A stretch of 30,930 nt of DNA from positions 1-30,930 of IMG/VR virus record IMGVR_UViG_3300030331_001697, one strand, 5' to 3'. This DNA comes from a virus. How positions within the stretch are numbered: position 1 is the stretch's first letter; each line of letters begins with the position of its first letter. Below, one piece after another: positions 1 through 30,930 of this stretch. Both the position numbers and the translations under genes were made by a program. Under the pieces are notes generated by a model. That model had not been told where the DNA came from and did no database searches. It worked only from the letters and a program-made list of their open reading frames with translations.

Positions 1-800
1 TTTTTTAAATTAGAATATATTTCTATTTGTTCTTTACTTAATTGCACATATCTTTTTACATATATTTTTGGTGGTAAGTCTAAACACTTTTCTTTTATTG
101 CTCTGTAAGAAAAACTTTTTATTTTATCTTTTAACTCATCGACATTTTGATAATCATAAGGTATCATAGTTTGCCTAAAACCATCTCTTGTTAAAGGCCT
201 GAGTTTAGCGTATCTAGCTCTAAAAGAATAGTAACTTGAAAAACCTAATAATCCTTTTTTTAAAAACTCACATTGTGCATATAAGTCTAACGGGTTTTTC
301 GTTACAGGTGATCCTGTCATAGCTCTTTTGTATATTATATTTTCTGCTAACTTTATTATATTTTTTGTCCTTTTAGCTTTTGGATTTTTTATAGTCGTAC
401 TCTCATCTATTACCATGAACATATTTTTTTCATGATCTTTAACTAATTTTTTTGCTACCTTCATGCCTGACTGTATAGAAAAAGACTCTACATTCATTAT
501 ATACCAGTTTAATAAGTTAGGATCATATTCAAACTCATCTACTTTATGTATATAAATTTTATTTCTAGCAGAGCTGTGTGTGTTTATTTCGTGCATCCAA
601 TTGTGCGTAACACTATTAGGTGCTATAGCTAATACCACATTAATTTTTTTTTCTGTCCACAAATACACAGCGTTATCTATTGCTACTTTTGTTTTACCTG
701 TACCCATACCCATAGTAAGAAAAAAATAATCAAACTTGGCTCCTTTTATAAGAGCTTCACGCTGATGTTCTAAAGGTTTTGTTTTATATTTAAATGTCAT
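1..800 (-). CDS. SNF2-type DEAD/DEAH-box helicase, N-terminal part (cut by window edge)
   Basis: Reading the reverse strand from the ATG at 800 gives an open frame of 266 codons that runs off the left edge. Visible motifs are Q-like 'KPLEHQREAL' at residues 8-17, Walker A GMGTGKT at 31-37, Walker B IDEST at 131-135 and motif III TGSP at 162-165, in the order and spacing of the first RecA-like domain of SNF2/SF2 helicases. The second ATPase domain must lie outside the window. Phage SNF2 helicases are usually found with replication or recombination genes and act as DNA translocases. The gene is transcribed away from the replication block from a promoter overlapping that of the plus-strand operon. 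The family call is sure; the exact role (replication, recombination or anti-defence) is not known. Confidence 0.9.
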   Translation of the reverse strand, partial: MTFKYKTKPLEHQREALIKGAKFDYFFLTMGMGTGKTKVAIDNAVYLWTEKKINVVLAIAPNSVTHNWMHEINTHSSARNKIYIHKVDEFEYDPNLLNWYIMNVESFSIQSGMKVAKKLVKDHEKNMFMVIDESTTIKNPKAKRTKNIIKLAENIIYKRAMTGSPVTKNPLDLYAQCEFLKKGLLGFSSYYSFRARYAKLRPLTRDGFRQTMIPYDYQNVDELKDKIKSFSYRAIKEKCLDLPPKIYVKRYVQLSKEQIEIYSNLK

Positions 801-823
801 TTACAGATTATATTGGCTTTTTT

Positions 824-852
824 ATGATATTGTAGGATTTTTATGTTGACAA
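824..852 (-). promoter_or_regulatory. Sigma70-like promoter for the leftward helicase gene
   Basis: On the minus strand TTGTCA (852-847) is followed after 17 bases by TATCAT (829-824), about 24 bases before the helicase ATG at 800. Its -35 box overlaps the plus-strand -35 box in the opposite orientation. Predicted from hexamer match and spacing only. Confidence 0.5.
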
Positions 853-874
853 TGCAAGTGTAAATTATTAAGGT
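846..874 (+). promoter_or_regulatory. Candidate promoter of the rightward replication operon
   Basis: A consensus TTGACA (846-851) is followed after 17 bases by a weak TAAGGT (869-874), upstream of the strong Shine-Dalgarno GAAGGAG (886-892) and the ATG at 899. The -10 box is poor, so the -35 box is the main evidence. Confidence 0.4.
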
Positions 875-898
875 ACAAAAATAACGAAGGAGTGAAAC

Positions 899-1483
899 AT
901 GAATGAAGAAGTAAAAATGACGATTGACGTAGAGGATAATAAATTAGGACAGTTAAGAGATTTAATCTTAGACATGACTAAAAACGAGAAAGCTATTGAG
1001 GATCTTAAGTCAGCTTTATCCACTCTTAATGAACAACAAAGACAATTATCTGAAGTGTCTATACCAGAGAAGATGAAAGAGCTGGGACTAAAAGAGTTTG
1101 TCACTAACGATGGTGACAAAGTGACGACTAGAAGTTTCTACACAGCTTATTTACCAACTAAAAAATCTTGTGAAAAGAACAAAGAATTAGCTATGCGAAG
1201 AGCAGCAGGTATAACTTGGTTGGAAAATAATAATGCAGGAACTTTAATTAAAAATACTTTAAGCATACCTTTTGACAGAAGTGATTATAGTAAATCATTA
1301 GGTTTGAAAGAAAAATTACAAGCCGAAGGATATCCTGTTATACTAGACGAAACAGTAAATGCAAGGTCTTTACAATCTCATATAAATGAGTTGAAAGAAA
1401 GTGGTCAACATGTCAATGACGAATTGTTTAAAGTGTATCACAAAACTGAAACTATAATTAAGAAAGGAAAAAACGATGAGTGA
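899..1483 (+). CDS. Conserved phage protein preceding the SSB-like gene, function unknown
   Basis: This 194-aa protein starts at an ATG with GAAGGAG seven bases upstream. Residues about 10-60 are charged and helical (coiled-coil-like). The C-terminal half carries the pattern 'ITWLENNNAGTLIKN' and 'ETVNARSLQSHINELKESG', which I recall from a widespread phage family usually placed next to a single-strand DNA-binding protein. Its function is not established as far as I know. It is the first gene of the replication operon and overlaps the SSB-like gene by 8 bases. The context suggests a DNA replication or recombination accessory role, which is inference. Confidence 0.7.
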   Translation: MNEEVKMTIDVEDNKLGQLRDLILDMTKNEKAIEDLKSALSTLNEQQRQLSEVSIPEKMKELGLKEFVTNDGDKVTTRSFYTAYLPTKKSCEKNKELAMRRAAGITWLENNNAGTLIKNTLSIPFDRSDYSKSLGLKEKLQAEGYPVILDETVNARSLQSHINELKESGQHVNDELFKVYHKTETIIKKGKNDE

Positions 1484-2255
1484 TGTAGCAATAAAGAAAA
1501 ATAATTTACCAGCAGTAAATGACTGGAAAAAAGATGCAGGTATGGGGTTTGAAGAAGCCTCTTCTGATGAGTTTAAGTTACCTTTAATTAAGATAATTTA
1601 TTCTAGCAGTATGCCTGATGTTGAAAAAACTGTAGATGGTAAACCAGTCAGTGAAGGTTGCATTTACAATCAAACTAGCGAAAGAGCTTATGCTGGAGAA
1701 GCTGGTATATTAGTAGTACCTTGTTATTACAAAAGAAGTTTTAATGAGTGGGCTCCTTTAGAAGATGGCAACAACAGACCTGTTGCTGTGCATAAAAACA
1801 AGCCAGAGGGGACAGTTAGAAACGGAAACAAAGATGAGTTACCTAATGGTAATTATGTTGAAGATACTGGTAACTGGTTTGTTATGATATTAGACTCTAA
1901 GTATCAAGTTATTGAAGAGGGTTTAATTACAATGAAATCTACTCAAAAGAAAAAAGCAACTGAGTGGTTACAAAAACTTAAAAGCAACCAAATAGACGGA
2001 CAAACACCTCCAGGTTATAAGTGTGTTTACAGACTTAGCACTGTAAGACAAAAAAGTGGCACTTATAAATATTGGGGTTGGCAAATTAGGTTTGATAGAT
2101 TTTTAGAAGAGTCTGATAAAAAAGACGCTACTACATATGTTAAAGCAAAAAACTTTGCACATCATGCTAAAGAATTTAATTTGTATTATGGTCCAGATAA
2201 TCAAGAGCAAAACGATAATCCTAATACGAAAGAAGCAAAAGAAGTACCCTTCTAA
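1476..2255 (+). CDS. Single-stranded DNA-binding protein-like
   Basis: 259 aa. The body is rich in beta-strand-like segments with aromatic residues (for example 'KYWGWQIRFDRFLEE'), and the C-terminus is a hydrophilic tail ending in Val-Pro-Phe. That ending matches the acidic DDDIPF-type tip through which bacterial and phage SSBs recruit partner proteins. It sits directly before the primase gene (one-base overlap) and after a family often paired with SSB. Expected role: coating single-stranded DNA at the fork and recruiting primase and polymerase. The call rests on the tail and context rather than on a recognised OB-fold signature. Confidence 0.65.
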   Translation: MSDVAIKKNNLPAVNDWKKDAGMGFEEASSDEFKLPLIKIIYSSSMPDVEKTVDGKPVSEGCIYNQTSERAYAGEAGILVVPCYYKRSFNEWAPLEDGNNRPVAVHKNKPEGTVRNGNKDELPNGNYVEDTGNWFVMILDSKYQVIEEGLITMKSTQKKKATEWLQKLKSNQIDGQTPPGYKCVYRLSTVRQKSGTYKYWGWQIRFDRFLEESDKKDATTYVKAKNFAHHAKEFNLYYGPDNQEQNDNPNTKEAKEVPF

Positions 2256-3811
2256 TGTTTCATAAGGAGCTGCATAAGTTATTTGCTGCTTATCCTAAAT
2301 CATTTGTGAAACTCTCTCTTACGGGAGAGAGTGGATCAAATGGTAAAAAAGAAGCACGATACATAACAGTACAAGAAAACATCAGTCCTAAAGTATGGAA
2401 GGATCATTTAGATGGTAAATACAGAATAGGCTTAAGACCAGAGTTAGATGATGAATGTGTATGGGCTTGTATTGATATAGATCCTAACGATTATAAAAAT
2501 TATTCTAAAAAGAAAACTATAGACATTATTTCAAATTTTGATTTACCTTTTATTCCTGTGGTGTCTAAATCAGGAGGGTTACACTTATTTATTTTTTTTA
2601 CTAAACCCGCAAAGATAGACAAAGTAAAACTAAAATTACAAAAATATAATGAACAATATTTTTTAGCTAACGAGATATTTCCCTGTAATAAAACAATCAA
2701 CATGCCGTATTATAACATGAATGCAACGATGGAGTTTGCATACAACAATCAGCATACACCAGTTTTAGTTGGTCAATTTATAGAATTAATTAAATTAAAA
2801 GCAATAGATCCTCAAAAGTTTTATAATTCACAAATAGAAGAATATGATGTCGAAAGAGATTGGAAACACTTTCCGCCATGTGTTCAAAAATTAGTGCAAG
2901 AAGGTTGGTCTGGTGGTATGCGGCACCAATTTTTATACAACGTATGTGTGTTAGAGATAAAAAAATCACCAGGTATAAATTACTCTGATTTAAATGTAAT
3001 TATGCAACAAAGAAATAAACAAATTTTTAGTAAGCCGTTACCAGAAACTGAAGTATCGCAAATGACTAAAACTATTCACAAAGAAGGATATGGCTTTCAA
3101 TGTCCTCCTAAACATTCTGAGTTTGCACCTATTTGTAATTATGAAGTTTGCAAAACAAGAAGACTAGGGAGAGGAGATGATACACCATCTATCATAGATA
3201 AATTTACAAACATTACTTACGTGCAAGATACAAAAAATACTTGGTTTGATTTTGAATATGAAGGACAAAGAGTTACAGTAACACCTGATGATATGAAAGA
3301 CGAAAAAAGTTGGAGGGTAAAATTATTACGATACAGAATCTACTGGCTCACACTACCTAAACCTAGAAAAGGCATTAGTCCATTTGAAATGTTAATGAAA
3401 AGTATAGTAGAGAAATCTGTTGAAAGCACAGAGCATAAATACACAGATACAGTAGAGGAAGAAAAATATGAAACACTTAAAAAGTTTTTTGAAAGTCATA
3501 TAGAACAAGACAGGTTTGAAAAATTAAAAGATGGCTATGTTGTATTAGATAGTAATACCAACATATGTTATTTTAAAAAGATAACTATAGCTAATTTTTT
3601 AAATAAAAGTGGCACTAGAACTTTTGCAAATCCGATGGCAGCATTACGTATGTTAGATTGTAAAAAGTTAGACTATCATGAAGGTGAAAAAAATGTTTGG
3701 AGTGTTAAGATGCCTGAGTTTGTAAAACATAAAACAATAAAGAAAAAAGTAAAAGAAGATGTAAGCGAGATGGATGATGAGTATCACACAGGAAAATTTA
3801 GAACTTCATAG
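2255..3811 (+). CDS. DNA primase, archaeo-eukaryotic (AEP) type
   Basis: 518 aa. The catalytic DxD is seen as 'ACIDIDPND' (D74, D76), and the second motif as 'SKSGGLHLF' (residues 104-112), which contains the conserved Ser and His of AEP primases, including those of the TOTE-conflict and phage groups. A second region has 'FPPCVQKLVQEG' (C209) and 'GFQCPPKHSEFAPICNYEVC' (C283, C294, C299). These four cysteines resemble the PriCT/PriL-like Fe-S or zinc domain that follows many phage AEP domains. The C-terminal third (about 310-518) is not recognised and lacks a visible Walker A, so the helicase function is supplied separately, probably by the next gene. It overlaps its neighbours on both sides (1 and 38 bases). 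Expected role: primer synthesis. Confidence 0.85.
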   Translation: MFHKELHKLFAAYPKSFVKLSLTGESGSNGKKEARYITVQENISPKVWKDHLDGKYRIGLRPELDDECVWACIDIDPNDYKNYSKKKTIDIISNFDLPFIPVVSKSGGLHLFIFFTKPAKIDKVKLKLQKYNEQYFLANEIFPCNKTINMPYYNMNATMEFAYNNQHTPVLVGQFIELIKLKAIDPQKFYNSQIEEYDVERDWKHFPPCVQKLVQEGWSGGMRHQFLYNVCVLEIKKSPGINYSDLNVIMQQRNKQIFSKPLPETEVSQMTKTIHKEGYGFQCPPKHSEFAPICNYEVCKTRRLGRGDDTPSIIDKFTNITYVQDTKNTWFDFEYEGQRVTVTPDDMKDEKSWRVKLLRYRIYWLTLPKPRKGISPFEMLMKSIVEKSVESTEHKYTDTVEEEKYETLKKFFESHIEQDRFEKLKDGYVVLDSNTNICYFKKITIANFLNKSGTRTFANPMAALRMLDCKKLDYHEGEKNVWSVKMPEFVKHKTIKKKVKEDVSEMDDEYHTGKFRTS

Positions 3812-5402
3812 ACATAAAGTTCTTCACAGGAAAACTATTAAAATATTTGGACCACCAGGCACGGGTAAAACACACACACTTGTAGAGAGAGTATTAAAAG
3901 GCCATTTAAAAAAAGGTGTCAAACCAATAGACATTGCATTTATTTCTTTTACAAACAAAGCAGTTAACACAGCAATTGATAGAGCAATAAAAGCTTTTCC
4001 ACAATATGATAGTGATGACTTTGCAAGATTTAAAACATTACATAAATACTGTAGACGATATTTTGAAGAGGAAGTGTTTGATCCAAAAGCTTGTATGTTA
4101 GATTATGCTTTACAAGCTAGCATAATTAAAAGAAGCGATACCAGGTTGTCTGATGATAATTTTACTTATAAAGATTGGTCACTAGGTGTGTATGATAAAG
4201 CAAGAAACATGATGGAGGAGCCAGTCAAAGTATACAAAAGAGAACAGTCAAAAATGGATAGCCTGGATGTGTTTTTAAGAAAGATAGATACTTATGAGCA
4301 TTACAAAAAAGATAGTTTTATAGATTTTACTGACATGATTGAAAGAACCATTAAAGAGGTAGACTTTCCAAAGTTAGAAATATTAATATTAGATGAAGCT
4401 CAGGACTTTACACCTTTACAATGGAGTGTGCTATATAAAATGGCGCAGGGTGCAAAAAGAATATATTTAGCAGGAGATGATGATCAAGGTATTTATAAAT
4501 TTAATGGCAGCGATCCTAAATATTTTACAACATACTTTCCAGGGCGTAAAGTTATATTAAGACAAACAAGAAGATTTGGTGAAGCCATACATCATTTTAG
4601 TCAGATTATTAGAAGAGGTATACTAGATAGTATAGAGAAGGATTATGATTCATTTAAAAAAGATGGTTATGTAAAAAGATATTTGAACTTTGCTGAAATA
4701 CCAATAGGAGAGCTACCTGGAACATGGTATTTACTGGGCAGAGTTAATACTACTGTTAACGAACTCCGGGCTTGCGCAAAAGATGCTGGATTATACTATG
4801 GAGATAATAGAGGTAATAAATCTTTTGATACAAAACAATGGAGAGCTATAAAGTCTTGGACAAGAATCAGTAAAGGTAAATCTATAAAAAAACATGATGC
4901 TGAAATTATGATGCGATATATAAGAGAGATAAAAGACCATAGTTATAGAAGAACTTCTTTTTGGATAGAGCTTCCAGATACACATGAATATGATTTTGAT
5001 GGTTTGTGTGATTGGTGCGGATTAAATTTAAATGATGCAGCAGCTACTAAACCTTGGTGGGAGATATTACAAAGAAATTTTACAGCAAGTCAAACAGAAT
5101 ATTTTATAAGATTGTTAAAAAGATATGGTCAAGATAGTTTAGATAATGAACCACAAATAATAATTGATACGATACATAGTGTCAAAGGTGGAGAAGCAAA
5201 TAATGTTTTGTTATATTCAAAAGCAAATTATCCATCCTCGTTTAAAAACAAAAAATCAGCAGATGATAAATCTGATGAAAAAAGAGTTTATTACACAGGA
5301 GCCACGAGAGCTAGAGATACTTTACATATACTATCTAGTAATTATAGGTATAATTATCCTATAGGAGAGGATTATTTAATTTATTTAAGGGAGAAAAAAT
5401 AA
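3774..5402 (+). CDS. SF1 DNA helicase, UvrD/PcrA-like
   Basis: 542 aa with the full SF1A motif set: Walker A GPPGTGKT (26-33), motif Ia 'ISFTNKA' (57-63), DEAQ (207-210), 'GDDDQGIYKF' (234-243), motif V 'DTIHSVKGGE' (about 465-474) and motif VI 'YYTGATRARDTL' (about 506-517). It is shorter than UvrD, like phage Dda-type enzymes. No DnaB/gp4-type helicase is visible in the window, so this 3'-5' type motor may be the replication helicase partner of the AEP primase, which is inference. Two tandem ATGs lie at 3774 and 3777. The gene overlaps the primase by 38 bases, suggesting coupled translation. Confidence 0.92.
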   Translation: MMSITQENLELHRHKVLHRKTIKIFGPPGTGKTHTLVERVLKGHLKKGVKPIDIAFISFTNKAVNTAIDRAIKAFPQYDSDDFARFKTLHKYCRRYFEEEVFDPKACMLDYALQASIIKRSDTRLSDDNFTYKDWSLGVYDKARNMMEEPVKVYKREQSKMDSLDVFLRKIDTYEHYKKDSFIDFTDMIERTIKEVDFPKLEILILDEAQDFTPLQWSVLYKMAQGAKRIYLAGDDDQGIYKFNGSDPKYFTTYFPGRKVILRQTRRFGEAIHHFSQIIRRGILDSIEKDYDSFKKDGYVKRYLNFAEIPIGELPGTWYLLGRVNTTVNELRACAKDAGLYYGDNRGNKSFDTKQWRAIKSWTRISKGKSIKKHDAEIMMRYIREIKDHSYRRTSFWIELPDTHEYDFDGLCDWCGLNLNDAAATKPWWEILQRNFTASQTEYFIRLLKRYGQDSLDNEPQIIIDTIHSVKGGEANNVLLYSKANYPSSFKNKKSADDKSDEKRVYYTGATRARDTLHILSSNYRYNYPIGEDYLIYLREKK

Positions 5403-5470
5403 TGGAAATAATATGGATATATACAATCATAAGCACTTTTATTGGTTTACAAAATGCTGGAGTGTTATGA
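5402..5470 (+). CDS. 22-aa hydrophobic micro-ORF
   Basis: An ATG at 5402 overlaps the helicase stop by one base, with GGGAG about 10 bases upstream. It encodes a peptide of 22 residues that is mostly hydrophobic (MEIIWIYTIISTFIGL...), long enough for one membrane span. Its TGA overlaps the ATG of the next frame (ATGA at 5467-5470). It could be a true membrane micropeptide or only a translational bridge that carries ribosomes to the next gene. Confidence 0.4.
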   Translation: MEIIWIYTIISTFIGLQNAGVL

Positions 5471-5649
5471 ATTATAAATATGAAATAAATTTAAAACTAC
5501 AGTTTAAAGCGAGACCAACTAAATTTGAAGTAGAATCAAAATTATTTGATGTGTTAAAAAATGGTTTTGTTTTAAAAAGCACTGAGGATAAAGACTATTT
5601 TGTAAAAAAGAAAACTATAAAGGAGAAAAATGAAAGAAAAATTAAGTAA
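5467..5649 (+). CDS. Small hypothetical protein (60 aa)
   Basis: I prefer the ATG at 5467 (GGAG at 5459-5462, ATGA overlap with the upstream micro-ORF) over the more upstream in-frame ATG at 5413, which has no Shine-Dalgarno sequence and lies inside the micro-ORF. The 60-aa product, MNYKYEINLKLQ..., is basic at the end (KKKTIKEKNERKIK). I recognise no family. It overlaps the DUF3310 gene by 20 bases. Confidence 0.5.
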   Translation: MNYKYEINLKLQFKARPTKFEVESKLFDVLKNGFVLKSTEDKDYFVKKKTIKEKNERKIK

Positions 5650-5956
5650 AACATTACTAGAATTTTTTGAAAAAAATAAAGAGATACCAAAAGAAACAGT
5701 TGAGGAGTTTCAGGTAGTTCTTAATAAAGTGTATGATCATGCCTCCGATGAAGATGATGACTTATGGGACAGAGGTGGAGATCATTATAAAGATTTTAAG
5801 ATACAACCTTCACAGTTTATTAATCAAAACGATTTAGGTTTTGCTGAAGGTAATGTGATAAAATATATTTGTAGACATACAAAGAAAGATAAGAAGAAAG
5901 ATATTTTAAAAGCTATACATTATTGTGAAATGATAATAGAGCGTGATTATGAGTAA
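5630..5956 (+). CDS. DUF3310 (T7 gp1.7-like) protein
   Basis: 108 aa. The C-terminal half holds the family signature: 'DHYKDFKIQPSQFINQNDLGF' followed by 'EGNVIKYICRHTKK' and 'DILKAIHYCEMI' (residues about 51-104). DUF3310 proteins are common in phage replication blocks; T7 gp1.7 is a nucleotide kinase active on dTMP/dGMP. Whether this protein has that activity cannot be read from sequence. An N-terminal acidic stretch ('DHASDEDDDLWD') precedes the domain. It overlaps both neighbours and lies just before the polymerase, consistent with a role in nucleotide supply. Confidence 0.85.
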   Translation: MKEKLSKTLLEFFEKNKEIPKETVEEFQVVLNKVYDHASDEDDDLWDRGGDHYKDFKIQPSQFINQNDLGFAEGNVIKYICRHTKKDKKKDILKAIHYCEMIIERDYE

Positions 5957-6119
5957 AAGAAGAAAAAAATATCATCACCCTATTTTGTTAGTGCCTCCTC
6001 CCCCACCTATGTGGGTTGCAGATGAGAAAGGTAAATTACATTTGTCAGACAAAACAAAAAAAGAAATGGAAGAAAGAAAAAAAACACAAGAGATGTTGTT
6101 GGAGTTATATAAAAAATGA
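5949..6119 (+). CDS. Small hypothetical protein (56 aa)
   Basis: The ATG at 5949 lies inside the end of the DUF3310 gene (8-base overlap). The 56-aa product has a basic start (MSKRRKKYHH), a run of five prolines (VPPPPPMWV) that could bind a partner, and a charged helical C-terminus. Its TGA overlaps the next ATG (ATGA at 6116-6119). No family recognised. It is supported by the unbroken chain of overlapping starts and stops that leads to the polymerase. Confidence 0.55.
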   Translation: MSKRRKKYHHPILLVPPPPPMWVADEKGKLHLSDKTKKEMEERKKTQEMLLELYKK

Positions 6120-6220
6120 AAAACCAAGGTAGAATCATAAGCGAAACATTTTTACAGGCACTCAGCGGTCATTTAAACGGGTTTTTATTTCAAACGCAGT
6201 CTGACAGGGGGTTTCATTGA
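6116..6220 (+). CDS. 34-aa micro-ORF coupled to the DNA polymerase start
   Basis: ATG at 6116 within an ATGA overlap. It encodes 34 residues (MKNQGRIISETFLQALSGHL...) and ends in TGA at 6218-6220, which overlaps the TTG start of the polymerase (TTGA). Function unknown. Its position suggests that it sets polymerase translation by termination-reinitiation at a weak TTG start. Confidence 0.45.
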   Translation: MKNQGRIISETFLQALSGHLNGFLFQTQSDRGFH

Positions 6221-8091
6221 CAAGTTTACAGCTAACATTGAATTATAAGAGGAATATATGGTCTACACCAGTAGAATATAAAGATTTATCCGAAGCAAAA
6301 GAGATAGCTATTGATTTAGAAACTAGGGATGATGGTATCAACGAAGGATTAGGAGCTGGCTGGGCAATAAAAAAGGGCAAGATAGTTGGATTTGCTGTAG
6401 CAGTTGAAGGTTGGCAAGGTTATTATCCTATGGATCATTTTGGTGGTGGTAATTTAATAAAAGAACAGGTGCTGCAATACATGAAAGATGTATGTGCGTT
6501 ACCTTGTCGTAAGATATTTCACAACGCACCCTACGATGTGGGATGGCTTCGAGCTCATGGTATTGAGGTCAATGGGGAGATCGTCGATACCATGGTTGCT
6601 GGAGCATTAGTTGATGAGAACAGATACTCTTATAGGTTGAATAGTTTAGCAAAAGATTATCTTGGTGAGATAAAAGCAGAAAGTGATTTAATTGAAGCAG
6701 CAAAAAGTCATGGAGTAGATCCAAAAGGTGAGATGTGGAAACTACCAGCTGAACATGTTGGACATTATGCTGAACAAGATGCACGACTCACGTATCTTCT
6801 ATGGCAACGATTTAAGGTTGAGCTGCATCAACAAAATTTAGGAACTGTATGGGATTTAGAAAGAGATTTATTACCCACACTTATAGATATGAGGTGGAAA
6901 GGTGTGCGTGTAGATGTACAACAAGCAGCAATGTTAAGACAAAACTTCATAAAGAAAGAAAAAGATTTATTACATAAAATAAATAAAATGATAGGTAAAG
7001 ACATAGATATTTGGGCAGCACGCCAAATAGGATGGGCTTATGACAAGTTAGGTGTAGAGTATCCAAGAACAGAAAAATCAAAAGAGCCAAGCTTTACACA
7101 AAATTGGTTGTCAAACAGCACACATAATTTTAGTAAACTTATTGTACAAGCTAGAGAAATAAATAAATTTCACAACACTTTTTTATCAAGTATAATGAAA
7201 TATGAACACAATGGTCGGATCTTTGGTGAGATTAATCAACTGCGGTCTGATAATGGTGGAACTGTTTCTGGCAGGTTATCTATGTCAAACCCTAACCTAC
7301 AACAACTACCTGCTAGAAACAAAGATTTTGGTCCACTAATCAGAGGACTATTTTTACCAGAAGAAAAATGTGAATGGGGTAGTTTTGATTACTCACAGCA
7401 AGAGCCACGATTGGTGGTTCATTATGCTAGTAGTATTGGTGAAGGATATGAAGGTAGTCAAGAATTAGTAGAGGCCTACGCAAATGCAGATGCCGATTTT
7501 CATCAAACTGTAGCTGATATATGTGGTATTGGGCGTAAGGCCGCAAAAACTATTGGACTTGGATTAATGTATGGTATGGGTAAACACAAACTATCTACAA
7601 TGCTTGGTCTCGAATATGATGAGGCGATAACTTTGATAAATAAGTACAATGACAAAGTGCCTTTTGTTAAGCAGCTCTCAGATCGTTGTATGCGTAAAGC
7701 AAATGAGTCTGGATCTATACGAACTAAGAAAGGTCGGAAATGCAGATTTAATATGTGGGAGCCAAAAGATTTTGGTATACATACACCAGATACCTATGAA
7801 AATGCAGTAGCTAAATATGGTAGAAATAACATTAAACGTTGTTATACCTACAAAGCACTAAATAGATTGATACAAGGTAGTGCAGCTGATCAAACTAAAG
7901 CAGCAATTGTGGCTTGTAAAGAAGAATTAGACATACAACCTTTAATACAAATACATGATGAATTATGTTTTAATCTAGAAGATAGAAGCCAGATAGATAA
8001 GATTAAAAAGACTATGGAAAACTGTATGGAGTTAAATGTTCCTAGTGTTGTAGATGTAGCAATAGGAAAAAATTTTGGTGAAGCAGTATAA
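6217..8091 (+). CDS. polA: Family A DNA polymerase with 3'-5' exonuclease domain, Leu762 type
   Basis: 624 aa from a TTG start with AGGGGG a few bases upstream. The N-terminal proofreading domain has Exo I DLE (D33, E35), Exo II 'FHNAPYD' (N103, D107) and Exo III Y184/D188. The polymerase domain has motif A 'SFDYSQQEPRL' (D391), motif B R440...K444 with 'TIGLGLMYG', and motif C 'IHDEL' (H580-D581-E582). There is no 5'-3' exonuclease domain, as usual in phages. The residue matching E. coli Pol I Phe762 is Leu448; in marine viral PolA surveys this position (Phe/Tyr/Leu) has been linked with phage life style, and Leu with slower or temperate phages. It is the replicative polymerase of this phage. 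Confidence 0.95.
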   Translation: MTSLQLTLNYKRNIWSTPVEYKDLSEAKEIAIDLETRDDGINEGLGAGWAIKKGKIVGFAVAVEGWQGYYPMDHFGGGNLIKEQVLQYMKDVCALPCRKIFHNAPYDVGWLRAHGIEVNGEIVDTMVAGALVDENRYSYRLNSLAKDYLGEIKAESDLIEAAKSHGVDPKGEMWKLPAEHVGHYAEQDARLTYLLWQRFKVELHQQNLGTVWDLERDLLPTLIDMRWKGVRVDVQQAAMLRQNFIKKEKDLLHKINKMIGKDIDIWAARQIGWAYDKLGVEYPRTEKSKEPSFTQNWLSNSTHNFSKLIVQAREINKFHNTFLSSIMKYEHNGRIFGEINQLRSDNGGTVSGRLSMSNPNLQQLPARNKDFGPLIRGLFLPEEKCEWGSFDYSQQEPRLVVHYASSIGEGYEGSQELVEAYANADADFHQTVADICGIGRKAAKTIGLGLMYGMGKHKLSTMLGLEYDEAITLINKYNDKVPFVKQLSDRCMRKANESGSIRTKKGRKCRFNMWEPKDFGIHTPDTYENAVAKYGRNNIKRCYTYKALNRLIQGSAADQTKAAIVACKEELDIQPLIQIHDELCFNLEDRSQIDKIKKTMENCMELNVPSVVDVAIGKNFGEAV

Positions 8092-8096
8092 ATGGC

Positions 8097-8125
8097 TTGA
8101 CTTATCCGAGAAAATTACATATATA
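8097..8125 (+). promoter_or_regulatory. Strong sigma70-like promoter with operator-like TTATCCGA in the spacer
   Basis: TTGACT (8097-8102), 17 bases, then TATATA (8120-8125), six bases after the polymerase stop. The spacer begins with TTATCCGAGAA at 8102-8112, a one-mismatch form of the TTATCCGATAA palindrome found in three later promoters. It would start an RNA near 8132 that covers the structured leader and the gene at 8377. Confidence 0.6.
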
Positions 8126-8131
8126 TAGTAT

Positions 8132-8350
8132 ATGGATTACGTTTGGGCTCTTTTATGTTCGTATAATTTTCAAGCCCTATCCTTGCGTAATTCATACTTA
8201 AATAAAAGTGTCTCCATACTTTTATTTATTTATTTGTTTGGAAAAAAAGTGAGTGGGTATAAAATTCTCAGAAGATCACCTTTGCTACCTGCTCACAAAA
8301 TGGGTAGGTATATATTTGCGGCAGATCATTATGAGTATCTACCCATTTAA
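8132..8350 (+). ncRNA. Highly structured leader RNA or small RNA, unknown class
   Basis: Between the promoter and the gene at 8377 I see four base-paired elements in series. (i) ATTACG 8136-8141 with CGTAAT 8186-8191, enclosing GGGCT 8145-8149 with AGCCC 8173-8177 and a UUCG-capped tip. (ii) A perfect 10-bp arm AAATAAAAGT 8200-8209 with ACTTTTATTT 8218-8227. (iii) GTGAGTGGGTA 8249-8259 with TACCTGCTCAC 8286-8296 (9 pairs around a TG/TG loop). (iv) AAATGGGTAG 8298-8307 with CTACCCATTT 8339-8348. TGGGTA of (iii) could alternatively pair with TACCCA of (iv), giving two exclusive folds as in riboswitches. A 72-codon open frame crosses the stretch but has no Shine-Dalgarno sequence and an ATG at the predicted transcription start. 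The class is not recognised. Confidence 0.45.
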
Positions 8351-8376
8351 TTTATTAACATAACGGAGCACGAAAC

Positions 8377-8640
8377 ATGAAACAGAAAAGAAAAATAAGA
8401 TCATTTAAAAACTCAGATTGGTTGATGATTACACCACAACACGTCAAGTTACATATTATGAAAATAACAACTTCATACTGGTATAACCCTAAAAATAAGA
8501 TTACAATTAGAATACCATTAGAAGAGACACATCATATTATGATAGGTAAACATGGATACAAAGCAGCAGATGAATTACTAATGACAGAAGAGTCAAAGAA
8601 AAAGAACTGGTCATTATTAAAACCACTGAAGGTGGCGTAA
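8377..8640 (+). CDS. Small hypothetical protein (87 aa)
   Basis: 87 aa from an ATG preceded by ACGGAGCACGAAAC. The protein is basic, with beta-like segments ('KITTSYWYNPKNKITIRIPLEE'), and resembles no family I recognise. It is the first gene downstream of the structured leader, so it is the gene most likely to be controlled by it. Its TAA overlaps the next ATG (TAATG). Confidence 0.65.
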   Translation: MKQKRKIRSFKNSDWLMITPQHVKLHIMKITTSYWYNPKNKITIRIPLEETHHIMIGKHGYKAADELLMTEESKKKNWSLLKPLKVA

Positions 8641-8888
8641 TGAGTAATGTTGTTAATATAAATAAACTTAGGATTGATGCTTTATTAAAGGAGATAAAAA
8701 AACAAGAAGATTTAATTGAGAAAGCACATCGAAGTCCTTTGTATAGTTTAGCTGAATTAGCTATTTATATGTTTGAATTAAGAATCAAGGCGTACAAACA
8801 AGAGATACAAAAAATACATGAAGCTGCATTTGGTAAAAAATTTATGAAATCAAAGAATAAAGGAAGGATAGAAGAATATTATGAGTAA
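8640..8888 (+). CDS. Small helical hypothetical protein (82 aa)
   Basis: 82 aa, nearly all predicted helix and highly charged (LLKEIKKQEDLIEKAH..., FELRIKAYKQEIQKIHEAAF), so probably a short coiled-coil protein. It starts in a one-base overlap with the previous gene and ends 8 bases inside the next. No family recognised. It belongs to a translationally coupled run of three small genes before the PP-loop protein. Confidence 0.6.
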   Translation: MSNVVNINKLRIDALLKEIKKQEDLIEKAHRSPLYSLAELAIYMFELRIKAYKQEIQKIHEAAFGKKFMKSKNKGRIEEYYE

Positions 8889-9189
8889 ATTATTTGAATA
8901 CTGCACAGAGTTAGCAGAAAAAAAAGTAGAAGAAATAATGGAAGAGTTTAGAGCTAAAAAAATTAATAAGACTGAAGCGATGGACAAAATGTTACAAGAT
9001 GAAAACATTAAAATTTGTTTGTTAGAAGGTATGCCTTTTGAGCAAAAACAAGCGGTCAGAGAATATTTTGAGCAGGCAGAAAAAGAGTTATCAGATGCTC
9101 CAGAAAATATGCCTGATAGAAGTAAAGATCCTTTTGAAAATGAAGATGAATATAACAATATTACTAATCCAGGAGAACCTAATTTTTGA
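8881..9189 (+). CDS. Acidic helical hypothetical protein (102 aa)
   Basis: 102 aa, rich in Glu/Lys, helical over most of its length, with an acidic tail ('NMPDRSKDPFENEDEYNN'). The start overlaps the previous gene by 8 bases, and the TGA overlaps the TTG start of the PAPS-reductase-like gene (TTGA). No recognised domain. Possibly a partner of one of the neighbouring proteins; only the coupling supports that. Confidence 0.6.
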   Translation: MSKLFEYCTELAEKKVEEIMEEFRAKKINKTEAMDKMLQDENIKICLLEGMPFEQKQAVREYFEQAEKELSDAPENMPDRSKDPFENEDEYNNITNPGEPNF

Positions 9190-10058
9190 CCAAAGCTAGA
9201 GAACTTATACGTAGAACCGATAGAGTGTCAGGTTTTGACCTGGACACTCCGGGCTGCATTAGTTTTTCTGGTGGTAGGACATCAGGATACATGTTACGTC
9301 AGATATTAGATTACTATGACAATAAGTTGCCAGATGATGTACGAGTAGTCTTTTCGAACACCGGTAAAGAAATGAACGAGACATTAGATTTTGTACGAGA
9401 TTGTGAGCAACATTGGAACGTAAAGATTCATTGGATCGAGTGGGATGAAAAGAATAAGATTGTAGAAGTAAACCATAACTCCGCATCACGAAACGGGGAG
9501 CCTTATGACAAACTAATTACGAAAAGAAGATTTTTACCAAATCCAGTAACAAGATATTGTACATCAGAATTGAAAATAAAACCTATGAAAGATTTTATGA
9601 GGGCACAAGGTTTTAACTATTGGGTAAACTATGTTGGTCTACGTTATGATGAACCACACAGGGTAGCAAGATTGTCCAGGGCAAAAGAAAAAGAGAGATG
9701 GGATAGTGAAGCTCCTCTACATATGGAAAAAAGAACTGTAAAACATGTAGCTGAGTTTTGGAAAAATAATGATTTTGATTTACGTTTGCCAGGCATAAAT
9801 GGTAAAACACCACTTGGTAATTGTGATTTATGTTTCTTGAAGGGTAAGAATACTATCATGAATATAATGAAAAATTATCCGGAAAAAGCACAATGGTGGA
9901 TGGACCAAGAGAGTAAACAATTAGGAGACAAATCGAAAGATGGTTTTGTATTTAGACACGATAGACCAGATTACAAAACTATGCTGGATATTAGTAAATC
10001 ACAACTGGATTTATTTGACTTTGATAAGTCAGATGATGTTTGTTTTTGTCACGATTAA
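9186..10058 (+). CDS. PP-loop ATPase, phosphoadenosine phosphosulfate reductase-like
   Basis: 290 aa from a TTG start coupled to the upstream stop. The nucleotide-binding PP-loop is 'SFSGGRTS' (26-33), typical of the phage branch of the PAPS reductase/DndC superfamily (SGGRTS, then 'NTGKEMNETL'). Cysteines stand at C125 ('TRYCTSELK'), C213/C216 ('NCDLC') and C286/C288 at the very end. The first three fit a redox or Fe-S centre. The enzyme probably activates a substrate by adenylation; the true substrate of phage members is not settled (sulfur assimilation, nucleic-acid sulfur modification or another tailoring step). No Dnd partner genes are visible, so a DNA phosphorothioation call is not supported. 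Confidence 0.85.
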   Translation: MTKARELIRRTDRVSGFDLDTPGCISFSGGRTSGYMLRQILDYYDNKLPDDVRVVFSNTGKEMNETLDFVRDCEQHWNVKIHWIEWDEKNKIVEVNHNSASRNGEPYDKLITKRRFLPNPVTRYCTSELKIKPMKDFMRAQGFNYWVNYVGLRYDEPHRVARLSRAKEKERWDSEAPLHMEKRTVKHVAEFWKNNDFDLRLPGINGKTPLGNCDLCFLKGKNTIMNIMKNYPEKAQWWMDQESKQLGDKSKDGFVFRHDRPDYKTMLDISKSQLDLFDFDKSDDVCFCHD

Positions 10059-10078
10059 TATAAAAAGGAGGTTATAAT

Positions 10079-10300
10079 ATGGACAAACAAAAATGGAAAA
10101 GTGTAACTATAAATATAGATGACTACCATGCAGCAAGAGGGGTATCTTATCTAAAAAATAGAAAACTAGCAGGCACTTTGACAAAATTAATAAATGATTA
10201 CATATCGAATGTAGCAGATGATAATAAAATAGACTTTAATAAGTTTAAGAAAGATATGATAAAAAAATCGAAGAATGGTCAATATGTCAGGGGCAACTAA
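10079..10300 (+). CDS. Small protein, possible ribbon-helix-helix regulator (73 aa)
   Basis: 73 aa with a very strong Shine-Dalgarno AGGAGGT about seven bases upstream. The start 'WKSVTINIDDYHAARG' has the alternating pattern of an RHH strand, followed by two likely helices ('LKNRKLAGTLTKLINDYI') and a basic C-terminus. This fits a small DNA-binding repressor and makes it a candidate for the protein that binds the TTATCCGATAA sites, which is inference. Without a search, the RHH call is tentative. Confidence 0.5.
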   Translation: MDKQKWKSVTINIDDYHAARGVSYLKNRKLAGTLTKLINDYISNVADDNKIDFNKFKKDMIKKSKNGQYVRGN

Positions 10301-10311
10301 TAAATTGTCCC

Positions 10312-10339
10312 TTGACTTTAAACCATTACCCTATAAATT
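10312..10339 (+). promoter_or_regulatory. Candidate promoter before the 10404 gene
   Basis: TTGACT (10312-10317), 16 bases, TAAATT (10334-10339), in the 103-base gap between the RHH-like gene and the next gene. Confidence 0.4.
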
Positions 10340-10403
10340 GTAAACAAGAATCACGAAACACGAGACACGGAACAAACAAATCTTTTATTTAAAATGAGGT
10401 TTT

Positions 10404-10637
10404 GTGTCTGTAAAATTTATAAAAACACTACAAATGTTAAAAAGTAAATTGAACGATGATGAGTATCAAAAAGTCGTTGATATTATAGTGCGGTTGTATG
10501 AGAGAGAAAATATTGGTTATGAATATGGCTATGATGTAAATTTTTATTCTGATGTTTATAATCCAGAAATAATTTTAAAAAGTTTACGAAAAAGCAATGT
10601 TTTGAAATTTAGGTCTATTAATAAGGATGGCAACTAA
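10404..10637 (+). CDS. Small hypothetical protein (77 aa), GTG start
   Basis: 77 aa from a GTG start with GAGG at 10396-10399. Predicted helical N-terminus ('LQMLKSKLNDDEYQKVVDIIVRLYE') followed by a Tyr/Asn-rich part ('YEYGYDVNFYSDVYNP'). No recognised family. It overlaps the next gene by 11 bases and is probably co-transcribed with it from the promoter at 10312. Confidence 0.55.
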   Translation: MSVKFIKTLQMLKSKLNDDEYQKVVDIIVRLYERENIGYEYGYDVNFYSDVYNPEIILKSLRKSNVLKFRSINKDGN

Positions 10638-11118
10638 ACAACAATTTCAACCTCCTTCAAATGAGTTTTTATATAAACTTGGTTACAGATTTTCAAGAGA
10701 TTTATTGTGTCATTATAATTGTAGTGTTGAAAACTACTTATGGAGAGCAGTAGTTGTTAATGCATTGGAAGATACCATGATTGATAGAACAGACAGAAAA
10801 TCTGCAACTTTAAAAACAAATGCACATAATTGGATAATGTCTAATAATAAAGATTTTGATCGAGTTTGTAATTGGGCTATGTTAGATCCAGACAATGTAA
10901 TATCAGCTTATAAAAAAGCTATAAATTTACATAATATAAGATTTCAAAGAAAACATGTTTACTGGCATAAATATAACTCTTTGTTAAGATGTTTTAAAAA
11001 TACAAAAGATATTTTTAAAAGAAGAACTTTAAAAAAAAAGATGAAGTTGATAAAAAAAGAAGCTTTATATACCTCATGTGTATTTGTATCAAATGTTTTT
11101 ATTGAAATTAATTCATAA
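10627..11118 (+). CDS. Conserved phage-type hypothetical protein (163 aa)
   Basis: 163 aa. The centre carries 'LWRAVVVNALEDTMIDRTDRK', then 'NAHNWIMSNNKDFDRVCNWAMLDPDNVISAYKKAI'. This pattern (W-AV--AL-D ... A--W ... F--VC--A-LDP--V) recurs in many phage and prophage small proteins of unknown function. The C-terminus is very basic (KKKMKLIKKEAL). It is the last gene before a non-coding control region. The pattern is real to me; the function is not known. Confidence 0.65.
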   Translation: MATKQQFQPPSNEFLYKLGYRFSRDLLCHYNCSVENYLWRAVVVNALEDTMIDRTDRKSATLKTNAHNWIMSNNKDFDRVCNWAMLDPDNVISAYKKAINLHNIRFQRKHVYWHKYNSLLRCFKNTKDIFKRRTLKKKMKLIKKEALYTSCVFVSNVFIEINS

Positions 11119-11121
11119 AAA

Positions 11122-11151
11122 GTGGTAAGCCAAATGGAATCGACTTACCAC
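11122..11151 (+). terminator. Hairpin after the 10627 gene, possible terminator
   Basis: A perfect 8-bp stem GTGGTAAG (11122-11129) / CTTACCAC (11144-11151) lies four bases after the stop. No T-run follows, so it may be an RNA-stabilising hairpin instead. Confidence 0.35.
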
Positions 11152-11217
11152 AAACCAAACGGAGAAGAAAATTATAAATAATAATCTTCCATATAAAAAT
11201 AGGATTTTACAAGATAA

Positions 11218-11250
11218 TTGTCAACTTTTATTGTATATATGTATATACAA
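11218..11250 (+). promoter_or_regulatory. Promoter overlapped by a 20-bp operator-like palindrome
   Basis: TTGTCA (11218-11223), 18 bases, TATATA (11242-11247). The palindrome TTGTATATA-TG-TATATACAA (11231-11250) covers the -10 box; a protein bound there would block the polymerase. It is also followed by a T-run, so a weak terminator is the alternative reading. Confidence 0.4.
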
Positions 11251-11344
11251 ACTTTTTTTAAAAAAACATGTAAAAAGTACAAAAGTTTTAGGAAAACATG
11301 CAAAACGTAGACTCACCTTATATTACAGAGAAAAAGTTTTGGGA

Positions 11345-11371
11345 AAAAAACAGGAATTTTGCCTGTTTTTT
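11345..11371 (+). terminator. Intrinsic terminator / attenuator
   Basis: Stem AAAAAACAGG (11345-11354), 7-base loop, CCTGTTTTTT (11362-11371), ending in a T-run. It lies between the predicted promoter at 11218 and the gene at 11437, so read-through would control the downstream genes. Confidence 0.6.
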
Positions 11372-11436
11372 AGGAAAACAATGGAGGCGACTATGCAATT
11401 TTTTTATATAAAAATTTAACCTATAGAGATATATAC

Positions 11437-11952
11437 ATGCCACAGAGAAAAAAAATAGTTAGAACACAAAAAGATTTAACAGATAAACAAAAAAAATATA
11501 TAGATATTTTAGTAGCTAGTTGGGGTAGTATTACTAAAGTAGATGCATTAATTCAAGCAGGTTACAAAAGTAGAAACAAAGATGCAGCCATGGTGTTAGC
11601 CAGTAAATTAACCAATCCTAATCTTAATCCTCATGTGTGTAGATACCTGGAATATAAATTAAGCAAAGAAACAGAGAAATATGAAAAAGATAAATTAAGA
11701 AGATATAAAACTTTTGAAAGATTAAGAGATGGAGCAGAACAAAAAGGACAGTACACCGGAGCTATAGCTGCAGAATTTCGATCAGGACAGTTAGCTGGTC
11801 AATTTGTAGACAAGAAAGAAGTCGTACATAGCACTTTAGAGGGTATGTCTAGAGAACAACTTGAAAAAAGATTACAAGAAATAGAAAGTAAAATAAACGA
11901 TGGTGGTTCTATAATAGATGTAACACCAGAAATAAAAAAAATAGAAGAATGA
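11437..11952 (+). CDS. Small terminase subunit-like protein
   Basis: 171 aa. Residues 13-75 show the DNA-binding pattern of phage small terminases: 'DLTDKQKKYIDILVASWGSITKVDALIQAGYKS...AAMVLASKLTNPNLNPHVCRYLE' (LT-kq--f, then A-I-AGY, then a-kL--np-v--yl). A charged helical middle for oligomerisation and a hydrophilic C-terminus ('IIDVTPEIKKIEE') follow. It would recognise the packaging site and hand DNA to TerL. Oddly, it lies about 4.8 kb before TerL, with the accessory region between them. No good Shine-Dalgarno sequence stands before the ATG. Another small HTH protein of this class is the alternative. Confidence 0.65.
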   Translation: MPQRKKIVRTQKDLTDKQKKYIDILVASWGSITKVDALIQAGYKSRNKDAAMVLASKLTNPNLNPHVCRYLEYKLSKETEKYEKDKLRRYKTFERLRDGAEQKGQYTGAIAAEFRSGQLAGQFVDKKEVVHSTLEGMSREQLEKRLQEIESKINDGGSIIDVTPEIKKIEE

Positions 11953-12362
11953 AAATAGAACTAATTAAAAACGTTCATGAAGTAAATGTAAAAGATGATC
12001 CTGTAAGAAAAAATTTAACCTTTAAATTTAGAACTACACAGGGCAGGAGAATTTATACAATTAAAAATAAAGCAGTAGTGTGTGTGGCTAATACCATAGA
12101 CATTCCTATTAATGTAGAAGAGCTAAAAAAATTTTCTAGTAAAGACGCAAATGATTTCACTATTTTTTATACTTTATGGAGTTACAAAAAAGGTTATGGA
12201 ACCATTCTACTCAATACATTATTACCTATGTTAAAAACAAAAAGATATGTTACTTTGTCACCAAAAACAAACATGGCTTACAATTTTCATACAAAAAATG
12301 GTGCAAAATTGTTGTCAACAAATAGCAATAGTTACAATTTTGAATACTACAAAAAAATTTAA
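11949..12362 (+). CDS. GNAT-like acetyltransferase
   Basis: 137 aa, starting in an ATGA overlap with the upstream gene. The core has the GNAT look: strand 'FTIFYTLWSYKKGYGTILLNTLLPML' (acetyl-CoA pyrophosphate loop region, KxGYGT in place of the classic Q/RxxGxG/A), then 'RYVTLSPKTNMAYNFHTKNGAKLL' (the alpha4 region, with 'A-nFH-kNGA'). Phage acetyltransferases of this size are common and their substrates are mostly unknown; they may modify host or phage proteins. The N-terminal 50 residues fit the first strands and helices. Confidence 0.6.
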   Translation: MKIELIKNVHEVNVKDDPVRKNLTFKFRTTQGRRIYTIKNKAVVCVANTIDIPINVEELKKFSSKDANDFTIFYTLWSYKKGYGTILLNTLLPMLKTKRYVTLSPKTNMAYNFHTKNGAKLLSTNSNSYNFEYYKKI

Positions 12363-12729
12363 AAGCAAGTTAACTGAAAAAAAAATTTGGCAAAGACTTA
12401 ACCTAGTTCAAAAGAAGCTGAACGGATGTTTTTTTACTAGGATAGAAAGCCCTACAATAAACGGAATACCTGATGTTTATTGTATTTACGAGGGCTTATC
12501 TTTTTGGTTAGAATTAAAAGCTAATCAGGCTAAGAATTTAAACATTTCTAAATATCAAATAGCTTGGCATTTAAAATATAAGTCATGTGGAGGAAAAAGT
12601 TTTATCCTTAACTGGCCCGTCACGCATGAACCCCCCAAACTATACGAGGTCCGTGAACCTGGAGTTCCCGTTCCCGTTCCCACTCCCACAATCGAAAAAA
12701 AAATTTTAAAGGTTATTAGTCTCCTGTAG
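12340..12729 (+). CDS. PD-(D/E)XK nuclease-like protein (VRR-NUC type), repeat-derived C-terminus
   Basis: The conserved core reads 'FTRIESPTINGIPDVYCIYEGLSFWLELKA': a catalytic Asp in GIPD and Glu-x-Lys in ELK, the layout of small phage VRR-NUC/Holliday-resolvase-like nucleases. The start is uncertain: TTG at 12340 (129 aa), or ATG at 12298 or 12247, which would overlap the GNAT gene more deeply; none has a clear Shine-Dalgarno sequence. The C-terminal tail 'PGVPVPVPTPTIEKKILKVISLL' is translated from the head of repeat unit 1, so the gene end appears to have been overwritten by a repeat. Core residues precede the repeat, so activity may be kept. Likely role: DNA resolution or debranching before packaging. 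Confidence 0.65.
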   Translation: MNTTKKFKSKLTEKKIWQRLNLVQKKLNGCFFTRIESPTINGIPDVYCIYEGLSFWLELKANQAKNLNISKYQIAWHLKYKSCGGKSFILNWPVTHEPPKLYEVREPGVPVPVPTPTIEKKILKVISLL

Positions 12730-12757
12730 ATCCTGGCCAGGGCCGCAGCGGGTGGGA
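12665..12757 (+). repeat. GC-rich repeat unit 1 (about 93 bp)
   Basis: Head TTCCCGTTCCCGTTCCCACT from 12665, tail GGGCCGCAGCGGGTGGGA ending at 12757. The head is translated in the nuclease gene. C-tracts at 12667, 12673, 12679 and 12685 make a G3N3G3N3G3N3G3 pattern on the minus strand. Confidence 0.7.
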
Positions 12758-12764
12758 GGCTGGG

Positions 12765-12846
12765 TTCCCGTTCCCGTTGCGACCCAGAAAACGGGGGTTT
12801 CTTGTTCCTAGTATTGGTGATTCCGGCCCTGCAGCCGTGCGGGAAA
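12765..12846 (+). repeat. GC-rich repeat unit 2 (about 82 bp)
   Basis: Head TTCCCGTTCCCGTT from 12765; tail CCCTGCAGCCGTGCGGGAAA ending at 12846. The ends TTCCCG and CGGGAA are inverted repeats. Separated from unit 1 by only 7 bases, so the two are in tandem. Confidence 0.7.
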
Positions 12847-12929
12847 TTGCCTCTCAAAATCCCAGTTTTCTGCGTGTTTCGTGTGCCATCTTGCTGGCAG
12901 CAGGATCCAGGCAGATGCTTCATCAGGGC

Positions 12930-12958
12930 TTGACTTCCTGTAAAATCCTGTATATATA
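12930..12958 (+). promoter_or_regulatory. Sigma70-like promoter of the 12983 gene
   Basis: TTGACT (12930-12935), 17 bases, TATATA (12953-12958), 24 bases before the ATG at 12983. It has the same hexamers and spacing as the promoter at 8097, but without the TTATCCGA element. Confidence 0.6.
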
Positions 12959-12982
12959 TAAAGGATAACCAAAGGAGAAATT

Positions 12983-13267
12983 ATGAAAATAACTTTAAAC
13001 AAACAAAATTTTTTAGAGCAGGTGCGACAACATTCACGCTGGAAGTCCTTTAGCTATGAGGCATGGGAGCAGATCTTTGAATGGGAGGATGAGATGAATT
13101 CAGATGTAGAGTATGACCCTGTGTCGTTTTGCTGTGACTATGCAGAGTATGAAACATTCGACAAGTTGAAAAATGACTATAATAATATAAAAACTTTTGA
13201 CGATTTAGAGGGCAAGACTTGGGTAGCTAATTTGCCCGAGGGTCGTGTACTCATTAGGCAGTTTTAA
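12983..13267 (+). CDS. Conserved acidic hypothetical protein (94 aa)
   Basis: 94 aa with AAGGAG before the ATG. It opens 'MKITLNKQNFLEQVRQHSR', then 'FSYEAWEQIFEWEDEMNSDVEYDPVSFCCDYAEYETF'. I recognise this as a family frequent in phages and mobile elements, with the core 'FS--gl--lf-y-ee-----e-D-vs-CCDytEYe', of unknown function. It is strongly acidic, which would suit a DNA-mimic or host-protein inhibitor (inference only). Its stop overlaps the ATG of the next small frame. Confidence 0.7.
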   Translation: MKITLNKQNFLEQVRQHSRWKSFSYEAWEQIFEWEDEMNSDVEYDPVSFCCDYAEYETFDKLKNDYNNIKTFDDLEGKTWVANLPEGRVLIRQF

Positions 13268-13374
13268 TGGGTTCTTTAATTTTATTTTTGTTGGTCTGTG
13301 CGGTGTTCATCCCACAGACCACCCTTTTAGCATTTTGTTTTTTGCTAATCATGCTCACTTATTATTTGCAGTAG
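13267..13374 (+). CDS. Small membrane protein (35 aa)
   Basis: A TAATG overlap with the previous gene starts a 35-aa, almost wholly hydrophobic product (MGSLILFLLVCAVFIPQ..., then LLAFCFLLIMLTYYLQ) that could span the membrane once or twice. Its TAG ends exactly at the base before repeat unit 3. An 8-bp hairpin (GGTCTGTG 13293-13300 / CACAGACC 13313-13320) sits inside the frame, so a transcription-end hairpin rather than a gene is the alternative. A small holin-like or superinfection role is possible but unsupported. Confidence 0.45.
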   Translation: MGSLILFLLVCAVFIPQTTLLAFCFLLIMLTYYLQ

Positions 13375-13461
13375 TTCCCGTTCCCGTTCCCATGACAAAA
13401 AGTAACAGAGGTGATGCTTTAGTTAGGTTCAGGATGGCAGCCGGTGCCGCCGAGCGGGAAA
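13375..13461 (+). repeat. GC-rich repeat unit 3 (about 87 bp)
   Basis: Head TTCCCGTTCCCGTTCCCATG from 13375; tail GCCGGTGCCGCCGAGCGGGA plus AA ending at 13461. It abuts the stop codon of the small membrane ORF on the left and a promoter/operator on the right (about 55 bases away). Confidence 0.7.
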
Positions 13462-13515
13462 GTTGAATCATATTTTAGATTGTCCTACATTTGAAACCAT
13501 TAGATGAAAAATCAT

Positions 13516-13543
13516 TTGCATTATCCGATAAATATAGTATTAT
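13516..13543 (+). promoter_or_regulatory. Promoter with TTATCCGATAA operator (13521-13531)
   Basis: TTGCAT (13516-13521), 16 bases, TATTAT (13538-13543), or 19 bases to TATAAT (13541-13546). The 11-base palindrome TTATC-C-GATAA starts at the last base of the -35 box, as in the promoters at 8097, 14265 and 15217. The next ATG with a Shine-Dalgarno sequence is at 13569. Confidence 0.55.
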
Positions 13544-13568
13544 AATAGTAACAAACGGAGGTAATAAA

Positions 13569-13760
13569 ATGGAAGAAATTACAAAACTAATGTTACAAGA
13601 CCCACACTTCATAGAAGCGTTGAAAGATTTTGAGGCACAAGGGTTTATTAAAGTAAAGAAAGAGGGCATTGAAATAATAGACAGAGAGGGTCTGATGAAA
13701 TATTACAAGGACTTTGGTAAAGCTCCTGACCATTTCCCAAAGGTGGTGGAAGATGAGTAA
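13569..13760 (+). CDS. Small hypothetical protein (63 aa)
   Basis: The frame is open from 13491, but the promoter and operator lie inside that extension and ACGGAGGT stands just before the ATG at 13569, so I take 13569 as the start. The 63-aa product (MEEITKLMLQDPHFIEALKDF...) looks helical at first, then 'GFIKVKKEGIEIIDREGL', like a small winged-helix-type fragment. No family recognised. It is the first gene of an operator-controlled cassette with the 13753 gene. Confidence 0.6.
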   Translation: MEEITKLMLQDPHFIEALKDFEAQGFIKVKKEGIEIIDREGLMKYYKDFGKAPDHFPKVVEDE

Positions 13761-14001
13761 AGCAAAAAAAAGAAAACTATCTACACCAAAACAATTAGAA
13801 ATAGTAAACGAAGAAATGGAGAAGTTAAAAAAAAGACTTAAGTCTAAAGATGTGTCTGCTCCAAATTTTGTTTTTGGTACTCAATACTTCATAACTCAAT
13901 TTGCACACGACACCGCACCATCTTGTAATTTTGCTACAATGGTTTTGCTAGGAGCTATGAACAGCTACTTAGAAAATGATGTAGAAAAACAGCAAAATTA
14001 A
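13753..14001 (+). CDS. Small hypothetical protein (82 aa)
   Basis: The start is at ATG 13753 (AGGTGG upstream, 8-base overlap with the previous gene), not at the earlier in-frame ATG inside that gene. The N-terminus is very basic (MSKAKKRKLSTPKQ), then comes a charged helix and a less polar part 'NFVFGTQYFITQFAHDTAPSCNFATMVLLGAM'. No recognised family. Repeat unit 4, whose head forms a terminator, begins five bases after its stop. Confidence 0.55.
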   Translation: MSKAKKRKLSTPKQLEIVNEEMEKLKKRLKSKDVSAPNFVFGTQYFITQFAHDTAPSCNFATMVLLGAMNSYLENDVEKQQN

Positions 14002-14006
14002 TTTAG

Positions 14007-14092
14007 TTCCCGTTCCCGTTTTTTTACGGGAACGGGTTTTTTTTATATTTATAGTTTAGAGGCTGGCCGCGGACCGCACAACGGGTGGGAAA
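14007..14092 (+). repeat. GC-rich repeat unit 4 (about 86 bp)
   Basis: Head TTCCCGTTCCCGTT from 14007; tail CGCGGACCGCACAACGGGTG plus GGAAA ending at 14092. The middle holds an inverted copy of the head (ACGGGAACGGG) followed by eight T. Confidence 0.7.
14009..14044 (+). terminator. Intrinsic terminator built from the repeat head
   Basis: CCCGTTCCCGT (14009-14019) pairs with ACGGGAACGGG (14026-14036) in a perfect 11-bp GC-rich stem, followed by eight T. It is placed right after the gene ending at 14001. Confidence 0.8.
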
Positions 14093-14099
14093 ACGTTAA

Positions 14100-14179
14100 T
14101 TCCCGTTCCCGTTTTTAAAAGCGTTTCTATTTGGTTTGTTGATTTTGGTCTTTTCCAGCAGGGCCGCCGGAGCGGGAAA
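14100..14179 (+). repeat. GC-rich repeat unit 5 (about 80 bp)
   Basis: Head TTCCCGTTCCCG from 14100 continuing TTTTTAAAAGCGTTT, identical for 27 bases with unit 6; tail GGGCCGCCGGAGCGGGAAA ending at 14179. Unit 4's tail and unit 5's head can pair as ACGGG(T)GGGAA with TTCCC(GTT)CCCGT. Confidence 0.75.
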
Positions 14180-14264
14180 TGGGGTTTATGAAAAAATTTC
14201 AAGCCGTTTAAATGCACCAGTTTGGTTTTGAAGGTAGTTGACTACCTAGAAAAATAAAAAAAAC

Positions 14265-14293
14265 TTGCAATTATCCGATAAAATAGTTAAAAT
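14265..14293 (+). promoter_or_regulatory. Promoter with TTATCCGATAA operator (14271-14281)
   Basis: TTGCAA (14265-14270), 17 bases, TAAAAT (14288-14293), with the palindrome TTATCCGATAA directly after the -35 box. The transcript would lead into the gene at 14322. Confidence 0.65.
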
Positions 14294-14321
14294 ATATTTT
14301 TAACCAAACAAGGAGAATATA

Positions 14322-14918
14322 ATGGGATTTGATTTATATGGACAAAATCCAAAATTAAAAGGCGAAGAACCTAATATTAATTGGGACAAAAAACCATCAG
14401 ACAAAGAAAAAGAAGAATACTTCAAAGCAAGAGAAAAATTTGAAGATGAAAATCCAGGTCATTATTTTAGGAATAATGTTTGGTGGTGGAGACCATTAGC
14501 TCAATATGTTTTGCAATTAATGGGTAATGAGTTCACAGAAGATGAGCAAAAGAGTTGGCATCATAATGACGGCTTTGAAGTAAGCGAAGAAAAAGCTAGA
14601 AAAATTGCTGACAGACTTGAGCAAGAACTCAAAACAAATAGGGTGAAAACTGTTGAAGAGTTTTACAAAACAAGAATGAAGAAAGCAGAAGAAGAAAATA
14701 AAATAGTTCAACAGAAACACGAAGAACTAAAAAAGATTGTTGCAGAAAAAACTGGAAAGGATAATCTAGTCCCAAGAGATTATCCAGAACCATTTAACAG
14801 TCAATGGGAAGATATACAAAAGCAATTCAATTATGAATCTTCTTATCCATTTTCAGAGGATAACGTAATTAACTTTATGAAGTTTTGTCGTGCATCTGGG
14901 GGCTTCCAAATTTGTTAG
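14322..14918 (+). CDS. Conserved hypothetical protein, 'GFDLYG...YFRNNVWWWRPL' family
   Basis: 198 aa with AAGGAG before the ATG. The start 'MGFDLYGQNP', the block 'GHYFRNNVWWWRPLAQYV' (about 46-63) and the end 'FMKFCRASGGFQIC' are hallmarks of a family I recognise from bacteria and phages, annotated only as hypothetical. The middle is a long charged helix (about 85-150). The conserved Trp/Arg/Asn cluster and terminal Cys suggest a binding pocket, but no activity is known. It is a single-gene transcription unit with its own operator-bearing promoter and a strong terminator. Confidence 0.75.
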   Translation: MGFDLYGQNPKLKGEEPNINWDKKPSDKEKEEYFKAREKFEDENPGHYFRNNVWWWRPLAQYVLQLMGNEFTEDEQKSWHHNDGFEVSEEKARKIADRLEQELKTNRVKTVEEFYKTRMKKAEEENKIVQQKHEELKKIVAEKTGKDNLVPRDYPEPFNSQWEDIQKQFNYESSYPFSEDNVINFMKFCRASGGFQIC

Positions 14919-14937
14919 AAGTCTTTTTACTTTTTGG

Positions 14938-14972
14938 AGAGGGGTTGCTATATTTAGCAATCTCTCTTTTTA
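14938..14972 (+). terminator. Intrinsic terminator after the 14322 gene
   Basis: Stem AGAGGGGTTGCTA (14938-14950) / TAGCAATCTCTCT (14955-14967), 13 pairs including two G-U, with loop TATT and a T-run. Confidence 0.85.
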
Positions 14973-14992
14973 TTATTAACTTCGTTAAATAG

Positions 14993-15075
14993 TTCCCGTT
15001 CCCGTTTTTAAAAGCGTTTAGAAAATTTTTTTATATTATTGTTTTAGCAGCCGCCAGGATCGCACGGGTGGGAAA
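14993..15075 (+). repeat. GC-rich repeat unit 6 (about 83 bp)
   Basis: Head from 14993 sharing 27 identical bases with unit 5; AT-rich middle; tail GCAGCCGCCAGGATCGCACG plus GGTGGGAAA ending at 15075. Confidence 0.75.
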
Positions 15076-15097
15076 GTTACTTATAAACTCCGAGGGA

Positions 15098-15135
15098 TTC
15101 CCGTTCCCGTTTCGAAAAGCGTTTTCCCGTTCCCA
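15098..15135 (+). repeat. GC-rich repeat unit 7, partial (two heads, no tail)
   Basis: Head TTCCCGTTCCCG from 15098, then TTTCGAAAAGCGTTTT and a second head TTCCCGTTCCCA (15124-15135). No GC-rich tail follows, so this copy looks truncated or half-duplicated. Confidence 0.65.
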
Positions 15136-15216
15136 TTTCTTCTAGTAAAAAAAACGCCAGCTCATTTTTGATGTTGTTTCAAACGAAAAAAAAATTAGGT
15201 TTGCATTAATTTTATG

Positions 15217-15244
15217 TGGACTTTATCGGATAATACACTATTAT
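15217..15244 (+). promoter_or_regulatory. Promoter with inverted operator TTATCGGATAA (15223-15233)
   Basis: TGGACT (15217-15222), 16 bases, TATTAT (15239-15244). The palindrome is the reverse complement of the sites at 13521 and 14271, at the same position after the -35 box. It serves the operon starting at 15303. Confidence 0.55.
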
Positions 15245-15302
15245 TATAGTATGTTTAAAAACATATTTTTATTAACCAAATAACTAAACGGAGTTTAAAA
15301 CA

Positions 15303-15638
15303 ATGGTAAAAAAAATCTTAAACAAAAAGCAGTATCTTAATAGTTTAATTATTAGAATAGAGCAATTAGATAAACAGAGAAAAGACATTTCAAAGGCGAT
15401 TGCTAATTCAAAAAAAGATGCGATTAAATTATTAGGAAAAAAAGTATCTCATACTTTTGATAATCAATTAGAAAAAATTGTATTACAGATAGTTAAAACT
15501 ACAGATTATGTTTTAGATATTCAAAAGTTAAAAGATGCTAATATTTATGAGAAGTATAAAACTAAAGAAAGAAATACTACAAAGTTTCATATTACTAGAG
15601 AAACTTTAGATGTTACTTCAAAAAAGAGAAAAGCATAA
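15303..15638 (+). CDS. Basic hypothetical protein (111 aa)
   Basis: 111 aa with ACGGAG before the ATG. Lys-rich with a helical N-terminal half ('IIRIEQLDKQRKDISKAIANSKKDAIKLL') and basic ends; it could bind nucleic acid. No family recognised. First gene of a five-gene small-protein operon (to 16539), and one-base overlap with the next gene. Confidence 0.6.
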   Translation: MVKKILNKKQYLNSLIIRIEQLDKQRKDISKAIANSKKDAIKLLGKKVSHTFDNQLEKIVLQIVKTTDYVLDIQKLKDANIYEKYKTKERNTTKFHITRETLDVTSKKRKA

Positions 15639-15880
15639 TGAGTGATATTTTTGAATTAATAACAAATAATAACTTAGTGACTCAATCTAGAGTCACTGAG
15701 TTAGCTAACAATATTTCTAATGAACAAAAAAAGCAGTTAAATTATCAAATGCTATATTCTAAATTAGAACAAGCAATTTGCGAAACTAAAGCACATTTTC
15801 CAAATTCAGAAGTTACTGATTTTTTAATGAATAGAGTAAATGAGTATTTAGCTGAAATTCAATCAATAATAAGGAGATAA
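15638..15880 (+). CDS. Small helical hypothetical protein (80 aa)
   Basis: 80 aa, mainly helical and of mixed charge (MSDIFELITNNNLVTQSRV..., NEQKKQLNYQMLYSKLEQAI). The start overlaps the previous stop (TAATG). A perfect inverted repeat (AGTGACTC 15676-15683 / GAGTCACT 15691-15698) lies early in the gene. No family recognised. Confidence 0.55.
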   Translation: MSDIFELITNNNLVTQSRVTELANNISNEQKKQLNYQMLYSKLEQAICETKAHFPNSEVTDFLMNRVNEYLAEIQSIIRR

Positions 15881-15884
15881 AACA

Positions 15885-16142
15885 ATGAAAAAATATTATT
15901 CAAAAGAGGATCTAAAAAAAGATATTCAAGAGTTATCAGTCGAAACCGAGAGGTTTAGATTGTTATCAAGAGTTATTAAAGTACAAGTACATATAGCTAA
16001 ACTTGAAAGAGATAACTACAGCACAAAAGTAATAGACTTTTGGAAAAAGATTTATAAAGAATTGAGAACTAAACAAGTAATGAAAAATTACTCTAATAGT
16101 ATTTCAAATAATCCTTTTACTGTGGGAGTTAACAATGACTGA
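15885..16142 (+). CDS. Small helical hypothetical protein (85 aa)
   Basis: 85 aa with AAGGAG just before the ATG (sequence shared with the previous gene's end). Charged helical pattern ('KEDLKKDIQELSVETERFRLLSRVIKVQVHIAKLERD'), likely a coiled coil. It overlaps the next gene by 8 bases. No family recognised. Confidence 0.55.
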   Translation: MKKYYSKEDLKKDIQELSVETERFRLLSRVIKVQVHIAKLERDNYSTKVIDFWKKIYKELRTKQVMKNYSNSISNNPFTVGVNND

Positions 16143-16428
16143 TAAATGGTATATTAACACTAAAGAAAAAATGCAAAGAATGGGAATTACAAGTCATGAT
16201 AAATATAGAAGACATTACTTAAATGAAAAATTTAGAACTAAAGAAAATCTAGATAGGCTTGATTTAAGATATATCTTTACTAAAGATGAACTAACAGAAA
16301 TAATTATAGAGTTATTTAAAAAACCTAAATACGTTAATCATCATAATTTAAATGACATAATGCTAGGTTTTCAAACTCTTTTTAAAGAGCGTAGAAAAAG
16401 AGAATTAAAACTTAGAAAAAAAAATTAA
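16135..16428 (+). CDS. Basic hypothetical protein (97 aa)
   Basis: 97 aa; charged, with 'HDKYRRHYLNEKFRTKENLDRLDLRYIFTKDELTEIIIELFKKP' and a very basic end (RRKRELKLRKKN). Overlaps the previous gene by 8 bases. No family recognised. Confidence 0.55.
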   Translation: MTDKWYINTKEKMQRMGITSHDKYRRHYLNEKFRTKENLDRLDLRYIFTKDELTEIIIELFKKPKYVNHHNLNDIMLGFQTLFKERRKRELKLRKKN

Positions 16429-16440
16429 GGGAGATTAATA

Positions 16441-16539
16441 ATGACTAAAATTTACATATTAATTTTTTTAGGATTCTCTGTATTGTGGACTATAGGTTGG
16501 TTGTCATATTTTATTTATGATTTCTTTATAAAACTCTAA
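16441..16539 (+). CDS. Single-span membrane microprotein (32 aa)
   Basis: AAGGGAG at 16427-16433 precedes the ATG at 16441. The product MTKIYILIFLGFSVLWTIGW... is hydrophobic through about residue 29 and ends in KL, fitting one membrane span. It is the last gene of the 15303 operon, followed 18 bases later by a strong terminator. This position is typical of small phage membrane proteins acting on the host envelope or in lysis; the role is unknown. Confidence 0.55.
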   Translation: MTKIYILIFLGFSVLWTIGWLSYFIYDFFIKL

Positions 16540-16557
16540 AACAGATAATCCCATTTT

Positions 16558-16592
16558 AACGGCAATCTATTTTTTAGGTTGCCGTTTTTTTT
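16558..16592 (+). terminator. Intrinsic terminator of the accessory operon
   Basis: AACGGCAATCT (16558-16568) / AGGTTGCCGTT (16576-16586), an 11-bp stem with one G-U pair, followed by a T-run. It separates the accessory region from the packaging operon. Confidence 0.88.
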
Positions 16593-16676
16593 ATTGTAAT
16601 TTTAGAAGGCTCTTTTCTTTATAGTTTTACAAACTTGTAAAAAATGTATTCCCGACACGACGACACCGTACACCTG

Positions 16677-16696
16677 TTGACACGCCTAGTTTAGGC
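16677..16696 (+). promoter_or_regulatory. TTGACA box and GCCTA-GTT-TAGGC inverted repeat upstream of TerL
   Basis: A consensus TTGACA (16677-16682) is directly followed by the inverted repeat GCCTA (16684-16688) / TAGGC (16692-16696). No clear -10 stands at the normal distance, so an activator-dependent late promoter or operator is possible. Confidence 0.35.
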
Positions 16697-16751
16697 CAGT
16701 TGAATACATGTATATATTGCTAAAACGATATGGGTATTGTATAAGTAATTT

Positions 16752-18227
16752 ATGCAAACAGATTTGATGACCACAGAAAACCTTAGACTGGAAGTTGAAA
16801 AGAAGTGGATCGAGCACATAAGACTATGCCAAGATAATTTTTTGTATTTTGTCAAAGAAGTATGGCCCGATTTTATTTATAGAAAAACGAAAAACAAAGA
16901 TAATTACGGACATCATCAATTAATAGCAAATCAATTTACTAAAATATCTGATGAAAAAAAAGGGAGGCTCATTATAAATATGCCCCCAAGACACACGAAA
17001 TCTGAGTTTGCTTCCGTATACTTCCCCGCCTGGATTATTGGAAAGAATCCTAAAATGAAAATTATGCAAGTTTCTCATAACACTGAACTTGCAGTAAGGT
17101 TCGGAAGTAAGGTTCGAAACATTATTGACTCACCAGAATACAAACAAATTTTTGGGGATGTTAAACTTCGTGAGGACTCCAAAGCAAAAGGACGATGGGA
17201 AACGAATCAAGGTGGTGAATATTATGCAGCTGGTGTTGGTGCGTCAATCACGGGTCGTGGAGCAGACTTATTGATCATTGATGATCCACACACGGAACAA
17301 GATGCTATGTCAGATATGGCTATGGAGCGTGCGTATGAATGGTATACATCAGGACCCAGACAAAGATTGCAACCTGGAGGCTCTATTCTTTTGGTCATGA
17401 CACGATGGGCCGAGGATGATTTAACTGGCAGATTACTTAAGGCTCAAACTCAACCAAAAGCAGATGAGTGGCAGCAAATATCTTTTCCTGCAATACTACC
17501 CTCTGGTAATCCTGTATGGCCTGAGTATTGGAACTTAGAAGATTTAGAAAAAGTAAAAGCATCTATTCCTATTAGGAACTGGTCAGCTCAATATATGCAG
17601 GAACCTACTTCTGATGAAGGAGCTATTATAAAAAGGGAGTGGTGGAGAGAATGGAGTGGACATGGTGTGCCTAATTTAATGCATGTCATACAAAGTTACG
17701 ATACTGCGTTTAGTAAAAAAGAAACAGCAGACTATTCTGCCATAACAACTTGGGGTGTTTTTTTTCCAGAAGAGGGTGGACCTCCTCAAGTAATATTGCT
17801 TGATGCTTTACGAGGTAAGTATGATTTTCCTGAATTAAAAGTTGTTGCACAAGAGGTATATAATTACTGGGAACCCGAAACAGTAATCATAGAACAAAAA
17901 GCAAGTGGCGAACCTTTAACGCAAGAGTTTAGAAGAATGGGAATACCGGTTGTACCTTTTACTCCTAGTAAGGGTAATGATAAATATACAAGAGTAAACG
18001 CAGTAGCACCTTTGTTTGAAAGCGGATCTATATGGTATCCTGAGGGTGAAAGATTTGCAGAAGAGGTTATAGATGAATGTGCTGCTTTTCCTAATGGTGC
18101 TAACGATGACTTTGTAGATAGTATGACACAAGCCATGTTAAGGTATCGCCAAGGCAACTTTGTTGAGTTATACTCAGATTATATGGATGATGAAGAAAAG
18201 GCTCCTAAACAATATAAATATTATTGA
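16752..18227 (+). CDS. terL: Terminase large subunit (packaging ATPase/nuclease)
   Basis: 491 aa. ATPase: Walker A-like 'MPPRHTKS' (77-84), Walker B 'LLIIDDPH' (173-180) and coupling motif 'LLVMTRWAEDDLTG' (213-226). RNase H-like nuclease: D317 in 'QSYDTAF', E381 in 'VIIEQKASGE', D456 in 'NDDFVDSM'. The full length and all catalytic acids are present. It drives DNA into the prohead at the portal and cuts the concatemer. No clear Shine-Dalgarno sequence is seen before ATG 16752; ATG 16767 is a possible alternative start. First gene of the late head operon. Confidence 0.97.
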   Translation: MQTDLMTTENLRLEVEKKWIEHIRLCQDNFLYFVKEVWPDFIYRKTKNKDNYGHHQLIANQFTKISDEKKGRLIINMPPRHTKSEFASVYFPAWIIGKNPKMKIMQVSHNTELAVRFGSKVRNIIDSPEYKQIFGDVKLREDSKAKGRWETNQGGEYYAAGVGASITGRGADLLIIDDPHTEQDAMSDMAMERAYEWYTSGPRQRLQPGGSILLVMTRWAEDDLTGRLLKAQTQPKADEWQQISFPAILPSGNPVWPEYWNLEDLEKVKASIPIRNWSAQYMQEPTSDEGAIIKREWWREWSGHGVPNLMHVIQSYDTAFSKKETADYSAITTWGVFFPEEGGPPQVILLDALRGKYDFPELKVVAQEVYNYWEPETVIIEQKASGEPLTQEFRRMGIPVVPFTPSKGNDKYTRVNAVAPLFESGSIWYPEGERFAEEVIDECAAFPNGANDDFVDSMTQAMLRYRQGNFVELYSDYMDDEEKAPKQYKYY

Positions 18228-18234
18228 GGATAAA

Positions 18235-18348
18235 ATGATTACAAAAATTAAAAACATGTTTTCTAAAATGAAAAAAAGATTATTTGGTAAACTTTGTGAG
18301 TGTTTGCCTAAAAAGAAAAAAGGTAGAGGTAGACCAAGAAAGAAATGA
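18235..18348 (+). CDS. Basic AT-hook-like peptide (37 aa)
   Basis: GAGGA stands before the ATG at 18235. The 37-aa peptide ends KKKKGRGRPRKK, which contains the AT-hook core GRPR flanked by lysines; such hooks bind the minor groove of AT-rich DNA. A helical N-terminus with two cysteines ('KLCECLPK') precedes it. The TGA overlaps the next ATG (ATGA). Located between terminase and the 784-aa protein, it could help hold or condense AT-rich phage DNA during packaging (inference). Confidence 0.6.
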   Translation: MITKIKNMFSKMKKRLFGKLCECLPKKKKGRGRPRKK

Positions 18349-20699
18349 CAGAAGAAACAAACAAGACACAAGATGAAGATGGTTTAAGTTTTCTAGAAGG
18401 ATTAGGTGCTGTTGGTGCAACAGGACTAGGTATAGTTGGTGCCTTAAATAGAAAACAGATAGTAAAAAACATAGGTCAATACATCAAACCTAAATTAGGT
18501 TTACTTAATCCTGATTTACAAAAACCACTTAACTTACAAGAAAAAGGAACAACAGCTTTGTTAATAGACAAGCCAGAGGTTCTTCCTGCACCTATACAAA
18601 AAAGTGTTGCAGAATCTTTAGTTAACGTTACAGCAGAAAGACAAGTATTAGATGATGTAGCTGAAAGAGTAAAAAAAAATCCTTTAACTATGGGTGGTCT
18701 AGCTGATCCAAACAGTGATGCGTATGGAATAGGTTCAGCCCTCTATGATTTTGTTGCATTAAATACACCGATGAAAGCAAAACCAATTCAATACTGGGAA
18801 GATTTTTTTAAAAGAGATATGCGACTAAAGTACACCGGCAAAAACGGAACTATGTATGAAACAAAAGTAAGACAACAAGAAGTAGAAGATGCAAACATAG
18901 CAGTGTATGATGATAAAAATAAATTAGTATCTGGAGCTTTGTATGAGTTAAAAAATTCTTCTCTTGGTGCTGATGCTGTTTTAGGAAGAACAGAAATATT
19001 AGATATGATATTTAACTCTCCTGTTAGTAGAATAAAAACATTAGAGTACGGCACAAAAAATGTAGCTAAAACTATGAACTCTTTAATAGATGATGTAGAT
19101 GAATTAAAACAAGCTTTGGATAGTGTTGAGGTGAAAGGAATTAATTTAGCTAAAAGAGCAGATTATGCTTTGTTTGAATTAGAGAATAAAATAAGTGAGG
19201 GTATTAGATCTGGTTATGGTTTTAGTCATCTAACTACTTTAATGAACGAGGCAAAACGAGTTCAAGACGCAGGTTTTTTTAAAGGCTATAAGAAAAAAGC
19301 GTTAGATGATTTTTTGAAAAAAAATAATCCTAGAGTATTTAAATTTAATGATGTTATGATTAGCAGTAAAGAACTAGCAAAAACTTTTGACAGAAATAAA
19401 AAAGGTCTTAATGCAGTACCACAAGATGTTTATGGTAATTACGATGCTTACAGAGTTTCGGGTGGAGATGATTATTTTGAAACTATAGCATATATAGATA
19501 ATGATCTGATAAAAAATTTAGATCCTAATTTAAGAAGTATCATTAGGCATTTTCAAAAAGATGTTAAGGGACAAGAGTTATTAGGACAACTAATGCATAT
19601 ACGAGGCACCACACGAAGTTTAGAAAACTCAAAAGAAAAAGTGTTAATGATTGATGAAATGCAATTTGATAACAATCAAACAAATCAAACAAAAGTTATA
19701 GAAATAAGAAATAGATTTGTAGATATGTTAAAAAGAAGTAATCCTAAATTATTTGAAGCAACAGATGCAGATATTAAAATTAAACAAAAGCAATTAGATA
19801 AATTAAATCCTGATGAATTAGAAGCATTAAAAAAAGAAAAAAAAGAACAACTAATATTGAGAAGAGTTAATGAGGCTTTTAAAAAAGAGTTACCTAAAAT
19901 CAGAGTCAATCCTTTTAATAGAGAGGGTTTAGATAAATTAGCTTTTGCTGCAAAACTAAAAGCTAATGATCAATCTATTTATGAACTTGCAGTTAAAGGT
20001 TCAAAAATGAATAGAGAAGAATTAAATGAATTAAAAAGAATAGTAAAACAAAATGAGTATTTAAAAACAATTGATTTGAAAACTAGCAAACCACCACGAG
20101 TAACGGAAACCGAAAATATTAACTATATGCCTTTTCAAAAAAAAGAAGAATGGGCTAGATATGGTGTTAACCTAATGTTAAAAAAAGCAGCTCGTGAAGG
20201 ATTAGATTGGGTAGGGGTTACTCCTTTTGAAAGAGGGCATTATAAAGCAGCTAGAAAAATAGGTAATGCAGAATTTTATGGTAACTTCGAGGGTAAAGGT
20301 ACGCAGCCTGCCTTAGAGATGACAACAAAGTTTGGAGTTACAAAAACTCCTGGCGAACAAGCAACGATTCCACAACAAATGAGAATATTAGCAGAAAAAT
20401 ATGGATTAGATCCTGAGGTAGATATTAAACCAATTAGGGTAGCAAAATCAAATCCAGACAAACCATACAAGATGACTAAAAATAGTAAGGTATGGAATCC
20501 TATAAAAGGCAAAGAAGACACTACAGTAGAACATATATCTGCACACAAGTATAATTTTTCGGGTACAAAGAAAATATTAAAAGAGGACCCTAATGCATAT
20601 TTTACAGTTTATGCTATGCGTGTTAAACCCTGGATGACTGATTTACCAATGCCTGTTTACAGACAGGGTGGATTAGCTGTAAACTTATTTGAGGAATAA
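18345..20699 (+). CDS. Large protein with polyvalent-protein-type signature (784 aa)
   Basis: 784 aa. The N-terminus has a Gly/Ala-rich apolar segment (about 14-34) of the sort seen in membrane-active or ejected phage proteins. A region around 425-440 reads 'RGTTRSLENSKEKVLMIDEMQFD', and around 595-627 'MPFQKKEEWARYGVNLMLKKAAREGLDWVGVTP'. Together they match the paired blocks 'lfIeEiQSDw' and 'PF--sW--la-kr-lryAae-G-d-iaw' that I recall from very large phage polyvalent and internal proteins. Between them is a long charged helical stretch. Its place between TerL and portal suggests a structural or ejected protein. No enzyme activity can be assigned. Confidence 0.55.
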   Translation: MTEETNKTQDEDGLSFLEGLGAVGATGLGIVGALNRKQIVKNIGQYIKPKLGLLNPDLQKPLNLQEKGTTALLIDKPEVLPAPIQKSVAESLVNVTAERQVLDDVAERVKKNPLTMGGLADPNSDAYGIGSALYDFVALNTPMKAKPIQYWEDFFKRDMRLKYTGKNGTMYETKVRQQEVEDANIAVYDDKNKLVSGALYELKNSSLGADAVLGRTEILDMIFNSPVSRIKTLEYGTKNVAKTMNSLIDDVDELKQALDSVEVKGINLAKRADYALFELENKISEGIRSGYGFSHLTTLMNEAKRVQDAGFFKGYKKKALDDFLKKNNPRVFKFNDVMISSKELAKTFDRNKKGLNAVPQDVYGNYDAYRVSGGDDYFETIAYIDNDLIKNLDPNLRSIIRHFQKDVKGQELLGQLMHIRGTTRSLENSKEKVLMIDEMQFDNNQTNQTKVIEIRNRFVDMLKRSNPKLFEATDADIKIKQKQLDKLNPDELEALKKEKKEQLILRRVNEAFKKELPKIRVNPFNREGLDKLAFAAKLKANDQSIYELAVKGSKMNREELNELKRIVKQNEYLKTIDLKTSKPPRVTETENINYMPFQKKEEWARYGVNLMLKKAAREGLDWVGVTPFERGHYKAARKIGNAEFYGNFEGKGTQPALEMTTKFGVTKTPGEQATIPQQMRILAEKYGLDPEVDIKPIRVAKSNPDKPYKMTKNSKVWNPIKGKEDTTVEHISAHKYNFSGTKKILKEDPNAYFTVYAMRVKPWMTDLPMPVYRQGGLAVNLFEE

Positions 20700-20700
20700 T

Positions 20701-20988
20701 ATGGTTACAAAAAAAGAAAAAGGTTTAACTGCTTTAAGAATAGGTCAAAAATTATTAGAGCAACCTAAAAAAAGAAGAGTAAGAAAAAGATCTTTACTCA
20801 AAAGAGTTGTTGCAAAAAACCAAGCATTAAGAAAAGCAGATATTAAAAAAGGAAAACAGTTTCCTATGCCTTTTGAATCTATCGCGTCTATGGGTAAAAA
20901 ATTTACAAAAGTTTCTGCTAAAAGTGGTACACTGATTAAATGTCCGACTAAACTAGAAAGAAAAAGCAAAGTAACGAGGATTACATGA
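20701..20988 (+). CDS. Small basic protein (95 aa)
   Basis: ATG at 20701 with GAGGAATAAT upstream (an in-frame TTG at 20689 is less likely). 95 aa, strongly Lys/Arg-rich ('LLEQPKKRRVRKRSLLKRVVAKNQALRKADIKKGKQFPMPFESIASMGKKF'), with two cysteine-free halves and one Cys late. Overlaps the portal start (ATGA). Likely a nucleic-acid-binding or capsid-internal protein; no family recognised. Confidence 0.6.
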   Translation: MVTKKEKGLTALRIGQKLLEQPKKRRVRKRSLLKRVVAKNQALRKADIKKGKQFPMPFESIASMGKKFTKVSAKSGTLIKCPTKLERKSKVTRIT

Positions 20989-23372
20989 TACAAGATGAAG
21001 AAGATATTGTTCTTGATGAACAAAATGAAGAACCAATTAATGTAGAAGTTATTCAACCTGCAGATGACTTAGAAGCAGAAGAAGAAATTATTCAAGAAGA
21101 AGCTGACGATTTTTTTTCTAACGTAGCTGAAACTTTAGACGATACTATATTATCTAGACTTGCTAGTGAATTAGTAACTGATTTTAAAAAAGATAAAGAG
21201 TCTAGAGGTGATTGGGAGAAAGCGTACACAAGTGGATTAGATTTATTAGGTTTTAAATACAATGATGAGTCTCAACCTTTTCAAGGAGCCAGTTCTGTTA
21301 CGCATCCTTTATTAGCAGAATCGGTTACTCAATTTCAAGCACAAGCTTACAAAGAGTTGTTACCTGCCTCTGGTCCTGTAAATACGCAAGTGGTAGGAGA
21401 GAATACAACAGAAAAAAGTGAACAAGCAAAAAGAGTAAAAGATTTTATGAATTATATGATCACAGAAGTTATGGAGGAATACACCCCAGACTTTGATCAG
21501 CTTTTATTTTATTTACCTTTAGCAGGCTCTGCTTTTAAAAAAATTTATTATGATGAGGTAATGCAAAGAGCAATATCTAAATTTGTGCCTGCAGAAGATT
21601 TAGTGGTTCCTTACTACGCTACAGATTTAAAAGAATGTGAAAGAATAACACACGTAGTTAAGATGAATGAAAATGATATCTTAAAAAAACAACAAGCTGG
21701 ATTTTATAGAGATGTAGATATTCTACCCAGTAGAATGGAAGGCGATGACATACAGGAAAAGTACAATGAGATGGAGGGAGTGCAAGAAAGAGGAGACCAA
21801 GATTATCAATTCAATGTTTTAGAAATGCATGTTGATTTAGATATTGAACAATATGGTATGGAGCAGGAAGAAAAAAATATTAAAATACCTTACATTGTAA
21901 CTATAGATGAAGGCTCACAAGAGATACTATCTATTTACAGAAACTATAGACCCGATGATCCTTTGATGAGACGTAATGAATATTTTATACATTACAAGTT
22001 TTTACCTGGTTTAGGATTTTATGGGTTTGGATTAACACACATGATTGGTAGTTTATCTAGAACTGCAACTGCTGCACTAAGACAATTACTAGATGCAGGT
22101 ACTTTAAGTAACTTACCAGCTGGCTTCAAGACAAGAGGTTTGCGAATCAGAGATGATGATCAACCTTTTCAACCTGGAGAGTTCAGAGATGTGGATGCAC
22201 CAGGTGGAAATATTAGAGATCAGTTTATGATGTTACCATTTAAAGAGCCAAGTCAAGTGTTGATGCAACTTTTAGGGTTCGTTGTGCAAGCAGGACAAAA
22301 ATTTGCTGGTGTGATGGACATGCAAACGGGAGAAGACAAACAAAACAGAGCTGTGGGCACTACCCTAGCTCTGTTGGAGCGTGGTTCTAGAGTCATGAGT
22401 GCAATACACAAGCGTTGTTATTATGCTATGCGGCTGGAATTTAGACTTTTAGCCAATGTTTTTGGCACATACCTACCTCCATCCTACCCTTATTCTGTTG
22501 TTGGTGGTAATAGAATGATAAAAATGATGGATTTTAGTCCAGAAGTGGACATAATTCCTGTTGCAGACCCAAATATTTTTAGTTTATCGCAAAGAATTAC
22601 ACTTGCGAGCCAACAATTACAAGTTGCACAGTCAAATCCTCAAATGCACGACCTAAGAGAGGCTTATAAAAGAGTATATGAGGCTATGGGAACTAAAAAT
22701 ATTGATAAAATTTTAAAACCTGAAAAAAAACCGACACCAAGAGACCCTGGTGTTGAAAATGCAGGTGCATTACGCATGGAAGTACCTGTTGCTTTTTATT
22801 TTCAAAACCACGATGCACATATTGCAGCTCACGTAGCATTTATGAAGACTAGAATGGTGCAAGTTAACCCTATGGTTCATGCATTATTAACTGCTCATGT
22901 AATGGAACACATTAGTTATAAATCTAGAGCACAAGTTTTATTAGATGTAAAAGCAAATAGACCAGATCTAGTAGAACTTGAAGTGGCTAATCCTGATATG
23001 TATTTAGCAGAAACAGAAAGTATGATCTCGGAGCAAATAGCAGCACTTACACAATTGTATTTAGAGGGCGAACAACAAACTAAAGAGCCAGAACCATTAG
23101 TTATGTTAAAAAATAGAGAACTTGATTTACGAGCTATGGAATTGCAAAACAGAGCACAAACTAGTATGATGGATATGCAAAGAAAGTCAGAAGAGTTTGA
23201 TGAGAAGATAGACTTAGAAAAAATGAAGAGAGAAGATGCTGAAGCTGCATCTAATGAAAGAATTAGAGTAGCTGATGAAAAATTAGATTTAGCAGAAATG
23301 AAAATAAGAAACGATATGGAGCGTAAAAATGAAGGGCAAAAGACAAGGGCCACCACCAAAAAAGGGACCTAG
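20985..23372 (+). CDS. Portal protein
   Basis: 795 aa, within the usual range for P22-like portals of podoviruses. After an acidic N-terminus comes 'GDWEKAYTSGLDLLGFKY...PFQGASSVTHPLLAESVTQFQAQAYKELLP', then 'LPLAGSAFKKIYYD' and 'HYKFLPGLGFYGFGLTHMIGSLSRTATAALRQLLDAGTLSNLP', a pattern I know from portal proteins of marine podoviruses. The C-terminus is a long charged coiled coil (about 700-780), fitting a barrel or core-contact region. It forms the dodecameric ring for TerL docking and DNA passage, and lies directly downstream of the terminase region as expected. Confidence 0.88.
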   Translation: MIQDEEDIVLDEQNEEPINVEVIQPADDLEAEEEIIQEEADDFFSNVAETLDDTILSRLASELVTDFKKDKESRGDWEKAYTSGLDLLGFKYNDESQPFQGASSVTHPLLAESVTQFQAQAYKELLPASGPVNTQVVGENTTEKSEQAKRVKDFMNYMITEVMEEYTPDFDQLLFYLPLAGSAFKKIYYDEVMQRAISKFVPAEDLVVPYYATDLKECERITHVVKMNENDILKKQQAGFYRDVDILPSRMEGDDIQEKYNEMEGVQERGDQDYQFNVLEMHVDLDIEQYGMEQEEKNIKIPYIVTIDEGSQEILSIYRNYRPDDPLMRRNEYFIHYKFLPGLGFYGFGLTHMIGSLSRTATAALRQLLDAGTLSNLPAGFKTRGLRIRDDDQPFQPGEFRDVDAPGGNIRDQFMMLPFKEPSQVLMQLLGFVVQAGQKFAGVMDMQTGEDKQNRAVGTTLALLERGSRVMSAIHKRCYYAMRLEFRLLANVFGTYLPPSYPYSVVGGNRMIKMMDFSPEVDIIPVADPNIFSLSQRITLASQQLQVAQSNPQMHDLREAYKRVYEAMGTKNIDKILKPEKKPTPRDPGVENAGALRMEVPVAFYFQNHDAHIAAHVAFMKTRMVQVNPMVHALLTAHVMEHISYKSRAQVLLDVKANRPDLVELEVANPDMYLAETESMISEQIAALTQLYLEGEQQTKEPEPLVMLKNRELDLRAMELQNRAQTSMMDMQRKSEEFDEKIDLEKMKREDAEAASNERIRVADEKLDLAEMKIRNDMERKNEGQKTRATTKKGT

Positions 23373-23517
23373 TCCTTTAGGATTAAAAATAGGAATTATG
23401 ATTGCAATTAGCAAACCTGTTCCAGGTTGTCCTCATAGAGAAGGTGGTGTAAAAAGCGACATTAAAGGTATAAGTGATGTTCAAGTTAAAGGTAAAAAAT
23501 TTATAGGAGTTAAATAA
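23329..23517 (+). CDS. Small conserved late protein (62 aa)
   Basis: 62 aa, starting 44 bases inside the portal gene in another frame. 'GCPHREGGVKSDIKGISDVQVKGKKFIGVK' at the end is a compact motif I have met in small genes after the portal in marine phages. Function unknown; the length and the Cys/His might suit a small minor head protein. One-base overlap with the holin gene. Confidence 0.55.
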   Translation: MKGKRQGPPPKKGPSPLGLKIGIMIAISKPVPGCPHREGGVKSDIKGISDVQVKGKKFIGVK

Positions 23518-23906
23518 TGGCACTTACTGCATTGATAGGACCAGCAACTAAATTAATTGGAAAGTTTGTAAGAGATAAAGATAAAGCAGCACAACTGAGT
23601 CACGAAATATCTACTATGGCAGAAAAACATGCACAAGAGTTAGCTCTAGCCCAAATAAAACTTAACACCGAAGAAGCAAAAGGTAATTGGTTTCAATCAT
23701 CGTGGCGACCTCTCGTAGGCTGGGTATGTAGTATTTCCTTAATGGTTAATTATATGATCTCGCCAATTTGTGCAGGGTTTGGAATCAATATTCCTCAAGC
23801 TGACATGTCGGTCATGATGCCTCTTTTGCTCGGCCTTTTAGGACTCGGAGGCCTCAGATCGTTTGACAAGTTGAAAAAAACTGATACAAAGATACTAAAA
23901 AAATAA
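23517..23906 (+). CDS. Holin, three-transmembrane type (GTA/phage 3TM holin family)
   Basis: 129 aa. An N-terminal helical part (about 15-60, 'DKAAQLSHEISTMAEKHAQELALAQIKLNTEEAK') is followed by 'GNWFQSSWRPLVGWVCSISLMVNYMI', a second apolar stretch and 'MMPLLLGLLGLGGLRSFDKLKK'. The 'WRP--GW' and 'LLGLGGLR--dK' motifs are characteristic of the three-TM holin family found in phages and gene transfer agents of Alphaproteobacteria. It would permeabilise the inner membrane so that the M15 endolysin (28901) can reach peptidoglycan. Confidence 0.85.
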   Translation: MALTALIGPATKLIGKFVRDKDKAAQLSHEISTMAEKHAQELALAQIKLNTEEAKGNWFQSSWRPLVGWVCSISLMVNYMISPICAGFGINIPQADMSVMMPLLLGLLGLGGLRSFDKLKKTDTKILKK

Positions 23907-24112
23907 TGTACGATATTGATACTTTTACAATAATTAGACAATTAATTCACAAAAAAATTGAAAATCAAAAAGAATTTGTACTATCTAGTGTAGACAACAT
24001 GGAAGACCTTATGTATGCTAGAGGTAAATACAACGCTTATAAAGAGTTGCTACAGGATTTAAATGACCTGCTTAAAAAGGAGAACGATTTAGATGACATT
24101 GATAAAACCTAA
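23906..24112 (+). CDS. Small hypothetical protein (68 aa)
   Basis: 68 aa; helical, acidic C-terminus. 'LSSVDNMEDLMYARGKYNAYKELLQDLNDLLKK' is a pattern common in small phage proteins in head or lysis regions, with no known function. Its start overlaps the holin stop, and its end overlaps the GroES-like gene by 20 bases. Confidence 0.6.
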   Translation: MYDIDTFTIIRQLIHKKIENQKEFVLSSVDNMEDLMYARGKYNAYKELLQDLNDLLKKENDLDDIDKT

Positions 24113-24527
24113 ACGCTACGCAGACAAACTAATTTTACCAAAATCAAAAAAAACCGATATACCTATGACGCAAAAACAGCGTGAAGAGTATCTTAAAATT
24201 TTACCAAATCCAACTGGCTATAGAATATTAGTAAAGCCTTATGTGCCAAAAGATAAAACGGATGGTGGTATATTCTTATCAGATAAAACACAAGAAACTA
24301 TGGAAGTAAGCACTGTTGTGGGCTTAGTTATTAAAATGGGAAATTTGTGTTATGAAGATAAAACAAAATTTCCAAATGGACCTTGGTGTAAAAAAGGTCA
24401 ATTTGTAATATATGGAAGATACGCTGGCGCAAGATTTAAAACTAAATATGGAGAGCATCGAATTTTAAATGATGATGAAATCATAGGAACTATTGAGAAA
24501 CCCGAGGACATACTCGCATTATTTTAG
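24093..24527 (+). CDS. GroES-like (Cpn10) co-chaperonin
   Basis: 144 aa. After a 38-residue extension, 'PTGYRILVKPYVPKDKTDGGIFLSDKTQE' matches the GroES start and mobile loop; the GGIFL at 58-62 corresponds to the GGIVL that docks GroES on GroEL. The beta-barrel continues with 'STVVGLVIKMG', 'WCKKGQFVIYGRYAGARFK' and 'HRILNDDEIIGTI'. AAGGAG precedes the ATG. Phage co-chaperonins such as T4 gp31 let host GroEL fold a capsid protein; the position just before scaffold and capsid genes fits that role. Host cpn10 capture is the likely origin. Confidence 0.85.
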   Translation: MTLIKPKRYADKLILPKSKKTDIPMTQKQREEYLKILPNPTGYRILVKPYVPKDKTDGGIFLSDKTQETMEVSTVVGLVIKMGNLCYEDKTKFPNGPWCKKGQFVIYGRYAGARFKTKYGEHRILNDDEIIGTIEKPEDILALF

Positions 24528-24535
24528 GAGGTAAT

Positions 24536-25450
24536 ATGGCAGAACAACAACAAGTAGAATTAGATACAGACGGCATAGAAGAAAAAGAAATACAAGTAGA
24601 TTCAAAGAAAATTGAAGAAACGCAAGATGATTTAGGCACTATAGATTTAGGGTATTCTGACCCAATACAAAAAGATGTTAAAGCTGAAGTAAAGAAAGAT
24701 GAAGAGCAAGAATCACAAGAAGACAATTTGCAAGATCACTCCGATTCTGTTCAAAAAAGAATTAATCAACTCACTAGAAAAATGAGAGAGGCAGAAAGAA
24801 GAGAAAAAGCAGCTTTAGATTATGCAAAAGGTCTGCAAGCAAAATATCAAAAGGTAGAATCAGATTATAAAAAAGCAGACAAGTCATTTATAACTGAGTA
24901 TGAAAACAGAGTAAACTCACAAACAGAGCAGGTTCAAAATAAATTAAAGTCAGCAATGCAAGAACAAAATCATGAAGAAATGATGAAAGCTCAAACGGAG
25001 TTAACACAATTAGCTGTAGAAAAAGAAAAAGCAAAATTAAAAAAAGAACAATATGAAGCTCAAGAAAAAACAGAGCAAGAAACTGTAAAAGAGACACAAC
25101 CACAACCAACACAACCAAACCCAAGTCCGAGAGCACAAGAGTGGGCAAATGATAATAAATGGTTTGGTCAGGACAAGGTTATGACAAATGCTGCGTTTAC
25201 TATTCATACAGATTTATTAGAAAAGGGGTTTGACCCAGAGTCTGATGATTACTATACTGAAATAGACAAGCAGTTGCGGGATAATTTTCCCAATAGGTTT
25301 GCTACAGAAAAACCGATCCAAACTGTTGCCTCAGCGGGGCGTAAACAGCAAGGTCGCAGAATTGTGAAACTCACTCGTTCACAGGTAGCAATTGCTAAAA
25401 GACTAGGAGTGCCATTAGAAGAATACGCTAAATTCGTGAAGGAGAAATAG
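24536..25450 (+). CDS. Scaffolding protein
   Basis: 304 aa, with AGGAGG before the ATG. Acidic, Gln/Glu-rich N-terminus, long coiled coil (about 70-180, 'RINQLTRKMREAERREKAALDYAKGLQAKYQ'), a Pro/Gln linker ('TQPQPTQPNPSPRAQ'), then 'EWANDNKWFGQDKVMTNAAFTIHTDLLEKGFDPESDDYYTEIDKQL' and a basic end. This order is typical of podovirus scaffolding proteins, in which the basic C-terminus binds the coat protein. Location before the capsid genes agrees. Confidence 0.8.
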   Translation: MAEQQQVELDTDGIEEKEIQVDSKKIEETQDDLGTIDLGYSDPIQKDVKAEVKKDEEQESQEDNLQDHSDSVQKRINQLTRKMREAERREKAALDYAKGLQAKYQKVESDYKKADKSFITEYENRVNSQTEQVQNKLKSAMQEQNHEEMMKAQTELTQLAVEKEKAKLKKEQYEAQEKTEQETVKETQPQPTQPNPSPRAQEWANDNKWFGQDKVMTNAAFTIHTDLLEKGFDPESDDYYTEIDKQLRDNFPNRFATEKPIQTVASAGRKQQGRRIVKLTRSQVAIAKRLGVPLEEYAKFVKEK

Positions 25451-25451
25451 T

Positions 25452-25919
25452 ATGAAAGAAAAAATAGATAGGACCTCACGCGAGTCCCAGGAAAGAAAAG
25501 AAAGAACAAAGTCTTGGACTCCACCATCAAGTCTAGATGCACCCCCTGCACCGAAAGGGTTCAAGCATCGTTGGATAAGAACCGAAACCATCGGTTTTAT
25601 GGATACCGGTAATGTATCTAAAAAACTTAGAGAAGGTTGGGAGTTTGTAAGAGCTGAAGAAGTAAAAAATCAGATTGGAGAACATGATTATCCAGTTGTG
25701 CAAAGTGGACAATATCAGGGGTTAATTGGGGTTGGTGGCCTTGTGTTGGCAAGGATACCTGAAGAAGTAGTCGAGCAACGCAGAAAGTATTTTCAAAATG
25801 TTACTGCCGATCAAGTAAAATCCGTTGATAACGATATTCTAAGGGAGCAACGTCCTGAGATGCCTGTCAATATTGACAGACAATCTAGGGTAAGTTTTGG
25901 TGGCTCTCGAAAGAAATGA
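25452..25919 (+). CDS. Conserved head-region protein (155 aa)
   Basis: 155 aa. 'KGFKHRWIRTE....TGNVSKKLREGWEFVRAEEV', then 'GLIGVGGLVLARIPEEVVEQRRKYF', then 'DREQ'-like polar tail. The pattern recurs between scaffold and capsid genes of marine phages, without a proven function. Likely a head-assembly or minor structural protein. Starts a base after the scaffold stop. Confidence 0.6.
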   Translation: MKEKIDRTSRESQERKERTKSWTPPSSLDAPPAPKGFKHRWIRTETIGFMDTGNVSKKLREGWEFVRAEEVKNQIGEHDYPVVQSGQYQGLIGVGGLVLARIPEEVVEQRRKYFQNVTADQVKSVDNDILREQRPEMPVNIDRQSRVSFGGSRKK

Positions 25920-25956
25920 GAGTTTTTTTGTTAATTATTTTATAAGGAAATAAAAT

Positions 25957-26601
25957 ATGGCTAATACTAACGTATCGTTTGGCTTGAGACCTTTATCAAG
26001 ATTAGGTTCAAGTTATAACTCTACTGGTACTACTGAATACAGAATAGCCGCAGGGAACACCAATAGAATTTACCAAGGGATGCCTGTAATACCTCTAGCT
26101 ACTGGGTTTATTGATGACCTTCAAGCAGCAGCGGGTGGAACAGTTTCTATTTTAGGTGTTTTCTATGGTTGCGAATATGTTTCTAGTACCACAGGAGAAA
26201 GAATTTTCTCTAACAACTGGCCTGGATCTGGAGCAGATACTAATCATCCAGTGAAGGCTTTCATTTATGACGATCCAATGCAATTATTTGTAATAGCAAC
26301 CTCTAATGTTGTTGCTGGAGCAAACGAAGAATCTGAAATTAGAGCTGCTGTTTTTGCTAATATCGCTTTAGCAAATGGTAACAGTGGTAATAATACTACA
26401 GGTATTTCTACTGCAACAGCAGATTTAGATACTATTGCAGCTACTGCTGGACTTGCTTTACGTATTGTAGGAATTCAAGAAGATGCTGAAAATTCTGACT
26501 TTACAGCAGCAGGTATTCCGTTGATCGTACGTATTAATAATCACTTTAATGCACCGAACGGCTCTATAGCCCAAGGTACAGTTTCAACAACAGGAGTATA
26601 A
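25957..26601 (+). CDS. Head decoration-like structural protein (214 aa)
   Basis: 214 aa; Gly/Ser/Thr/Ala/Asn-rich and beta-strand-like, low in charge ('MANTNVSFGLRPLSRLGSSYNSTGTTEYRIAAGNTNRIYQGMPV'). This composition and start are usual for capsid decoration or cement proteins encoded just upstream of the major capsid protein. AAGGAA precedes the ATG; no special motif is visible. Seen: composition and position; inferred: surface role. Confidence 0.65.
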   Translation: MANTNVSFGLRPLSRLGSSYNSTGTTEYRIAAGNTNRIYQGMPVIPLATGFIDDLQAAAGGTVSILGVFYGCEYVSSTTGERIFSNNWPGSGADTNHPVKAFIYDDPMQLFVIATSNVVAGANEESEIRAAVFANIALANGNSGNNTTGISTATADLDTIAATAGLALRIVGIQEDAENSDFTAAGIPLIVRINNHFNAPNGSIAQGTVSTTGV

Positions 26602-26604
26602 AGC

Positions 26605-27519
26605 ATGGCTATATCTAGAACACAATTAGTAAAAGAGTTAGAACCAGGCTTGAACGCACTCTTCGGTTTGGAATATAACAGGTATGAAAACGAACATACA
26701 CAGATTTATAATAACATTGAACAATCAGACAGAGCTTTTGAAGAAGAAGTAATGTTAAGTGGCTTTGGTTCAGCTCCAGTTAAAGCTGAGGGATCTGCTG
26801 TGCAATTTGATGATGCAAATGAATCTTTTACAGCAAGGTACACACATGAGACTATTGCTATGGCTTTTGCTATTACAGAAGAAGCTATTGAAGATAATTT
26901 GTATGACAGATTAGCGGCAAGATATACCAGAGCTTTAGCTAGAAGTATGTCTAATACAAAGCAAGTTAAAGCTGCAAATGTTCTTAATAATGCATTTAAT
27001 CCATCTTTCACTGGTGGTGATGGCGTTGAACTTTGTTCTGCTGTACATCCATTATTGAGTGGTGGTACTTTTGCAAATGAGTTAAGCACAGCTGCTGATT
27101 TATCTGAAACTTCATTAGAGCAATCATTAATTGATATTTCTGCATTTGTTGATGAAAGAGGTTTAAAAATATCTTTACAAGGTGTAAAGTTGATAATTCC
27201 AAAAGAATTACAATTTACCGCTGAGAGAATTTTAAAGTCTCCACAAAGAGTAGGTACTGCTGATAATGATATTAATGCTATGGCTAATATGGGTATGATA
27301 CCACAAGGCTATGTTATTAATCATTTCTTAACAGATACTGATGCTTTTTTCATTACAACAGACGCTCCTAACGGCATGAAAATGTTTGTAAGAAGCCCAA
27401 TCAAAACAGCCATTGAAGGTGATTTTGATACTGGTAATGTAAGATTTAAAGCAAGAGAGAGATATTCATTTGGATTCTCTGATCCTAGAGGTATTTTTGG
27501 CTCACCTGGTGCTGCTTAA
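26605..27519 (+). CDS. Major capsid protein
   Basis: 304 aa with features of HK97-fold coat proteins of the podovirus/Mu-like type: a helical N-terminus ('TQLVKELEPGLNALFGLEYNRYENEHTQIY'), E-loop-like 'SGFGSAPVKAEGSAVQFDD', spine helix 'DNLYDRLAARYTRALARSMSNTKQVKAANVLN' and C-terminal beta 'GNVRFKARERYSFGFSDPRGIFGSPG'. Most highly expressed late gene by position: it is the last gene before a strong terminator. No long N-terminal delta domain is visible, consistent with a separate scaffold. Confidence 0.9.
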   Translation: MAISRTQLVKELEPGLNALFGLEYNRYENEHTQIYNNIEQSDRAFEEEVMLSGFGSAPVKAEGSAVQFDDANESFTARYTHETIAMAFAITEEAIEDNLYDRLAARYTRALARSMSNTKQVKAANVLNNAFNPSFTGGDGVELCSAVHPLLSGGTFANELSTAADLSETSLEQSLIDISAFVDERGLKISLQGVKLIIPKELQFTAERILKSPQRVGTADNDINAMANMGMIPQGYVINHFLTDTDAFFITTDAPNGMKMFVRSPIKTAIEGDFDTGNVRFKARERYSFGFSDPRGIFGSPGAA

Positions 27520-27544
27520 AAATTTTTCTATACGTCTCAAAAGA

Positions 27545-27569
27545 GGGGCTTACATAAGCCCCTTTTTTT
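27545..27569 (+). terminator. Intrinsic terminator after the major capsid gene
   Basis: GGGGCTT (27545-27551) / AAGCCCC (27556-27562), loop ACAT, then seven T. Closes the head operon. Confidence 0.9.
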
Positions 27570-27613
27570 ATGTATACTATAATTACCAAGATTAATAATA
27601 GGTATAGACTGGC

Positions 27614-27642
27614 TTGGCAGATAACCTAGAAAACTATATCTA
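27614..27642 (+). promoter_or_regulatory. Candidate promoter for the 27659 gene
   Basis: TTGGCA (27614-27619), 17 bases, TATCTA (27637-27642), between the capsid terminator and the next ATG. The space left for a 5' leader with the Shine-Dalgarno sequence (AGGAG at 27648-27652) is short. Confidence 0.4.
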
Positions 27643-27658
27643 CAACTAGGAGAAAATT

Positions 27659-28279
27659 ATGGGAACAACAACTTTTTCAGGACCAGTCAGATCCGAAAAT
27701 GGATTTCAAACTGTGTCAAAAAATGTAACCACTGGTGCAATAACAGTAACTAGTGGAGACAAAATGGCAGTAGAAGCCACCGGTGGTGCGGGTATTGAAG
27801 GTACTGCCGCAGTTTATGTAACACAAGTAAATAGACTTAAAAGTGATGTAACTACAAATGTTAATATTGTTAAAACAACCATTATGATTGATTTAACTGG
27901 TCTTAAAGATGGTGGGACTGCTGGTGACATTATAGGTAAAGACGGGGCTGGTGTAGCTTTTATTGGTCAAGTAACAACTGCTAACCAAGGAACTGTTTTT
28001 GGAGTAACAATGACTTGTGTTGAAACACCTGCTGGTGGTAGTACAGACATTGATCTGTTTTCAGCAACTGAAGGTACTGGTGTCAATGACACAGCTATCG
28101 GTGATTTAACAGAAACTCAAATTATTAATGCTGGTGCAGCATCAGCTGGAACTGTAGTTGCTGGTGGCGACATAGCAGCAGATCAGTTTTTGTATTTAGT
28201 TAGTCAGGGCACAGGTGATGCAACTTACACAGCTGGTCGTTTCTTAATAGAAATTACTGGTTTTGATGCAGCTAGCTAA
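27659..28279 (+). CDS. Structural/decoration-type protein (206 aa)
   Basis: 206 aa, Thr/Gly/Ala/Val-rich, with a repeated beta-strand look and few aromatics ('MGTTTFSGPVRSENGFQTVSKNVTTGAITVTSGDKMAVEATGG'). 'FSGPVRSENGFQ' at the start recurs in head or tail structural proteins of marine phages. Its own Shine-Dalgarno sequence (AGGAG) and promoter follow the capsid terminator. Probably a capsid-surface or tail-associated protein. Confidence 0.65.
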   Translation: MGTTTFSGPVRSENGFQTVSKNVTTGAITVTSGDKMAVEATGGAGIEGTAAVYVTQVNRLKSDVTTNVNIVKTTIMIDLTGLKDGGTAGDIIGKDGAGVAFIGQVTTANQGTVFGVTMTCVETPAGGSTDIDLFSATEGTGVNDTAIGDLTETQIINAGAASAGTVVAGGDIAADQFLYLVSQGTGDATYTAGRFLIEITGFDAAS

Positions 28280-28291
28280 TAGGAGAATATT

Positions 28292-28600
28292 ATGAACTCA
28301 GATATAGGAGCAAAAACGCTAACCTCGACTGGTTCAATTCAGTCTGGTAGAACAAGATTGCTATCTGTATATTATGTAGGTCATGCTTCAGCTGGTAGTT
28401 TAACTTTTAAAGATGGTGGAGCTAGTGGCACACAGAAACTTGTTATTGCTACACCAGCTTCAAGTGCAGCTGATCAATATCAAGTTGATATACCTTTAGA
28501 TGGTTTACTTTTTAAAACCGATATGCATTTGACAATTAGTAATGTAACCTCTGTTACTGTTTTTGTAACACCGATTACTGCTGATACTGATAATGGATAG
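28292..28600 (+). CDS. Small structural-type protein (102 aa)
   Basis: 102 aa; beta-rich and Ser/Thr/Gly-rich ('KTLTSTGSIQSGRTRLLSVYYVGHASAGSLTFKDGGASGTQKLVI...DIPLDGLLF...MHLTISNVTSVTVFV'). This pattern is common for small phage virion proteins with a jelly-roll-like or Ig-like domain. AGGAGA precedes the ATG. Overlaps the next gene by 8 bases. Confidence 0.6.
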   Translation: MNSDIGAKTLTSTGSIQSGRTRLLSVYYVGHASAGSLTFKDGGASGTQKLVIATPASSAADQYQVDIPLDGLLFKTDMHLTISNVTSVTVFVTPITADTDNG

Positions 28601-28901
28601 TTATACAGAAGAACTTATAATGTTGAAAAGGGGAGGCATGCCTCCCCGAAATAAGAAAAACTTTAGACCTACTAAAGCTGGTGCGGGTATGACTAAAGCA
28701 GGTGTTGCTGCTTATCGTAGAAAAAACCCTGGGTCTAAATTACAGACTGCTGTAACCGGTAAAGTAAAACCTGGTAGTAAAGCTGCAAAAAGGCGTAAGT
28801 CATTTTGTGCAAGAAGTGCTGGTCAAATGAAAAAATTTCCTAAAGCAGCTAAAAATCCAAATTCAAGATTACGTCAAGCAAGACGTAGATGGAAGTGTTG
28901 A
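28593..28901 (+). CDS. Lys/Arg-rich phage protein of a DUF6321-like family
   Basis: 102 aa. After a variable start, 'KAGAGMTKAGVAAYRRKNPGSKLQTAV' and 'GSKAAKRRKSFCARSAGQMKKFP', 'NPNSRLRQARRRWKC' are conserved marks of a basic phage family (I believe DUF6321), with two invariant-looking Cys. Function unknown; the charge suggests packaged-DNA binding. The first ATG overlaps the previous gene; ATG 28620 is an alternative start. The codons for residues 13-19 lie in a perfect 18-bp palindrome (28630-28647). Confidence 0.75.
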   Translation: MDSYTEELIMLKRGGMPPRNKKNFRPTKAGAGMTKAGVAAYRRKNPGSKLQTAVTGKVKPGSKAAKRRKSFCARSAGQMKKFPKAAKNPNSRLRQARRRWKC

Positions 28902-29362
28902 TGAAATTATCTGATAATTTTAGCTTACATGAATTTACTAGATCGCAAACAGCTATAAGGCATAATATAGAAAATGTACCTAATGATAAACAAATTTTTA
29001 ATTTACGCAACTTGTGTGTAAATGTTTTACAGCCAGTAAGGGATTATTTTATGAAGCCTATGATTATTAGTTCTGGGTTCAGATGCGTAGAATTAAATAT
29101 AAAGATTGGCGGAAGTATCACTTCACAACATGTGCAGGGTCAAGCAGCAGACATTGAAGTGTTAGATGTTGGTAACTTAGAACTTAGTGATTGGATAAAT
29201 AAAAATGTAAAGTATGATCAATTAATATTAGAGTTTCACAAACCTGAAGAGGATCCTCATTCTGGATGGGTGCATGTATCTTATAATACTGATGAAAATA
29301 GACATGAATACAAAGAAGCATATAAAAATAAAGAAGGGAAAACAAGATATAGGTTACGATAA
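28901..29362 (+). CDS. Peptidase M15 endolysin
   Basis: 153 aa from the ATG in the TGATG overlap (the earlier in-frame ATG at 28889 is inside the upstream gene). The Zn-peptidase motif is complete: 'SSGFRC' (57-62), 'SQHVQGQAADIE' with H77 and D84, a likely catalytic E111 and H125 in 'GWVHVSY'. These match the M15_3 DD/LD-carboxypeptidase family used by phages as endolysin. It would cut peptidoglycan cross-links after holin release. No signal peptide, as expected with a holin. Confidence 0.9.
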   Translation: MKLSDNFSLHEFTRSQTAIRHNIENVPNDKQIFNLRNLCVNVLQPVRDYFMKPMIISSGFRCVELNIKIGGSITSQHVQGQAADIEVLDVGNLELSDWINKNVKYDQLILEFHKPEEDPHSGWVHVSYNTDENRHEYKEAYKNKEGKTRYRLR

Positions 29363-29508
29363 TGGCAATGAATAGAGGAAGTATGCGACAGCAAATAACT
29401 AAAGGACCTATGAAGAAAAAAGTAGGTTTATATAAAAAAGGTAAAAGAGTTAGAGTTGTACAAGGAAACAAAGGTAGACTTGCAAGAAATAATATTAGAG
29501 GACGCTAG
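29362..29508 (+). CDS. Small basic peptide (48 aa)
   Basis: ATG in a TAATG overlap with the endolysin stop. The 48-aa product (MAMNRGSMRQQITKGPMKKK...GKRVRVVQGNKGRLARNNIRGR) is extremely rich in Lys/Arg and has no acidic residue. It resembles small 'KKG..kkk' phage late peptides; the function could be DNA condensation in the head. No family recognised for certain. Confidence 0.6.
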   Translation: MAMNRGSMRQQITKGPMKKKVGLYKKGKRVRVVQGNKGRLARNNIRGR

Positions 29509-29554
29509 TAGACAGAACGGTAGCAAAAGTTTAAAATATAAAAAAGGAGATGAC

Positions 29555-29878
29555 ATGACAAAATTATGCCCAAGAGGAAAAGCAGCAGCTAAAAGAAAAT
29601 TTAAAGTTTACCCCTCGGCCTATGCAAATGCGTACGCTTCAAAGATTTGTGCTGGTAAAATTAAAGACCCAAGTGGTGTCAAACGAAAAGACTTTAAAGG
29701 TAAAAAACCATCTAGATCAAAAGTGGCGAGTGCTGCTAAAAGAGTAAGAAAAGCATCACAGGGTTTGTTTATGAATGAACCTACGACATCTGGTTCACCG
29801 ATTAAAATAAACATTGATGATCAAGAGTTCTCAAATCCTTCTACTGTAAATTATTATAAAGGCATGGGAATAACCTAA
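29555..29878 (+). CDS. Basic phage protein of a DUF5872-like family
   Basis: The start is set by AAAGGAGATGAC before ATG 29555; the in-frame extension back to 29456 overlaps the upstream gene and lacks a Shine-Dalgarno sequence. 107 aa. 'KLCPRGKAAAKRKFKVYPSAYANAYASKICAGK' at the N-terminus is a conserved phage signature with two Cys (I believe DUF5872). The C-terminus changes to an acidic-polar tail ('KINIDDQEFSNPST'). The role is unknown; the family occurs in virion-gene neighbourhoods. Confidence 0.75.
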   Translation: MTKLCPRGKAAAKRKFKVYPSAYANAYASKICAGKIKDPSGVKRKDFKGKKPSRSKVASAAKRVRKASQGLFMNEPTTSGSPIKINIDDQEFSNPSTVNYYKGMGIT

Positions 29879-29880
29879 TA

Positions 29881-30162
29881 ATGTCTGGTTTAGATAAATG
29901 GTTTAAACAAAAATGGGTGGACATAGGAAGTAAAAGAAAAGATGGTTCATTTGCACCATGTGGTAGAAGTAAACAAAAAGCAGATGCAAAAAGAAAATAT
30001 CCAAAGTGTGTTCCTCTAGCAAAAGCTAGAAGAATGTCTGAAGGACAAAGAAGAAGTGCTGTAAAAAGAAAGAGAGCTAAAGCACAAGGAGTTGGAGGTA
30101 AACCAACAAACGTGAGTACATTTACAAAGAAATACTATGGTGGTATGATTAATATAAATTAG
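29881..30162 (+). CDS. Basic conserved phage protein (93 aa)
   Basis: 93 aa. 'DKWFKQKWVDIGSKRKDGSFAPCGRS', 'RKYPKCVPLAKARRMSEGQRRSAVKRKRAKAQGVGGKPTNVSTF' is a highly recognisable phage pattern ('KWVDIgs', 'YPKCvP--kA--M', 'GVGGKPTNV') of unknown function. Paired here with the 29555 gene, as often. Two conserved Cys. Starts two bases after the previous stop. Confidence 0.75.
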   Translation: MSGLDKWFKQKWVDIGSKRKDGSFAPCGRSKQKADAKRKYPKCVPLAKARRMSEGQRRSAVKRKRAKAQGVGGKPTNVSTFTKKYYGGMININ

Positions 30163-30170
30163 GAGTTAAT

Positions 30171-30930
30171 ATGGAAGAACTTTTAAAAAAAATAAAAAAA
30201 TTAGTTGAGTCAGGAACACCCCCAACAAGACAAAGAATGAGAGGCGATCCTCCTCCTAAAGAAAGTCCTGTGGCAAAAAAAAGAAGATTAGAAAAAAGAA
30301 CTCAGTTTACAGAAAAAACTGACAGAGGGGCTTTAAAGGTAAACAAAAAAGTAGATAGAGGATCAGGAAGTTATCAAGACAATGTGTCCGTTAAAACTAA
30401 AACTAAAACTACAACTAAAAACGGGAAAGCTAAAACATTTGGTGCTGCGTTTGCTGCAGCAAGAGCAAAATTAGGTCCTGGTAAAACTTTTGAATTTAAA
30501 GGTAAAAAATATACTACTGATAGAGCAGATGACAAAAAAACTGTCTCACCAATAGTAAAAAATGAAAAAACTAAAGTAGATAAGAAAGTTGTTGTTACTC
30601 CAAAAGTAGATAAAAAAGTCACAGATAAAAAAGTTGTAGTTGTACCAAAAAAAGATAAAAAGGTAACTACTAAAAAAACAGCAACTTTTGTTCAACCAGG
30701 TAAGGCAGAGCCCATAAAAAAAACAAATAGACAAAGAAGAACTGAAGAGTTGTCTAGATTAGCTTTTCGTTCAGCCAATCTTATGAAACAAGGTGAAGGT
30801 AGACAAAGAGCTTTAGAAAGAGCTAGAAAAATAGCATTCAGAGATTTAGCTGAAGGTGGAACAGCTAATTCAAAAAATGGCAAACCTATTCCTGAAGGAT
30901 CTGCAGGTGCAGGTCTAAGAGCTTTGAAAG
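30171..30930 (+). CDS. Lys-rich structural-type protein, cut by window end
   Basis: AGGAG before the ATG at 30171; open for 253 codons to the window edge. A repeat-like Lys/Val/Thr stretch ('KVDKKVVVTPKVDKKVTDKKVV') forms the middle, preceded by 'KTFGAAFAAARAKLGPGKTFEFKGKKYTT', which matches a short motif (AFa-Ar--g--tF-w-Gk-Y-t) often seen in phage proteins. The last part is basic and helical ('SRLAFRSANLMKQGEGRQRALERARKIAF'). Function unknown; the low-complexity Lys repeats suggest a DNA-binding or scaffold-like role. Confidence 0.65.
   Translation, partial: MEELLKKIKKLVESGTPPTRQRMRGDPPPKESPVAKKRRLEKRTQFTEKTDRGALKVNKKVDRGSGSYQDNVSVKTKTKTTTKNGKAKTFGAAFAAARAKLGPGKTFEFKGKKYTTDRADDKKTVSPIVKNEKTKVDKKVVVTPKVDKKVTDKKVVVVPKKDKKVTTKKTATFVQPGKAEPIKKTNRQRRTEELSRLAFRSANLMKQGEGRQRALERARKIAFRDLAEGGTANSKNGKPIPEGSAGAGLRALK

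Follow-up and report, generated by a model that had tools for sequence, protein, structure and literature searches.

The repeated GC-rich units that lie between the small genes of this phage are probably regulatory cassettes at gene boundaries, composed of a terminator and tail followed by an operator and promoter, and probably serve at the same time as points of gene exchange. In the window, by which we mean the whole 30,930-nt stretch analysed, exact TTCCCGTTCCCG heads were found at seven positions (12665, 12765, 13375, 14007, 14100, 14993 and 15098), together with three one-mismatch heads within or adjoining the exact-head units, all of them on the plus strand. A two-mismatch scan of the window returned 12 near-exact heads against 0.41 expected, a number that no shuffle reached; the two-mismatch matches on the minus strand, at 14027 and 14167, are inverted partners within units 4 and 5. 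When the sequence was re-checked, it agreed with the initial annotation on the coordinates of the six complete units and their CGGG(T)GGGAA-type GC-rich ends, on their single orientation, and on the 27 head bases common to units 5 and 6. The array is laid out as follows.

12247..12729, plus strand: ORF with a nuclease/helicase-type PHROG match, the upstream border of the unit array
12665..12757, plus strand: unit 1 (slot A1), whose head codes for the C-terminal residues VPVPVPTPT of the ORF just upstream (end 12729)
12765..12846, plus strand: unit 2 (slot A2), with tail TTCCGGCCCTGC..GCGGGAAA
12930..12957, plus strand: likely promoter (TTGACT-16-TATATA, read by eye) upstream of ORF 12983-13267
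12983..13267, plus strand: small cassette gene located after unit 2 and before unit 3
13375..13461, plus strand: unit 3 (slot B), starting 0 nt past the TAG of a 35-aa ORF (13267-13374)
13515..13543, plus strand: sigma-70-like promoter that precedes ORF 13569-13760 and holds operator TTATCCGATAA (13521-13531)
13569..13760, plus strand: small cassette gene (63 aa) located after unit 3 and before unit 4, with a weak Crp-like HTH match under the Pfam cut-off
13753..14001, plus strand: small cassette gene (g_13753) preceding unit 4, replaced or missing in relatives
14007..14092, plus strand: unit 4 (slot C1), starting 5 nt past the g_13753 stop
14009..14044, plus strand: predicted intrinsic terminator within unit 4, CCCGTTCCCGTTTTTTTACGGGAACGGG followed by T8 (dG -21.9), with the unit head as its 5' arm
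14100..14179, plus strand: unit 5 (slot C2), missing from L131, L241 and L218
14265..14293, plus strand: sigma-70-like promoter that precedes ORF 14322-14918 and holds operator TTATCCGATAA (14271-14281)
14322..14918, plus strand: cassette gene (g_14322) between units 5 and 6, 198 aa, matching no known family
14993..15075, plus strand: unit 6 (slot D1), starting 0 nt past a TAG, with tail core GGATCGCACGGGTGGGAAA
15098..15135, plus strand: partial unit 7 (slot D2), with two heads 26 bp apart and lacking the CGGGAA tail
15217..15244, plus strand: promoter-like site that precedes ORF 15303-15638 and holds operator TTATCGGATAA (15223-15233)

Each unit spans about 80-95 bases and comprises a (TTCCCG)n head directly 3' of a stop codon, an AT-rich middle, and a GC-rich tail of the pattern ...GGATCGCACGGG...GGGAAA, which bears out the initial description of a discrete repeated intergenic element with partly complementary ends. 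The tail starts at a median of +48 from the head (quartiles 44-52, 117 units). The near-constant length that the initial annotation emphasized is thus genuine, but it arises because the GC tail stands at a near-fixed distance from the head, and not from any demonstrated closed structure. The tail contains a conserved core (GGATCGCACGGG / CCGGCCCTGC...GCGGGAAA), and in slot D1 the motif GG[AC].CGCAC..G is invariant while the middle cannot be aligned. This GC-rich tail is a defined sequence of 12-30 bp; we might guess at a DNA-binding or recombination role for its core, and its conservation is left unexplained by the reading of the units as gene-boundary cassettes. The first head fell within -6 to +12 nt of the stop codon of an ORF of 30 or more codons in 46 of 85 cases, mostly at 0-6 nt, compared with 6.8% of random positions, and in slots B and C this placement is kept even though different phages have unrelated genes upstream. 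Gaps in the terS-terL region run from the stop codon through one to three units to, in most gaps, an operator-bearing promoter, then the RBS and the next gene.

The initial annotation had seen no copies elsewhere in the window; units do, however, occur in other viruses, namely in about 30 IMG/VR contigs that are related to the window and to Pelagibacter phage HTVC023P. These viruses are very common in the ocean. Throughout these records, which measure 41-57 kb, the units are always on one strand and confined to a single stretch of 2-3 kb between terS and terL; HTVC023P itself has no units between these two genes. Unit 1 lies in a stretch that is 100% identical in the relative L132, which also has unit 3, there with a truncated head. 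Scans of viral contigs with the tail only gave AT-rich matches in this phage clade alone, each accompanied by a head or by a drifted TTCCCAC-type head. In the genome scan, the matches listed were scattered over unrelated bacteria in a chance-like manner, with no SAR11 among them. The literature searched yielded no report of intergenic repeats in pelagiphages and, as initially stated, no described family with these ends.

Many unit middles hold a predicted intrinsic-terminator hairpin and T-tract, often with the (TTCCCG)n head as the 5' arm. A hairpin with dG of -7 or lower plus a T-tract was present in 27 of 118 distinct units, against 7.7 expected from shuffles. In unit 2 a terminator-like hairpin, CCC..GGGGG (dG -9.2), is followed by TTTCTTG, and the slot-C1 units of the closest relatives have a predicted terminator at the same position as unit 4, with 3' arms that differ yet still pair with the head. 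The remaining 91 of 118 units are above -7 kcal/mol, that is, without a recognisable strong terminator, and termination can therefore not be all that the units do. Downstream of most units we predict a sigma-70-like promoter whose operator is the palindrome TTATCCGATAA. Allowing at most one mismatch, TTATC[CG]GATAA was matched at 47 sites in the 49 kb of unit regions and at 2 sites in 92 kb outside them; at the likely promoter 12930..12957, relatives carry TTGACA..TATATT. That the operator is shared suggests that the small genes form a regulon, with a putative regulator.

Related phages differ in their genes, promoter blocks and units, which also change position, and a unit has been lost whole. 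The front of the C1 unit is occupied, depending on the phage, by g_13753, c13, c23, c15 or nothing; c15 precedes g_14322 in L224, L227 and L231, and follows it in L106 and L216. The window block made of the unit-3 tail and the promoter has 86% identity over 112 bp with an L131 block that precedes a different gene. In slot C, homology starts at the stop codon or unit head. The nearest relatives change from gene to gene. The comparison of presence and absence in relatives, proposed at the outset, revealed one clean loss: precisely one unit is missing from L131, L241 and L218, and the junction falls inside the GGGAAA tail. The correlation of identity across unit gaps was 0.06 for gap A, 0.11 for D, 0.31 for B and 0.57 for C, and across unit-free borders 0.57 and 0.59, the number of borders being too small for statistics. 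A sharp exchange junction within a unit was looked for between the window and L131 and not found, the clearest switch (from 100% to about 90% and below) being near 14440, in the 5' part of g_14322. The values for gaps B and C, this switch, the 91 units lacking a strong terminator and the unexplained GC tail are points against the reading as gene-boundary cassettes.

The units could also be ordinary intrinsic terminators in a GC-rich style peculiar to the lineage, with shuffling at gene borders merely tolerated and the repeats uninvolved. We consider this possible but unlikely: it would suit the location at gene 3' ends, the enrichment of T-tract hairpins and the slot-C1 hairpin kept despite changing 3' arms, but strong hairpins with T-tracts are restricted to the 27 units, head and tail core are conserved above the terminator part (slot D1), gaps often hold two or three tandem units, and the tails lie outside the hairpins. 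The initial annotation had itself set its proposal against ordinary terminators fixed at every position; many units do contain predicted terminators, but gain and loss of units is seen, and the genes around them are reshuffled. A further suggestion is a structured RNA, either a cis-regulatory element or a small RNA, closed by a head-tail stem that was expected to covary. Head and tail are able to pair in 88% of cells, a figure that drops when the partner is shifted along, and whole units have a slight folding advantage over shuffles (z=-0.96). No compensatory changes in the stem were seen among 14 divergent slot-D1 units, though, nor any association between the G/A position of the head and the C/T position of the tail (Fisher p=0.48); the tail alone folds no better than shuffles (z=-0.2), the slot-C alignments gave no consensus structure, and no Rfam family matched at the gathering threshold, relaxed limits adding no more than matches to the greA and PyrR leaders at the unit-4 terminator, which scored far under the cut-off. 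Since covariation, excess tail folding and an Rfam match are all lacking, a structured RNA is not supported and appears highly improbable.

Readings that invoke mobility fare similarly. Miniature elements of the MITE or REP type, mobile in trans as was initially suggested, with the enzyme supplied by host or phage, would account for the discrete length, the partly inverted ends, the one to three copies per gap and the one-unit difference between relatives. Target-site duplications of at least 4 bases, on the other hand, were found in 3 of 55 cases against 8% of controls, which is no signal, and the copies stand right behind gene ends on one strand of one short stretch; the AT-rich contigs added no other phage group and the listed genome matches looked fortuitous, so that we hold this origin to be extremely unlikely. 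An arrangement with conserved ends and a variable middle, 3' of small shuffled genes and in one orientation, is also that of integron cassettes, and each gene with its 3' unit might be a mobile cassette bounded by attC-like sites of a dedicated site-specific system. The R-box pair (RYYYAAC ... GTTRRRY) is nevertheless missing from both strands of all 118 units, no integrase, transposase or RAYT partner was found among the window ORFs scanned, the cassettes have their own promoters, and junctions are not at a single fixed base; to this reading, too, we assign a minimal probability. MITE, REP and integron readings are therefore unsupported, as target-site duplications, attC boxes and scattered copies are all missing. 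We also think it very unlikely that the head and GC tail are the recognition ends of a phage-encoded gene-exchange system, in which a protein binding or cutting the tail core would drive swaps between co-infecting pelagiphages; if true, these would be integron-like modules without an integron integrase.

Under the preferred reading as gene-boundary regulatory cassettes, transcription of a gene would stop at the units behind it, which would make every small gene a separately promoted and operator-controlled transcription unit, as far as predicted signals indicate. The common head and tail sequences of the units would supply homology at gene borders, so that co-infecting phages, or the units of a single genome, could exchange complete genes undamaged by recombination or annealing. 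If small genes are delimited and swapped by such a discrete border element, this would explain how gene exchange leaves reading frames intact.

Several known systems share part of this organization. The SAS/ESAS elements of Cluster K mycobacteriophages (PMC3203893) are likewise short intergenic repeats, in part imperfect inverted repeats, tied to a subset of genes, and have been suggested as possible recombination targets; SAS are found at translation starts, whereas the units are at gene ends, are longer and have terminators. The inverted repeats of Cluster O mycobacteriophages (PMC4351075) also show apparent deletions by recombination between two copies, but are 17 bp long, symmetrical, without clear orientation, genome-wide and partly intragenic. 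With the attC sites and CALINs found in phages (PMC9892861) the units have in common a position 3' of each arrayed small gene, one orientation, conserved ends and a variable middle, and differ in lacking R-box motifs and a detectable integrase and in the genes' own promoters. Many units resemble intrinsic (rho-independent) terminators in their hairpin and T-tract 3' of a stop codon, but have a constant head and GC tail outside the hairpin, and many are without a strong hairpin. T4-type phages reportedly carry PeSLs (promoter-early stem-loops), said to have been described by Arbiol et al. in 2010 and Comeau et al. in 2014. PeSLs, on which PMC4503421 and PMC3950731 touch, are repeated intergenic elements with a promoter and a stem-loop or terminator, set between small variable genes, for which modular shuffling by recombination is proposed. 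The units are similarly intergenic repeats in which, though not in every case, predicted terminator hairpins are followed by operator-promoters, and are similarly linked to variable, shuffled small genes. They differ in that the phage is a relative of HTVC023P and not T4-like, in having sigma-70-like promoters with the TTATCCGATAA operator instead of a T4-type early promoter, in the terminator unit preceding the promoter, in the extra GC tail at near-fixed spacing and in the occurrence of one or more tandem units, the comparison being one of layout. Our best reading is that the units are functionally like PeSLs, yet of a different kind, and as gene-boundary cassettes they would place PeSL-like elements beyond the T4-like phages, in a group of lytic SAR11 phages.

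We read the units best as gene-boundary cassettes, each a terminator-bearing unit with an operator-promoter. A scan of the window, a virus record of 30,930 bp, found the head TTCCCGTTCCCG in seven exact copies between 12665 and 15098, all on the + strand, in agreement with the single orientation proposed in the initial annotation; its unit coordinates and the 27 bases common to units 5 and 6 also proved right when checked on the sequence. With up to two mismatches there were 12 sites against 0.41 expected, a number attained in no shuffle. Aligning 117 units on the head gave two GC peaks, 0.68 at positions 0-10 and 0.65-0.71 at 50-70, separated by a middle richer in AT, with +48 (quartiles 44-52) as the first position of the GC tail. 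Among 14 divergent units at the position of unit 6 (slot D1), the head and the tail core GG[AC].CGCAC..G are conserved and the middle is unalignable. CCAG/CTGG, CAGC/GCTG and GATC abound in the tails; in all relatives these motifs are strongly enriched on both strands of the GC tails, in a genome of 33% GC.

The window is related to Pelagibacter phage HTVC023P (72% DNA identity across 16% of its 10-17.5 kb, terS and terL included), which lacks such units though homologous genes are present there. Pattern scans of viral contigs and a terL search gathered the same units in about 30 distinct contigs, where, with window proteins mapped, they lie between the nuclease-like gene after terS and the gene block preceding terL. 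The layout recurs in more distant relatives, where the head differs, being TTCCCGTTTCCCG (contig L135) or ATCCCGTAATCCCGTTCCC (L053, L080 and L023). Units at gene ends in distant pelagiphage contigs (terL 66-74%) are analogous, their heads being different (ATCCCGTAATCCCGTT) and their tails GCGGGCGCCGG, and given these the layout may be older than the present head sequence:

L053, 4650-5250 and 5950-6400: analogous gene-end units
L080, 1150-1700 and 2400-2850: analogous gene-end units
L204, 700-1500: analogous gene-end units

The units occupy four gene gaps of the window (slots A to D, holding units 1/2, 3, 4/5 and 6/7). In slots B and C the first head lies 0-6 nt past the stop codon, irrespective of the preceding gene. 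Counting ORFs of 30+ codons, 46 of 85 first heads fall at -6 to +12 nt from an ORF stop (6.8% for random positions), against 5 of 76 second or third heads. The slot-A head is itself coding: the nuclease-like ORF takes its C-terminus (VPVPVP) from it. In the window, units 3 and 6 start immediately past a TAG. This TAG ends short hydrophobic ORFs exactly at the two heads (13267-13374, 35 aa; about 14905-14992, about 26+ codons), and similar short ORFs terminate at the same place in relatives.

Downstream of the unit, most gaps contain a sigma-70-like promoter and then an RBS (for example AACGGAG). The motif TTATC[CG]GATAA usually lies between the promoter hexamers or just past them in slots B, C and D; at up to one mismatch, the unit regions of the relatives (49 kb) hold 47 copies and the 92 kb outside hold two. 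At cassette-gene promoters of the window the motif is found as follows:

13521-13531: palindromic operator-like motif TTATCCGATAA
14271-14281: palindromic operator-like motif TTATCCGATAA
15223-15233: palindromic operator-like motif TTATCCGATAA

The shared motif suggests a regulon of cassette genes. One cassette gene (13569-13760) encodes 63 aa with a weak Crp-like HTH match under the Pfam cut-off, and this HTH-like product is a candidate operator binder.

An intrinsic-terminator hairpin (dG <= -7 plus a T-tract) recurs in the first half of the unit, in 27 of 118 distinct units against 7.7 expected. The clearest predicted terminator is in unit 4 (CCCGTTCCCG...CGGGAACGGG TTTTTTTT, 14009-14044); in related units of that position (slot C1) the 3' arm varies and pairing with the head is retained. 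The slot-A terminator CCCAGAAAACTGGGGTTTTTT (12785-12806) has a second copy past the tail, at about 12868-12885, which reads CCCAGTTTTCTG in most phages and CCCAGAAAACG in L224, L231 and L066; lineages seem to differ by an inversion of the hairpin loop.

Phages differ in which genes lie between the units. The slot preceding unit C1 holds the ORF g_13753, gene c13, c23 or c15, or nothing, and c15 lies upstream of g_14322 in some phages and downstream in others. The unit-3 tail and promoter of the window are 86% identical over 112 bp to a block preceding a different gene in L131; slots C and D of L229 are alike over 147 bp; and one whole unit is missing from L131, L241 and L218, the junction falling within the tail GGGAAA. 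The nearest relative shifts gene by gene, being L132 (nuclease-like ORF), L045 (g_12983), L214 (g_13569) and L131 (g_14322) for four successive genes. Identities of neighbouring genes correlate at 0.06 (slot A), 0.11 (D), 0.31 (B) and 0.57 (C) across unit gaps, and at 0.57 and 0.59 across unit-free borders, a contrast that, as the borders are few, is suggestive and no test. Against L131 the window has one clear switch, near 14440 within g_14322: identity is 96-100% from about there through terL, and upstream mostly 60-90% or unalignable. Judged from the alignment, this change is a recent recombination of two phage lineages.

The stem first proposed to close head on tail showed no covariation: it is formable in 88% of cells, yet no pair was changed on both sides, and RNAalifold likewise found no two-sided changes. 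Compared with shuffles, whole units fold at z=-0.96 and tails show no excess folding (z=-0.2). Variation in the head has no association with variation in the tail (p=0.48), and an Rfam search of the units returned no family. These results do not support a structured RNA. The MITE- or REP-like element of the initial annotation fails its tests as well, heads in 41-57 kb records being confined to one strand and a single 2-3 kb stretch, and so does an attC reading.

For gene-boundary cassettes, we infer activities in termination and recombination: the cassette would insulate each small gene and would also supply homology for gene exchange at the borders. The literature searched, whose coverage leaves out most subscription journals, held no earlier report of the units. 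Promoter-early stem-loops (PeSLs) of T4-type phages, as described at second hand in PMC4503421 and PMC3950731, differ in the phage group, in the type of promoter and in how the parts are ordered, and the units are therefore not members of the PeSL family; on the cassette reading, the two are functionally alike.
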